In this document: piece after piece, positions 1-64,000 of the stretch
Position numbering within the stretch: the stretch's first letter is position 1
How the letters are laid out: each line of letters starts with the position of its first letter
Assembly (NCBI RefSeq): GCF_000252955.1
Contig: NC_014228.1
Coordinates: 2,643,232-2,707,231, forward strand
DNA: 64,000 nt
Origin: Xenorhabdus nematophila ATCC 19061
Lineage (GTDB): Bacteria > Pseudomonadota > Gammaproteobacteria > Enterobacterales > Enterobacteriaceae
Reading direction: 5' to 3'
Notes under the pieces: generated by a model
What the model was told of the DNA's origin: nothing
The model's input: the letters and a program-made list of their open reading frames with translations, nothing else
Databases searched by the model: none
Program-made: the position numbers and the translations under genes

Positions 1-633
1 ATTGTCACGCAATTCCAGGGGGCAACACTGGCATTTCAGGATGCACTCAGTAATACGCTGTGGCTGATTTTGGCTGCTGTTGTCGCAATGTATATTGTGC
101 TCGGCGTCTTGTATGAAAGTTTTATTCATCCCGTCACCATCTTGTCTACTTTGCCGACTGCGGGTGTTGGTGCTTTATTAGCGTTGATGGTCGGTGGATA
201 CGAATTAGATATTATCGCCATTATAGGGATTATTCTTCTGATCGGTATTGTGAAGAAAAATGCCATCATGATGATCGACTTCGCATTAGCCGCAGAGCGA
301 GAGCAGGGCATGACGCCTTATGAAGCCATTTATCAAGCCTGCTTGCTACGTTTCAGACCCATATTGATGACAACAATGGCTGCGCTACTGGGCGCTTTGC
401 CGCTGATGCTGAGTACGGGTATTGGTGCAGAATTGCGGCGTCCATTAGGCGTCAGCATGGTGGGAGGTTTGATCATGAGCCAAATTTTGACGTTGTTCAC
501 GACGCCGGTTATTTATCTGCTGTTTGATCAGTTAGCACATTATTTCCGGAAAAATAAGCAGCATGATCAGGACGCTCCTTCTAATCCTGTAAAGTTGGAT
601 AAATCCTCAGTCAATCATCAGGAGCCGCTGTGA
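1..633 (+). CDS. mdtB: Multidrug efflux RND permease subunit MdtB (3' part only)
   Basis: The frame is open from the first base, so the window begins inside the gene and about the last 210 codons are present. MdtB is an inner-membrane RND proton/drug antiporter that forms a mixed trimer with MdtC and works with the adaptor MdtA and outer-membrane TolC to export bile salts, novobiocin and similar compounds. Visible are the last transmembrane segments, with the RND signatures [14 protein letters not shown] and [19 protein letters not shown], followed by a hydrophilic cytoplasmic tail. The stop overlaps the GTG start of mdtC (GTGA), which indicates translational coupling. The assignment as MdtB rather than MdtC rests on gene order and on the paralogous mdtC immediately downstream. 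Confidence 0.93.
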
Positions 634-3600
634 AATTTTTCGCACTATTTATCCAACGGCCGGTTGCGACAACATTGCTGAGTTTAGCTATCACTCTGTG
701 TGGTGCTCTCAGCTTTGTCTTACTGCCCGTATCGCCGCTGCCACAAGTCGACTTTCCTGTCATTACAGTCCAGGCCTCTATGCCCGGTGCATCACCTGAA
801 ACCATGGCATCTTCTGTAACAACGCCGCTGGAACGGGCATTGGGCAGAATTGCAGGCGTCAAAGAGATGTCCTCTGCCAGCTCATTGGGAACCTCTTTTA
901 TTTATCTGGAATTTGATCTGAATCGGGATATCAATGGGGCAGCACGAGATGTCCAGGCTGCCATTAATGCAGCGCAAAGTTTGTTGCCTTCGGGTATGCC
1001 AAGTAAACCGCAATATTATAAAGCTAACTTATCGGATGCGCCGATCATGCTTCTGACCCTCACATCAGACAATTATAGTGAAGGACAACTGTATGATCTC
1101 GCGTCCACCAGAATGGCACAGAAACTTTCTCAAATAGAAGGTGTCAGTCAAGTCAGTGTTAGTGGTAGTTCATTACCGGCAATACGCGTTGAGCTAAATC
1201 CTAATGCCCTTTTTAATCAAGGCGTTTCTCTTAATGATGTCGGCGACGCCATCAGTAATGCCAATGTTCGGCGCCCGACAGGTTATGTTGATTCTGATAC
1301 ACAAAGTTGGCAATTACACACCAATGACGAACTGAAAACCGCAGACAGTTATCGCTCCATTATTGTGCATTACAATAATGATGCCCCTGTTCGTTTACAG
1401 GATGTCGCAACTGTTAAGAACTCCGTCGAAGATATTCGGGCAGCCGGTATGTCCGGTAATAAATCCGCGATTGCCATCATTATTCGTCGTGAAGCGGGGG
1501 CAAATATCATTGCCACTGTTCAGCGTATTCGAGAACAACTTCCCATTCTGCAAGAATTATTACCTGCCAGTATTCACCTGAACATAGCACAAGATCGCTC
1601 ACCCACTATTCGTGCTTCCCTGCAAGAAGTGGAGCAGGCACTCGCCATTGCTGTTGCTTTGGTTATTTTGGTGGTCTTTCTGTTCTTGCGTTCAGGCCGT
1701 GCCACACTGATCCCCGCCATTGCGGTGCCGGTGTCATTGATTGGTACTTTTACCGCCATGTACTTGTGTGGTTTTAGCTTGAATAACCTTTCGCTAATGG
1801 CATTGACCATTGCCACAGGGTTTGTTGTCGATGATGCCATTGTCGTACTGGAAAATATATCCCGCCATCTTGATGCCGGAATGAAACCAATGCAAGCGGC
1901 CTTCAAAGGAGTCAGGGAAGTTGGGTTCACTGTGCTGGCCATGAGTCTGTCTCTCATTGCAGTGTTTATTCCTCTTGTATTAATCGATGAACTGCTCGGT
2001 AGATTATTCCGGGACTTCGCGGTAACGCTTGCAACCGCAATTGGGATTTCATTGCTGGTTTCGCTGACCTTAACCCCAATGATGTGTGCACATTTGCTTA
2101 AGTCATCGCCAATAAAAGCACAAAAACAGAAACGGGGCTTCGGTAAGATATTATTAAAAGTTCAGCAAAATTACGGGCGCTCCTTAAAATGGATCCTCAA
2201 TCACACTCGCTGGGTACTGCTCACATTGGTCGGTATTATCGCCCTGAATATCTGGCTTTATATCAGTATTCCAAAAACCTTTTTTCCTCAACAAGATACA
2301 GGGAAAATGTTAGGTTTTATCGTTGCTGATCAAAGCATTTCATTTCAGGCTATGCGTGAAAAAGTAAAACGCTTTATGCAGATAGTCGATGCCGATCCGA
2401 CCGTAGATAATGTCGTGGGATTTACGGGAGGTGATAGCATCAATACAGGTTTCATGTTTGTTTCACTGAAACCGCTCGAAGAGCGCACTGAAAGTATCCA
2501 GCAAGTTATCACTCGATTGAGGGGCCAACTCACGAATGAAGCGGGAGCCCGTTTATATTTAATTCCTGTTCAGGATCTCAGATCCGGTGGACGGGGAGCT
2601 AAATCTACTTATCAATTTAGTTTATTGTCTGACGATTTCAGTGAATTACGTAAGTGGAGTCCCGTCATCAAGCGAGCGTTGGAAAAACAGCCTCAATTGG
2701 TGGATGTCAATTCTGATGAAGATGAAGACGCTAAAGGCGCTGAAATAGCGATTACCTATGATCGTGATATCATGGCGCGTTTGGGGATCAACGTCTCTGA
2801 TGCCAATAATTTACTCCATAATGCCTTTGGACAGCGGCAAATTTCCACAATTTACCAGCCTTTAAATCAGTATAAGGTTGTCATGGAAGTCGCCCCGCAA
2901 TACAACCAAGATCCCAGTGCACTGGAGAAAATGTTTGTTATCAATGCCAAAGGGGAACGCATCCCACTTTCCTACTTTGCTCGCTGGTATCCTTCTAATG
3001 CCCCGCTGGACGTGTACCATCAAGGGCTTTCGGCGTCCTCTACCATTGCTTTTGATGTTGCACCAGGATACACATTGTCCGATGCAATCGGTGCGATAGA
3101 AAGAACAATGACAGAACTCAGTGTTCCCTCAGCAGTTCGCAGTTCTTTCTCAGGCACTGCACAAGATTTCCAGGATAGCGAACGTTCCCAATTGCTGGTG
3201 ATCCTCGCCGCCATCGTAACCGTTTATTTGGTGCTGGGCGTTTTATATGAGAGTTATATTCATCCGCTGACAATCCTTTCTACCCTGCCTTCTGCTGGCG
3301 TCGGTGCTTTGCTGGCACTGGAGTTGTTCAACACCCCATTTAGCCTGATTGCCATGATTGGGATTATGCTACTGGTCGGGATTGTCAAGAAAAATGCCAT
3401 TATCATGGTGGATTTTGCCCTTGAAGCACAGAGAAGCGGCAAACTCAGCGCGCAAGAGGCGATATTTCAGGCCAGTTTATTGCGTTTCCGACCCATAATG
3501 ATGACAACCCTTTCTGCTTTGTTCGGCGCTTTGCCTTTGGTGATGAGCAATGGCGACGGTGCTGAGTTGCGCTTCCCATTAGGCATTACGATTGTCGGGG

Positions 3601-3725
3601 GACTCGTGATGAGTCAGTTACTGACATTGTATACCACGCCTGTTGTCTATCTGTTCTTTGATAAGTTACGTGAGAAAAGGCTCCGTCGGCGGGCAGCAAA
3701 GATTCAGCTGACTAAGTCATCATAA
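630..3725 (+). CDS. mdtC: Multidrug efflux RND permease subunit MdtC
   Basis: This 1031-residue protein matches the usual MdtC length (about 1025). It starts with GTG overlapping the mdtB stop. It has the RND layout: a first TM helix (about residues 12-30), a large periplasmic porter/docking loop, a TM block (about 335-490), a second periplasmic loop and a C-terminal TM block (about 850-1010). The TM4-type segment with [12 protein letters not shown] carries the paired acidic residues used in proton relay, and the late motif [14 protein letters not shown] is intact. It forms the MdtB2C-type permease of the MdtABC-TolC pump. The E. coli operon continues with mdtD, baeS and baeR; here mdtD is absent and only a scrap of baeS follows the stop. 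Confidence 0.95.
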
Positions 3726-3749
3726 AATTTATGCTGAAAATAGGCATCA

Positions 3750-3898
3750 AGGACCTCCGCCCCGCGTGTTGGCGTACCCAATTCTGGGTTGTCGAAGCAC
3801 ATGATGGCATTATCCGCGCAGGAAGATCACCTTTAGGTGGTATTCAAATTCACGTAGAATTACCACTGATTAAATCCTCTAAAATTGAAACACCATGA
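3750..3898 (+). pseudogene. baeS: Remnant of sensor kinase gene baeS (C-terminal end only)
   Basis: There is no intact gene between mdtC and baeR, but 3791-3898 translates as VEAHDGIIRAGRSPLGG followed by IQIHVELPL and a stop. This matches the last ATPase-domain segment of BaeS (in E. coli VEAHNGRIIAAHSPFGG, then a VELPL ending). Just upstream, in another frame, 3750-3790 reads RTSAPRVGVPNSGL, which resembles the preceding G-box region (RTEGSRNRASGGSGLGL in E. coli). The junction therefore looks like a frame-shifting deletion of about eight codons, and everything upstream (sensor, HAMP, H-box) is gone. The remnant stop (TGA) overlaps the baeR ATG exactly as in intact baeSR operons. This is inference from remembered E. 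coli sequence; the C-terminal match is strong and the upstream part is weaker. Confidence 0.75.
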
Positions 3899-4602
3899 GC
3901 ACGTATTCCACACAATATACCGTTCTAATCGTTGAAGATGAACCAAAGTTAGGGCGACTGTTGGTCGATTATCTGCAATCTGCTGATTATCAAACCGCAT
4001 GGTTGAAACGTGGTGATGAAGTCATTGACCATGTTCAAAAATACCAACCCGATATTATTTTGCTTGACCTGATGCTACCCGGTCTTGATGGATTATCAGT
4101 CTGTCGGGAAATCCGTAAGTTTTCTGATATTCCGATTGTGATGATGACTGCAAAAACAGAAGAAATTGATCGACTGCTCGGTCTGGAAATCGGTGCAGAT
4201 GATTATATCTGTAAGCCTTATAGTCCACGAGAAATGGTAGCCAGAGTAAAAACCATTTTGCGTCGCTGCTATCGCCCACAAGATATCATTAGTGAACAAG
4301 GCGCATTAAGTATTGATGAAAATCACTTTCAGGCACGCTACCTTGAACGGGTACTTGAACTGACACCCATCGAATTTCGTTTGCTCAAAATAATGTCCAG
4401 CCAACCAGGGCGGGTTTTTTCCCGCGATCAGTTGCTGAATAATCTTTATAATGACCACCGTATCGTGAATGACCGAACTATTGATAGCCATATCAAAAAC
4501 TTACGACGAAAACTAGAGCAGTTGGATGAAGATAAATCTTTTATTCGCTCAATTTATGGACTGGGTTACCGTTGGGAAGCCGAAATATGCCGTTTGATGT
4601 GA
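3895..4602 (+). CDS. baeR: Response regulator BaeR (OmpR/PhoB type), without its kinase
   Basis: The 235-residue protein has an N-terminal receiver domain (about 9-122) with acidic pocket E14/D15, phospho-acceptor D58 in LLDLMLPG, T85 and K107. A C-terminal winged-helix domain (about 135-232) ends [11 protein letters not shown]. BaeR with BaeS forms the envelope-stress system that activates mdtABCD, spy and acrD in E. coli. Here the receiver looks fully functional but the neighbouring kinase gene is reduced to a remnant, so activation would need another kinase, acetyl phosphate, or basal activity. It ends 36 bp before the convergent MFS gene. Confidence 0.93.
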
Positions 4603-4638
4603 CAATATTCACGCCTTCTTTAACACGCAGGTTCAGTT

Positions 4639-5787
4639 TCACCTACGCTCAAGGAAGCCAGAAATAACAGCCAGTATCAGCGCCATAGAAGCTAACAGCC
4701 CACCCGCCAAATTAAGGGTGGTATAACCATAATTGGATGCAATAATGACACCTCCCAACCATGCGCCGACAGCATTCCCCAAATTAAAAAAGCCAATATT
4801 AACTGAGGAAACAAGATTAGCAGCGCTGACTTCCTGTGCTTTTTCCATCACCAAACGCTGAATGGGAGATACTGTGGCAAAGCCAAATGCAGCCATGAGA
4901 AACAGACTCAAACAAGCAATGAATTGACTATCACCATACAACCAAAAAATAAACAAGACGAGGGCTTGTAACCCCAAAGTCCAATACAACAAAGGCATCA
5001 TTGCCTTATCAGCAAGCTTGCCACCAACAATGTTGCCAACGAAGAACCCTGACCCTAAGACCACAAGCAGCCATGTAATAGCACCTTCAGAGAATCCGGC
5101 AATATTGACCATCAAAGGGGCGATATAAGTTACCGTGGTAAAAAATGCAGCTGGACCCAGAATAGTGATCCCCATGGCGAGCAAGATGCGGATATGCGTA
5201 AAAGCCAGTAATTCCTTTTTAATACTGGCAGGTTTTTCCTGATTAAACTTAGGTAATAACGTTAAAATACCCAGTAATGAGATAACACCAATAGCCGTAA
5301 TGATTGCAAAAGTCACACGCCAAGAAACCACCTTCCCTATCCATGTTCCAAGAGGTACTCCGGCTAAATTGGCCAGAGTCATGCCACTGAACATAAATGC
5401 GATTGCCATTGTTTTTTTATTTTTTGCTACCAGTTCCGAAGCAATAATAGCGCCTATTCCCATAAAAGCCCCATGGGTAAGAGAAGCAACTATACGACCC
5501 ACAATTGCCAGATAAAATGTCGGGGATAACGTGGTCAGGGCATTCCCGACAATGAACAATACCATTAGCAGAGAAAGCATTTTTTTTCTTTCTATATGCC
5601 CTCCCAAGATAATCAAAACAGGCGCGCCAACAAATACGCCAAGCGCATAACTGGTCACCATATATCCCGCGGTTGGTATGGTAATACTAAATTCAGTTGC
5701 AATTTCAGGCAGTAAGCCAGCAACAATAAATTCCGTTGTTGCAATTCCAAAAGTTGCGATGGCTAAAACCCAAATGGCTGCTGGCAT
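4639..5787 (-). CDS. MFS drug/solute exporter (DHA1, YdhP/AraJ-like)
   Basis: A 382-residue, 12-TM major facilitator protein is read from ATG 5787. The open frame extends 41 codons further upstream, but MPAAIWVLAIATF is the usual family N-terminus and a good ribosome site (AGGAG) lies just before this ATG. Typical features are the GLLPEIATEFSI start of the first loop, GHIERKKMLSLLM (motif A position) and an internal hydrophilic loop near residue 190. The family exports small molecules such as drugs or sugars; the substrate cannot be told from sequence. It sits convergent to baeR, where E. coli has yegP, so it is a lineage-specific insertion into a conserved neighbourhood. Confidence 0.85.
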   Translation of the reverse strand: MPAAIWVLAIATFGIATTEFIVAGLLPEIATEFSITIPTAGYMVTSYALGVFVGAPVLIILGGHIERKKMLSLLMVLFIVGNALTTLSPTFYLAIVGRIVASLTHGAFMGIGAIIASELVAKNKKTMAIAFMFSGMTLANLAGVPLGTWIGKVVSWRVTFAIITAIGVISLLGILTLLPKFNQEKPASIKKELLAFTHIRILLAMGITILGPAAFFTTVTYIAPLMVNIAGFSEGAITWLLVVLGSGFFVGNIVGGKLADKAMMPLLYWTLGLQALVLFIFWLYGDSQFIACLSLFLMAAFGFATVSPIQRLVMEKAQEVSAANLVSSVNIGFFNLGNAVGAWLGGVIIASNYGYTTLNLAGGLLASMALILAVISGFLERR

Positions 5788-6183
5788 GATGGAACTCCTA
5801 ATGAAAAAAACATGGGTCAGATTATTATGAGATTGAAACAACGTACATTTATTTTTGAATAATACGTCATTGCAATAACACCGTATAGAATCCAATTCCA
5901 GCGATTGCAATTAAAGCGGATTCAAAAAATAGCAAGCGCATTTTGCAAAATATAAGCACACCATCACCAGGTTATTGGTGTCAGTGCATCTTATGCCAAT
6001 GAAACCAGTCTGAAAAAGGACATGCAATACAAAAAGAAAACACCTTTCCTCGCCCATCAGGTGACAAGAATATATTTGTGCTAATGCAGGAATAGACGCT
6101 AAAATCCCTTTTCTTTTAACCTTACCCTTAGTAATGATAATGGATAAGGACTGACTTGAACTCAGACTGAGAACGTTAAGAAT
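5788..6183. other. Intergenic region between the divergent MFS gene and trhP
   Basis: About 400 bp hold the promoters of two divergent genes. The only clear element is the AGGAG site of the MFS gene at its left edge. A short inverted repeat (CCTTACCC ... GGATAAGG) lies near 6119-6150 upstream of trhP. No ORF or RNA gene is recognised. Confidence 0.4.
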
Positions 6184-7560
6184 ATGTTTACTCCAGAATT
6201 ACTTTCTCCCGCCGGCTCCTTGAAAAATATGCGTTACGCATTTGCTTATGGTGCAGATGCTATTTATGCCGGGCAGCCCCGCTATAGCCTGCGTGTCCGC
6301 AATAATGAATTTAATCATGAAACGCTGGCACAGGGCATTAAAGAAGCACATTCATTGGGCAAGCGCTTTTATGTGGTTGTCAATATCGCACCGCACAATG
6401 CAAAACTGAAAACATTTATCCGGGATTTGAAGCCTGTTGTAGAAATGGGGCCTGATGCACTGATTATGTCCGATCCCGGTTTGATTATGCTGGTACGCGA
6501 AACCTTTCCTGAAATAGATATTCATCTTTCCGTTCAGGCCAATGCGGTAAACTGGGCTACAGTCAAATTCTGGAAACAAATGGGATTAACGCGGGTCATT
6601 CTTTCCCGCGAACTTTCATTGGAAGAAATTGCCGAGATCCGCCAACAAGTCCCCGACATGGAACTTGAGATTTTTGTCCACGGCGCACTCTGTATGGCTT
6701 ATTCTGGCCGCTGTCTGTTATCAGGTTACATCAATAAACGCGATCCCAATCAGGGAACATGCACAAATGCCTGCCGCTGGGAATACAATGTACAGGAAGG
6801 CAAGGAAGATGTTATGGGTAATATTGTGCATACGCATGATCCTATTCCGGTTAAAAACGTCAATCCAACATTAGGTCACGGTGCACCAACTGACAAAGTA
6901 TTCATGATCGAAGAAGCTAAACGCCCCGGCGAATATATGTCAGCGTTTGAAGATGAGCATGGTACTTACATCATGAACTCTAAAGATTTACGCGCCATTG
7001 AACACGTAGAAAGATTAACAGAAATGGGTGTTCATTCCTTGAAAATCGAAGGTCGTACAAAATCTTTCTATTATTGTGCCCGAACTGCTCAGGTGTATCG
7101 TCGCGCAATTGATGATGCCGTTGCTGGAAAACCATTCGATCCAACGTTGCTGACCACATTAGAAGGCCTGGCACATCGAGGCTACACAGAAGGTTTTCTG
7201 CGTCGCCATACCCATGACGCATATCAAACTTATGAATACGGTTATTCTGTATCAGACACCCAGCAATTTGTTGGGGAGCTTACCGGTAACCGGGTCAATG
7301 GATTAGCTGAAGTTGCCGTGAAAAATAAGTTTCTCCTTGGAGACGCTCTAGAACTCATGACACCATCAGGAAACATTAACTTTACGTTAGAATCTATAAC
7401 CAATAAGAAAGGTCAGGCAATAGACGTTGCGCCGGGTGACGGACATATCGTTTACCTTCCTATTCCTGAAGAGATTGAGCTGCAATATGCTTTACTTATT
7501 AGAAACTTGGTAAGTGGTAATACCAGAACACCTCATTTACAAGAATTGCAAGTGAAATAA
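6184..7560 (+). CDS. trhP: tRNA 5-hydroxyuridine synthesis protein TrhP (peptidase U32 family)
   Basis: This 458-residue U32-family protein is the counterpart of E. coli YegQ/TrhP, which takes part in prephenate-dependent hydroxylation of U34 to ho5U in tRNAs. It opens with ELLSPAGSLKNMRYAFAYGA, followed by a TIM-barrel-like domain. The family cysteine cluster, CMAYSGRCLLSGY and then CTNACRWEY (about residues 170-205), probably binds an Fe-S cluster. A C-terminal beta-barrel-like domain follows. Its position after baeR and before cyaR/fbaB matches E. coli. The name peptidase is historical and no protease function is implied. Confidence 0.93.
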   Translation: MFTPELLSPAGSLKNMRYAFAYGADAIYAGQPRYSLRVRNNEFNHETLAQGIKEAHSLGKRFYVVVNIAPHNAKLKTFIRDLKPVVEMGPDALIMSDPGLIMLVRETFPEIDIHLSVQANAVNWATVKFWKQMGLTRVILSRELSLEEIAEIRQQVPDMELEIFVHGALCMAYSGRCLLSGYINKRDPNQGTCTNACRWEYNVQEGKEDVMGNIVHTHDPIPVKNVNPTLGHGAPTDKVFMIEEAKRPGEYMSAFEDEHGTYIMNSKDLRAIEHVERLTEMGVHSLKIEGRTKSFYYCARTAQVYRRAIDDAVAGKPFDPTLLTTLEGLAHRGYTEGFLRRHTHDAYQTYEYGYSVSDTQQFVGELTGNRVNGLAEVAVKNKFLLGDALELMTPSGNINFTLESITNKKGQAIDVAPGDGHIVYLPIPEEIELQYALLIRNLVSGNTRTPHLQELQVK

Positions 7561-7596
7561 TTTGAAATAAGGTTTTAAAGAAATTGTTCTGTTTTT

Positions 7597-7639
7597 TTAG
7601 AAACAGATCACATCAATGCTATTTTATTTCTCGTATTAT
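7597..7639 (+). promoter_or_regulatory. Predicted CRP-dependent promoter of CyaR
   Basis: TTAGA-N6-TCACA at 7597-7612 resembles a CRP half-palindrome (right half perfect). A -10 candidate TATTAT lies at 7634-7639, which puts the CRP centre about 41 bp before the expected start. cyaR is CRP-activated in E. coli, and this spacing is that of a class II site. Inference only. Confidence 0.5.
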
Positions 7640-7641
7640 CA

Positions 7642-7735
7642 GCCCTGAAAACGAAGAACTAAAAAAGTTTTACTGTAAGACTAGGAACCACCTCCTTGGC
7701 TAGCTCAATCTCCCTTGGGCTGGCCTTTTCTTTTA
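7642..7735 (+). ncRNA. cyaR: Small regulatory RNA CyaR (RyeE)
   Basis: The segment contains AGGAACCACCTCCTT (7683-7697), the conserved single-stranded seed of E. coli CyaR, which pairs with ribosome sites of ompX, luxS, nadE and others via Hfq. It is followed by the CAATCTCCCTT core (7706-7716) and a hairpin (GGCTAGC ... GGGCTGGCC) with a T-rich end near 7726-7735, i.e. a terminator. The 5' part (GCCCTGAAAACGAAGAAC) resembles the E. coli 5' end. Its location just after trhP (yegQ) matches E. coli. The 5' end is approximate. Confidence 0.85.
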
Positions 7736-8159
7736 TCTTCAATATTTTAAATATTCTTATTTTTCATCAAGTTAAATGAATTTCCTTCATTTCGAAAAAT
7801 AAGTTAATTTAATGTTTCCTGTTCTTCTATTGTATATTTTTCGATTTCTTTTTAGTAACTACGTTTATTATAAATAAAGGAATCATATCACGATAAATAT
7901 CATTAATATTTATTCAGTTTAATGAAAGAAATTTTCAGAAAATACTACCCAAATTATTCTGTTATAGAATAAATTAAAGTTTATTTTCCATACTATTTGA
8001 TGAAAATAATTTCACTTTATTCTTACGCAAAAGAGATTAAATTTTAGAAATCATTGTACTGACTGAAGCGATCCACTGCTGCTTCTCCTTCTGCTTGCCT
8101 TGTGATTAATTCAAATATCAACAACAATCAGCAGCGCCTTTTGCAAACTGGAGTTAATC
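7736..8159. other. AT-rich fbaB leader region
   Basis: About 420 bp are very AT-rich with no ORF. Upstream of fbaB one candidate Cra-type operator is visible (8064-8075, listed separately). Nothing else is recognised. Confidence 0.4.
8064..8075 (+). promoter_or_regulatory. Candidate Cra (FruR) operator upstream of fbaB
   Basis: TGAAGCGATCCA matches the Cra consensus TGAAWCGNTTMA at 10 of 12 positions and lies 85 bp before the fbaB ATG. Cra controls many glycolytic and gluconeogenic genes. A single weak site can occur by chance. Confidence 0.3.
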
Positions 8160-9209
8160 ATGACTGATATCGCTAAGTTGTTAGGAAAAGACGCAGAGAG
8201 TTTATTGCAACACCAATGTAGTACGATTCCACGAGAAAATCTCTATCTCCCAGGTACAGATTTCGTCGATCGCGTGATGATAGATAATAATCGACCCAAT
8301 ACAGTCCTTCGCTCCATGCAGACATTGCTGAATCATGGTCGTCTGGCCGGAACGGGTTATCTCTCAATTCTGCCGGTGGATCAGGGAGTTGAACATTCTG
8401 CCAGTGCATCTTTTGCCGCCAACCCACTTTATTTTGATCCCAAAAATATTGTTGAACTGGCAATTGAAGCAGGCTGTAATTGTGTTGCTTCAACTTACGG
8501 GGTGCTTGCCTCTGTCTCTCGCCGTTATGCCCATAAAATCCCATTTCTGGTAAAGCTCAATCATAATGAGACATTGACCTATCCGGCTCAATACGATCAA
8601 ACTTTATATGCCAGCGTCGAGCAAGCATTTGATATGGGTGCAGTGGCGGTTGGCGCAACGATTTATTATGGTTCTCCCGAATCAAGCCGCCAAATAGAAG
8701 AAATTTCGGTGGCTTTCGAACGTGCTCACGAGTTAGGTATGGTTACCGTGTTATGGGCCTATCTACGCAACTCAGCATTCAAAAAAGACGGGGTTGATTA
8801 CCACACCAGTGCTGATTTAACAGGTCAGGCTAATCACTTAGCAGCAACAATAGGTGCCGATATCGTTAAACAAAAAATGGCTGAAACCAACGGTGGTTAT
8901 ACTGCCATTGGATTTGGGCATACAGATAAACGTGTCTATAGTCAGTTGACTACTGAACATCCAATTGATCTGGTTCGCTATCAATTGGCTAACTGTTATA
9001 TGGGGCGCGCCGGATTAATTAATTCTGGTGGTGCTTCCGGAGATAATGATTTGAGTGATTCAGTCCGCACTGCTGTCATCAATAAACGGGCTGGCGGGAT
9101 GGGACTGATTCTTGGCCGAAAAGCGTTCAAGAAATCAATAAAAGAAGGTGTCGAGTTAATCCACTCCGTTCAGGATGTCTATCTCGACAAGAAAATCACG
9201 ATCGCATAG
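8160..9209 (+). CDS. fbaB: Class I fructose-bisphosphate aldolase FbaB (DhnA type)
   Basis: This 349-residue protein interconverts fructose 1,6-bisphosphate with glyceraldehyde 3-phosphate and dihydroxyacetone phosphate through a Schiff base. The length equals the E. coli enzyme (350). Family motifs are [30 protein letters not shown] and [12 protein letters not shown], in which K237 is the expected Schiff-base lysine. It is cytoplasmic and monocistronic. FbaB is mainly linked to gluconeogenic growth in enterobacteria. Gene order next to yegQ/cyaR is conserved. Confidence 0.95.
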
Positions 9210-9293
9210 TCAATCTTTTTTTCTTCACTCATTCCACAATGGGGATATTATTATCCCCATTATCCAAACATAGCCCTGCCCAATTCTTCTCAT

Positions 9294-10091
9294 TTACCAC
9301 CATTGATGAAAATGATGGACAGGTCCAACTCCCCGCCCAACGTCAAGGGTATCTGCCTGTGCCAGCGCATTTTGTAAATATGTTTTTGCCACCGGCAATG
9401 TACTTTGCCAATCGGGATAACGCGGGCGCAATGCAGCAAGTGCGGCAGAAAGCGTACAACCAGTACCATGAGTATGTCGTGTATTGACTCTTGGCGCAGT
9501 AAAACGCCACTCTCCTTCAAGGGTAAAAAGCCAATCCGGGCTTTCGCCATTGTTCAAATGTCCCCCTTTCAATAAAACCGCCTGACACCCCATTAAAAGT
9601 AATTCTCGTCCTTGCTGTAGCATATCCACTTCCGTTTCAGCGAGATTACATTTCAACATCGCAGCAGCTTCAGGCAAATTAGGGGTTATCAAAGAAACAA
9701 TCGGCAGTAATTGCTCTATCATTGTCGAAATAGCTTCCGGTGATAACAAGGGATCACCACTCTTCGCTACCATGACAGTATCCAGTACAATGTGAGGAAT
9801 CGGATAACGGCGCAATGATTCTGCTACTACAGCGATATTGGCTGCATTTAATAACATGCCAATTTTAGCACTGTCTATTTTAACATCGGAAAGAACAGAT
9901 TCGAGTTGGGCAGAAACAAAAAGAGGATCAATATTATAAACCGATTGAACGCCCATTGTATTTTGAGCAACCAGCGCAGTGATGACCGTTGTACCGTAAG
10001 CGCCAAGCGCGGAAAAAGTTTTTAAATCAGCTTGAATGCCAGCTCCCCCACTAGGGTCAGTGCCAGCGATAGTCAGTGAGTTAATTCTCAT
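9294..10091 (-). CDS. thiD: Hydroxymethylpyrimidine/phosphomethylpyrimidine kinase ThiD
   Basis: This 265-residue ribokinase-fold enzyme phosphorylates HMP to HMP-P and then HMP-PP for thiamine synthesis. Visible are the N-terminal AGTDPSGGAGIQADLK substrate loop, VLDTVMVAKSGDPLL and the C-terminal anion-hole motif HGTGCTLSAALAA with its catalytic Cys/Ser region. The length equals the family norm (about 266). It is preceded by a TPP riboswitch (10148-10226), so expression should fall when thiamine pyrophosphate is high. It is convergent with fbaB across 84 bp. Confidence 0.96.
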   Translation of the reverse strand: MRINSLTIAGTDPSGGAGIQADLKTFSALGAYGTTVITALVAQNTMGVQSVYNIDPLFVSAQLESVLSDVKIDSAKIGMLLNAANIAVVAESLRRYPIPHIVLDTVMVAKSGDPLLSPEAISTMIEQLLPIVSLITPNLPEAAAMLKCNLAETEVDMLQQGRELLLMGCQAVLLKGGHLNNGESPDWLFTLEGEWRFTAPRVNTRHTHGTGCTLSAALAALRPRYPDWQSTLPVAKTYLQNALAQADTLDVGRGVGPVHHFHQWW

Positions 10092-10147
10092 GATGGTGAC
10101 TCCTATTCACCAGCAAAAGAAAAGCGGGTATCAAAACAGGAGATACC

Positions 10148-10226
10148 ATGACTTCCCTACGCCGGCATTATCCAGATCAGGTAATACGGGTACTTCTCAG
10201 TTCAATCAAGAACGCCCCGAGTCAAA
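10148..10226 (-). promoter_or_regulatory. TPP riboswitch (THI element) upstream of thiD
   Basis: Read on the minus strand, the segment carries the invariant TPP aptamer blocks in order: GACTCGGGG, CTGAGAAGTACCC, ACCTGATCTGGATAATGCC and GGCGTAGGGAAG. It lies 57 bp upstream of the thiD start in the same orientation. No strong terminator is seen between aptamer and start, so control of translation initiation is the more likely mode (inference). Confidence 0.95.
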
Positions 10227-10262
10227 ATAAAAATCACTCTATTAGTATCCCAATAGAGTGAT
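10225..10262 (-). terminator. Rho-independent terminator after the cold-shock gene
   Basis: A perfect 11-bp stem (ATCACTCTATT, 10233-10243, pairing with AATAGAGTGAT, 10252-10262) is followed on the minus strand by TTTTTATTTT. It would stop transcripts of the csp gene before they enter the thiD riboswitch. Confidence 0.8.
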
Positions 10263-10348
10263 ATTTTCAATAGGTTATCGTCAGATAATGAAATTAACGA
10301 TAAATAGATTTGGTCAGATGTTAAATACCAACCAAAATGAATTTATTA

Positions 10349-10558
10349 CTATAAAGCTGAGACGTTTGCAGCAGCCGGTCCTTTAGGACCATCCTGAATT
10401 TCAAACTCAACTTGTTGGCCTTCAGATAATGTTTTAAATCCATCTTTCACAATTGCAGAAAAATGTACAAATACATCTTTGCTACCATCAGCTGGAGTAA
10501 TAAAACCAAAACCTTTAGACTCATTGAACCACTTCACAGTACCAGTGATTTTTGCCAT
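10349..10558 (-). CDS. Cold-shock domain RNA chaperone (CspC/CspE type)
   Basis: The 69-residue protein is read from ATG 10558, behind a strong AAGGAAA ribosome site. The open frame extends 18 codons upstream, but the conserved start is [12 protein letters not shown]. It is a single OB-fold cold-shock domain with RNP1 (KGFGFI) and RNP2 (DVFVHFSAI). It binds single-stranded nucleic acid and melts RNA structure. It mixes features of E. coli CspC (MAK start, PADGSKD) and CspE (ANVSAL-like end), so no paralogue letter is given. Confidence 0.95.
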
Positions 10559-11289
10559 TTCAAAAATTTCCTTTGAATCACTTAATTCGCCGATTGACAT
10601 AAAAATAAACAAACCAGTATTCGTTGCTGTTATTTATTAACAGAACCTTACTTCGTTTACCCATGTGTTTTATCACATACTCTTTATATAATCGCAAGCC
10701 ATTTTTTTCAGGTGCTGGAGCCAACGCACATATTTAAAAATCTTAACATCCATTCCGATTTAAAATTATCCAACAATATTTAATATACATAACAATATGA
10801 ATAAACGAGAAATATTTTTTTAACCCTGATAAACAACTTTAATTAACCTAATATATAATGCTGTTTTTTACACCTATTGCAGAGTAGCACAGAGTCTTAT
10901 CATGATCCAAAATGCATTTTTAGCAACTATAAAGTTATCGCTAATTTCATTCAGTTCTTGTTTAACAAATAATATAATTATCTCGTATATAACAAGACTA
11001 CTTTTTGTTTATCATTTATTAAATATTGTTCAATTATAACCTTTACTCCATATATGGATAAACAGTTTCATAAAGACTATGCAGTTATAGCTTTGAACAG
11101 AAGAACATTTCGTTACTTCATATGTTCCACTATTGATACTATTTCTAACAAATAGTTTCTATTTATCCATAATCATATGGAATAACCTCTTACCTATAAA
11201 CCATTAAGCCACGATAAGAAGAATTGCGGGTTATCAATTAATCCTAAAAGCATAGGTGAAAAAATGGAAATAAGACTGATAATAATAAG
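10559..11289. other. Long AT-rich intergenic region, probable csp leader
   Basis: About 700 bp without a credible gene. The minus-strand part next to the csp gene may encode a long 5' leader, which is common in this family. An imperfect palindrome ATGTGTTTTATCACAT occurs at 10663-10678. The remainder is AT-rich with no recognisable RNA. Confidence 0.35.
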
Positions 11290-11312
11290 CAGCCGGGTAT
11301 CATACCCGGCTG
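11290..11312 (-). terminator. Hairpin after the aromatic amino acid permease gene
   Basis: AGCCGGGTAT and ATACCCGGCT form a 10-bp GC-rich stem with a three-base loop, 25 bp after the permease stop. The following minus-strand bases are AT-rich (GCTTATTATT) rather than a pure T-run, so termination is likely but not certain. Confidence 0.65.
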
Positions 11313-11336
11313 AAAGGATGCTGAATGGATTAATGT

Positions 11337-12701
11337 TTAAGCTGCTTTTTTCTTTACTTTGGCTACCAAGTAACCTATCCCCAATACACCAATCCAGAAT
11401 GGCATTAAAATAACGGAAATACGAATTGCTGGCATCATCAGGATGATGATAAGAATAAACGCCAGAAATCCCAAACACAGATAGTTTCCAAACGGATACC
11501 ACAATGCTTGGAATTTTGTCTTAATACCTTCTTTATTCTTAGCAGCACGGAACTTCAGATGAGCAACGCAAATCATAATCCAGTTAATCACCAGCGTTGT
11601 CACCACCAATGCCATCAATAACTCAAATGCTTTACCCGGCATAACATAGTTAATCAACACGCCAATTGATGTCGCCAACGCTGATAACCCAATAGATAAA
11701 ACAGGTACACTACGTTTATTAACTTTTGTCAGAACGCGAGGCGCGTTGCCTTGTTTAGCCAAACCATAAAGCATACGGCTATTACAATATACACCGCTGT
11801 TATAAACAGATAATGCTGCTGTTAATACAACGACATTCAGAATATGTGCGACCCAGAGACTATCCAGATCATGGAAAATCAAAACAAACGGGCTGCCACC
11901 TTCTACGACATTTCCCCAAGGATAAAGTGACAGCAAAATCGCCAGTGAACCGATATAAAATATCAAGATTCGATAAACAACCTGATTAGTCGCTTTAGGT
12001 ATATTTTCCTCAGGATTTTCCGCCTCTGCTGCTGTGATCCCCACCGTTTCCAATCCACCAAATGAAAACATGATGACCGCCATTGCCATAATCAGGCCGG
12101 AGATCCCATTAGGCATAAAGCCACCTTGCTGCCATAGGTTGGTAACACTTGCCTGAGGACCGCCATTGCCGCTGATCAGCAAATAACTGCCAAAGAAAAT
12201 CATGCCTATAATCGCAGTCACTTTAATGATAGAGAACCAAAATTCAGTTTCACCATATAATCGGACATTAATCAGATTGATAAGATTTATCAGCACAAAA
12301 AACACAGCGGCGGAAACCCATGTAGGAATTTCCGGCCACCAATATTGGATATAAATGCCTACCGCCGTTAGCTCTGCCATTCCGACCAGAATGAACATGG
12401 CCCAATAATTCCAACCAGATAAAAAACCAGCAAAATCGCCCCAGTATTTATAAGCAAAGTGGCTAAATGACCCAGCAACTGGCTCCTCAACGACCATCTC
12501 ACCCAGTTGCCGCATAATCAGAAATGCAATAAATCCACCAATTGCATATCCAAGGAGTACTGAAGGGCCAGCCATTTTGATAGTTTGAGCTATACCCAAA
12601 AATAACCCCGTCCCTACTGCACCACCGAGAGCAATAAGCTGAATATGCCTATTTTTCAAACCACGCTTAAGCGTAGATTGTTGTTCTTGTTGTTCTGCCA
12701 T
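11337..12701 (-). CDS. aroP: Aromatic amino acid permease (AroP/PheP type)
   Basis: The 454-residue, 12-TM APC-family transporter imports Phe/Tyr/Trp with protons. Long stretches match E. coli AroP and PheP: GLKNRHIQLIALGGAVGTGL near the N-terminus, FLIMRQLGEMVVEEPVAGSF, FSFGGLETVGITAAEA and NSRMLYGLAKQGNAP. Residues differ between the paralogues (NVRLYGETEFWF and LYPFGNYLCL are PheP-like; GGPQASVTNLWQQGGF is AroP-like), so the AroP/PheP choice is uncertain. Upstream, one perfect TyrR half-box (TGTAAA) is visible but its partner is poor. Aromatic import is relevant to a strain that may make a Trp-rich peptide. Confidence 0.85.
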   Translation of the reverse strand: MAEQQEQQSTLKRGLKNRHIQLIALGGAVGTGLFLGIAQTIKMAGPSVLLGYAIGGFIAFLIMRQLGEMVVEEPVAGSFSHFAYKYWGDFAGFLSGWNYWAMFILVGMAELTAVGIYIQYWWPEIPTWVSAAVFFVLINLINLINVRLYGETEFWFSIIKVTAIIGMIFFGSYLLISGNGGPQASVTNLWQQGGFMPNGISGLIMAMAVIMFSFGGLETVGITAAEAENPEENIPKATNQVVYRILIFYIGSLAILLSLYPWGNVVEGGSPFVLIFHDLDSLWVAHILNVVVLTAALSVYNSGVYCNSRMLYGLAKQGNAPRVLTKVNKRSVPVLSIGLSALATSIGVLINYVMPGKAFELLMALVVTTLVINWIMICVAHLKFRAAKNKEGIKTKFQALWYPFGNYLCLGFLAFILIIILMMPAIRISVILMPFWIGVLGIGYLVAKVKKKAA

Positions 12702-13274
12702 TTAGTCCTCTTTTTGCGATGCTTAGAACCCATCTTACTAAACGTTATTCTATTTGTTGTTGTTTTGAACTTGAATATTTCTTTTAACCTGAACAGAGCA
12801 AGGGAACACCCCACTTTCCCAATTTTTACAAAACTTGTCGAGTTTAAATTACCCCAACAACCATAGCACCTGGGTTATGTTCTGATTTAACTCAATATTT
12901 AGTCTATTAATTCGAATCAGGTGGATATTAAAACATCATTTACAAAGAATGAATACTATGAATGTATGTTAACACACACTCATAAGATAATAATTGGGAT
13001 GGATATCAAAAAGGTAAGTATCGGGTAATAGAACAAATACCAAATTCGAATTCTTCATTGCCTTGTTCACAATGTGCATCCAGTGCTAACAAATACAAAA
13101 ACAGACACACTGATATTAGATACAACGTTAAAATCACTTTTTTAGTGTTCAATTCAACCACCTTGGAATAATTTCGTTGTAGTTAACATTATAATCAAAT
13201 ATTATGAACAGTTTTAAATTCTGCATAACTTAGTTTCCTTGTTTAACCATTTGCAGCGCCTAAAATGATGGTTT
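12702..13274. other. Intergenic region between divergent permease and regulator genes
   Basis: About 570 bp of AT-rich DNA carry the promoters of both divergent genes. A possible weak TyrR-type site (TGTAAA half) lies in the permease leader around 12815-12835. No ORF or RNA gene is recognised. Confidence 0.35.
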
Positions 13275-13304
13275 TTGTCATCTTGAAAAGAAGTTGTGTA
13301 TACT
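13275..13304 (+). promoter_or_regulatory. Strong sigma-70 promoter of the MarA/SoxS-like gene
   Basis: TTGTCA (13275-13280) and TATACT (13299-13304) are separated by 18 bp. Transcription would begin near 13311, downstream of the GTG at 13296, which argues that translation starts at ATG 13335. Confidence 0.6.
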
Positions 13305-13334
13305 TCTGCCACCTTTAACCAATTTAAAATTGTA

Positions 13335-13721
13335 ATGCCACAAGATAATCACTTAGCACTTGTATGCGCACTGAGTAAATGGATAGAAAACCATCTTGGC
13401 CGTGTTATTCATCTTGAAGAGCTTGCTGCTTACTCTGGCTATTCACTTTGGCACATGCAAAAAATATTCAAAGAAGTCACAGGGATATCGCTTGGAAAGT
13501 ACATCAGGCAACGACGCCTGGCCGGCGCAGTTTCTCTGTTGAGAAACAGTTCATTGCCTATTTTTGATATCGCTTTGGATTTCGGCTTCGGATCTCAATC
13601 TCATTTCACATATATGTTCCGTAAAGAATATGGCATTACACCTTATGATTTTCGTCAGAGTATAGAGATAAAACTTGAAGTGAAACTTCCATTGCATCTG
13701 ACTTATGACTGTGAAGCCTGA
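13335..13721 (+). CDS. AraC-family regulator of the MarA/SoxS/Rob type
   Basis: From ATG 13335 the product has 128 residues and is almost only the two-HTH AraC DNA-binding domain, like MarA (127) and SoxS (107). The first HTH contains LEELAAYSGYSLWHMQKIFK, the spacer ITGISLGKYIRQRRL, and the second HTH PIFDIALDFGFGSQSHFTYMFR, then the PYDFR motif. Such proteins bind marboxes and activate efflux, porin and redox genes as monomers. The GTG at 13296 is an alternative start but overlaps a good -10 box. The identity with MarA, SoxS or RamA is not resolved: no soxR or marR lies nearby. Confidence 0.85.
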   Translation: MPQDNHLALVCALSKWIENHLGRVIHLEELAAYSGYSLWHMQKIFKEVTGISLGKYIRQRRLAGAVSLLRNSSLPIFDIALDFGFGSQSHFTYMFRKEYGITPYDFRQSIEIKLEVKLPLHLTYDCEA

Positions 13722-13734
13722 GGTCAGTATCATC

Positions 13735-13765
13735 AGCGGCCTCTCATCTCGGCCGCTATCTTTTG
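13735..13765 (+). terminator. Rho-independent terminator after the AraC-type gene
   Basis: AGCGGCC (13735-13741) pairs with GGCCGCT (13751-13757), followed by ATCTTTTGTCTTT, 14 bp after the stop codon. Confidence 0.75.
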
Positions 13766-13831
13766 TCTTTCATACCTCTTCTGCCTTCATGAGTAGCAGC
13801 CTTTTAGTTCGATACTACACATCATAAATCA

Positions 13832-14665
13832 TTATTGGTATTTTTCGATCAAAGCTAAAGCAATTGCTTCTGTTTCCGCATCAGGCATCCCACTAATATC
13901 TGATGGACGAAAATGCATTTGAAATACTTGAATCGTTTTACGCGTCGCAGTGTCCAGTATGCCTGTTTGGGGAATGCTATAACCGTACAGGGACAGTGCT
14001 TTCTGTATTGAAATCACTGATGCAGGCGTATCAGGCGCTCTTCCAGCCAAATATTTATTAACTGTCATATGCTCAGGCCAAGCACCAATCCCTTGGGTAT
14101 AAAGTAATTGCCAAGGAAAAAATGGGCCGGGATCTTCTTTTCTAAGTGGTGCTATATCACTGTGACCAACAACATTGATAGCCTTAATCTGGTATCGCTG
14201 GATAACATCTTTCGCTAAACGGATCACCGCATCAATTTGTGATGGATGATATGAACACCATTCTTTTTTAATAAACTGCTGTTTAAATCCACAATTAACA
14301 ATTTCAATCCCAATAGAGTAACGGTTTAGATTTTGGTATCCATTCCATTCACTCTTTCCCGCATGCCATGCCTTCTGATTTTCTGGAACTAACTGAAAAA
14401 TAACAGGCTCTTTCTTTTCATATTTTGGCTGAGAAGGAATGAGGTAATGAGTACTAACTTCTCCTCCCGTTAATGCCCGTATGGATCTTTTATCATTCAG
14501 TGCAGTATAGTGCAAAACAAGAACCCTAACCGAATCAATATCCTGATTGGTGGTATAAGGATAAGAATGATCAACAATATAATTGTTTCTATCTTCCCGC
14601 TCAGGAAAATAAGAACAACCAATCAATAGAGCAGTAAATACACATACTATTAATTTTTTTATCAT
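13832..14665 (-). CDS. amiD: Periplasmic/outer-membrane N-acetylmuramoyl-L-alanine amidase AmiD
   Basis: This 277-residue lipoprotein (E. coli AmiD 276) cleaves the MurNAc-L-Ala bond of peptidoglycan and anhydro-muropeptides. The signal peptide ends in lipobox LIGC (Cys17). The amidase-2 domain (about 45-185) shows the zinc ligands H52 (VLHYTA), H168 (VVGHSD) and D178 (EDPGP), plus E121 in IGIEIVN. A C-terminal peptidoglycan-binding domain (about 205-275) follows. It is minus strand, with the symporter gene behind a terminator upstream, so transcribed separately. Confidence 0.93.
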   Translation of the reverse strand: MIKKLIVCVFTALLIGCSYFPEREDRNNYIVDHSYPYTTNQDIDSVRVLVLHYTALNDKRSIRALTGGEVSTHYLIPSQPKYEKKEPVIFQLVPENQKAWHAGKSEWNGYQNLNRYSIGIEIVNCGFKQQFIKKEWCSYHPSQIDAVIRLAKDVIQRYQIKAINVVGHSDIAPLRKEDPGPFFPWQLLYTQGIGAWPEHMTVNKYLAGRAPDTPASVISIQKALSLYGYSIPQTGILDTATRKTIQVFQMHFRPSDISGMPDAETEAIALALIEKYQ

Positions 14666-14779
14666 GTCCGGTCAGCTATTTAAAAGAAAGATAATGTTGT
14701 AATGATGACGCTTTAATGCACAATATAGTAGATAAAACTAAAGTAATTGTGATGTTTTTTAGTTTCAAATCAGTTTTAA

Positions 14780-14824
14780 AGAAAAAATAAAAGCCGGACA
14801 CTCAAAACTGGCAAGTGTCCGGCT
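14780..14824 (-). terminator. Strong rho-independent terminator of the alanine symporter gene
   Basis: AGCCGGACACT (14792-14802) and AGTGTCCGGCT (14814-14824) form an 11-bp stem. On the minus strand it is followed by TTTATTTTTTC. It lies 125 bp after the symporter stop and separates it from amiD. Confidence 0.88.
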
Positions 14825-14948
14825 AATAATATTATCTTATATAAATAAGAATTTATTATTCATATTATCTTTCAAATTGTTGCTTTACTGGTTATGCAAC
14901 AATCTGAAATCTATTAGATATAAAGCTCTGACCTTCAATATCCAGCAA

Positions 14949-16397
14949 TTACTTCTTCTCGTTGTTACTCAAAGTCTCGTTATCCCAGATACCTTTTTCA
15001 ACTTGATGCTGAATTTCTGGGTAGCTGTTGATATTGAATGTTGGCAATTTCCCCAACTTTCTCTGCTGGTTATAATCTTTTGCTAGTTTCATCGCTATGC
15101 CCGACAGCAAGAGTATGGCAATCAGGTTAACTATGGCCATACATGCCATTGATACATTAGCCATATTCCAGACTAAAGGAACATCTGCCAGTGTGCCAAA
15201 CATAACCATTCCCAGGGCAGCCAAACGCAGAATAAATAAGCCCGCAGTATGGTTACGCTCCAAGAATATCATATTGCTTTCAGCATAAGCGTAGTTAGCA
15301 ATAATAGAAGTAAACGCAAAGAAGAAGATGGCAATAGCAATGAATGTCGTTCCCCAGTGGCCCACAACTGATGATAAGGCACGCTGAGTCAATTCGATTC
15401 CACTGATGGCAGTCACATTTTCGTTAAGAACACCAGAAGAGAGGATAATGACCGCGGTTGCGCTACAGATAACAATCGTATCCATAAACACTCCCAACAT
15501 CTGTACATACCCCTGAGAAGCCGGATGTGGTGGATACGGGGAAGCAGATGCTGCTGCATTTGGCGCAGATCCCATTCCCGCTTCATTCGAAAACAATCCG
15601 CGTTGAACACCTTGCATCATTGCCTGAGAAATACCATAACCTAATGTTCCGGCTACCGCTTCCTGAAGACCAAAAGCACTCTTTATAATTAATGAAAATA
15701 CTTCTGGAATACGTTCAATATTGTGACCAACAACCCAAAATGCCAATATTAAGTAGGCAATTGCCATAAACGGTACAACTAATTCGGCAACCCGGGCAAT
15801 AGAACGCATCCCACCGAAAATAATTACACCACTTGTAATGACCAACACAATGCCGACATAAACAGGTTTAATATGAAAGGCAAAATCAGCCGCTTGTGCA
15901 ATTGAGCTTGCCTGAACAGCATTAAATACAAGACCAAACGCGATAATAAGGAAGAATGAAAACAGTATTCCCATCCATCGCTTCTTCAACCCTTTCTCCA
16001 TATAGTAGGCTGGACCACCTCGATAATTTCCTTTATCGTCTTTCGTCTTGTACAACTGGGCAAGCGTACTTTCTACAAAGGAAGTTGCCATACCAATAAA
16101 TGCCACTACCCACATCCAGAAAATAGCGCCTGGTCCACCAGCGGTAATTGCAATGGCAACCCCTGCCAAATTACCGGTTCCTACACGAGCAGCAAGGCTG
16201 GTACATAAGGCCTGAAAAGATGAAATACCAGAATCATCTGATTTATTACTATTTTTCAGAACTGAAAACATATGACCAAAATGACGAAGCTGTATAAAAC
16301 CAGAACGCAATGTGAAGTAAAGGCCAACCCCAAGAAGTAAATATATTAGTACGTAGTCCCAAAGAATGTTGTTAATGAAGTTAATCAGATCCGTCAA
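14949..16397 (-). CDS. Alanine/glycine:cation symporter (AGCS family)
   Basis: The 482-residue, roughly 11-TM protein belongs to the AGCS family (AlsT, E. coli YaaJ), which imports alanine or glycine with Na+. Family signatures are AARVGTGNLAGVAIAITAGGPGA (about residue 70-92, substrate/ion site), GGPAYYMEKGL and QGVQRGLFSNEAGMGSAPNAAA. The N-terminal helix IYLLLGVGLYFTLRSGFIQ is typical. The stop is followed by a strong terminator. Substrate preference within the family cannot be assigned. Confidence 0.92.
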   Translation of the reverse strand: MTDLINFINNILWDYVLIYLLLGVGLYFTLRSGFIQLRHFGHMFSVLKNSNKSDDSGISSFQALCTSLAARVGTGNLAGVAIAITAGGPGAIFWMWVVAFIGMATSFVESTLAQLYKTKDDKGNYRGGPAYYMEKGLKKRWMGILFSFFLIIAFGLVFNAVQASSIAQAADFAFHIKPVYVGIVLVITSGVIIFGGMRSIARVAELVVPFMAIAYLILAFWVVGHNIERIPEVFSLIIKSAFGLQEAVAGTLGYGISQAMMQGVQRGLFSNEAGMGSAPNAAASASPYPPHPASQGYVQMLGVFMDTIVICSATAVIILSSGVLNENVTAISGIELTQRALSSVVGHWGTTFIAIAIFFFAFTSIIANYAYAESNMIFLERNHTAGLFILRLAALGMVMFGTLADVPLVWNMANVSMACMAIVNLIAILLLSGIAMKLAKDYNQQRKLGKLPTFNINSYPEIQHQVEKGIWDNETLSNNEKK

Positions 16398-17158
16398 GAT
16401 ATTTTCCCCTTACTAATTAGCAAACATTAGCTGACCATAATTCAGTATCCTGCAAAATCTTATTGTGCTTAATTTCCTTTATAATTAACAAACAACACAA
16501 TCTGTATACAAAAAACACAGAGATACGAGCCAGTAAAACGAAAAGAATGTAACACAATATCTATTTCAATGGGTAACTTTTAATGAAATTTTTACATTTA
16601 CTTTAGAATAATTGAACATTCATATGGAATTCATAAGTGCTTCATTCCCATTTCAAGCCTATTAATCGTATATCATGGATAATTAATACGGATTGATTTC
16701 TTTTTAAGATATAAGAAAAAAATATGAATTAATTAACAGTCAAACTTAAAATTGAAACCATTTCATAACCAATACAAAACAATGATAATACAATAACCCT
16801 ATTAAAATCATGTGTTAATCGAAAGTTATTAACACTGTGCCATATGAATGTGTGAGACAAATTTAGATAGTGATGTACTGTTATATAACTCACCTAGCAA
16901 TAACTTTATTTATTAAAATCACTAAAATAATTACAAAATTTAATGTTGTGTTTTCTGATATTTACGAAAACATATAGTAATATTTTTCTCAAAATGAGAT
17001 TATTAAATTTTAATACTGTGATAGTTGGAAAAAGCTACAATACCGTATTAATATTTTCGATTGTTATTTTTACAATAGGAAACAACAATAACATGTTAAT
17101 AACATGTTAACATAACACTATCTGGCTATCAGATAATCGGCAAATGAGGCTATAGTTG
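16398..17158. other. Very AT-rich gap with a tandem palindromic repeat
   Basis: About 760 bp have no credible gene. The left end must hold the symporter promoter. At 17090-17110 a palindromic unit AACATGTTAA occurs twice in tandem at an 11-bp interval, just before the integrase remnant; it could be an operator. No tRNA gene or att-like repeat was found. Confidence 0.4.
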
Positions 17159-17350
17159 ATGTTAGAGCGAAAAAGAAAAAACCCCGCAGACAACATACTA
17201 CCCAAGCGAGTTTATAGAGGAAAATCAAAGTACGAGTATCATCCTGCAACAGGTGGTTCAATCTCTATCTGCTGTTTAAGCTCACCAGTATCCGTTGTTT
17301 GGAAAGAATACAATAAGATTGTTGAAAAAATTGAAAAAAACAACACATAG
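17159..17350 (+). pseudogene. Phage-type tyrosine integrase, N-terminal fragment
   Basis: The frame encodes only 63 residues: RKRKNPADNILPKRVYRGKS, then YEYHPATGGSISICCL and PVSVVWKEYNKIVE. This resembles the N-terminal arm of phage integrases, which typically start RKRNPxxxxLPxRVY...YxxHPxxGGSI...WxxYE. The core-binding and catalytic domains (Arg...His-x-x-Arg...Tyr) are missing downstream, and the following 300 bp have no matching frame. It is therefore a remnant of a prophage or integrative element. Recognition is from memory of the family. Confidence 0.65.
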
Positions 17351-17677
17351 AACTCAATATATATTGAAATTAATAAAGGAGCGGGAGTTACCATTCCCGC
17401 TGATTCCGCTAATACCTTACCAATGAAATAAAATTCAATTATCACATCAAAAACCGCCTCTATCACAAAATATTCTTCTATTATTTATCGCAAAGGGCAT
17501 TATCTGAAACACACACAAAAACAAAATTACTTAATGTTTATTTTGTCGTTAAGCAGACAGTTACTGGTATTAAATAGATTTTGAATAACATTTTTCATTA
17601 AGAATATGGGTGTGCAAAATTTGTGCTACGATATAAATCTCATCTCAGTTATATAAGTAGACAGTGGAGTATTACTT
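17351..17677. other. Intergenic region after the integrase remnant
   Basis: About 325 bp. A small hairpin (AGCGGGA 17380-17386 with TCCCGCT 17395-17401) lacks a T-run. The rest is AT-rich and should include the promoter of the following secreted-protein gene. Nothing else is recognised. Confidence 0.35.
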
Positions 17678-18160
17678 ATGCGTATAAGTGACATTATGAC
17701 AGCTATCGCTATTTCCTCTCTGATCGCCCTCTCGTTATCGACACAAGCAATCGCAAAAGATGGAACATTGATTAACTTACCTGATAAACGATTTGCGGTT
17801 CTGTCAGTGGGTGATCTGGAAAGTGCATCAATTGGCAGCTATTCCATCGCTGTTTTCAAGGATAAAGATCTTACCGAGTTTGAAACTGGGAGAGTTTTTG
17901 CCCGTGACGGTTCAGTGTTCGACGACAGTAATAAACCGCGGATTGTATTTGCTGATATTAACAACGATGGTTCCAAAGAATTGGTGGTATCTAAACTTTC
18001 AGCCGGTTCAGGAAATTACCTTGAAGTAGACGCACTACAAATTACTGACAAAAACGTTAAGCTTCTCGCCCGTATCAACATCAAGGGTAAAAATGACCCG
18101 GTTAAGTCCCTCCGTGCCTTATGTAAAAGGGAGCAATGCGTAGAACAAAAACGCCAATAA
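17678..18160 (+). CDS. pliI: Periplasmic protein resembling the PliI inhibitor of I-type lysozyme
   Basis: The 160-residue protein has a Sec signal peptide (about 1-26, ending STQAIA). The mature part follows the PliI pattern: a VGDLESASIGSYSIAVF strand region, then FARDGSVFDD, IVFADINNDGSKELVV and the SAGSGNYLEVDAL loop, ending near DPVKSLRAL. PliI proteins sit in the periplasm and block invertebrate-type lysozymes. That would suit a bacterium living in insects and nematodes. Two cysteines near the C-terminus (CKREQC) could form a disulphide. The family call is from memory of the motif pattern, so it is moderately confident. Confidence 0.65.
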   Translation: MRISDIMTAIAISSLIALSLSTQAIAKDGTLINLPDKRFAVLSVGDLESASIGSYSIAVFKDKDLTEFETGRVFARDGSVFDDSNKPRIVFADINNDGSKELVVSKLSAGSGNYLEVDALQITDKNVKLLARINIKGKNDPVKSLRALCKREQCVEQKRQ

Positions 18161-18270
18161 GCCTATTCCCGTCAACTCTATTTTCACCCAGATCCGACAC
18201 AAACAATAAATAATGTACTATTGTTTATATTGTCACCACTATCATGGCTATAGTCGATCAAGAGGAAATT

Positions 18271-18642
18271 ATGAAACGTCTTTTACTGCCACTTTTCCTT
18301 GTCCCATTCTTATCTTATGCAGCTCAGGCAAATATTAATAAAATAACAGAAATCTACTGTGATTTATTTGGCAAAGCCTCTGTAGAGGCATTCAAAACCA
18401 CTGATTCGCCGGATGCAATAGCCCAGAAGACTTTCAGTGAATTGAATCATAAAGGTTTTGATCTTAGAGAAATCCATAGTAACAAGGATGAGTTTATTGC
18501 CACTATCAAACAAACTGTTACCGAAGTCAGAAAAAATAAGCAAGCTTTCCCAAGCCCTCAGCATTTTGATGAATCATTGGATAAATCGGTTAAAGCGTGT
18601 AAAGAACAAACAAGACATGCTTTATCCCAGGGAGTCAAATAA
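18271..18642 (+). CDS. Small secreted protein of unknown function
   Basis: From ATG 18271, behind GAGGAAATT, the product has 123 residues (an in-frame upstream ATG at 18244 lacks a ribosome site). A clear signal peptide (MKRLLLPLFLVPFLSYAAQA) is followed by a mostly helical, charged mature domain of about 100 residues with one Cys near the start (IYCDLFG) and one near the end (VKACKEQ), likely a disulphide. It lies 110 bp after the PliI-like gene in the same direction, so they may be co-transcribed. I do not recognise a family. Confidence 0.75.
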   Translation: MKRLLLPLFLVPFLSYAAQANINKITEIYCDLFGKASVEAFKTTDSPDAIAQKTFSELNHKGFDLREIHSNKDEFIATIKQTVTEVRKNKQAFPSPQHFDESLDKSVKACKEQTRHALSQGVK

Positions 18643-18688
18643 ACATCTAATAGGTTTTCATAATAGTGATACACGCAAATTATAAGGA

Positions 18689-18721
18689 TTCCTTACTCCT
18701 CGCGCTGCGAGGAGTAAGGAA
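18689..18721. repeat. Perfect 15-bp inverted repeat after the secreted-protein gene
   Basis: TTCCTTACTCCTCGC (18689-18703), loop GCT, then its exact complement (18707-18721). It lies 47 bp after the 18271 gene but has no T-run on either strand, so it is either a rho-independent-like stop without U-tract, an mRNA-stabilising end, or a mobile repeat. Confidence 0.6.
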
Positions 18722-18898
18722 GTGAACTACAATTTTGGAATGTTATTTAGTGCTTTTTTAAATAAATTTTCATTGATCTAACTGAAAATTAATTAACTTC
18801 AACATAAATTACTCAATGTTATTAATTTTAATCACCTCAGTGAATGATGTTTATTTATCATTCTGATTTACCTATTCCTCAATAGTCTGAACGTTACC

Positions 18899-19285
18899 CT
18901 AAAAATTATAAAACCAAAGCAAAAGATAAGAATCAGCTTTCAATGCCAATACAATTCCCAACATTAAAAACAATAAAATTAATAATAACGTTTTTATCAA
19001 TACATAAAAACGGCATTGAGATATTCGTGGTTTCGAAATTCTCACATTATACTCTGTTTTGTCTAACAAATATTTATTGTCTTCAATTTGACAAAGTATC
19101 TCTTTCGCCCGCTCTATATCGTCACAATGGATAAGCATTTTTACACCACCAAATGCCTGAGAATACATGTAGTTATTCCATACAATGCCTTCATCTATCA
19201 CGACTGCATCAATACCTTCTGAGAGCATCCTGCCTAAGATAACGTGGGCATCTATTGGTGATAGAAAATTTGTCAGTAACTGCAT
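18899..19285 (-). CDS. Membrane protein with an N-terminal DUF2007-like domain
   Basis: From ATG 19285 (good AAGGGG site) the product has 128 residues. Residues 1-70 (QLLTNFLSPIDAHVILGRML, then EGIDAVVIDEGIVWNN, GGVKMLIHCDDIERAKEIL) follow the DUF2007/putative signal-transducing pattern of a small ferredoxin-like alpha/beta fold. A TM helix follows near residues 98-122 (VLIKTLLLILLFLMLGIVLA). The role is unknown. The upstream Met codons of the longer frame lack a ribosome site. Confidence 0.65.
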   Translation of the reverse strand: MQLLTNFLSPIDAHVILGRMLSEGIDAVVIDEGIVWNNYMYSQAFGGVKMLIHCDDIERAKEILCQIEDNKYLLDKTEYNVRISKPRISQCRFYVLIKTLLLILLFLMLGIVLALKADSYLLLWFYNF

Positions 19286-19318
19286 GTTACCCCTTCTAAG
19301 ATAACTATTCCACATCAA

Positions 19319-19652
19319 TCCCCCTGATCAGATGGATTATTAATGACCAGTATAACTGATAATCAAACACCCATCCCAGATTGCCATTAATTCTTTCATG
19401 TTTAATAAATGACTACGATTGAAATAATAATGACGCTTTAATCTGAAAGAAAAAGGAGATAACCCCTGAGTTAATCATTAAACAGATGGTTATTTTCTCA
19501 AATTACTGTGATTTATTGATATGGCAATGTCGCCTTAACACCTGTTAAATTCATCCGCACACACTCGAACAATACTGAGATGTGAACATAATTTTCTGCA
19601 ACCCCAAAAAGTAAATAACCTGGTTTTTTTATTAAAAAAGAGAGGACTATAT
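19319..19652. other. Intergenic region between divergent small genes
   Basis: About 330 bp of AT-rich DNA between the DUF2007-like gene and the 19653 gene. No ORF, RNA or clear promoter is recognised apart from the GAGGA ribosome site of the 19653 gene at its right end. Confidence 0.3.
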
Positions 19653-19961
19653 ATGAAAAATTACTTGGTTCGTGTTGAAATTTTTGGTGCAGGCCAAAAA
19701 GAATATAATTATCTGAATGGATCAATGAAGATAATTGATTTTAATAATGTAATTAGATATAACAATGGTGAAATAATGGCTTTACCTACCGGAACTTATA
19801 TTGGATTATCATTAAATTCTGCTAATGAAATCAGAGACAAAGTAAGACAGTTAGCAACCCCATTATCATCAAAAGCGCCTGCTGTCTTTGTTTGTCAGTA
19901 CGGTGAGTGGTCTGCTTTCCTTTATTCTGCTTCTGTACCTTCATTAATGTCAGAATCCTAA
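19653..19961 (+). CDS. Small protein, possibly GhoS-like (DUF2622)
   Basis: The 102-residue protein starts behind AGAGGA. Its pattern, an N-terminal strand YLVRVEIFGAGQKEYNYLN, a Gly-rich turn, ALPTGTYIGLSL, a helix EIRDKVRQLATPL and a final strand AVFVCQYGEWSAFLY, is a small ferredoxin-like fold similar to the family that includes GhoS, the type V antitoxin RNase that cleaves ghoT mRNA. No GhoT-like small membrane toxin was found beside it, so an active toxin-antitoxin pair is not shown. Family placement is tentative. Confidence 0.5.
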   Translation: MKNYLVRVEIFGAGQKEYNYLNGSMKIIDFNNVIRYNNGEIMALPTGTYIGLSLNSANEIRDKVRQLATPLSSKAPAVFVCQYGEWSAFLYSASVPSLMSES

Positions 19962-20121
19962 TTTATATTCACTTTTTATAAGCTGGCTTTCCTATCATTA
20001 TTTGGAGAGCAGCTTTATTGCATTATCCTATTACCTATTTTCAAAAAAGCTGTATTCAGGAATGGCTCTTCCATCTTGAGTTTATTATTTTCATATTACG
20101 TTATCATTTAAATATAATGAG

Positions 20122-20143
20122 ACGGGAACCTTTAAGTCCCCGT
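20122..20143 (-). terminator. Hairpin after icd
   Basis: On the minus strand ACGGGGAC pairs with GTTCCCGT (8 bp including one G-U), 24 bp after the icd stop. The following sequence CTCATTATATTT is only partly T-rich. Confidence 0.55.
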
Positions 20144-20166
20144 TATCAATTCAGCTAAGCAATCAA

Positions 20167-21420
20167 TTACATGTTAGAAATAATTGCGTCACCGAACTCA
20201 CTACATTTCAGCAGATTAGCGTTATCCATCAGGCGTTCGAAATCGTAAGTCACAGTCTTGGCAGCGATCGCGCCTTCCATTCCCTTAACGATTAAATCAG
20301 CGGCTTCGAACCACCCCATGTGGCGCAACATCATTTCTGCGGAAAGAATAACAGAACCCGGATTCACTTTATCCTGACCAGCATACTTAGGTGCAGTACC
20401 ATGTGTTGCTTCAAACAGAGCACACTCATCACCAATATTTGCACCTGGAGCAATTCCAATACCACCAACCTGGGCTGCCAATGCGTCAGAAATATAGTCG
20501 CCATTCAGGTTCATACACGCGATCACATCATATTCAGCCGGACGCAACAGAATTTGCTGCAAAAAGGCATCCGCGATCACATCTTTAATGATGATGTCCT
20601 TACCGCTCTTAGGATTTTTGATCTTAACCCATGGACCGCCATCCAGAAGTTCTCCGCCGAATTCAGTGCGAGCCAGTTCATAACCCCAGTCTTTAAAAGC
20701 GCCTTCCGTGAATTTCATGATATTGCCTTTGTGAACCAGCGTCACTGATTCACGATCATTATCAATAGCGTATTCAATCGCGGCGCGCACCAAACGTTTG
20801 GTTCCTTCTTCTGAACAAGGTTTCACGCCGATACCACACTGTTGAGGGAAACGGATCTTATTGACACCCATTTCATCCTGCAGGAATTTAATCACTTTGT
20901 CCGCTTCTGCTGAACCCGCTTTCCACTCAATACCCGCATAAATATCTTCTGCGTTCTCGCGGAAAATGACCATATCAGTCAATTCAGGCTGTTTAACAGG
21001 GCTTGGAGTACCTTGATAGTAACGGACTGGGCGCAGACACACATACAGATCCAATTGCTGACGCAATGCAACGTTCAATGAGCGAATACCACCGCCCACA
21101 GGCGTTGTCAGAGGGCCTTTGATAGCAACACGATATTCACGAATCAGATCCAGTGTTTCATCTGGCAACCAGACATCTTTGCCATACACATGGGTGGATT
21201 TTTCACCTGTATAGATTTCCATCCAAGAAATTTTGCGCTCACCGCTATAAGCTTTCTGAACCGCAGCATCAACCACTTTCAGCATGACCGGCGTAACATC
21301 AACACCAATGCCATCCCCTTCGATATAAGGGATTACAGGGTTATTCGGAACATTTAATTTACCTTTGGCATCAATAGTAATTTTTTTACCTTCCGCCGGA
21401 ACAACTACTTTGCTTTCCAT
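20167..21420 (-). CDS. icd: NADP-dependent isocitrate dehydrogenase
   Basis: The 417-residue TCA-cycle enzyme (E. coli 416) converts isocitrate to 2-oxoglutarate and CO2 with NADPH. The isocitrate-binding region [13 protein letters not shown] contains S114, the residue phosphorylated by AceK in enterobacteria. The metal-binding stretch [16 protein letters not shown] and the late GTAPKYAGQ are intact. It is divergent from rluE across 138 bp, as in E. coli. Confidence 0.97.
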
Positions 21421-21522
21421 TAACCTCTCCTTTCAAAAGCGCAATGCCTTGTTAATTTTTTGTAAGGGACGTGTCAATACTACTTGAATATTCTGCAAAC
21501 GCCAACGGTCGCAGTTTTAAGG

Positions 21523-21528
21523 TATAAT
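21523..21528 (+). promoter_or_regulatory. -10 box of the rluE operon
   Basis: A perfect TATAAT lies 31 bp before ATG 21559; the -35 region is poor. It places transcription start near 21535, which rules out the longer TTG start at 21484. Confidence 0.55.
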
Positions 21529-21558
21529 ACGCACCCTGATTTTTCACGATGGCGTATC

Positions 21559-22188
21559 ATGACAAATTTCTCTTTTAAAAAACGCAAACTTAACCGATTC
21601 AGCCAAAGAAAAAATAACAATATTACCCAAAAACCAACAGGTCCCAGACGCGTATTAGTTTTTAACAAACCGTATGATGTCTTACCCCAGTTCACTGATG
21701 AAATGGGAAGAACAACATTAAAAGATTTTATTCCATTGACTGATGTTTATACCGCTGGTCGCCTGGATCGTGATAGCGAAGGGCTGTTAGTGTTAACCAA
21801 TGATGGCAAATTACAAGCCAGGTTGACCCAGCCACATAAAAAAACCGCTAAAATTTATTATGTTCAGGTTGAAGGAATTCCTGATGAATCCGCCCTGAAT
21901 AAATTGCGCAATGGTATCACCTTAAAAGATGGCCCGACTTTGCCTGCCGGGGCTGAATTGGTGAAAGAGCCAGAATGGCTCTGGGAAAGAACACCACCGA
22001 TTCGGGAACGAAAAAATATTCCCGTAAGCTGGCTCAAAATTACCCTGTATGAAGGCCGTAATCGTCAAGTGCGCAGAATGACAGCCCATATCGGTTTTCC
22101 GACATTGCGTTTAATCCGTTTCAGTTTGGGATCAATACAATTGGAAACCTTATCCCCCGGAGAATGGAAAGAGATTAATTTTGTTTAG
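21559..22188 (+). CDS. rluE: 23S rRNA pseudouridine(2457) synthase RluE
   Basis: From ATG 21559 the protein has 209 residues (E. coli RluE 217). A basic N-terminus is followed by the RsuA-family catalytic domain: [35 protein letters not shown] (catalytic Asp in GRLD) and [22 protein letters not shown]. It modifies U2457 in helix 89 of 23S rRNA. Its stop overlaps the TTG start of nudJ, so the two are translationally coupled. Confidence 0.95.
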
Positions 22189-22633
22189 CCCACACATTAC
22201 CGTTGCTTGTATTGTATATGCAGAAAATAAGTTCTTAATTGTGGAAGAAATAATCGATGGAAAGCCACTATGGAATCAGCCTGCCGGTCATCTTGAGGCT
22301 AATGAAACACTACTGGAAGCGGCTGAACGGGAATTATGGGAAGAAACCGGCATTCGTGCACAACCGCAGGCATTTTTGAAACTGCATCAATGGGTCGCTC
22401 CTGATGGAACACCTTTTATCCGTTTTCTATTTTTGATTGAAATGGACACTATCATGGAAACCAACCCACAGGATAAGGATATTCACTGCTGCCATTGGTT
22501 AAGTGCAGAAGAAATTCTTAATAGCCCACAGTTACGTTCACCCTTGGTTGCAGAAAGTATTCGTTGTCATTTAGAACACCGTGTTCATCCGCTATCAATA
22601 CTGGACAGCTATGGCTCACCTTTCTCCAGATAA
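22181..22633 (+). CDS. nudJ: Nudix phosphatase NudJ
   Basis: The 150-residue Nudix hydrolase (E. coli NudJ 153) acts on nucleoside tri- and diphosphates and on HMP-PP. The Nudix box [20 protein letters not shown] followed by TGI fits GX5EX7REUXEEXGU. The start is TTG at 22181, overlapping the rluE stop by 8 bp; the N-terminus [17 protein letters not shown] aligns with E. coli FKPHVTVACVVHAEGKF, which supports this rare start. The order rluE-nudJ-mnmA is conserved. Confidence 0.93.
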
Positions 22634-22741
22634 TTGATGCGAATAAAAATCGATTAAAAAGTGCATGAAGACGTTTGATGCACCTGAACTGCCAACGTGC
22701 TAAAGTGTCGCGTTTGTTTTTTTCCGCAGTGAGATATATCC

Positions 22742-23845
22742 ATGTCAGATAACAGCCAGAAAAAAGTCATTGTCGGCATGTCCGGCGGTGTTGATTCATC
22801 AGTTTCAGCCTACCTTCTCCAACAGCAGGGCTATCAGGTCGCTGGGCTGTTCATGAAAAACTGGGAAGAAGACGATGGTGAAGAGTATTGCTCGGCTGCC
22901 GATGATCTTGCTGATGCCCAGGCCGTTTGTGACAAATTGGGCATTGAACTGCATACCATCAATTTTGCAGCCGAATATTGGGACAATGTATTCGAACATT
23001 TTCTTGCTGAATATAAAGCAGGCAGAACGCCAAACCCAGACATTCTTTGTAATAAAGAAATTAAATTCAAAGCGTTTTTGGAATTCGCAGCTGAAGATTT
23101 AGGCGCTGATTACATCGCAACGGGGCATTATGTCCGTCGTCGGGATGCAGACGGTATCAGCCAATTACTTCGCGGTTTGGATGGCAATAAAGATCAAAGT
23201 TATTTTCTCTATACCTTAAGTCATCAGCAAATTGCCAAAAGTCTGTTTCCAGTTGGGGAACTGGAAAAACCTGAAGTCCGCCGTATCGCCGAAGAAATTG
23301 GCCTGATTACAGCAAAGAAAAAAGATTCAACTGGGATTTGTTTTATCGGTGAGCGTAAATTCCGTGATTTTCTCGGACGCTATCTCCCTGCCCAACCGGG
23401 TCCAATTGTCACGGAGGATGGACAGACCATCGGTCAGCACTCTGGCTTAATGTACCATACACTTGGTCAACGCAAGGGATTAGGCATTGGCGGAACTAAA
23501 GATGGTAGTGAAGATCCATGGTACGTTGTTGACAAGGAGCTAGAAAACAATACCCTCATTGTCGCCCAGGGTCATGAGCATCCTCGCCTGATGTCTGTCG
23601 GTTTGATTGCTCAGCAGCTTCATTGGGTTAATCGCCAGTCATTGAAGACTGAAATCCGCTGTGTTGTAAAAACACGCTATCGTCAGCATGATATCCCCTG
23701 CACGGTCATTCCCCTGAGCGAAGATAAAATTGAAGTTCGTTTTGATAGCCCTGTTGCCGCTGTCACCCCCGGTCAATCAGCTGTGTTTTATCAAGATGAA
23801 ATTTGTCTTGGCGGTGGTGTGATTGAACAACGCATACAGGAGTAA
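22742..23845 (+). CDS. mnmA: tRNA-specific 2-thiouridylase MnmA
   Basis: The 367-residue enzyme makes s2U34 in tRNA-Lys, -Glu and -Gln using sulphur from the IscS-Tus relay. The ATP-pyrophosphatase loop MSGGVDSS (13-20) and the catalytic cysteines C103 ([12 protein letters not shown]) and C200 (STGICFIGE) are all present. The C-terminal beta-barrel closes the protein. hflD begins 2 bp after its stop. Confidence 0.97.
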
Positions 23846-23847
23846 TT

Positions 23848-24474
23848 GTGGCTAAAAATTATCACGACATTACACTGGCACTGGCGGGTATCTGCCAGTC
23901 AGGCCGTCTGGTACAAACACTTGCCCATGAAGGTCAGTGTGATACTGATTCTTTTGAAATGATGGTCAATAGCATCTTGAATATGAACCCAACATCCACT
24001 TTGGATGTTTTTGGCAACAATGCCTGTAACCTGCGCATTGGCCTTGATGCCATGCTGGGTATGTTCAACACATCACACGGTGGCATTTCAGCTGAACTTA
24101 CTCGTTATGTACTGAGTTTGATGGCGCTGGAACGCCATCTAAGCAAAAATCAGTCCTCTGCTAATGAACTGGCAAATCGCATCAGCCAGTTAGAACGTCA
24201 GCAATCCTACTTTGAACCCATGTCAGAAGGAATGCTTAACGCTCTTGCGGGAATTTATGTCGATGTTATCAGCCCTCTGGGGCCGCGTATTCAAGTGACC
24301 GGCTCACCTGAAGTATTGCGTAATACGTTGATTCAGGCAAAAGTCAGAACCGTTTTATTGGCGGGTATTCGCTGTGCTGTTTTATGGAAACAAATCGGCG
24401 GTAGCCGCTTGCAAATCATGTTTTCTCGTCAGCGTCTGAGCCAACAAGCAAAAGATATTCTTGCTCGTTGTTAA
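23848..24474 (+). CDS. hflD: Lysogenization regulator / membrane-associated protein HflD
   Basis: The 208-residue protein (E. coli 213) starts with GTG 2 bp after mnmA. The N-terminus [20 protein letters not shown] and the C-terminal [19 protein letters not shown] match HflD almost residue for residue. In E. coli it binds lambda CII and lowers lysogeny; its normal cell role is unclear. It is mostly helical and peripheral to the inner membrane. The conserved order is mnmA-hflD-purB. Confidence 0.94.
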
Positions 24475-25896
<1,422 letters not shown>

Positions 25897-25962
25897 GATC
25901 ACTATCCATAGATTTTAAATTGCAACTAAGTTTGTAACTTGAAGTCTAGAAATCATCCTTCT

Positions 25963-26003
25963 GGGTATGGACGAAGTTTGTTTCGTTCATATCCCATTTT
26001 TAT
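25963..26003 (+). terminator. Rho-independent terminator of purB
   Basis: GGGTATGGACGAA (25963-25975) pairs with TTCGTTCATATCCC (25982-25995, imperfect), followed by ATTTTTATT. Confidence 0.8.
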
Positions 26004-26446
26004 TCCCAAGTACACTTCAATTTATTGTTAAACGTTAAGTCAACAAAACCGTTAACTTAATTGTTTCCCAATATCAATTAATCGTTTTCTTAAATACATA
26101 ACGCTCAATACTAGTTCTTACATTGATTAAGATAACCCGTATGATGAAAATATATCGACAAAACCAATAAAACAGTAGGTTGACAGATAATGGCGATCTC
26201 ACCAAACGTCAATTCAAACCTATATAAAATATAACTAAAACGTAAATTTATTTATTATTTTAATCTAAATGTTTGTTTTTAAATGCCCTGTTTATTAACA
26301 TACCAGTAGAAGCTAAATAGTGGCTATACTTAGTTTAGTCATAATAATATGTTCATAGTTTTATTTAACTTTTGTTGACGAAACTGACTACTTAACTATT
26401 TTAAATTTATTCTAATAAACCTGACCAGTTAGCATAAGGAATTACT
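26004..26446. other. AT-rich phoP promoter region
   Basis: About 440 bp upstream of phoP without an ORF. A TGTTTA hexamer (near 26289) resembles half of a PhoP box, with only a degenerate partner 11 bp upstream (TTTAAA), so autoregulation is possible but not shown. Confidence 0.35.
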
Positions 26447-27130
26447 ATGCGGATATTGATCGTTGAAGATAACGCATTACTTCGCCATCACTTAACCGTA
26501 CAACTACGGGGTATAGGGCATCAGGTCGATGCTGCGGAGAATGCCAAAGAAGCAGATTATTATCTTAAAGAGAATCACCCTGATATTGCTATCATTGATC
26601 TGGGATTACCAGGAGAAGATGGTCTTAGCATGTTACGGCGCTGGCGCAATGAGCAGATTAATTTACCCATTCTTGTACTGACTGCGCGTGAAAGCTGGCA
26701 AGAAAAAGTGGCCGTATTAAACGCAGGAGCAGATGACTATGTTACTAAGCCCTTCCATTTAGAAGAAATTAACGCGCGTATACAAGCATTAATGCGGCGT
26801 AATAGTGGATTGGCTTCACAAATCGTTGCCCTTTCACCTTTTTTAATTGATCTTTCGAGGAAAGAGTTTTCAGTCAATGAAACCAATATCAGATTGACTG
26901 CTTTTGAATATACCATTATCGAAACACTGATGCGCAATAATGGTAAAGTTGTCAGCAAGGAATCATTGATGCGTCAACTATATCCAGATGCTGAATTACG
27001 TGAAAGTCACACAATTGATGTATTAATGGGGCGTTTGAGGAAAAAAATATTGAATCAATGGCCTGAAGAGGTCATTGTGACAGTTCGTGGTCAAGGCTAT
27101 CGTTTTGATGTGAAAGAGAATGATGTCTAA
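26447..27130 (+). CDS. phoP: Response regulator PhoP
   Basis: The 227-residue OmpR-type regulator has receiver residues E7/D8 and phospho-acceptor D51 (AIIDLGLPG), T/K switch residues in VLTARES and YVTKPFH, and a C-terminal winged helix with [16 protein letters not shown] and TVRGQGYRF. PhoPQ governs Mg2+ transport, lipid A change and resistance to antimicrobial peptides; in related insect pathogens it is needed for virulence. It overlaps phoQ by 11 bp. The order purB-phoP-phoQ-roxA is conserved. Confidence 0.96.
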
Positions 27131-28559
27131 GTTATTTAAAAAAAACGTCTCTCTGAGAACCCGTTTCCTCATGGCAACGATAGTTATTATCCTCGCTTTG
27201 ACGCTATCGTATGGGATTGTTGCTATTGCTGGGTATTTAGTCAGTTTTGATAAAACCAACTATTCTATACTCCGTAACCAAAGTGATTTATTCTTTATGC
27301 TTACCAAGTGGGATAACAATAAGCTAAAAGTTCTTGTTCCGAAAAACTTTTCCATGAACTCCCGTTCTCTGGCACTCATTTATGATAATGAAGGTAATAT
27401 CCTTTGGCGACAAAATAATGTACCCGAATTGGAAAAAATGATTGACCCTAATTGGCTGAAAAAAAATGGTTTATATGAATTAGAGGTATATTTCAAAGAA
27501 AAAGATGATTTGATTTATAATAAAGCGTTAAATCAAAAAGATACAAAAAAAACAGAGGGTGATAATCATGTATTATTAACTTATTCAGTTGCCGTCAATA
27601 TTTATTCTGCAACTGAAACTCTCCCTGCAATGACTATTGTGATCATTGATACTATTCCACAGGATGTACAGGAATCATCAAAGGTTTGGAAATGGTTTGG
27701 ATATGTATTGATAGCCAATTTATTTCTGGTTATTCCATTAATCTGGCTTGCTGCTGATTGGAGCCTCAGACCGATTAAGTCGTTAATTACTCAAATAAGC
27801 GCTTTAGAAAAAGGAGAACGAGAGAAACTTGATGAAAATCCACCTTCGGAATTAAAAATATTAGTCAGAAACTTAAACGTTTTATTAAATAATGAACGTG
27901 AACGTTATGCAAAATATCATACGACTCTTTCTGACCTGACTCATAGTCTAAAAACACCTTTAGCGGTGTTACAATCAACTCTGCGCTCTCTGCGGCCTCC
28001 TCAAAAAACAACTATTGAGCAAGCTGAACCTATTATGCTTGAACAAATTGAACGCATTTCCCAGCAAATTGGCTACTATCTACATCGAGCCAATATGCGC
28101 AGCGATAATAATCTACTGTTAAGACAAATTTCTTCTGTTCCAATCTTACTCGATAGCCTAATCAGTGCCTTGATAAAGGTATATCAAAATAAAGGCATCA
28201 ATGTGACGTTAGATGTATCGCCCGAAGTGACATGGCTAGGAGAAAAAAATGACTTTTTAGAAGTGATGGGAAATGTGCTGGATAACGCCTGCAAATATTG
28301 TTTAAAGTTTGTCAAGATTACCGCCACAATGGGAGAAAACTCTGTCACGATCATTGTCGATGATGATGGACCGGGAGTGCCGCCAGATAAACGCGAGATG
28401 ATTTTTCAGCGTGGTTTGCGGGCTGACACATTACGCTCAGGGCAAGGATTAGGGCTGTCAATTGCTTCTGAAATTGTCGCACAATATAAGGGAGACATTA
28501 GTATTAGCGATAGCCCACTGGGTGGAGCACAAGTGAAAGTCGTATTCAGAGAACAATAA
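27120..28559 (+). CDS. phoQ: Sensor histidine kinase PhoQ with a divergent acidic patch
   Basis: The 479-residue inner-membrane kinase (E. coli 486) has TM1 (about 17-40), a periplasmic PAS-like sensor (about 41-190), TM2 (about 195-216), HAMP, the H-box [15 protein letters not shown] with phospho-acceptor H275, N-box NVLDNACKY, and G-boxes DDDGPGVP and GQGLGLSIA. The cytoplasmic half is very close to E. coli. In the sensor, the run EDDDDAE that binds Mg2+ and antimicrobial peptides in E. coli is replaced by [11 protein letters not shown] (141-151), which is nearly neutral. Either ATG 27120 or the adjacent 27123 may be used. Confidence 0.95.
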
Positions 28560-28699
28560 TTCAACACCAATGATAGTTATGCCTATTGGGTTATAGATGA
28601 TTATTCGTTCCATCACGAAATATTTTAACCAACTCTAATATCATCATTGAGTATTCGTTATAATAGCGCGAAATTCACTTCTCACTTCAGGATGTCACC

Positions 28700-29821
28700 A
28701 TGGATTATCAGCTAAATCTGGACTGGCAGGCGTTTTTACAAAATCACTGGCAAAAACGACCGTTGCTGATTAAACAAGGTTTCCGTCAGTTTATTGATCC
28801 CCTATCTCCTGATGAGTTGGCGGGACTGGCGATGGAAAATGAAATTGATAGTCGTCTGGTCAGTCAGAAAAACGGTCGCTGGGAAGTCTCCCACGGGCCG
28901 TTTGAAACTTACGATCACTTAGGTGCGAAAGATTGGTCATTACTCGTACAAGCCGTTGATCACTGGCATCTTCCTTCCTCTGCACTTATGAGACCATTTC
29001 GTGTGTTATCTGATTGGCGCATGGATGATTTGATGGTTTCTTTCTCTGTGCCCGGTGGTGGTGTCGGCCCCCATCTTGATCAATATGATGTTTTTATTAT
29101 TCAAGGGAAAGGTCGTCGACGCTGGCGTGTGGGTGAAAAAATACCGATGAAACAACATTGCCCACATCCTGATTTATTACAGGTTGATCCTTTCGAGGCA
29201 ATCATTGATGAAGAAATGCTGCCGGGCGATATACTTTATATTCCGCCAGGTTTTCCACATGAAGGCTATTCTATTGAGGATTCGCTAAACTATTCTGTTG
29301 GTTTTCGTGCCCCCAATGCCCGTGAATTATTCAGTGGATTTGCTGATTACATTCTAGCAAATGAATTAGGCAGTTATCGCTACAGCGATCCAGAGCTGAC
29401 GTTCCGTGATAATTCTGCTCTGATTCAGGAAAATGAATTGACGACACTGCGCTCAATGATGCGTGAATTGCTGGAACAACCGGAAACTTTCCAAAATTGG
29501 TTTGGTGAATTTATCTCCCAATCGCGTCATGAGTTGGATCTTGCTCCACCTGAACCCCCTTATGAGAGCGATGAAATTTATGATCTACTGAAACAAGGCG
29601 AAGAACTCAATCGATTGAGTGGATTGCGTGTCTTGCGGGTTGGTGACCAATGCTTCATCAACGGAGAGTTGATGAAAACATCTCACATCCATGCCGCTGA
29701 TGCACTCTGTCAGCATGATAAGGTTAATGCCGCACTTCTGGGGGATTCTATTGATGATGTTCGCTTTATCAATCTGCTTACGGCTTTAGTCAACAGTGGT
29801 TATTGGTATTTTAACGATTAA
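28700..29821 (+). CDS. roxA: Ribosomal protein uL16 arginine hydroxylase RoxA
   Basis: The 373-residue JmjC-type 2-oxoglutarate/Fe(II) oxygenase (E. coli YcfD, 373) hydroxylates Arg81 of ribosomal protein L16. Iron ligands H125 and D127 (GPHLDQYD) and H187 (GFPHEGYS) are visible. The dimerisation and winged-helix C-terminus follows. It sits directly after phoPQ as in E. coli, where pepT and potABCD come next; here a terminator and mobile remnants follow instead. Confidence 0.95.
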   Translation: MDYQLNLDWQAFLQNHWQKRPLLIKQGFRQFIDPLSPDELAGLAMENEIDSRLVSQKNGRWEVSHGPFETYDHLGAKDWSLLVQAVDHWHLPSSALMRPFRVLSDWRMDDLMVSFSVPGGGVGPHLDQYDVFIIQGKGRRRWRVGEKIPMKQHCPHPDLLQVDPFEAIIDEEMLPGDILYIPPGFPHEGYSIEDSLNYSVGFRAPNARELFSGFADYILANELGSYRYSDPELTFRDNSALIQENELTTLRSMMRELLEQPETFQNWFGEFISQSRHELDLAPPEPPYESDEIYDLLKQGEELNRLSGLRVLRVGDQCFINGELMKTSHIHAADALCQHDKVNAALLGDSIDDVRFINLLTALVNSGYWYFND

Positions 29822-29828
29822 TCTGAGC

Positions 29829-29857
29829 AAGGGGGCAAATTGCCCCTTTGTTTTTTT
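29829..29857 (+). terminator. Rho-independent terminator of roxA
   Basis: AAGGGGGCAA and TTGCCCCTTT form the stem, followed by GTTTTTTT. The group II intron remnant begins at 29860, immediately behind this T-run. Confidence 0.9.
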
Positions 29858-29859
29858 AA

Positions 29860-30112
29860 GTGCGCCGGACATGGCGCGTAGCACTGCGAGGCGCAGTCTG
29901 ATAGCTGTGGTGGCTAAAAGACAACTTGGGAGTGCAAGTCTCCTACACACCCGGCAAGGGGAAGTGTTAGCTGAACGGCAAGGGTGTTCATCGCGAGATG
30001 AAATCTGAAGGAAGCCCGAAAGCAAAATACGGGTCTGACGAACAGGAAACGGTGATAGAAAGAGCAAATATGATGCGGGCTTATCAGCGCATGGTGGAAA
30101 ACAAAGGCGCGG
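29860..30112 (+). mobile_element. Truncated group II intron (5' ribozyme part plus start of its reverse transcriptase)
   Basis: The stretch begins GTGCGCC, the group II 5' consensus (GUGYG). It continues with typical domain I blocks: GGAGTGCAAGTCTCC, ACACCCGGCAAGGGGAAGTG, TTAGCTGAACGGCAAGGGTG, ATCGCGAGATGAAATCTGAA and GGAAGCCCGAAAGCAAAAT. From 30051 a frame reads ETVIERANMMRAYQRMVENK, then GA, the usual N-terminus of the intron-encoded protein (ERANLMRAYQRVVxNKGA), and it breaks off at NKGA. The reverse-transcriptase core, maturase and domains V/VI are absent. It cannot splice or move. Insertion directly after a terminator hairpin is the habit of group IIC introns. Confidence 0.82.
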
Positions 30113-30233
30113 AATTCATCAAGATTAGCGTTGCAAAAACGAGGGTGACAATAGATTTAACCTTTTATATGGAAAAATAAATATAAGCCGAGATAAAAAT
30201 TTATAATAAATGCTCTTTCCTTCATATATTATC

Positions 30234-30429
30234 TATACCCGTCGTCTTTCAAGTTGCAGCTTTGTTGGCTGCGCTCACTCACCCCAATCACATAATTAGC
30301 TATGCTCCTGGGGATTAATGAAAGGCTCCTGCCTTTCACCGGAGGCCAGCCTTTGGCTGGGCAAATTCGTTCCCGACGAATTTGTCATTCCCTTGCCGCC
30401 GCACTGCATCTTGAAATCCATTGGGTATA
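30234..30429. repeat. 196-bp inverted-repeat (MITE/REP-like) element
   Basis: The ends are inverted copies: TATACCC...TTTCAAGTTGCAG (30234-30258) and CTGCATCTTGAAAT...GGGTATA (30404-30429). Inside are two further stems, AGGCTCCTGCCTTTCACCGG and neighbours, and CAAATTCGTTCCCGACGAATTTG (split by TCCC). There is no ORF. Elements with the same TATACCCGTCGTCTTTCAAG start are, from memory, scattered through Xenorhabdus and Photorhabdus chromosomes. A worn one-arm copy occurs near 59781-59804. Confidence 0.8.
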
Positions 30430-31055
30430 TAATTAATTCATTATATTAAATCGGAGAACAATAATGCTATCGGAGTTTTAAACTTTGTTTATCTACCAAC
30501 AAAAAAATATTAAAAAAATCATTAATAACTTACTAAAAAAATAACTTAATAAAATTATTTATCAGGATAAAAAACGCCAATATAGTAATCAAATCATCAG
30601 CAAATTATTATAAAGATCTTTAAATATACCGCCTTACATCTACAAGCCATAAAAAAATTGCCCTAATAAACAAAGAATAATATAGACATCGACTCAAATG
30701 AGAATCACTATTGTATTGCAAAGGATTTTATAACTATGAGGAGACAAAGATGCATACTTGAAAAGTACCAAAAATAAAAACTTAATCATTAGTCGATAAA
30801 TATTAACTATTTTCCATTAAGGAGAGTGTTGAAAGATTGCGAGATTATCTGTAATAACACTATGATAGATGATGCCAATACCTATTAAATGAAAATAACA
30901 ATCTAATATCGGAAGATATAAAATAAAATATAGCACCCTTAATTACATCAATGCCAAAACATAAATTAATTAAGGTCAGGCAAATAATTAAATCTACTCA
31001 TTTACACCATAAATTACAAATAACTTGTAAACGGAATACATTCGTATAATTTATT
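30430..31055. other. AT-rich upstream region of the peptide synthetase
   Basis: About 625 bp, strongly AT-rich, no gene. TATAAT at 31045-31050 lies only 5 bp before the ATG, so it either yields a leaderless message or is chance; no Shine-Dalgarno precedes the start. Such AT-rich DNA is a likely target of H-NS-type silencing (inference). Confidence 0.4.
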
Positions 31056-34000
31056 ATGAGAATATCTGAGAATTCATTGCGTCCGAACTTATATCCTCTC
31101 CATCCTTCTCAGGAAGATGTGTTTTACGAACAAGCACTTTATGAGAATAATCCGATACACAACCTCAATTGGTATACTGTGATAGAAGAAGAGGTTGATA
31201 TAACCCTGTTACAAAAAGTGTGGAACGTATTACATCAACATATTGATATGTTGCGCTTGCGTATATCGGTTAATGCAGATAATGAAGCGATACAATATCT
31301 TGAAGAACAGAGTAAACCGGAAGCAATTATATTTCATGATGTTGCCATGCAGGCTGAGCCTGAAAAATCAGCAATACTCTGGATGAAACAACACCTTGAA
31401 ATACCAATGGATTATTTGAAGGAAACACCATATCAGATTTTCTTGATCCGTCTGGCTGATGAAAAGTATTATTTCTTCACTAAAATTCACCATATTATGA
31501 TTGACGGTGTCGGATTATACCGGCTTCATAAATATGTTCATAAATCATACAAATGCTTTAAGCATGGCACATCAATAGCATGGCTGTCAGATATTCCACA
31601 ATATTTAACAACAATAACCAAGGCAAGAGAATATTTAAGTACTATTCATTATGAAGAAGATAAAAAATATTGGCTTAATTTTCTAAAAGAAAATGAAATA
31701 CACCAATTAACACCTTACTATAAAAATACAGGGCCTGGTAATAGTACGTTAATATTACCCCTTCAAACTAAAAAAGATTTACTTGTTTTTTGCAATGAAC
31801 ATAAAACTAACTTACTGGCTGTCTTTTCTGGTCTTATCACTATTATGATGATAGAACTTACCGGGCAACAAGAGTTGGTATTTAACACGATCACACATGG
31901 AAGAAGGGAAAAAGCAGAAAAATATGTTGTTGGTATGCAGACAAGTACGTATCCCGTGTATTGCCACATCTCAAGCACATCCAGTGTGATTGAACAGATT
32001 AAGCGAATGGAATTAGCACTGAAAGACAGTTATCGTCACAGTAAATTTCCTCACTCACATCTTACCCGGCTTGCGAGCCAGCATAGGTTTTCTTTACCCA
32101 ATATATCTATATTTTATGAACGTTTTTATGAATCAGCCGCTGAAATTACCGAAAACCAATATCATCATCTGGATGAGGTATTTAATATTTATCCTATCGT
32201 CTTTCGATTAAAAGATTATGGATATAATCAGGAACTAAAAATAACAATCGATTATCGACAGGAATATTTTAGTGAGCCGGATATCAGCAGAATACTTGAG
32301 CGATCACAAAACTTATTCGTTGCCTTAATCAATAATCCTGCATTGTTAGTCAGTGAATTACCTATTTTATTGGAGCAGGAACGCCAAACATTACTGCATA
32401 TCTGGAACCAGCCCGATATACCGTATCCGCAAACCTGTACTCTCCAGCAGCAATTTGAGGCGCAGGCGGCAGCCAGACCGGACAGCGTGGCGCTGGTGTT
32501 TGAAGGGGAAACACTGACTTACCGCCAGTTAAATGAACGGGCGAACCAGTTGGCCGCGGTGATCCGGACACAATATCAGCAGCAGCACAATGCCCCGATG
32601 CCTGCTGATACGCTGGTGGCTTTGTATCTGGATCGCAGCCCGGAAATGGTGATCAGCATACTGGCGGTGCTGAAAGCCGGTGGAGCTTATGTGCCGATAT
32701 CTCCGCAATATCCGCCTGAGCGTATCCGGTTCATTTTGCAAGATACGGCATCACCCTGTGTAGTGACCCAGCAACAGTATCTGGCAACACTGGGGGAATA
32801 TACCCAGACACGGGTTGAGCCGCCCGTATTGATAGCTGCGGATGATCAAGCCGTGACAAAAAATCAGCCGCCAGAAAATCCGGCTCCTGTGAATACAGCT
32901 GCGGATCTGGCTTATGTCATCTATACGTCGGGCACGACCGGGCAACCGAAAGGCGTGTTGCAGACCCATCATAATGTTGTCCGGTTATTCGCAGCTACTC
33001 AGGGAGATTATCAGTTTGACCAGAATGATACCTGGGTGCTTTACCATGCTTACACCTTTGATTTCAGTGTCTGGGAATTATGGGGCGCATTGCTCTATGG
33101 CGGGCGTCTGATTATCCCGACAACAGAACACACGAAGGATTTCGGCAGATTCAGCCGCCTCTGTTCTGATCAGAAAGTTACCGTATTAAATCAGACGCCG
33201 GGGGCATTTTACGCCTTTATTGAGGCATCATTGAATATGGATGCTGCATTTCCCCATCTTCGCTACGTGATTTTCGGCGGCGATAAACTGAACCCGGTTC
33301 AATTAAAACCCTGGTGGAACCGTTACGGCGATCAGTCCCCGGTCCTGATTAATATGTATGGGATCACTGAAACAACCGTACATGTTACCTACAGGAAATT
33401 AACCCAGGATGACGCGATAACAGCATCCAATATTGGCCGGCCGTTAAATGACCTGTCTGCCTATGTGTTGAATCATAACGGTCAGCCCGTACCGATTGGT
33501 GCGCCCGGAGAGTTATACATCGGCGGTGCCGGGCTGGCGCGGGGATATTTAAACCGGCCAGAACTCACTGCCGAACGGTTTGTGGCAAACCCGTTTGCCA
33601 CGGATAAAGACAAAGAATACGGTTATACCCGCCTGTATAAAACCGGCGATTTGGTGCGCTGGCAACCGGATGGCAATCTGGAATATCTGGGGCGCAACGA
33701 TTTTCAGGTCACAATCCGCGGATATCGTATTGAACTGGGAGAAATTGAAAGTGCACTGGCTTTGCACCCACAGATCAAGCAGGCGGTGGTGATTGATTGT
33801 GAGCATGAAGGTAATAAAGCCCTGGTGGCTTATTTGGTTGCGAAAAATACGGTTGTGGAAAGCGAACTTTTAAACGATAAGCTGATCAGATACTTATCTG
33901 ACCACTTGCCGGAATATATGCTGCCAGCCAGCTTTACCTTTATTGACTCGATCCCTCTGACCCTGAACGGCAAAGTGGATCGCCGGGCATTACCAGAGCC

Positions 34001-37000
34001 GGTCTGGGGGAACAGAGACAGTTATGTGGCACCCCGCAATGCACTGGAAACCCGGCTCTGTACTCTTTGGCAAGAGGTCTTGGGGCTGGAACGGGTTGGC
34101 ATTGAAGATAACTTCTTCCGTATCGGGGGCAACTCTCTGACAGCGGTTAAGCTGACCGCCGCCATTCGCCGGGTTTTGTCAACCGAGGTATCACTGGCGC
34201 AATTGTTTGAACTGAAAACCATCGCAGGCCTGATAACCCAGATGGAACAGCAGACCTATACGGTTATCCCCCATCTGCCACGGGAGCGCTATCCGTTATC
34301 GTTTGCTCAGGAGCGGATGCTGTTTATCGAGCAGTTTGAACAGGGCTCTGATGCCTATCATATCCCTTATCTGGTTCAGCTGGATAAGGATGCCTGTCTG
34401 CCATTGTTAGCAACCGCCATCAACCGGCTGGCTGAACGCCACTCAGTAATGAAGATGGTGTACCACACTAATGATGACGGTCAGATTTACCAGCAAATAT
34501 TGCATGAAAATCTGGTTATCAAATCCCAATCCTGTGGAGATATTAATGCACTTCTGGACACCGTTCGCGCTGAGATAGCCACTCCGTTTGATCTGACCAC
34601 AGAACCCAGTCTGCGCCTGTGTCACTATCCGGTTTCTGACAGCCACTATTTATTATTGTTATGGCACCATATCGCCATTGATGGCTGGTCAATTGATATC
34701 TTTATGGCTGAACTGGCGGAAATTTACCAGTCCTTGCGGGAAAACCGCGACAGCCAGCTTGCTGCGCTGGATATCACCTATGGCGATTATGCCGCATGGC
34801 AACGCGACTATTTACAGGGTGACATACGTGAACGCCAGCTTACCTACTGGCGACAGGCTTTAGCCAGCCATGAATCACTGGCCTTGCCAACCGATTACCC
34901 CAGACCGGCTCAGGTGAATTATCAGGGATGTAATTTCAGTTTTGGGCTGAATACCCGGCTATCTGAACAGTTAAGGAGTCTGGCAAAAACACAGGAAACC
35001 ACCCTGTATACCGTGTTGCTCAGTGCCTTTTATGTCACGCTGGCAAAATTATCCGGGCAAAACGATATCGTACTGGGGACTCCAACCGATAACCGCCACC
35101 ATGCCCAGACTCAGCCCCTGATTGGGATGTTTGTCAATTCACTGGTCTTAAGGGCACAGTTGCAACAGACTGTCAGCGTGGAAGCCCTGATTGAGCAGAC
35201 CCATAAACAGGTTGCCGAAGCCAAAGCCTATCAGGATATGCCGTTTGAACAGCTCCTTGATGCCCTGAATATTGTACGTGATACCGCCCGCCACCCGATT
35301 TTTCAGATCATGTTTGGTTTACAGAGCTTTGGAGAAAATCCGTCAGACAACCGCCTGCCATTCAGGCCGGTGACTCTGGATGAGCCGCTATACAGCCCCG
35401 CCAAGTTTGACCTCAGCCTGTTTATGTCCGACGGACAAACCGAGATTACCGGTTGCCTGAATTACGCAGTCAGCCTGTTTAATGAAACCACCATCGTCAG
35501 GCTGACAGAGAGCTATCAACGGGTACTGGAAGCCTTTGTGGCAGACCAGAAACAACCGCTGTCCGCGCTGGATATTCTGTCCGCACAGGAGCGCCATACC
35601 CTGCTGCATACCTGGAACCAGACCGATGCGCCTTATCCACAGGACAAAACCCTGCCACAACTGTTTGAAGCTCAGGTGGAAAGGACACCGGATAACGGGG
35701 CACTGGTGTTTGAAGGCGCAACACTGACCTACCGCCAGCTTAACGAACGGGCAAACCAGCTGGCCTGTGTGATCCGCGAACGCTATCAGCAACAGAATAA
35801 TAAAACGATGCCGGCTGACACCCCGATAGCCCTGTATCTTGATCGCAGCCCGGAAATGGTGATCAGTATTCTGGCGGTGCTGAAAGCCGGCGGGGCTTAT
35901 GTGCCGATTTCCCCCGTCTATCCCGCTGAGCGAGTACAGTTTATTCTGACTGACACAGCAGCGCCTTGTGTGCTGACCCAACAGCGGCATCTGGCTACAC
36001 TGGCAGAATACAGCCAGACACTCACGGCACAACCGGTACTCATCGCGGCGGATGACCGGACAATCACCGCCGGCCGGCCGGTGGAAAATCCGGTGCGGCT
36101 AAATCGACCAACCGATCTGGCCTATATCATTTACACGTCAGGCACCACCGGTCAGCCCAAAGGCGTTATGATTGAGCACAAAAATGTGGCGCATATGGTG
36201 GCAACGCAGGCCGAATTTTTCGATGCAACAAAGAGAACAAAAGCCTTAATGTTTGCTGCTTATGTATTCGATGGTTCTGTTTTCGAATTATTCTCTGGCT
36301 TATTTAATGGCCTGACTATTTACCTTTGCAGCGAAACAGAACGTAATGCTCCTGCAATTGCCAGACTCATTCAACGGAAAAATATTGAGATTGCCGCCTT
36401 ACCTCCGGCCATTTTGAAGTTGTTAATCGGCACGGAGTTACCCTCCCTGCAATTATTGGTTACAGCGGGAGAGTCCCCCTCCCTGGATTTTCTGGCATAT
36501 TTCAGCCAATACAGCAGCGTACTCAATGCTTATGGCCCGACAGAAGTTACCGTTGGGGCGACCGGGAATGTGTATCAACGGGGGGATATTGCAACCAATA
36601 TCGGCAAAGCGATTCATAATGTCCGCCTTTACGTCCTTGATAGTGATGGCAATCTGTCTCCCGTCGGCGCACCGGGAGAATTGTATATCGGCGGCGCCGG
36701 ACTGGCGCGGGGATATTTAAACCGGCCAGAACTCACTGCCGAACGGTTTGTGGCAAACCCGTTTGCCACGGATAAAGACAAAGAATACGGTTATACCCGC
36801 CTGTATAAAACCGGCGATTTGGTGCGCTGGCGACCGGACGGCAAGCTGGAATATCTGGGTCGCAATGATTTTCAGGTCAAAATCCGTGGTTATCGCATCG
36901 AGCCGGGAGAAATCGAAAGTGCGCTTGCTTCCCATCCACAAGTCAAACAGGCGGTAGTGATTGACCGTGAGCATAACGGAAATAAAGTCCTGGCTGCGTA

Positions 37001-40000
37001 TCTGGTTACGGAAGGATCACTGTCCGATGACAGCCTGATGGGCTATCTCTCCTCCCGCCTGCCGGAATATATGCTGCCAGCCAGCTTCACCTTTATTGAC
37101 TCGATCCCTCTGACCCTGAACGGCAAAGTGGATCGCCGGGCATTACCAGAGCCGGTCTGGGTAAACAGAGACAGTTATGTGGCACCCCGCAATGCACTGG
37201 AAACCCGGCTCTGTACTCTTTGGCAAGAGGTCTTGGGGCTGGAACGGGTTGGCATTGAAGATAACTTCTTCCGTATCGGGGGCAACTCTCTGACAGCGGT
37301 TAAGCTGACCGCCGCCATTCGCCGGGTTTTGGCAACCGAGATATCACTGGCGCAATTGTTTGAACTGAAAACCATCGCAGGCCTGATAACCCAGATGGAA
37401 CAGCAGACCTATACGGTTATCCCCCATCTGCCACGGGAGCGCTATCCGTTATCGTTTGCTCAGGAGCGGATGCTGTTTATCGAGCAGTTTGAACAGGGCT
37501 CTGATGCCTATCATATCCCTTATCTGGTTCAGCTGGATAAGGATGCCTGTCTGCCATTGTTAGCAACCGCCATCAACCGGCTGGCTGAACGCCATTCAGT
37601 AATGAAGATGGTGTACCACAGCGACGATACAGGCCAGATTTACCAGCAAATATTGCATGAAAATCTGGTTATCAAATCCCAATCCTGTGGAGATATTAAT
37701 ACGCTTCTGGACACCGTTCGCGCTGAGATAGCCACTCCGTTTGATCTGACCACAGAACCCAGTCTGCGCCTGTGTCACTATCCGGTTTCTGACAGCCACT
37801 ATTTATTATTGTTATGGCACCATATCGCCATTGATGGCTGGTCAATTGATATCTTTATGGCTGAACTGGCGGAAATTTACCAGTCCTTGCGGGAAAACCG
37901 CGACAGCCAGCTTGCTGCGCTGGATATCACCTATGGCGATTATGCCGCATGGCAACGCGACTATTTACAAGGGGACCGGCGTGAACGCCAGCTTACCTAC
38001 TGGCGACAGGCTTTAGCCAGCCATGAATCACTGGCCTTGCCAACCGATTACCCCAGACCGGCTCAGGTGAATTATCAGGGATGTAATTTCAGTTTTGGGC
38101 TGAATACCCGGCTATCTGAACAGTTAAGGAGTCTGGCAAAAACACAGGAAACCACCCTGTATACCGTGTTGCTCAGTGCCTTTTATGTCACGCTGGCAAA
38201 ATTATCCGGGCAAAACGATATCGTACTGGGGACGCCAACCGATAACCGCCACCATGCCCAGACTCAGCCCCTGATTGGGATGTTTGTCAATTCACTGGTC
38301 TTAAGGGCACAGTTGCAACAGACTGTCAGCGTGGAAGCCCTGATTGAGCAGACCCATAAACAGGTTGCCGAAGCCAAAGCCTATCAGGATATGCCGTTTG
38401 AACAGCTCCTTGATGCCCTGAATATTGTACGTGATACCGCCCGCCACCCGATTTTTCAGATCATGTTTGGTTTACAGAGCTTTGGAGAAAATCCGTCAGA
38501 CAACCGCCTGCCATTCAGGCCGGTGACTCTGGATGAGCCGCTATACAGCCCCGCCAAGTTTGACCTCAGCCTGTTTATGTCCGACGGACAAACCGAGATT
38601 ACCGGTTGCCTGAATTACGCAGTCAGCCTGTTTAATGAAACCACCATCGTCAGGCTGACAGAGAGCTATCAACGGGTACTGGAAGCCTTTGTGGCAGACC
38701 AGAAACAACCGCTGTCCGCGCTGGATATTCTGTCCGCACAGGAGCGCCATACCCTGCTGCATACCTGGAACCAGACCGATGCGCCTTATCCACAGGACAA
38801 AACCCTGCCACAACTGTTTGAAGCTCAGGTGGAAAGGACACCGGATAACGGGGCACTGGTGTTTGAAGGCGCAACACTGACCTACCGCCAGCTTAACGAA
38901 CGGGCAAACCAGCTGGCCTGTGTGATCCGCGAACGCTATCAGCAACAGAATAATAAAACGATGCCGGCTGACACCCCGATAGCCCTGTATCTTGATCGCA
39001 GCCCGGAAATGGTGATCACTATTCTGGCGGTGCTGAAAGCCGGCGGGGCTTATGTGCCGATTTCCCCCGTCTATCCCGCTGAGCGAGTACAGTTTATTCT
39101 GACTGACACAGCAGCGCCCTGTGTGCTGACCCAACAGCGACATCTGGCTACACTGGCAGAATACAGCCAGACACTCACGGCACAACCGGTACTCATCGCG
39201 GCGGATGACCGGACAATCACCGCCGGCCGGCCGGTGGAAAATCCGGTGCGGCTAAATCGACCAACCGATCTGGCCTATATCATTTACACGTCAGGCACCA
39301 CCGGTCAGCCCAAAGGCGTTATGATTGAGCACAAAAATGTGGCGCATATGGTGGCAACGCAGGCCGCATTTTTCGATGCAACAAAGAGAACAAAAGCCTT
39401 AATGTTTGCTGCTTATGTATTCGATGGTTCTGTTTTCGAATTATTCTCTGGCTTATTTAATGGCCTGACTATTTACCTTTGCAGCGAAAAAGAACGTAAT
39501 GCTCCTGCAATTGCCAGACTCATTCAACGGGAAAATATTGAGATTGCCGCCTTACCTCCGGCCATTTTGAAGTTGTTAATCGGCACGGAGTTACCCTCCC
39601 TGCAATTATTGGTTACAGCGGGAGAGTCCCCCTCCCTGGATTTTCTGGCATATTTCAGCCAATACAGCAGCGTACTCAATGCTTATGGCCCGACAGAAGT
39701 TACCGTTGGGGCGACCGGGAATGTGTATCAACGGGGGGATATTGCAACCAATATCGGCAAAGCGATTCATAATGTCCGCCTTTACGTCCTTGATAGTGAT
39801 GGCAATCTGTCTCCCGTCGGCGCACCGGGAGAATTGTATATCGGCGGCGCCGGACTGGCGCGGGGATATTTAAACCGGCCAGAACTCACTGCCGAACGGT
39901 TTGTGGCAAACCCGTTTGCCACGGATAAAGACAAAGAATACGGTTATACCCGCCTGTATAAAACCGGCGATTTGGTGCGCTGGCGACCGGACGGCAAGCT

Positions 40001-43000
40001 GGAATATCTGGGGCGCAATGATTTTCAGGTCAAAATCCGTGGTTATCGCATCGAGCCGGGAGAAATCGAAAGTGCCCTTGCTTCCCATCCACAAGTCAAA
40101 CAGGCGGTAGTGATTGACCGTGAGCATAACAGCCATAAAGTCCTGGCCGCTTATCTGGTCACAGATGCCATGTTATCAAATGAAATTCTGGTTGAGCACG
40201 TATCTGAGCGGTTGCCGGAATACATGGTGCCGGCCAGCTTCACCTTTATTGACTCGATCCCTCTGACCCTGAACGGCAAAGTGGATCGCCGGGCATTACC
40301 AGAGCCGGTCTGGGGGAACAGAGACAGTTATGTGGTGCCCCGCAATGCACTGGAAACCCGGCTCTGTGCCATTTGGCAGGAAATATTAGGGCTGGAACGG
40401 ATTGGCATTGAAGATAACTTCTTCCGTATCGGGGGTGATTCGATTGTTAGTATCCAGCTGGTCTCCAGACTGCGGCAGGCCGGCTTTTCACTGCAAGTTA
40501 AATCGATTTTTGAAGCACCGACCGTGGCCCGGTTAGCCCTGCTGCTGGCACAGTCATCATTCACAGAAAATGTGGTTGCCGAACAGGGATTATTAAGCGG
40601 GGAATTTGATTTATTACCTATCCAGCAAACTTTCTTCGACTGGGATTTATCGAATCCACACCATTGGAACCAGGCATTTATGATTCGGGTTCCCGGTAAT
40701 ATTAAGTCAGCACAGATTGAACAGGCCCTGATAATGCTGGCTGAACGACATGATATGTTACGTGCTCGCTTTATCGATACCGGAAACGGCTACCGTCAGC
40801 GTTATTCCAGATTTCAGGGCTATTCCGAGATTCAGGACTGCTCCGGGGAAATGCCATCTTCACATCCTCTTTTACAGCACTGCGATATCCGGGGATTAAA
40901 TAAGGAAGAGCAACATCAACAATTGACCCAATGGCAAAATGGGTTCGATTACAACAACGGACCGTTGTGGCAAGCTGGGCACCTTACCGGGTATGCAGAT
41001 GGCAGTGCCCGGTTATTCTTCGCATTCCACCATCTGATTATTGATACTGTGTCCTGGCGAATTATTGCTGAAGATATGCGCTTGTTATTACAGGGCATGA
41101 CATTACCACCGAAAACCAGCAGTTACCGGCAATGGGTAATCACTGTCCATCGTTATGCACAGCAGCATCAGGATGAAGTGCCCTACTGGCAACAGGTGAT
41201 AGCAGGAAACGACATCAAACCCGCACAGGATGACCTCACTCGTCACCTGTTGAGCATTTCTGCTGAGATGACGGACATACTTCTGCATGAAGCCAACACT
41301 GGTTACCATACAGAAATTAACGATTTACTGCTAAGTGCACTGACACTGGCTCTGCAAGAGACTTTCTCCCAAGCCGTAAACCACATCCTTCTGGAAGGAC
41401 ATGGACGGGAATCCATTGATAACACATTGGATATTTCTGAAACCGTGGGCTGGTTCACGACAATGTATCCCGTTCGCCTGGCAATGCAGACAGATATGGC
41501 TGAAACCATCATTTACACCAAAGAGATGCTTCGTACTGTACCGAACAAAGGCATTGGTTACAGCACGTTACATCAAGCAGGACACCTGACGGGCGATTTA
41601 CCGGCTATCAGTTTCAACTATCTCGGCCAGTTAGGAGCCACCAGCCATCAAGACTGGTGCATAACCAACGATGATTGTGGGGCTGTGACAGCCAGTGAAA
41701 ATGGCAGTCATTTACTACTGGGCATCAATGGTGCCGTTCAGATGGGAAAACTGCAATTTAGTGTGGATTCCCGCTTGCCACAGACCCGGACAGCGATGTT
41801 TATCACAGCATTTGAGCAAGCACTCAACCACGTCATCGCGACTGGTCAAAAGCAGGCCCAATCAGGAGGCGTAAAAACGCCCAGCGATTATGGTGTTGAA
41901 GGACTTTCCGTCAAGCGCTTGTGTAATCTTCAACAGCGGTATCAGATTGAAGCCCTGTACCCTGCCACCAGCTTGCAGCAGGGATTTATTTATCATCATC
42001 TGGCTCATCCACAAGATGATGCTTATCGTGTACAAATGCTGTTGGATTATCACACCAGCGTCGATTTTGCTATCTATCAACAAGCCTGGTCACTGACTTC
42101 GCTGCGTTTCCCTATTCTCAGAACGGCATTTGATTGGGAAGAAAAAATATTACAGATCGTAACAATGGATACCAGTATTGGGCCAGCGAACTTCAAGATC
42201 AAAGATATCAGTCAGTTATCAGAAGAGAACCGAAACAAGGCGATTGACGAAATTCAACAACACGATCGAATCCGGCCTTTTAATTTAAATCAGCCCGGCT
42301 TAATCCGTTTCACTCTCATCAAGCAGGATGAACAGTTAATAACAGTATTGATCACACAACATCATTGTATTGCCGATGGCTGGAGTAATCCGATTCTATT
42401 ACAAACTGTGCATGGGTATTACAACCAACTGATAAACGGGCAAACACCCCGGGTTGTGGTGGAACAGGCTTATCTGGCAACTCAGCAATATCATCTGGAT
42501 CATAAAGCTGAGTCAGACACCTATTGGTCGGAACGTAAAGCACAATTTCAAGGAGCCAATCATTTTTCTGCTCTGTTAAGTCATCACGTTGATTTAACGC
42601 AGATAAAAACTGTGGAAAAACCCGCTGAACAGCGACTCACTGTACAGGGGAACGCTTATGAGCAACTGAAGAACATGTCCAGGACACAAGGTGTTACTCT
42701 GAATGTGATACTGCAATTTGCCTGGCATAAATTACTGCACAGCTACACGGGTGATGAACAGACTATTGTGGGCACTACTGTATCCGGCCGCGATGTACCA
42801 GTGGATGAGATTGAATCCAGTGTTGGCCTGTATATCAATACATTACCGCTGATGGTGCAATGGGATCAGACCAGCAGTGTGGCTGCCGTTTTACAGGACA
42901 TACAGAAAGATATCGCCGCACTCAATAGCCACAGTGCCGTTTCACTTGCCAGTTTACAATCCGACGGAGAACGACTGTTCCATAGCCTGCTGATCTTTGA

Positions 43001-45905
43001 AAATTATCCAGTTCCAGTGGCGAGCGAAAACAAGGAAGGTATAGAGCACACTCTGACGTTCCGTCAGGCCGTCGAAAAAGTGGAGTATCCGATCTCGTTG
43101 ATGGCCTATGAGCAGGGCAACAGTTTAATAATGAAATTAAGTTATGGTGAAGACTGGCTGACGGAAGAACAAGCCCGACGTTTGCTTTGTCAGCTCGAAC
43201 GTATTCTGCTCGCGGTAGCCTGCAACCCGAATCAGTCACATACGTCAATAACATACCTCAGTGAAGAAGAACGCCATACCCTGCTGCATATCTGGAACCA
43301 GACCGATGCGCTTTTTCCGCAGGATAAAACCCTGCCACAACTGTTCGAAGCTCAGGTGGAAAGGACACCGGATAATATCGCACTGGTGTTTGAAGGAGAC
43401 ACACTGACCTACCGCCAGCTTAACGAGCGGGCAAACCAACTGGCTCATCATCTGATTGCATTAGGGATTCGCCCGGACGACAGAGTGGCGATTTATGCCG
43501 AACGCAGTCTCTATTTGGTCGTGGGATTGTTGGCTATCCTCAAGGCCGGCGGTGCTTATGTGCCGCTTGATCCGGCACAGCCAAGCGAGCGGTTGGTCTA
43601 TATGCTTAAAGACTCCGCACCCGTTGCATTACTGACCCAAACAGCGTTGTTTGATACTCTGACCGGCACCCTGTCTGCGACATCCTTACTGGCAGATTCC
43701 TTATCAGTAAATTCATTACCGATCATCACACCGGACAATCAGGGATCGTTAATAACAGCCCTGCCGGATCACAATCCGAATATCGCAGAACTGACTGCCG
43801 ATCATCTGGCTTATGTTATCTATACTTCTGGTTCAACGGGTCAGCCCAAGGGCGTAATGAGCAGTCATCAAACCCTGTGTAATCGGTTATTGTGGTTCGT
43901 TCGTGATATTGCGATATCACCACTGGTGGCCGCACTGAAAACCAGTATCAGCTTTGTCGATTCAATCACCGAAACACTGGGTACGTTGCTGGCTGGCGGT
44001 AAGCTGGTGGTGTTCAACAACCATGACGTGAAAGATCCCATCCGTTTCAGTCAAGGTTTGCGCCGTTTCGGTGTCAATTATCTGGTGGTTGTACCTTCAC
44101 TGCTCAAGCTCTTGCTACAAAATCGCGATGATAGTGATTGTCTGAAACCAATTCGCCTATTAATTTGCAGCGGCGAACGACTCGCGCCTGAGCTGGCACG
44201 ACAGGTTGTGGCACATTACCCTAGGCTTCGGTTGCTCAATCTTTATGGTTCTTCTGAAATCAACGGCGATGCCACATGGTATGAATACCGTGCTGCTGAG
44301 GGTATACCGGAAGTCTCCGTGATCGGCAAGCCGATCGCCAATATCCAAAGCTATATCCTTGACGGCTCTGGTCAACCTGTTCCCATCGGAGTTACGGGTG
44401 AAATCTATATTGCTGGCCGAGGCGTCGCCCGTGGCTATCTGAACCGCCCGGAATTGACTGCCGAACGTTTTCTCATCGATCCATTCTCCCCACAACCTAA
44501 TGCACGTATGTTCAAAACGGGTGATCTCGGTCGCTGGCTGCCCGATGGTAATATTGAGTATCTCGGTCGCAATGACTTTCAGGTAAAAATCCGTGGTTAC
44601 CGCATTGAACTGGGGGAAGTTGAAAACGTCCTCACTTCTCACCCACAGGTAGAACAGGCGGTGGTAATCGACCATAATCACAAAGGGAATACCGTGCTGG
44701 TCGCGTATCTGGTGGCAGCTGGCGCACTGTCTGATGATACCCTGATCAGGTATCTCTCTTCCCGCCTGCCCGAATACATGCTGCCTGCCAGCTTTACTCG
44801 TGTTGAGTCCGTTCCATTGACCCTGAATGGTAAGCTAAACCGTCACGCCCTGCCTGAACCAATCTGGGGGGATCGTAACAATTATGCCGCGCCCCGCAAT
44901 GCACTGGAAACCCAGTTATGTACCCTTTGGCAGGAGATATTGGGGCTGCATCAGGTTGGTATCGACGATAATTTCTTCCGTATCGGTGGTAATTCCTTAA
45001 TAGCAATTAAGTTGACCACAGCGATACGCCATGAAACAGGCATTGATATTCCTTTGAATGTTTTATTTAACTGTAAATGTATTTCTTTGTTATCTCAATG
45101 GCTGACAACAAATAATGCAAAATTCAGTTTACTTAATTCCTTAACACCCAAATCAATTGCAACCAATAAATTGTTTATGGTTCATCCCGCTAATGCCGGT
45201 AGTGAAGTCTATGAATCTCTGGCAAATACCTTATCTGATGTGTATAAGTGCATAGGCATCGATAATTATAATCTTTGCACAGATAACCAAATAAATTCAC
45301 TTCACCAATTAGCTCAAATCTATATGGAGTTGATTCTGACAGAAACGTCTATTGATCAACCTATTCATATCCTGGGATGGTCATTAGGCGGACAATTAGC
45401 GATGGAAATTGCATTTAGATTAGAACAGCTTGGTGCAAAAAAAATTCAGCTGTTCTTATTAGATGCTATCATTAATAACGATGAGCTAGGAGAGCTCAGA
45501 AACAAATTAGATATGTCAAATAAATATCGGGAGATTACTGAAAAATTGCAGGAAATGGGAGCAAGCGACACTTATATCAATAAGGTATTGGAAGCAGTAC
45601 CATTTGAATTTGGCATAGCCAACTGCAATTTAAGCGGAAAACTATCCCACACAAACATCACGTTATTTAAAGCTGGTCAAATGAGTCCATTTAACAAAGA
45701 AGGGACTGGATTCACGATGAATCAATTGATAATAGAAACACCAGATAATAATATTTCGCAATGGACAACCAATCCATTAGTCATTAAATTGCTTCATGAT
45801 CGTTATCACGAAAATATTATCGAAGCTGTTTCCATTATCAGCACAGAAATAGTCAATACATTCGAAATTAAGGATAATATGACTATACCCTATGGACTAC
45901 AATAA
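31056..45905 (+). CDS. xneA: Four-module non-ribosomal peptide synthetase, xenematide type
   Basis: A 4949-residue NRPS. Approximate domains: C1 10-440 (HHIMIDG 145-151), A1 455-975, T1 (Ser1027), C2 1080-1500 (HH 1204-1205), A2 1520-2025, T2 (Ser2078), C3, A3, T3 (Ser3129 in GGDS), epimerase 3180-3600 (HHLIIDT at 3325; EGHGRE), C4 (HHCIADG at 3769), A4 4065-4595, T4 (Ser4647), thioesterase 4700-4935 (GWSLG, Ser4776). Specificity codes read by eye: A1 DFWNIGMVHK (threonine), A2 and A3 DGFAVAAVGK (aromatic-like), A4 VDTVISLGDK (close to the beta-alanine code VDWVISLADK). The leading C domain implies an acylated first residue. Acyl-Thr-aromatic-aromatic-beta-Ala closed by the thioesterase is the xenematide plan. 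No MbtH gene is nearby. The symbol is from memory. Confidence 0.92.
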   Translation: MRISENSLRPNLYPLHPSQEDVFYEQALYENNPIHNLNWYTVIEEEVDITLLQKVWNVLHQHIDMLRLRISVNADNEAIQYLEEQSKPEAIIFHDVAMQAEPEKSAILWMKQHLEIPMDYLKETPYQIFLIRLADEKYYFFTKIHHIMIDGVGLYRLHKYVHKSYKCFKHGTSIAWLSDIPQYLTTITKAREYLSTIHYEEDKKYWLNFLKENEIHQLTPYYKNTGPGNSTLILPLQTKKDLLVFCNEHKTNLLAVFSGLITIMMIELTGQQELVFNTITHGRREKAEKYVVGMQTSTYPVYCHISSTSSVIEQIKRMELALKDSYRHSKFPHSHLTRLASQHRFSLPNISIFYERFYESAAEITENQYHHLDEVFNIYPIVFRLKDYGYNQELKITIDYRQEYFSEPDISRILERSQNLFVALINNPALLVSELPILLEQERQTLLHIWNQPDIPYPQTCTLQQQFEAQAAARPDSVALVFEGETLTYRQLNERANQLAAVIRTQYQQQHNAPMPADTLVALYLDRSPEMVISILAVLKAGGAYVPISPQYPPERIRFILQDTASPCVVTQQQYLATLGEYTQTRVEPPVLIAADDQAVTKNQPPENPAPVNTAADLAYVIYTSGTTGQPKGVLQTHHNVVRLFAATQGDYQFDQNDTWVLYHAYTFDFSVWELWGALLYGGRLIIPTTEHTKDFGRFSRLCSDQKVTVLNQTPGAFYAFIEASLNMDAAFPHLRYVIFGGDKLNPVQLKPWWNRYGDQSPVLINMYGITETTVHVTYRKLTQDDAITASNIGRPLNDLSAYVLNHNGQPVPIGAPGELYIGGAGLARGYLNRPELTAERFVANPFATDKDKEYGYTRLYKTGDLVRWQPDGNLEYLGRNDFQVTIRGYRIELGEIESALALHPQIKQAVVIDCEHEGNKALVAYLVAKNTVVESELLNDKLIRYLSDHLPEYMLPASFTFIDSIPLTLNGKVDRRALPEPVWGNRDSYVAPRNALETRLCTLWQEVLGLERVGIEDNFFRIGGNSLTAVKLTAAIRRVLSTEVSLAQLFELKTIAGLITQMEQQTYTVIPHLPRERYPLSFAQERMLFIEQFEQGSDAYHIPYLVQLDKDACLPLLATAINRLAERHSVMKMVYHTNDDGQIYQQILHENLVIKSQSCGDINALLDTVRAEIATPFDLTTEPSLRLCHYPVSDSHYLLLLWHHIAIDGWSIDIFMAELAEIYQSLRENRDSQLAALDITYGDYAAWQRDYLQGDIRERQLTYWRQALASHESLALPTDYPRPAQVNYQGCNFSFGLNTRLSEQLRSLAKTQETTLYTVLLSAFYVTLAKLSGQNDIVLGTPTDNRHHAQTQPLIGMFVNSLVLRAQLQQTVSVEALIEQTHKQVAEAKAYQDMPFEQLLDALNIVRDTARHPIFQIMFGLQSFGENPSDNRLPFRPVTLDEPLYSPAKFDLSLFMSDGQTEITGCLNYAVSLFNETTIVRLTESYQRVLEAFVADQKQPLSALDILSAQERHTLLHTWNQTDAPYPQDKTLPQLFEAQVERTPDNGALVFEGATLTYRQLNERANQLACVIRERYQQQNNKTMPADTPIALYLDRSPEMVISILAVLKAGGAYVPISPVYPAERVQFILTDTAAPCVLTQQRHLATLAEYSQTLTAQPVLIAADDRTITAGRPVENPVRLNRPTDLAYIIYTSGTTGQPKGVMIEHKNVAHMVATQAEFFDATKRTKALMFAAYVFDGSVFELFSGLFNGLTIYLCSETERNAPAIARLIQRKNIEIAALPPAILKLLIGTELPSLQLLVTAGESPSLDFLAYFSQYSSVLNAYGPTEVTVGATGNVYQRGDIATNIGKAIHNVRLYVLDSDGNLSPVGAPGELYIGGAGLARGYLNRPELTAERFVANPFATDKDKEYGYTRLYKTGDLVRWRPDGKLEYLGRNDFQVKIRGYRIEPGEIESALASHPQVKQAVVIDREHNGNKVLAAYLVTEGSLSDDSLMGYLSSRLPEYMLPASFTFIDSIPLTLNGKVDRRALPEPVWVNRDSYVAPRNALETRLCTLWQEVLGLERVGIEDNFFRIGGNSLTAVKLTAAIRRVLATEISLAQLFELKTIAGLITQMEQQTYTVIPHLPRERYPLSFAQERMLFIEQFEQGSDAYHIPYLVQLDKDACLPLLATAINRLAERHSVMKMVYHSDDTGQIYQQILHENLVIKSQSCGDINTLLDTVRAEIATPFDLTTEPSLRLCHYPVSDSHYLLLLWHHIAIDGWSIDIFMAELAEIYQSLRENRDSQLAALDITYGDYAAWQRDYLQGDRRERQLTYWRQALASHESLALPTDYPRPAQVNYQGCNFSFGLNTRLSEQLRSLAKTQETTLYTVLLSAFYVTLAKLSGQNDIVLGTPTDNRHHAQTQPLIGMFVNSLVLRAQLQQTVSVEALIEQTHKQVAEAKAYQDMPFEQLLDALNIVRDTARHPIFQIMFGLQSFGENPSDNRLPFRPVTLDEPLYSPAKFDLSLFMSDGQTEITGCLNYAVSLFNETTIVRLTESYQRVLEAFVADQKQPLSALDILSAQERHTLLHTWNQTDAPYPQDKTLPQLFEAQVERTPDNGALVFEGATLTYRQLNERANQLACVIRERYQQQNNKTMPADTPIALYLDRSPEMVITILAVLKAGGAYVPISPVYPAERVQFILTDTAAPCVLTQQRHLATLAEYSQTLTAQPVLIAADDRTITAGRPVENPVRLNRPTDLAYIIYTSGTTGQPKGVMIEHKNVAHMVATQAAFFDATKRTKALMFAAYVFDGSVFELFSGLFNGLTIYLCSEKERNAPAIARLIQRENIEIAALPPAILKLLIGTELPSLQLLVTAGESPSLDFLAYFSQYSSVLNAYGPTEVTVGATGNVYQRGDIATNIGKAIHNVRLYVLDSDGNLSPVGAPGELYIGGAGLARGYLNRPELTAERFVANPFATDKDKEYGYTRLYKTGDLVRWRPDGKLEYLGRNDFQVKIRGYRIEPGEIESALASHPQVKQAVVIDREHNSHKVLAAYLVTDAMLSNEILVEHVSERLPEYMVPASFTFIDSIPLTLNGKVDRRALPEPVWGNRDSYVVPRNALETRLCAIWQEILGLERIGIEDNFFRIGGDSIVSIQLVSRLRQAGFSLQVKSIFEAPTVARLALLLAQSSFTENVVAEQGLLSGEFDLLPIQQTFFDWDLSNPHHWNQAFMIRVPGNIKSAQIEQALIMLAERHDMLRARFIDTGNGYRQRYSRFQGYSEIQDCSGEMPSSHPLLQHCDIRGLNKEEQHQQLTQWQNGFDYNNGPLWQAGHLTGYADGSARLFFAFHHLIIDTVSWRIIAEDMRLLLQGMTLPPKTSSYRQWVITVHRYAQQHQDEVPYWQQVIAGNDIKPAQDDLTRHLLSISAEMTDILLHEANTGYHTEINDLLLSALTLALQETFSQAVNHILLEGHGRESIDNTLDISETVGWFTTMYPVRLAMQTDMAETIIYTKEMLRTVPNKGIGYSTLHQAGHLTGDLPAISFNYLGQLGATSHQDWCITNDDCGAVTASENGSHLLLGINGAVQMGKLQFSVDSRLPQTRTAMFITAFEQALNHVIATGQKQAQSGGVKTPSDYGVEGLSVKRLCNLQQRYQIEALYPATSLQQGFIYHHLAHPQDDAYRVQMLLDYHTSVDFAIYQQAWSLTSLRFPILRTAFDWEEKILQIVTMDTSIGPANFKIKDISQLSEENRNKAIDEIQQHDRIRPFNLNQPGLIRFTLIKQDEQLITVLITQHHCIADGWSNPILLQTVHGYYNQLINGQTPRVVVEQAYLATQQYHLDHKAESDTYWSERKAQFQGANHFSALLSHHVDLTQIKTVEKPAEQRLTVQGNAYEQLKNMSRTQGVTLNVILQFAWHKLLHSYTGDEQTIVGTTVSGRDVPVDEIESSVGLYINTLPLMVQWDQTSSVAAVLQDIQKDIAALNSHSAVSLASLQSDGERLFHSLLIFENYPVPVASENKEGIEHTLTFRQAVEKVEYPISLMAYEQGNSLIMKLSYGEDWLTEEQARRLLCQLERILLAVACNPNQSHTSITYLSEEERHTLLHIWNQTDALFPQDKTLPQLFEAQVERTPDNIALVFEGDTLTYRQLNERANQLAHHLIALGIRPDDRVAIYAERSLYLVVGLLAILKAGGAYVPLDPAQPSERLVYMLKDSAPVALLTQTALFDTLTGTLSATSLLADSLSVNSLPIITPDNQGSLITALPDHNPNIAELTADHLAYVIYTSGSTGQPKGVMSSHQTLCNRLLWFVRDIAISPLVAALKTSISFVDSITETLGTLLAGGKLVVFNNHDVKDPIRFSQGLRRFGVNYLVVVPSLLKLLLQNRDDSDCLKPIRLLICSGERLAPELARQVVAHYPRLRLLNLYGSSEINGDATWYEYRAAEGIPEVSVIGKPIANIQSYILDGSGQPVPIGVTGEIYIAGRGVARGYLNRPELTAERFLIDPFSPQPNARMFKTGDLGRWLPDGNIEYLGRNDFQVKIRGYRIELGEVENVLTSHPQVEQAVVIDHNHKGNTVLVAYLVAAGALSDDTLIRYLSSRLPEYMLPASFTRVESVPLTLNGKLNRHALPEPIWGDRNNYAAPRNALETQLCTLWQEILGLHQVGIDDNFFRIGGNSLIAIKLTTAIRHETGIDIPLNVLFNCKCISLLSQWLTTNNAKFSLLNSLTPKSIATNKLFMVHPANAGSEVYESLANTLSDVYKCIGIDNYNLCTDNQINSLHQLAQIYMELILTETSIDQPIHILGWSLGGQLAMEIAFRLEQLGAKKIQLFLLDAIINNDELGELRNKLDMSNKYREITEKLQEMGASDTYINKVLEAVPFEFGIANCNLSGKLSHTNITLFKAGQMSPFNKEGTGFTMNQLIIETPDNNISQWTTNPLVIKLLHDRYHENIIEAVSIISTEIVNTFEIKDNMTIPYGLQ
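33908..40213 (+). repeat. Tandem 3153-bp duplication of an NRPS T-C-A unit
   Basis: Bases 33908-37060 and 37061-40213 are almost identical along their length (constant offset 3153 bp, 1051 codons). Translated differences are few, for example HTNDDG/HSDDTG, QGDI/QGDR, VISI/VITI, QAEFF/QAAFF and SETERN/SEKERN. A third partial copy of the A-domain end (ASFTFIDSIPLTLNGKVDRR) follows at 40214. The A1 C-terminal subdomain (from about 33500) is also nearly identical to those of A2 and A3. Confidence 0.95.
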
Positions 45906-45958
45906 CAGCGAAAAGCACTAATCAAGGTAGAGTGTTAGAAAACTTTTGACGTATTCTG

Positions 45959-45986
45959 AGCCGGGAAAGGATGGAAATTCCCGGCT
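45959..45986 (+). terminator. Candidate terminator of the NRPS gene
   Basis: AGCCGGGAA and TTCCCGGCT form a 9-bp stem 53 bp after the stop codon; the downstream sequence (TCTGAATTCC) is not a T-run, so efficiency is doubtful. Confidence 0.5.
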
Positions 45987-46007
45987 TCTGAATTCCCCAG
46001 TAGTTCA

Positions 46008-46047
46008 GTGCAGCCGACTTCTGACATTCTGTGCAGTCGCCTTCTGA
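46008..46047. repeat. Pair of 17-bp direct repeats resembling an insertion-sequence end
   Basis: GTGCAGCCGACTTCTGA (46008-46024) and GTGCAGTCGCCTTCTGA (46031-46047) are repeated at a 23-bp interval with two mismatches. Multiple short direct repeats like these occur at IS21-type element ends. No transposase gene is present. Confidence 0.45.
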
Positions 46048-46192
46048 AAATGACATGTGAATAACATCCTATATCAGAAGGCCAATTCCCTGTTACTTGT
46101 GGAGCATACAAAGAGGTTTGGTCAGATGTTCCCGGATTTAAAGATAACGACGTGATTAACCTTATCGGTGAGAACGAAAAGCAGGTCGTCGT

Positions 46193-46489
46193 TTAATATG
46201 ATCTGAAAGACAGATAACCAAATACAGCACGTTCAACTCTTTCCGTAAGCCCCGATTTGGCAGATTCACCATATTCACCTGCGGTATCAACCATGCCTTT
46301 GATTATTGCCATCACGTCTCACGTAGCAACCTGAATGTCAGCTTGTGGAAGAATATCGGGAGTCATCAGTAGTTCAGTCATGATATTGCGCAACTGTGTA
46401 TTCGCCCGCTGCACATCGCTATCAAAGGGTAAACGTGCCTCTTCAAAATCAAGCAACCGCGCCAAATATTGCGTCAAATCAGTTTTCAC
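46193..46489 (-). pseudogene. Broken gene fragment, possibly a TetR-type regulator C-terminus
   Basis: On the minus strand a frame begins within the end of cobB (GTG 46489) and reads [17 protein letters not shown], then QLRNIMTELLMTPDILPQ, ATxDVMAIIKGMVDTAGEYG and LTERVERAVFGYLSF. It is interrupted by one in-frame TGA (46321-46319) where CGA (Arg) would restore the frame. The helical ending with a KGMVDTAGE...RVERAVFGYL pattern resembles TetR/AcrR ligand domains, but the helix-turn-helix part is absent. It is therefore a truncated and nonsense-mutated relic. The family call is a guess; the in-frame stop is seen directly. Confidence 0.45.
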
Positions 46490-47309
46490 CTGCCTTGAAC
46501 TGATGAATTAATGACTGAATATATTCAGTCACCGTTTTACTGGCGTAACCATAGTGTTTTTCGTCGAATAAACTTTCGACTTGACTAGGTTCTAAATTCA
46601 GCTCAACAGTATGTGCGCCAGATAATTTGGCTTCATGCACAAAACCCGCTGCGGGATACACATGACCAGAAGTTCCGATAGCAATGAAAATATCAGCCTC
46701 ATTTAACGCAGCATAAATGCTTTCCATGCCCAACGGCATTTCCCCAAACCACACAACATGAGGACGTAATTGGGCGGGAAACTGGCAACAATGGCAACGA
46801 TCATCCATAGTCAGTTCATGCGTCCACTCAATCACTTGACCTGATTGACAGCAACGCACTTTCAATAATTCACCGTGCATATGCAAAACACGCTGACTTC
46901 CTGCTCGTTCATGCAGGTTGTCAATATTCTGTGTTACCAGCAGAAAATGGTCGCCAAGTACTTGTTCGAGTTCGGCCAACGCATAATGCGCGGGATTGGG
47001 TACAACTTCCGGCTGTTGGAGCTGTTCCCGGCGCGCATTGTAAAATGCCTGAACTAATTCAGGGTCACGTTGGAAACCTTCCGGAGTAGCAACATCTTCG
47101 ACCCGATGTTCTTCCCACAGGCCATCAGAAGAGCGAAATGTTCGAATGCCTGACTCAGCAGAGATCCCTGCCCCCGTCAGCACCACCACATGGGTTTTTT
47201 CTATTTTATTTGCCAATCGAATATCCCTGTAAAAATTTTGTCTATGTAATCGTTGACGCCGCAACCGTTTAATCCGACAGAATTTAACGTGCCGATAACG
47301 AACCCGCAT
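46479..47309 (-). CDS. cobB: NAD-dependent protein deacylase CobB (sirtuin)
   Basis: The 276-residue class III sirtuin (E. coli 279) removes acetyl and succinyl groups from lysines, for example on Acs. The NAD-binding [14 protein letters not shown], catalytic H145 (HMHGELLKV) and acyl-pocket residues Y90/R93 (FYNARR) are present. The zinc cysteines are found in VRCCQSG and CHCC. The basic N-terminal extension ([19 protein letters not shown]) matches the long E. coli form, supporting the ATG at 47309. E. coli nagK, normally between lolE and cobB, is missing. Confidence 0.95.
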
Positions 47310-47481
47310 ATGGTTATTTCCTTAGCAAAGGAGGTTTCCTTGAAATGCCCTTCCCGGATATCTGTTCCGCTCAGAACACGACCTGATAACACTGTTTCTG
47401 CCGATTCATTTTTATCTATTCGCTTTCGCCAATTCAAGGTAATAAATAGCGTGTTTAGATAGATGTTGATACGCTGACATA

Positions 47482-48732
47482 TTATTGACCACTCAAAATC
47501 CGCGCTGGATCAAGTTTGCTGGCCCGACGAGCGGGATACCAACTGGCCAACAAACTTAATATCAAGGCTGTCAGTAAAACATAAAAAACATCCATGACAT
47601 GCAGTTCCGATGGCAGAAAATCAATAAAATAGATATCCCCGGAAAGAAATTGTTGCCCAAGCAGCTTTTCCAACCCTTTCATCATCGTTGTCAAATTTAA
47701 TGATGTGAAAACCCCGACAACAGCACCAATAAAGCTGCCAATCATTCCTGTCAAAGATCCATACCATAAAAAGATCGCTCGGATATGACCATCTTTGGCA
47801 CCTAAGGTGCGTAATACAGCAATATCACTGCTTTTGTCTTTCACCGCCATAATCAGCGTTGAAATAATATTAAAGCAAGCCACACCAATCACCAGAACCA
47901 TAGCCAGATACATGATACTGCGTACCATCTGGATATCATTGTACATATAGCCGTAATCTTTTATCCATGTGCTGATATACACATATTGCCCGGTAGCGTT
48001 ACCTGCATCCCAAACACGCTGCTCTGCTGCAAAAACATCATCTGCTTTAATCGCAATACCCGTAATGGCATGACCATAGTCCAGATATTTCTGAGCATCA
48101 ACGAGGGGAACCAAGGCCAAACTGTGATCCAGTATACCACTCAACTGAAAAATACCGGCTACTTGTAAACGAATGCGCTTAGGTTGTAACAGTTTTAGAC
48201 TCGGATCACTATTCGGGATCATGACAGTCAGCCAATCACCCTGTTTTACATGCAGAGAATGCGCTACTCCCTGCCCTAAAATGACTTGATTCTTCCCTGC
48301 ACTGAACGTTTTCCATGCCCCATCACGCACAAACTGGGGAAGAGTACTGACATCTGATTCAGAGGCCAGATCCACACCACGAACCTGCACAGCATGAAGT
48401 TTCTCACCCCGTTCCATCAGGCCAGTAAACTCGATATAGGGAGAAGCGCCCGCAATGCCCGAAGTTCGTCTTACCCGTTCAAGTGATTGTTCCCAATCGT
48501 GAAAAGGCTGATTTACCGCATAAATCTGTCCGTGAGGCACAACAGAAAGTATTCTGTTATTCAATTCACGCTCAAAGCCGTTCATGGCACTCAGACCAAT
48601 AATCAGTACCGCAACACCGAGCATAATCCCCAGCGTTGAAATAACAGAAATCAAAGAAACCATGCCAGAACGACGGCGACCCTTGCTGAATCGTAATGCG
48701 GTAAATAACGCAAGAGGCAGATTGGCCATCAC
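47482..48732 (-). CDS. lolE: Lipoprotein-releasing ABC transporter permease LolE
   Basis: The 416-residue inner-membrane subunit has four TM helices (one near 25-48 and three after 270) and a large periplasmic MacB-like domain between. Together with LolC and LolD it extracts outer-membrane lipoproteins and passes them to LolA. The [20 protein letters not shown] helix, [12 protein letters not shown] and the C-terminal [22 protein letters not shown] are family hallmarks. It overlaps lolD by 4 bp in the lolCDE operon. Confidence 0.95.
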
Positions 48733-49433
48733 ATCCCCCCCGTTAGGGTTAATTCATCCTGTAGATAGCCATCCCGCATTTCTACCTGGCGTGACAATCG
48801 GCTGGCTAATTTTAAATCATGTGTCACAACCAGAAATGCCGTACCATGCTGTTGATTCAACTCTTGTAAAAGTTGAAACACGCTGTCTGCATTATACTGA
48901 TCAAGATTGCCCGTCGGCTCATCTGCCAATACTAATGAAGGTTCATTTACCAATGCCCGGGCAATCGCAACACGCTGGCGTTCCCCGCCTGACAGCTCAG
49001 ACGGCCTGTGCTGTGCCCGCTGTTCCAGGCCAACGGCAGCCAGCATCTCCAGTGCCTTTTGCTGGGCCTGTTGACGTTTTTTGCCTCCAATCAATAGCGG
49101 CATGGCAATATTTTCCAACGCATTGAAATCAGGTAATAGATGATGAAACTGATAAATAAAACCAATTTCGTTATTCCGCAATTTTGCCCGGTTGGAAGAA
49201 GACATCTGATTCAAGGACTGCCCTTTAAAAATGACCTCACCTGTCGTAGGTGAATCCAAACCACCAAGCAAATGCAGCAGCGTACTTTTACCCGAACCCG
49301 AACTGCCGACTATCGCCATCATTTCTTTTTGCTGCATGGAAAAAGTGACGTTTTTCAACACCTCTGTGGAGATCTTTCCTTCCTGGTATTTTTTACACAG
49401 TTGATGACACAGCAATAAGGGTTGATTACTCAT
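48729..49433 (-). CDS. lolD: Lipoprotein-releasing ABC ATPase LolD
   Basis: The 234-residue ATPase powers LolCDE. Walker [10 protein letters not shown] (43-51), signature LSGGERQR, Walker [10 protein letters not shown] and the H-loop VVTHD are all intact. Translation overlaps both neighbours (lolC by 8 bp, lolE by 4 bp), so stoichiometric coupling is expected. Confidence 0.96.
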
Positions 49434-50628
49434 AACGTAAAGCCTCAGCAGGTTGAGTGGCAGCCGCGCGCCAAGAAGGATATAAAGTCGATAATAAGGA
49501 GATCAGCATAGCGCAGAGGGCAATCATCACCACTTGTGAGGCATCAATCACAACAGGTAATTGAATACCTTCAGTCAGCAGCCCGATCAATGGCATTAAG
49601 TTATTTAACTGGCCGGAAAGTAGCAGCCCCAACCCTGTTCCCAGTAATGCACCCATAATCCCCGCGCCAGCTCCTTGGATCATGAAGATGGCCATTATCT
49701 GGCAACGTGTGAGTCCTTGTGTTTGCAAAATAGCAATCTCACCCTGTTTTTCCATGACCAACAAAGAAAGAGAGGTAATAATGTTGAAAGCAGCGACGGC
49801 GATGATCAGGCTCAGCAATAACCCCATCATGTTTTTCTCCATGCGAACTGCCTGAAAAAACTCACCCTTCCGTTCTCGCCAGTCTTTCCAAACCAGCCCG
49901 TTTGGCAACGGTTGCAGACTCAACACATCAACTGACAGAGGCTCGTTAAGATACAAGCGCCATCCTGTAATATTGCCAATGGGATAACGTAACAATCGTG
50001 CTGCATCCTGCTGATTAACCAATATTTCTGTGCCATCAACTTCACTATTGGCGAAGAACGTGCCTGCTACAGTGAATAATCGCTGGCTGGGAATTCGGCC
50101 CATTGGTGTCAATTGGCTCGCACTCGGCACGATAACGCGAATTTGATCACCACGTTTAACACCCAATTTTGCAGCCAGTTTTTCACCCAAAATGACAAAA
50201 TAGCGTCCGGGTTGCAATTGACTGCGATCAACATCGACAATATGTTTCGCCAGTGGTGCATATTCATCATTCGTGATACCCAGCATAACGCCCACGCCAA
50301 CATTGCTGGGACTCTGCAATACCACGTCGCCTTGCACAAGCGAGGTAATGCGGTTAACACCTTTCAATCCCGAAAGTTGCTCGCTCGGGTGCTCCTCCGG
50401 ATTAATGGAACCTTTTTCCGATGTAATGATAGCCTGTGGCATAAAACCTAAAATGCTACCTTCCAGAGTACGTTCAAAACCATTCATTACTGACAATACA
50501 GTAATCAATGCCGCCACGCCCAGCGTAATGCCGATAGCCGATAGCCATGAAACAAAGCGGCCAAATTTATCGACCGCCCGCCCGCGCATATAGCGCAATC
50601 CTATAAATAATGAGACAGATTGAAACAT
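49426..50628 (-). CDS. lolC: Lipoprotein-releasing ABC transporter permease LolC
   Basis: The 400-residue first gene of lolCDE has the four-TM, large-periplasmic-loop structure of its partner LolE; LolC supplies the hook that receives LolA. Motifs include [33 protein letters not shown] and the end [19 protein letters not shown]. It is divergent from mfd across 197 bp, as in E. coli. Confidence 0.95.
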
Positions 50629-50825
50629 GAAATCTGTTACTCCCCTGTTGCCAAAGCAAAGTGTTCGAGGATAATAAAGGGTAGCAATACTTTATGGAAC
50701 CACCCGAATCCCGGTTCTGCGGTTTTTTTTACTTTATCTCAACCTGCCAGCGTATTTATTGTAAGGCTACTGGGTCAAAAATGTGTTGGGAATGGACTGA
50801 ATCTGAGAGAACACATCAAACGCTT

Positions 50826-53800
50826 ATGTCAGCAAAATATCGTTATCAACTTCCTGAACGTCGCGGGGATACCCGCCAATTAGGCCATTTAACTGGTGCT
50901 GCTTGTGCTGTTGAATGCGCAGAAATTATTGATCGCTACTCAGGGCCAATACTGCTGGTGACAAAAGATATGCAGAATGCCCTACGATTACGTGACGAAA
51001 TTCAACAATTCACCCGCGCCCCAATAAATATGATGTCAGATTGGGAGACATTACCTTACGATAGTTTTTCTCCACATCAAGAAATTATTTCCAACCGTTT
51101 ATCCACACTCTATCACTTACCCTCAATGACAAAAGGTGCGTTAATCTTGCCCGTCAATACGTTAATGCAACGTGTTTGCCCGCATGAGTACCTTAAAGGT
51201 CATGCTCTGGTGATGAACAAAAAACAGCATCTTTCCCGCGATAAACTGCGGGCAGAGCTGGAGCAAGCAGGTTATCGCTGCGTTGAACAAGTCCTTGAAC
51301 ATGGCGAATTTGCGACCCGGGGGGCCTTGTTTGATTTATTCCCGATGGGTAGTGAGCACCCTTATCGCATTGATTTTTTTGATGATGAAATCGACAGTCT
51401 GCGCACCTTTGATGTGGATACTCAACGAACATTGGCAGAAGTGGAAAAAATCAGTTTATTGCCAGCTCATGAATTTCCAACCAGTCAAGAAGCCATTGAG
51501 CTATTCCGCAGCCAATGGCGAGAGCAGTTCGAAGTGCGCCGCGATGCTGAGCATATTTATCAACAGGTCAGTAAAAAAGTGCTTCCAGCCGGTATTGAAT
51601 ATTGGCAACCGTTGTTCTTTGAACAGCCCTTACCTTCCATTTTTGATTATCTCCCTGAAAATACGCTATGTATTACACAAGATTTAATCAACGCCGCAGA
51701 ACGATTCTGGCAAGACACAGGACAACGCTTTGACAGTCGTAAAGTCGATCCTATGCGCCCATTGCTTTCACCTGAGCAAATTTGGTTACCTGTTAACAAA
51801 TTATTCTCAGAATTGAAAAACTGGCCTCGTATTCAAGTTGACAACGAAACACTCCCCCAAAAAGCAGGAAATACTAATCTTGCTTATCAAGCGTTACCTG
51901 ATTTATCAATTTCTGCCCAGCAAAAAGCGCCATTGGATAAACTTCGCCGCTTCATGGAGCAGTTTAACGGTAAAATCGTGTTCTCCGTTGAAAGTGAAGG
52001 ACGCCGAGAATCGGTGCAAGACTTACTATCACGTATTAAAGTCAATCCGATAAAAATAAATCACTTAACCGATGCCAATCATTCCGGTCATTTCTTAATG
52101 ATTGGGGCGGCGGAACACGGTTTTGTCGATGAAAACAATAAACTCGCTCTGATTTGTGAAAGTGACATGCTCGGAGAGCGTGTCAGCCGTCGCCGCCAGG
52201 ATAATCGCCGTACCATCAATACGGATACACTCATCCGTAATCTTGCTGAATTACGTCAAGGTCAACCGGTTGTTCACCTTGATCATGGTGTCGGTCGCTA
52301 TCAAGGATTAACAACGCTGGAAGCAGGTGGTATTAAAGCCGAGTACCTTATTCTGACCTACGCTGGAGAAGATAAACTTTATGTGCCGGTTTCTTCTCTT
52401 CATCTCATCAGCCGTTATGTGGGGGGTGCGGAAGAAAGTGCACCACTGCATAAGCTGGGCGGAGAAGCATGGAGCAAAGCTCGCCAAAAAGCGGCTGAAA
52501 AAGTGCGTGATGTTGCAGCAGAATTATTGGATGTGTACGCACAGCGTGCGGTTAGACCGGGTTTTGCCTTCACAAACGATCGGGAACAATATCAACTGTT
52601 CTGCCAAAGTTTCCCATTCGATACTACCCCCGATCAAGAACAGACGATCAATGCTGTACTTGACGATATGTGCCAACCCATTGCGATGGATAGGCTGGTG
52701 TGTGGCGATGTCGGGTTTGGAAAAACAGAAGTCGCAATGCGCGCAGCATTTTTATCCATCATCAATAATAAACAAGTTGCCGTGCTTGTACCGACAACGC
52801 TGTTAGCACAGCAACATTATGATAATTTCCGGGATCGCTTTGCAAACTGGCCAGTGCATATTGAAGTTATGTCGCGTTTCCGCAGTGTCAGGGAACAGCA
52901 ACAGGTCATTGATATGGCTGCTGAAGGAAAAGTGGATATTATTATTGGTACCCATAAACTCCTGCAAAGTGATCTATGTTGGAAAGATCTCGGTTTATTG
53001 ATCGTTGATGAAGAACACCGCTTCGGGGTTCGCCATAAAGAGCGAATTAAAGCCATCCGTGCTGATGTTGATGTCTTGACCCTGACTGCAACCCCAATCC
53101 CTCGTACACTTAATATGGCAATGAGCGGTATGCGTGATTTGTCGATTATTGCTACTCCCCCTGCCCGTCGCTTAGCCGTAAAAACCTTTGTACGTGAATA
53201 TGATAGCCTCGTCGTTCGTGAATCTATCCTGCGTGAAATCTTACGTGGCGGACAAGTTTATTATCTGTATAACGATGTCGAAAATATCGAGAAAACCAGA
53301 GCCCGGTTGGAAGAACTCGTTCCCGAAGCCAGAATCGTTGTAGGTCATGGACAAATGCGTGAACGTGACTTGGAGCGCGTAATGACGGATTTCCATCACC
53401 AACGTTTTAATGTACTGGTATGTACTACCATTATTGAAACAGGGATCGATATTCCCAGCGCCAATACTATTATTATTGAACGCGCTGACCATTTGGGGCT
53501 GGCTCAATTACATCAGTTACGAGGGCGAGTCGGGCGCTCCCATCATCAAGCCTATGCTTATTTACTGACACCGCATCCAAAAGCAATGACCAAAGATGCG
53601 CAAAAACGGTTAGAAGCGATTGCTTCCCTTGAAGATTTAGGTGCTGGTTTTGCGCTGGCGACTCACGATTTAGAAATTCGGGGAGCAGGTGAATTACTGG
53701 GCGAAGATCAAAGTGGACAGATGGCCAGTATTGGTTTCACCCTCTATATGGAATTATTGGAAAGTGCGGTTGATGCCCTTAAGCATGGCCGTGAACCCTC

Positions 53801-54272
53801 ACTTGAAGATTTGAGCAATAGTCAGACTGATATCGAGCTGCGCATGCCAGTTCTGCTACCTGATGACTATATTCCTGATGTGAATATGCGGCTATCCTTC
53901 TATAAACGTATTGCCAGCGCACGGGATGATGCTGAGCTGGATGAATTGAAAATCGAACTTATTGATCGATTTGGCTTACTGCCCGATCCAGGACGTCACT
54001 TGTTACAATCGGCTTCCATTCGCCTGTTAGCTCAGAAATTGGGTATCAAACGTATTGAAGCCCATGAAAAAGGAGGCTTCATTGAGTTTGGTAATCACAA
54101 TAAGGTCGATCCCAATTATTTAATTGGCTTATTACAGACACAACCCAATGTTTATCGGCTGGATGGCTCCTCTAAACTGAAATTTATTACTGAGTTAACT
54201 GAACGGACGACCCGATTAGCCTTTATCCAGAAATTATTGGAAATTTTCGAACAACATCAGATCGATACCTAA
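50826..54272 (+). CDS. mfd: Transcription-repair coupling factor Mfd
   Basis: From ATG 50826 the protein has 1148 residues, the E. coli length; the open frame runs 44 codons further upstream without homology. Mfd pushes RNA polymerase stalled at DNA lesions off the template and recruits UvrA. Order: UvrB-like N-terminus, CarD-like polymerase-binding domain (about 480-550), SF2 translocase with Walker A GDVGFGKTEVA, DEEH box, TATPIPRTL and GRVGR motifs, and C-terminal regulatory domain. It is cytoplasmic. Confidence 0.96.
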   Translation: MSAKYRYQLPERRGDTRQLGHLTGAACAVECAEIIDRYSGPILLVTKDMQNALRLRDEIQQFTRAPINMMSDWETLPYDSFSPHQEIISNRLSTLYHLPSMTKGALILPVNTLMQRVCPHEYLKGHALVMNKKQHLSRDKLRAELEQAGYRCVEQVLEHGEFATRGALFDLFPMGSEHPYRIDFFDDEIDSLRTFDVDTQRTLAEVEKISLLPAHEFPTSQEAIELFRSQWREQFEVRRDAEHIYQQVSKKVLPAGIEYWQPLFFEQPLPSIFDYLPENTLCITQDLINAAERFWQDTGQRFDSRKVDPMRPLLSPEQIWLPVNKLFSELKNWPRIQVDNETLPQKAGNTNLAYQALPDLSISAQQKAPLDKLRRFMEQFNGKIVFSVESEGRRESVQDLLSRIKVNPIKINHLTDANHSGHFLMIGAAEHGFVDENNKLALICESDMLGERVSRRRQDNRRTINTDTLIRNLAELRQGQPVVHLDHGVGRYQGLTTLEAGGIKAEYLILTYAGEDKLYVPVSSLHLISRYVGGAEESAPLHKLGGEAWSKARQKAAEKVRDVAAELLDVYAQRAVRPGFAFTNDREQYQLFCQSFPFDTTPDQEQTINAVLDDMCQPIAMDRLVCGDVGFGKTEVAMRAAFLSIINNKQVAVLVPTTLLAQQHYDNFRDRFANWPVHIEVMSRFRSVREQQQVIDMAAEGKVDIIIGTHKLLQSDLCWKDLGLLIVDEEHRFGVRHKERIKAIRADVDVLTLTATPIPRTLNMAMSGMRDLSIIATPPARRLAVKTFVREYDSLVVRESILREILRGGQVYYLYNDVENIEKTRARLEELVPEARIVVGHGQMRERDLERVMTDFHHQRFNVLVCTTIIETGIDIPSANTIIIERADHLGLAQLHQLRGRVGRSHHQAYAYLLTPHPKAMTKDAQKRLEAIASLEDLGAGFALATHDLEIRGAGELLGEDQSGQMASIGFTLYMELLESAVDALKHGREPSLEDLSNSQTDIELRMPVLLPDDYIPDVNMRLSFYKRIASARDDAELDELKIELIDRFGLLPDPGRHLLQSASIRLLAQKLGIKRIEAHEKGGFIEFGNHNKVDPNYLIGLLQTQPNVYRLDGSSKLKFITELTERTTRLAFIQKLLEIFEQHQIDT

Positions 54273-54324
54273 TAAATTTAATCCAGTGATTAAAAAATGA
54301 AAAACTAATTTACTCCTGTGCTGG

Positions 54325-54358
54325 TGCAGTTCGCAAATATCACCTTATGCGAACTGCA
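54325..54358. repeat. Perfect 11-bp inverted repeat between mfd and the ycfJ/umoD homologue
   Basis: TGCAGTTCGCA (54325-54335) and TGCGAACTGCA (54348-54358) can form a hairpin between two convergent genes. Neither side has a T-run, so it may be a weak bidirectional terminator. Confidence 0.5.
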
Positions 54359-54412
54359 TGTAAAAAACCAACGTAATCAGTGCTCGAATTCCTGTTGTCA
54401 AACAGTAGAACA

Positions 54413-54892
54413 TCACTGTCCTGAATGTGGGCTGATAATTAACTGCCCTTTCTCATTTAAAGGAATCATGCTCTCCGGAGCATATGGCATTCTAATTTTT
54501 CCCGGTAACCCCGGATTTTCACCAATCAAATAAGTGACATCATATCCAACAATACGTACCTCATTAAAAAAAATTGATATGCAATTTTTTAATGATGAAT
54601 GGTTCAAAGCAGGGTATTCCTTCTTTATTTTTAGGTTATCAAGAAGAGTGAGTACACGATATTCATATTCAAAAAGATGATTATATTCAATATCTTTAAC
54701 CATAACAGGAGTAGGGAATAACGTGATATGACAATAGGACTGATGAACGAGTATCTTTGATTTGATAGGGTTTGAAGATAATACTTGTGCGACATTGGGA
54801 TATGGAGATTTAAAAAAAAACGCTGCTGCACCAATGATGGCAATAGTAATTATAAAACCAATTATGTACTGTCTTATCTTTATCTTAACCAC
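54413..54892 (-). CDS. umoD: YcfJ/UmoD-related membrane-anchored protein lacking the glycine zipper
   Basis: The 159-residue product begins at GTG behind AAGGTG. It has one N-terminal TM helix (about 8-28). Its ends match E. coli YcfJ: VAQVLSSNPIKSKI with a following Cys, and GYDVTYLIGE, then GKIRM and a PLNEKGQLII ending. The middle of YcfJ, a glycine-rich double-TM zipper, is missing and replaced by EYNHLFEYEYRVLTLL and similar. It lies between mfd and ndh, where ycfJ sits in E. coli. In Proteus the YcfJ homologue UmoD raises flhDC expression and swarming; a similar role here is inference. Confidence 0.7.
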   Translation of the reverse strand: MVKIKIRQYIIGFIITIAIIGAAAFFFKSPYPNVAQVLSSNPIKSKILVHQSYCHITLFPTPVMVKDIEYNHLFEYEYRVLTLLDNLKIKKEYPALNHSSLKNCISIFFNEVRIVGYDVTYLIGENPGLPGKIRMPYAPESMIPLNEKGQLIISPHSGQ

Positions 54893-55038
54893 ATAGCACC
54901 TTGATATATTAATAATTTTCTACACATTTTAGTTAGCAAATATTTTCCCTAATATTAGAAGGGAGCTAAAATGCGCTCAACTCATTATTTAAGAAAAGTC
55001 CTATTCCATTAGTCTAATATAATCATTAATTGATTATC

Positions 55039-55119
55039 CTATTGGCGTTTAATGCGTTCAATATTTATTTTTTTGTCTGAAAATGAATTTGATTCGGAAT
55101 GGCAAATAAAAATATCCAT
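55039..55119 (-). CDS. Possible 26-residue small protein with an optimal ribosome site
   Basis: Minus-strand GGAGGT lies 6 bp before an ATG that opens a 26-codon frame (starts MDIFICHSE, ends IERIKRQ, stop TAG). Upstream, TTGCTT-N17-TATTAC forms a plausible sigma-70 promoter. The product is hydrophilic with a basic end and one Cys. The rest of the 54893-55519 gap is very AT-rich, so such a good signal stands out. No family is known to me; it could also be a leader peptide. Confidence 0.4.
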   Translation of the reverse strand: MDIFICHSESNSFSDKKINIERIKRQ

Positions 55120-55519
55120 GATATGACCTCCAATCCTAACAGTTAAATCGAAATTGTAATACTACAGTAACCTAACTAAAGCAAGCTTTATTACAACGAT
55201 TAATTACGTATACAGATAAACTATTTCAGTTTTCTATAAATAATTTACATATGACAGAACCCTTAAAATTTATCTTTTTCATCATATAAATATAATTACT
55301 CCTCTATTATTCAGAAACCCTCATGTATAACAACAATTAGTTAATTCAATTGGATATTGTATTTAATTAAATACAGATTTATTATAATAAATAAGTTCGA
55401 TAAATTTAGATAATAATAATTATGATATGTATAACAATTAATGTAATTAAAATAATTAATGACCTATTTGAGCTAATCCTATTCAAAATAGGCCATTTTA
55501 AACTAATTTTCTCAGCTAA
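55120..55519. other. AT-rich intergenic region downstream of ndh
   Basis: About 400 bp with no ORF or recognised RNA other than the promoter proposed for the 26-codon frame at its left end. Confidence 0.35.
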
Positions 55520-56824
55520 TTAGTGTAATTTCAAGCGTGGACGAATTACGCGGTTAATTCCACCAACTAACATCATCAAACCTGTTTTAATATATCCGTG
55601 CAGGGCTACCTGATGCATACGATACAATGAAATATAGACTATGCGTGCAATACGGCCTTCTACCATCATAGAGCCACGCATCAAGTTCCCCATCAAGCTA
55701 CCTACTGTGCTGAACTTAGATAATGAAACCAATGAACCATGATCTTTATAAACATATTCTTTCAATGATTTTTCATTCAACAATGCCAGAATATTGTCAT
55801 AACAACGGCTTGCCATTTGATGAGCAGACTGAGCACGAGGAGGAACAAAACCACCCTCTTTTTTCGGACATGATGCACAGTCCCCAATAGCGAAAATATG
55901 ATCATCCAATGTGGTTTGCAACGTTGATTTTACAACTAATTGGTTAATGCGGTTTGTTTCCAACCCACCAATGTCTTTCATAAAGTCAGGCGCTTTGATG
56001 CCTGCCGCCCAGACCATCAGGGATGCTTTAATCTGCTCCCCGTCTTTGGTATTCAGACCATGCTCATCAGCACTGGTAACCATAGTTTTGGTTAATACTT
56101 TGACGCCCAGTTTGGTCAGCTCCTGATGAGCAGCACTGGAAATGCGCGTTGGCAACGCTGGCAGAATCCTCTCACCTGCTTCAACCAAAGTCACATTCAG
56201 GGCATCGGTATTCAGGCTTTCAAAACCATAACTGTTAAACTGCTTAACGGCATTATACAGTTCCGCTGAAAGTTCTACACCTGTTGCCCCACCACCAACA
56301 ATGGCAATATTCACTTTTTCTTCTGCACATTGATTTGCAGAATATTTCAGGAACAGATTCAACATTTCATTATGGAAACGGTGTGCCTGATGCGGATTAT
56401 CAAGGAAAATACAATGTTCCTTCACACCAGGTGTACCAAAATCATTCGATTGACTACCCAATGCTATGACAAGAATATCGTAAGCCAGCTCACGCTCTGG
56501 TACTAACAAATCACTGCCTTCATCACGGATCTCAGCCAGAGTAATTCTCTTCTCCTCACGATTAATATTCGTAAGTGTACCCAGCTGGAAATTAAAATAA
56601 TGGTTGCTGGCGTGCGCTAAGTAACTCAGCGCGTCAACACCATCATCAAGAGAACCCGTCGCTACTTCATGTAATAATGGCTTCCATAAGTGGCTATTAT
56701 TGCGATCCACCAAAGTAATTTCGGCTTTCTGCTTACGCCCCAATTTATGTCCCAAACGCGTTGCCAGCTCTAAACCACCAGCGCCCCCACCAATGATGAC
56801 AATTCTTGTCTTTGGCGTTGTCAT
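55520..56824 (-). CDS. ndh: Type II NADH:quinone oxidoreductase Ndh
   Basis: The 434-residue flavoprotein (E. coli 434) passes electrons from NADH to ubiquinone without pumping protons and is bound to the inner-membrane face. The first Rossmann motif [18 protein letters not shown] binds FAD, and [19 protein letters not shown] (about 170-188) binds [13 protein letters not shown] and the C-terminal membrane-associated helix region are typical. It is probably monocistronic. Confidence 0.96.
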
Positions 56825-57241
56825 GACTACCCCACTGAAAATACAACTAATGTTATGTAAGAAACTGAACTGATTTTTGAGTAAAAAACCTGAATAACGT
56901 TCTTAAATAACATCAGGCCAGACAAATTTCATACTGAAAATATCCTCAGAATATCATGTCAGGTCAGTTGGTCATACCAAAAATAACTCTGATCAAATCC
57001 TTTTGATTAATTGGACATCAATCACAAAATTGCACACCTTTTTTTAATTAATCTGATTTAAGTCGTATTTATGAATAACCAGTATTTACAATGTAAACAT
57101 AATGTGAATATGGAATTTTTGGGATAGTGGATCACGTAATCAAGATCAATATGGCAAGGGGATATAGGCGAATAAAAAAGGAATAAGGCCACTTAGCGAC
57201 CCTGTTCCCGATTTTATTAAAAAATTCACTTTACCGAATAG
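56825..57241. other. ndh promoter region
   Basis: About 420 bp between ndh and the end of nagZ. It must contain the ndh promoter and the nagZ 3' end. E. coli ycfP, normally here, is absent. No RNA gene is recognised. Confidence 0.4.
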
Positions 57242-58261
57242 TTATTCACATCTTAACCATTTTTCATATAAACCATGCAATGTTTTATTAGCCTGTTGCC
57301 AACGGTCCGACTCATGCAAGTCTTCCAAACTAAATCGTTTTCCTTGATGGTATAAACGCGAAATTTTATCTGAATTAATCATCGGAAGGTTATCCAGTAC
57401 ACTGATGGCCCCTGCCCGATTATTACATACTAAAATCATGTCACAACCGGCATCCAATGACGCCTTTGCACGTTCAGAATAATTTCCCATAACCGCAGCA
57501 CCTTCCATGGATAAGTCATCAGAAAAAATGACGCCCTCAAACCCCAGTTGTTCACGCAATACAGATTTCAGCCAATAGGGTGAGCCACTAGCAGGACGGT
57601 GATCTATCTGAGGATAAATAACATGGGCGGGCATAATTGCATCTAACAAATTACGCTGGATAAAATCATGGAAAATAACCATATCATGGCAACTGATAGC
57701 ATCCATTGAGCGATTATCCCTTGGGGTTTCTTTATGGGAATCAGCTTTCACTGCCCCATGTCCCGGAAAATGTTTACCTGTTGATCGCATTCCCGCAGAA
57801 TGCATGCCTTTGATAAATCGTTCTGCCATCGCTATCGCCAGTTCTGGTTCTTCGTGAAATGAACGTTCGCCGATAGCGGTACATTTATGCCCTAAATCCA
57901 GCACGGGTGCAAAACTGATATCAATATCCATTACAATCATTTCTGATGCCATCAGCCAGCCAGCTTCTTCTGCCAGATGGGCCCCCATGAGCCTATCATT
58001 TACGTAAGCAAAAGACTGTGCAGCAGGTAAGCGGGTAAAACCTTCATGAAAGCGTTGGACGCGTCCCCCTTCCTGATCAACAGCAATAACCAGACGATGC
58101 CGGGAAACGTCACGAATTTGACGAATTAATTCACGTAATTGTTTTGTATCATGAAAATTGCGGGTAAAAAGAATTAAACCGCCCACTAATGGATGTTGCA
58201 GAATTTCTCGTTCTTCACTATCCAATTCATAGCCAACAACATCTAACATTACTGGACCCAT
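57242..58261 (-). CDS. nagZ: Beta-N-acetylhexosaminidase NagZ
   Basis: From ATG 58261 (GAGG 8 bp before) the enzyme has 339 residues and starts [16 protein letters not shown] like E. coli NagZ (341); an upstream in-frame GTG at 58273 is less likely. This cytoplasmic glycoside hydrolase family 3 enzyme removes GlcNAc from anhydro-muropeptides in cell-wall recycling. Signatures are [28 protein letters not shown] (catalytic His/Asp loop) and [14 protein letters not shown] with the nucleophile Asp. It is in an operon with lpoB and thiK. Confidence 0.95.
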
Positions 58262-58327
58262 AGCATTCCTCACTTCTTTTTATTGGTCGCCATCTATAGT
58301 TAATTGAAATTAGTTTCCACTCACAAA

Positions 58328-59185
58328 TTATGTCAGTGAAAAAGCACGACGCAGAGGATGCGCCAGTGATAAAAATTGTTGATCTCTCGTTTGCTGCCAG
58401 CGTACTTCATACCACATCAGCATCATATACCTAACCCACGGTTCCCAGCGTTTAATCTGCTGCTTCAGCAATGAAATATCTGAATATCCTGATGGCTGTA
58501 TACAATAATAATCCAAAAAAGTTTGCTGCTGTATCTCATCCCATTGATTTCCCTCAAATAATATAGCCAATGAAAAACCAATATCGACGTCAGCAGCATA
58601 TTCCCAATCAATCAATTTTAACCCTTCTTCGGTGATCAATAGATTATCAGGATGAATATCCATGTGGGCAGGCGCAATTTTCAACGCGGTGGGCACTTTG
58701 GTCATCATAAAAAATTTATGTAACCGTAACCAACGGGGAGAAAGGTGCCTCCGGTCAATTTGTTGCCACTGAGATGCAATTTGCTGTTTGAATTTGAGGG
58801 GATATCCCAATGGAGAATGTTGATGCAAGATAGCGAGGATCTGAGCTAATAAACGCTGTAATAATGGTTGGTTCAGTGTATCTGATTCTATTTTTGTACC
58901 CGTAATCCAATCTAATAGTAGCCATGAGCCACTCATCACGATCACTTTAGGTCCAATATCTGTAGGAGATAACCGACGCAAAATACGATTTTCACGCTGG
59001 CGATCTACACCCAGTGCGCGATGTGATGTTTGTGCACGCCCAACCATCTGGCGCGTACCATCTGTAATATAGTAACTTCCTTGCGTCAACCCCGGCAATG
59101 GCCTGATTTTCCAGGATTCTTTCGGAATATCAGGCCATTGCTGGTACAACATCTCCAATAAAGAGTGACTTTCAGTTAATGTCAC
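58328..59185 (-). CDS. thiK: Thiamine kinase ThiK
   Basis: The enzyme phosphorylates thiamine to thiamine monophosphate for salvage. It has an aminoglycoside-phosphotransferase fold: catalytic loop HMDIHPDNLL (Asp) and metal site LIDWEYA. From GTG 59185 it has 285 residues (E. coli 274). A GTG at 59209 gives 8 more residues but overlaps lpoB by 38 bp; start is uncertain. Similarity to E. coli ThiK is modest apart from motifs and gene order (lpoB-thiK-nagZ), so the call relies on both. Confidence 0.85.
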   Translation of the reverse strand: MTLTESHSLLEMLYQQWPDIPKESWKIRPLPGLTQGSYYITDGTRQMVGRAQTSHRALGVDRQRENRILRRLSPTDIGPKVIVMSGSWLLLDWITGTKIESDTLNQPLLQRLLAQILAILHQHSPLGYPLKFKQQIASQWQQIDRRHLSPRWLRLHKFFMMTKVPTALKIAPAHMDIHPDNLLITEEGLKLIDWEYAADVDIGFSLAILFEGNQWDEIQQQTFLDYYCIQPSGYSDISLLKQQIKRWEPWVRYMMLMWYEVRWQQTRDQQFLSLAHPLRRAFSLT

Positions 59186-59747
59186 GATGACCTGACCAGA
59201 GTATCTCACCTGTTTTAACCAACATCAGCTGCATCTCTAAATCACGTTGGCCTTTATTGCTGGAGACTACGGAATAAAGAACATAGTCGGCACTCAAATA
59301 ACGTGCCAACCCAATGGATTTACTGCGCAACCCCAAGCTATCTTCCGTTGATAACCCTAAAGCTTGCCGGGCAAGATGTATTTGCGATCTTGATACAATC
59401 TGAAAAATGTGTTTATTACTGATTGCATCAATAATCGCTTCTGTTGCTTTCAGGGTTCGTAATGAGCCGTTAGTATTGTTTTTGACAGAATCAACAAGCA
59501 AAACTTTTCCCGTTTCTACGCCATGAGCCTTAGCCATTTCCTCAATCAATGGCTGAACGATACCATTCCAATTAATAGATTGTATTTTAGGAGGTTGAAG
59601 AACTTTTTCCGAGGGTTCTATCGGTGTCGTTTCCTGTTTTTCCTTTGGTTCTACGGGAGTAACAGGAGCAGGCTGTTGCGTTGCTTCTGGTAATACACAA
59701 CTTGCCAACAGCATTGTTGATAATATAACAAAGAGAATTCTTTTCAT
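59172..59747 (-). CDS. lpoB: Penicillin-binding protein activator LpoB
   Basis: The 191-residue outer-membrane lipoprotein has a signal peptide with lipobox LLASC (Cys17). A Pro/Glu-rich linker (about 20-55) crosses the periplasm and is shorter than in E. coli (213 in total). A globular domain follows with TGKVLLVDSVKNNTNGSLRT, VSRSQIHLARQALGL and ADYVLYSVV. LpoB stimulates PBP1b transpeptidase and glycosyltransferase activity. It overlaps thiK. Confidence 0.93.
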   Translation of the reverse strand: MKRILFVILSTMLLASCVLPEATQQPAPVTPVEPKEKQETTPIEPSEKVLQPPKIQSINWNGIVQPLIEEMAKAHGVETGKVLLVDSVKNNTNGSLRTLKATEAIIDAISNKHIFQIVSRSQIHLARQALGLSTEDSLGLRSKSIGLARYLSADYVLYSVVSSNKGQRDLEMQLMLVKTGEILWSGHRDIN

Positions 59748-59780
59748 TCATCGACCCCAGTTACATCGCGACCTTTTTCA

Positions 59781-59804
59781 CTACTTGTAAAATCCATCGG
59801 GTAT
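59781..59804. repeat. Worn copy of one arm of the 196-bp repeat
   Basis: CTACTTGTAAAATCCATCGG followed by GTAT resembles the right arm of the 30234-30429 element (CTGCATCTTGAAATCCATTG then GGTAT). It sits between hinT and lpoB; no left arm is seen. Confidence 0.4.
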
Positions 59805-59811
59805 ATCATTT

Positions 59812-60162
59812 TTATTCCATCAACAGAGGACCCAATGGGCGTCCACCCACCAAATGCATATGGATATGGAACACAACTTGCCCTGAATGACGATTGCAGT
59901 TCACAATTAAACGGTAACCATCTTCTGCAATACCTTCCTCTTTTGCAATTTTCGCCGCAACGGTGAATAAGCGACCCAATGCAAGTTCATGCTCAGTCGT
60001 GACATCATTAACAGTAGGAATCAATACATTAGGTACAATCAAAATATGGGTCGGTGCTTGGGGAGAAATATCACGGAATGCGGTTACCAAATCATCCTGA
60101 TAAATAATATCAGCAGGAATTTCTCGACGAATAATTTTGCTAAAAATAGTTTCTTCTGCCAT
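59812..60162 (-). CDS. hinT: HIT-family purine nucleoside phosphoramidase HinT
   Basis: The 116-residue HIT protein (E. coli 119) hydrolyses adenosine 5'-phosphoramidates. The histidine triad H99-x-H101-x-H103 ([10 protein letters not shown]) is intact, as is the N-terminal [17 protein letters not shown]. It lies 20 bp after tatD. E. coli ptsG and fhuE, usually between these two, are absent. Confidence 0.95.
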
Positions 60163-60182
60163 CTCTATTTTCCTTTCATCAT

Positions 60183-60968
60183 TTAGTTTTCAGCAATATC
60201 AACATGAAACAGTTTACAAAAGTTTTTTGTCGTTATTTGAGCCAGTTCACCGAGGCTAACCCCTTTCAAAACTGCCATATATTCAGCAACATCACGAACA
60301 TAAGCCGGTTGATTCTGTTTGCCGCGATGAGGAACAGGGGCTAAATAAGGTGAATCAGTTTCTACCAGAATTCGGTCGAGTGGAACAAATCTTGCCGCTT
60401 CACGAATCTGCTCTGCATTACGAAAGGTGACGATACCAGAAAAAGAAATATAAAAACCCAAATCCAACAAAGCTCTGGCTGTTTCTTTATCTTCTGTGAA
60501 ACAGTGCAAAACTCCGCCACACTTTTGCACATTTTCTTCCCGTAAAATCATCAGCGTGTCATCCCTTGCATCGCGGGTATGTACGATCACAGGTTTGTTT
60601 AATTCGCTGCCAATTCGGATATGTTCACGAAATGCAGTTCGCTGGAGTTCAGCATTTTCTCTCTGATAATAATAATCTAGCCCTGTTTCACCCATTGCAA
60701 TGACATCTTCATCAGCAGACAATCGAGCTAATTCTTCAAAATCATAACCTTCATCCAGATTCAACGGATGAATACCACAAGAATAGGCTACATTTTCTCG
60801 CTTACCAATCAGGCTTTTCATTTGTTGGAAACCAGGTAATGTCGTCGCCACAGCCAGCATATACTTCACATCCCGTTCTGCCGCTTTTGCTACAACATCA
60901 TCTACACTTTTGTGTAGTGTTTCATAATCAAGGCAATCGAGGTGACAATGCGAATCAACTAAAAACAT
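60183..60968 (-). CDS. ycfH: TatD-family metal-dependent hydrolase (YcfH)
   Basis: The 261-residue TIM-barrel hydrolase starts [12 protein letters not shown] (first two metal His). [29 protein letters not shown] and [17 protein letters not shown] carry the other metal ligands. TatD enzymes have nuclease or D-aminoacyl-tRNA deacylase activity; the exact substrate of YcfH is not established. It follows holB by 22 bp as in E. coli. Confidence 0.93.
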
Positions 60969-60990
60969 AATATTCTCATATCTAAATAAG

Positions 60991-61980
60991 TTACTGCGTG
61001 GAACAAAGTTGTTTTTCCCAATTGAGTAATTGTTCTGTCAATAACAACTCTCGATTGATGCCCACTACGGATAATAATTGATGGCGGCAGCGTATCCAAT
61101 CATCAACTGTACTTAATAATTTTTCCATATTTTGTGTAGCGGCAAGACGATGAATCAAAACCTGCTGATCTTGGTTAACACAGTAATTCTGTGCCTGTTG
61201 CCGCCATTTCACTGCATCAGATAATAAACTGATTAACCAATGCAAAGATTGCTGGACATCATCACAGTTCAACAGGGGTAAAAGTGAAAGAGTATCATAT
61301 TTATCCAGTACCTGTGCAATTGCCTGACAAAGCGAGTTTCTCTGCTGCCATTTATCAGCCTGAAGTAATCGCTCCGCTGCCAATGGTGCTCCCTGAGAGA
61401 GTTTTAATGCAGTTTGTGCATCCAATGATGCTATGGCTGGAAGCTGATTCTGCAACCAATACAACCCCATCGTGTTTTCAGGTGCAGGAAGAAAATAGTA
61501 GAAACAACGACTACGTAATGTGGCCAATAAATTTGCAGGATGCTGGCATTGCAACAAAAAATAAGTATTTTGGGGCGGTTCCTCCAATGTTTTTAACAAA
61601 GCATTGGAAGCGGCATCAGTCAGTAATTCAGCGGATGGCAGCCAGACAATTTTTGCCCCGCCTTGCTGAGAGTATTCGTAGAGTTTTTCACTGAGCTGAC
61701 GCACAGTATCCACACCAATGGAATTTTTCCCTTTTTCAGGGGCAAGGACATGCCAGTCAGAATGCGTTTCTGCCAACATCAAGTGACAACCATGACATTT
61801 GCCACAGCTTTTCATCCCCTGTTTATCCTGACACATCAGCCAGCGACTCAATCCGTATAACAATGCCCCAGCCCCCGTTCCTTCGTGAGCATGAAGCAAA
61901 ATAGCATGATGTCCGCGCCCTTGTTGATGAGACTCAACTAACTGACGGTACGCATGATTGAGCCACGGATACCAATTCAT
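60991..61980 (-). CDS. holB: DNA polymerase III subunit delta'
   Basis: The 329-residue clamp-loader subunit (E. coli 334) has a degenerate P-loop (HEGTGAGALLYGLSRWL), as expected because delta' does not bind ATP. A zinc module CGKCHGCHLM follows, then LLKTLEEPPQNTYFLLQC, the SRC-type arginine region (LRSRCFYY) and the C-terminal collar domain. It acts with DnaX and HolA to load the sliding clamp. tmk ends 10 bp upstream. Confidence 0.95.
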   Translation of the reverse strand: MNWYPWLNHAYRQLVESHQQGRGHHAILLHAHEGTGAGALLYGLSRWLMCQDKQGMKSCGKCHGCHLMLAETHSDWHVLAPEKGKNSIGVDTVRQLSEKLYEYSQQGGAKIVWLPSAELLTDAASNALLKTLEEPPQNTYFLLQCQHPANLLATLRSRCFYYFLPAPENTMGLYWLQNQLPAIASLDAQTALKLSQGAPLAAERLLQADKWQQRNSLCQAIAQVLDKYDTLSLLPLLNCDDVQQSLHWLISLLSDAVKWRQQAQNYCVNQDQQVLIHRLAATQNMEKLLSTVDDWIRCRHQLLSVVGINRELLLTEQLLNWEKQLCSTQ

Positions 61981-61990
61981 ACTTGTTTTC

Positions 61991-62620
61991 CTATTGTTCT
62001 TGTAGCCACTGTAACAAAGTATGACGAATATCAGCCCGAACTTTCTCTAGTGACTGTGTTGCGTCAATCTTTTTAATACTGTCATTTGCCGCCACCAATT
62101 CAAGATATCTTGCACGAGTACGATGAAAGAAATCCAAAGATTCTTTTTCAATGCGATCCAATTCACCACGCTCACGAGCACGTTCTAAACCCACTTCGGG
62201 GGGTAAATCAAGATAAATGGTCAAATCTGGATAAAAACAACCTAATGCAGAATCACGCAATGATGCCATCAGATTTTGGTCAATGCCTCGTCCACCGCCC
62301 TGATATGCCTGAGAAGAGAGGTCATGGCGATCCCCGACTACCCAAGTTCCTTTTGACAAGGCGGGTTTGATAACATTTTCCACCAATTGAACTCTGGCAG
62401 CATATATCATCAATACTTCTGCTTTATCTGTCAGTCTTTCACCTTCAATACCCTGTTTAATCAACTGGCGTAGTTTTTCTGCTAATGGTGTTCCACCCGG
62501 TTCACGGGTAAAAATCAAGTCAGAAATACCGTATTGTTTCAATGTTTCAGCCACTGTTTGAATTGCTGTTGTTTTTCCCGCGCCCTCAAGCCCTTCAATT
62601 ACAATAAATTTGCTGTTCAT
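61991..62620 (-). CDS. tmk: Thymidylate kinase
   Basis: The 209-residue enzyme phosphorylates dTMP to dTDP. P-loop [11 protein letters not shown] (9-19), the [15 protein letters not shown] segment, the [15 protein letters not shown] motif and the LID region ([12 protein letters not shown]) are present. It overlaps mltG by 4 bp. Confidence 0.96.
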
Positions 62621-63642
62621 TTATCCTGCTTCAACCTCTGGCGATAAAGACTTACCGCCCTATTGTGTGCTACCAAATTGGTGGTGAATGTGTGCCCGCC
62701 ATCACCATTCGCTACAAAATATAAATACTCTGTGGCAGCCGGGTGAGCTGCCGCCTTAATTGAAGCGTGGCTTGGCATGGCAATTGGGGTTGGCGGCAAT
62801 CCATCAATCATATAAGTATTGTACGGTGTCAACGTGGTGAGATGACTGCGAAAAATGGTTCCCGTATATTTATCTCCCAATCCATAAATAACCGTTGGAT
62901 CTGTTTGCAATCGCATTCTTAATCGTAAACGATTTACGAACACAGAGGCCACTTTGGTACGTTCAGATTCGATTGCTGTCTCTTTTTCAATAATGGATGC
63001 CATGATTAACATGTCATACGCATCCTTATACGGTAGATTTTTCGCGCGAGTTTTCCATTCCTGCTCCAACACCATTTTCATTTTGTTATGAGCACGCTTA
63101 AGTAACTCAATATCAGTCGTACCTGCGGTATACAAATAAGTATCAGGATAGAGCCAGCCTTCCAAAGAATCTCTCGCTTTTATACCCATGGCATCAGTCA
63201 ATTCTTGTGGAGTCTTACTCTCTGCTTCGTGTTTTAAGTATGGCGCATTTCGTAAAATTTTTGACCAATCCGAAAGGCGGTCTCCTTCTACAAAGCGGAT
63301 GACAAATTGCACTTCTTTACCACTGGCAAACAATTGCAAAACCGTCTTCAAAGACATACCTTTCTGCAAACGATAAGTGCCTGCCTTAAAGTTAATCAGC
63401 TCAGGATTTAATCGAAATACCCAGGGAAGCAGTTGATTATCTTCAATTAATTTATTCTGAATAAGTAAGGTTTCTAAACCAACACGCCCAGTTCCTGCCG
63501 GTACTGTAAATATGAGTTCTTGATTAAGATTAATATCCTGATCAGCAACGTTTTCTATTTTCTTCAAAAAAGAAAAAAGCCCGATCACGACGATTGCAAT
63601 AATCAATCCGGGGAGAAGGAGAACGCGCTTTTTTAGTTTCAT
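62617..63642 (-). CDS. mltG: Endolytic murein transglycosylase MltG
   Basis: The 341-residue inner-membrane protein (E. coli YceG 340) has one N-terminal TM helix (about 7-26), a LysM-like subdomain and a catalytic YceG domain. The catalytic Glu is in [15 protein letters not shown], and later motifs are [28 protein letters not shown] and [11 protein letters not shown]. It cuts nascent glycan strands and sets their length. The order pabC-mltG-tmk-holB is conserved. Confidence 0.96.
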
Positions 63643-63710
63643 TCTGTAATCACTTTTATTTGTACTTCAATGATGAATACTAAATGGCTAATACCTTAAA
63701 TCGTAAAGAA

Positions 63711-64000
63711 TTAACGCCTTAAGCATTCAGGTAATAAATACTCATGCAGTTCTCTTGATTGATATTTCCAGGAAGGTTGATTTTTATGTGCTTGTATTTC
63801 AGTCACTGGCATAACAGGCATCAGAGAATTGCAAATAATCACTTCATCAGCATGAGCCAATACTTCAGGATAACGCATAACACATGACAAGTTATAATCA
63901 CTTTCTGCCAATAACTCGATTATCTTCTGCCGCATAACTCCGTCTACACCACACTGGCTCAGATCAGGTGTATAAACATTTTTTCCTTTTCGCCAAAATA
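63711..64000 (-). CDS. pabC: Aminodeoxychorismate lyase PabC (3' part only)
   Basis: The frame is open to the window end, so only about the last 96 residues are present. Visible are DLSQCGVDGVMRQKIIELLA and ADEVIICNSLMPVMPVTEI, which match the C-terminal part of PabC (GVRR...LL, EIFTCNSLMPVVPV). PabC is a PLP fold-type IV enzyme that makes p-aminobenzoate for folate. It precedes mltG on the minus strand. Confidence 0.9.
   Translation of the reverse strand, partial: FWRKGKNVYTPDLSQCGVDGVMRQKIIELLAESDYNLSCVMRYPEVLAHADEVIICNSLMPVMPVTEIQAHKNQPSWKYQSRELHEYLLPECLRR

Follow-up and report, generated by a model that had tools for sequence, protein, structure and literature searches.

What a single very large synthetase gene makes in Xenorhabdus nematophila, an insect-killing bacterium, and how it came to lie where it does with two of its four modules nearly alike, are the questions raised by the locus described here. 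The gene, one ORF of 4949 aa whose sole stop codon is terminal, occupies positions 31056-45905 of the forward strand in the stretch of 64,000 nucleotides that was analysed (the window). It is almost certainly XNC1_2713 of X. nematophila ATCC 19061, the gene for the synthetase of xenematide, a small antibiotic, and the link between this gene and its product is already known.

Architecture and identity of the synthetase

The domain order C-A-T/C-A-T/C-A-T-E/C-A-T-TE and the domain coordinates put forward in an earlier sequence-only reading are reproduced by Pfam (five Condensation, four AMP-binding, four PP-binding and one Thioesterase match), by a scan of the own genome, which gave the limits of the condensation-type domains, and by a motif search. 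All domains lie on the forward strand. The first module begins with C1 (31089-32396, motif HHIMIDG), predicted to be a starter C domain, and A1 (32448-33998), followed in module 2 by C2 (34284-35606, HHIAIDG) and A2 (35652-37145, with boundaries taken from a 1051-residue offset to the third A domain). Module 3 comprises C3 (37437-38759, HHIAIDG), A3 (38805-40298) and, at its end, the fourth condensation-type domain (40602-41858, HHLIID), whose match to TIGR01720 exceeds the cut-off by just 0.1 bit (74.3 versus 74.2 bits) and which, the model being barely passed, is taken as an epimerisation (E) domain. The last module holds C4 (41952-43286, HHCIADG), A4 (43323-44876) and a TE (45168-45902) located by Pfam and by its GWSLG nucleophile motif. 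This arrangement, in which a single gene holds all four modules, the third closes with E and the last with TE, is that expected of a xenematide synthetase, the starter subtype of C1 being a prediction.

The earlier observation of intact active sites is confirmed for the core motifs that were sought. Each of the five condensation-type domains carries HHxxxD, each of the four T domains GG[ND]S and each of the four A domains the A3 core motif, and the TE has GWSLG. The pattern for A motif 8 was matched by three of the four A domains (A1 has T at the pattern's K position) and that for A5 by two, with NMYGITE in A1 and NLYGSSE in A4.

The substrate codes, read by motif alignment, are DFWNIGMVHK for A1, DGFAVAAVGK for both A2 and A3, and VDTVISLGDK for A4, with the tenth letter K assumed in every case. 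An alignment of 69 A domains gave these codes again at the corresponding columns; the domains were drawn from ORFs of at least 800 aa in 15 of 50 relative loci together with the X. nematophila gene. We take the first code to mean Thr, the second an aromatic residue (Trp) and the last beta-Ala, and with these assumed meanings the order of the A domains is Thr, Trp, Trp, beta-Ala, as had been read by hand from the sequence (Thr, aromatic, aromatic, beta-Ala), the DGFAVAAVGK code fitting aromatics generally, Trp, Phe and Tyr alike. A structure-database search with A2 returned the general family only.

Domain order and codes are compatible with a product of the form acyl-Thr-aromatic-aromatic-bAla, and the following assembly can be proposed. 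Module 1 would load Thr, which C1 would acylate with phenylacetate, and modules 2 and 3 would contribute one aromatic residue apiece, as a rule Trp. From the presence of E, a D configuration is predicted for residue 3, and C4, from its position after E, is predicted to accept a D-residue donor; no measured configuration of xenematide was found in the literature searched for it. Module 4 would then add beta-Ala, and the TE would close the ring by joining beta-Ala onto the Thr hydroxyl.

The identification of the gene goes by map position rather than by sequence comparison. Synthetase blocks of the own genome were matched, by our own reading, to the locus tags published in a table of PMC5313471, and interpolation between the anchors XNC1_2467 and XNC1_2781 places the gene at tag 2705-2719. 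Since this range, within ATCC 19061, contains XNC1_2713, listed in that table as the xenematide NRPS, the two are equated; what they share is map position, a single large NRPS gene and the expected product (PMC6305712, PMC5313471). According to a passage of the review PMC6305712, a knockout by Crawford et al. 2011 tied XNC1_2713 to production of xenematide A, so that the earlier proposal of a xenematide-type synthetase is supported by both the tag range and the published mutant. In PMC5313471, XNC1_2713 is given as 5.33 times higher in the wild type than in an lrp mutant, and the methods section has xenematide A at m/z 663.3; for phenylacetyl-cyclo(Thr-Trp-Trp-bAla), the structure named in the sequence-only reading, an [M+H]+ of 663.29 was calculated by hand. 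One figure legend in that paper has xenematide A at m/z 466.3 instead, which is taken for a slip because 466.3 is also the value that the paper lists for xenocoumacin 1. In PMC10715044, xenematide is mentioned in passing.

Close homologues and the history of modules 2 and 3

A 1316-aa piece covering the last module was compared with 30 Xenorhabdus genomes, the own genome (G000, 100%) included, and high matches were found in three of the 29 others (92-96% identity): G007 (96%), G006 (93%) and G012 (92%), the next best match being at 67%. Judged by frame lengths and coordinates, G006 is probably X. budapestensis DSM 16342 and G012 probably X. indica DSM 17382. The whole gene is present in G007, where it encodes 4967 aa with 94.5% protein identity to the X. 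nematophila synthetase, whereas in X. budapestensis and X. indica contig or scaffold breaks cut the homologue short. For X. budapestensis, production of xenematides is reported in passages of PMC8868522 and PMC8318700.

Modules 2 and 3 of the X. nematophila gene repeat at a distance of 3153 bp and are near-identical through C and A, the parts concerned lying at 34182-36922 and 37335-40075 (forward strand). Divided into 14 bins of 200 columns, this C-A part of about 2.7 kb is 97.5-100% identical in every bin but one, which stands at 94.5%. Two antisense ORFs of 214 aa each (35388-36032 and 38541-39185) are shadow ORFs of this module pair.

Such near-identity could stem from a fresh, whole-module duplication in the X. 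nematophila strain instead of recombination between old modules; the identity of the bins speaks for it, and a single recent copying event could account for the X. nematophila pattern, repeated events not being required. This explanation is nonetheless improbable, as G007 holds the same two modules. In the comparison of X. nematophila with G007, columns 0-2758 contain 64 species-specific, no orthologous and two crossed sites, whereas columns 2759-3251 contain seven species-specific, 68 orthologous and one crossed site, the boundary at column 2759 having been set post hoc as the first orthologous site. Because 68 of the 76 informative sites past that boundary join each module to the module of the same number in the other species, the module duplication predates the split between X. 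nematophila and G007, and a fresh duplication of whole modules is rejected on these counts.

Recombination between two old modules is thus the preferred reading of the C-A part. Since the lack of orthologous sites in columns 0-2758 could be explained by homogenisation in X. nematophila alone, the sites were polarised with X. budapestensis. Changes shared by both copies versus confined to one number 24:6 in X. nematophila, 17:75 in G007 and 64:69 in X. budapestensis, and comparison with X. budapestensis before the boundary gives 117, 0 and 3 species-specific, orthologous and crossed sites for X. nematophila and 87, 20 and 6 for G007, all of this being weak evidence given that the polarising copy is inverted and gapped on its scaffold. 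On these counts, homogenisation of the C-A part is strong and recent in X. nematophila, where one event would suffice, and partial at most in G007 and X. budapestensis. In the first 200 columns, module 2 of X. nematophila is nearer to module 3 of G007 (94.4%) than to module 2 of G007 (78%), which suggests that module 3 was the donor in the copying and module 2 the recipient. For synthetases, concerted evolution has been described in PMC4256081, and is mentioned in PMC9205934, for which reason modules 2 and 3 are to be seen as a new example and not as a new process.

At the start of the X. budapestensis contig (L008, 1-5274), the repeated module is present twice, in head-to-head orientation on either side of masked or gapped sequence; faulty scaffolding across the duplicated modules 2 and 3 is the probable cause.

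Relatives in Xenorhabdus and Photorhabdus

Several more distant relatives in Photorhabdus and Xenorhabdus are spread over two genes and have other codes. Examples are those of Photorhabdus asymbiotica (L023) and X. stockiae (L011), in which the split falls after the third module, with other A codes and without the beta-Ala-type code. The first genes of these pairs, of about 3630-3660 aa, have the Thr code first and comprise modules 1-3 with E, and they are 79% (P. asymbiotica) and 69% (X. stockiae) identical to residues 1-3629 of the X. nematophila protein. The P. asymbiotica homologue is mentioned in the review PMC6305712, and its other A codes and lack of the beta-Ala-type code speak against xenematide as its expected product. 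A report of an antiSMASH 'xenematide' cluster with 100% similarity in P. akhurstii, as given in PMC9491552, stands against confinement of the gene to Xenorhabdus; the P. akhurstii loci in the relative set (L021, L036) are short fragments.

That the gene of X. nematophila makes a different acylated depsipeptide of these genera on a four-module synthetase merely built like that of xenematide, as might be thought from the many relatives that have long stretches in common with it at 60-80% identity and yet other module sets, is very hard to credit, and is rejected by code comparison and locus identity: the beta-Ala-type code VDTVIS(L/F)GDK occurs in just three of the 69 A domains, those of the X. 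nematophila gene, L002 (X. indica) and L008 (X. budapestensis), and in the published tables and text the locus in ATCC 19061 is assigned to xenematide (PMC6305712, PMC5313471).

Chromosomal position and edges of the shared DNA

In X. nematophila the gene is flanked on the left by phoP, phoQ and a roxA-like JmjC gene, and on the right by cobB (SIR2), lolEDC-like genes and mfd, the names being read from Pfam matches. The distance from roxA to cobB is 16.7 kb. For the 29 other genomes, the same interval is 112-186 bp in eight, about 1.36 kb in seven, 1.37-1.55 kb in eleven, 3.6 kb in one and 10.6-11.1 kb in two; three of these values, for G007 (157 bp) and two of the 1.36-kb group, were recalculated by hand. 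A tblastn search (E up to 1e-30) of 14 of these roxA-cobB stretches gave no relative of the NRPS, and the remaining 15 intervals are too short to hold one. The three carriers of a homologue, G006, G007 and G012, are among the eight with short intervals, at only 146-158 bp, and the gene therefore lies at different chromosomal places in different species. A conserved chromosomal site was considered and rejected: none of the 29 other genomes gave an NRPS relative in the roxA-cobB interval, and comparison of the flanking genes with the 50 relative loci, whose flanks extend for at most 10 kb and are often cut by contig ends, gave LolD-type matches only (32-40%).

The roxA-cobB spot seems to take insertions repeatedly, because three loci of other Xenorhabdus (L098, L101 and L109) hold 11.1, 10.6 and 3.6 kb of DNA there. 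A group II intron remnant lies at 29987-30080 on the forward strand in X. nematophila (Rfam RF02001, 50.3 bits, gathering threshold 32), and no ORF of at least 120 aa that could be its reverse transcriptase is present between roxA and the synthetase gene. In G007, an ORF directly preceding the synthetase gene (L096, 1955-2995, reverse strand) looks, by eye, like a transposase of the IS630 type. Elsewhere in the window, a TPP riboswitch (10137-10229, reverse strand) lies upstream of a phosphomethylpyrimidine kinase gene (9294-10091, reverse strand), and the small RNA CyaR (7642-7730, forward strand; RF00112, 82.7 bits) adjoins a peptidase U32 gene.

The DNA common to X. nematophila and G007 runs from 30426 to 45902 at 94.9% identity. 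At its left edge it adjoins a 196-bp inverted-repeat element (30234-30429) of the form TATACCC...GGGTATA, which from its look we take to be ERIC- or MITE-like. ERIC elements are described in PMC3091717 as miniature non-autonomous mobile elements. No further copy of the 196-bp element was found in the window at E 1e-3, and the sequence directly to its left has, by eye, some faint likeness to G007. The right edge falls at 45902 for X. budapestensis also, and at 45887 for X. indica, and the last codons of the X. nematophila gene (45884-45902, forward strand; residues PYGLQ) apparently start with the left end of such an element. In both X. budapestensis and G007 the end of the gene runs into a TATACCC...GGGTATA inverted-repeat element, whereas X. 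indica is without one and reads straight through TA at that point. Because the gene end meets the element in some species and not in X. indica, the proteins end differently, the C-terminal tails being IKDNMTIPYGLQ in X. nematophila, a 29-residue stretch in G007, and IKDNVTIPYRFQDAV and IKDNATIN in X. budapestensis and X. indica. The three homologues thus differ from the X. nematophila gene both in chromosomal place and in tail, and the shared block apparently ends inside an inverted-repeat element that supplies the last residues of the enzyme. We infer that relocation may have proceeded through recombination at such elements.

Taken as a whole, a tentative account, to which we give slightly less than an even chance, is that the promoter and the single gene form a one-gene unit that moves between Xenorhabdus chromosomes and is bounded by short inverted-repeat elements, with the coding sequence now finishing in one of them. 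Inside the gene, copying of the C-A part by recombination between modules 2 and 3 would make the pair of Trp modules evolve jointly but leave their T-domain ends separate, with T2 and the E-facing T3 kept different.

What is added to a known gene, its movement and the likeness of its two Trp modules, is modest. Homogenisation within the gene that stops abruptly close to where the A domain ends bears on the points at which synthetase modules may be cut and swapped, and the smallness of the case, two modules in two complete genes, makes it one that can be studied directly.
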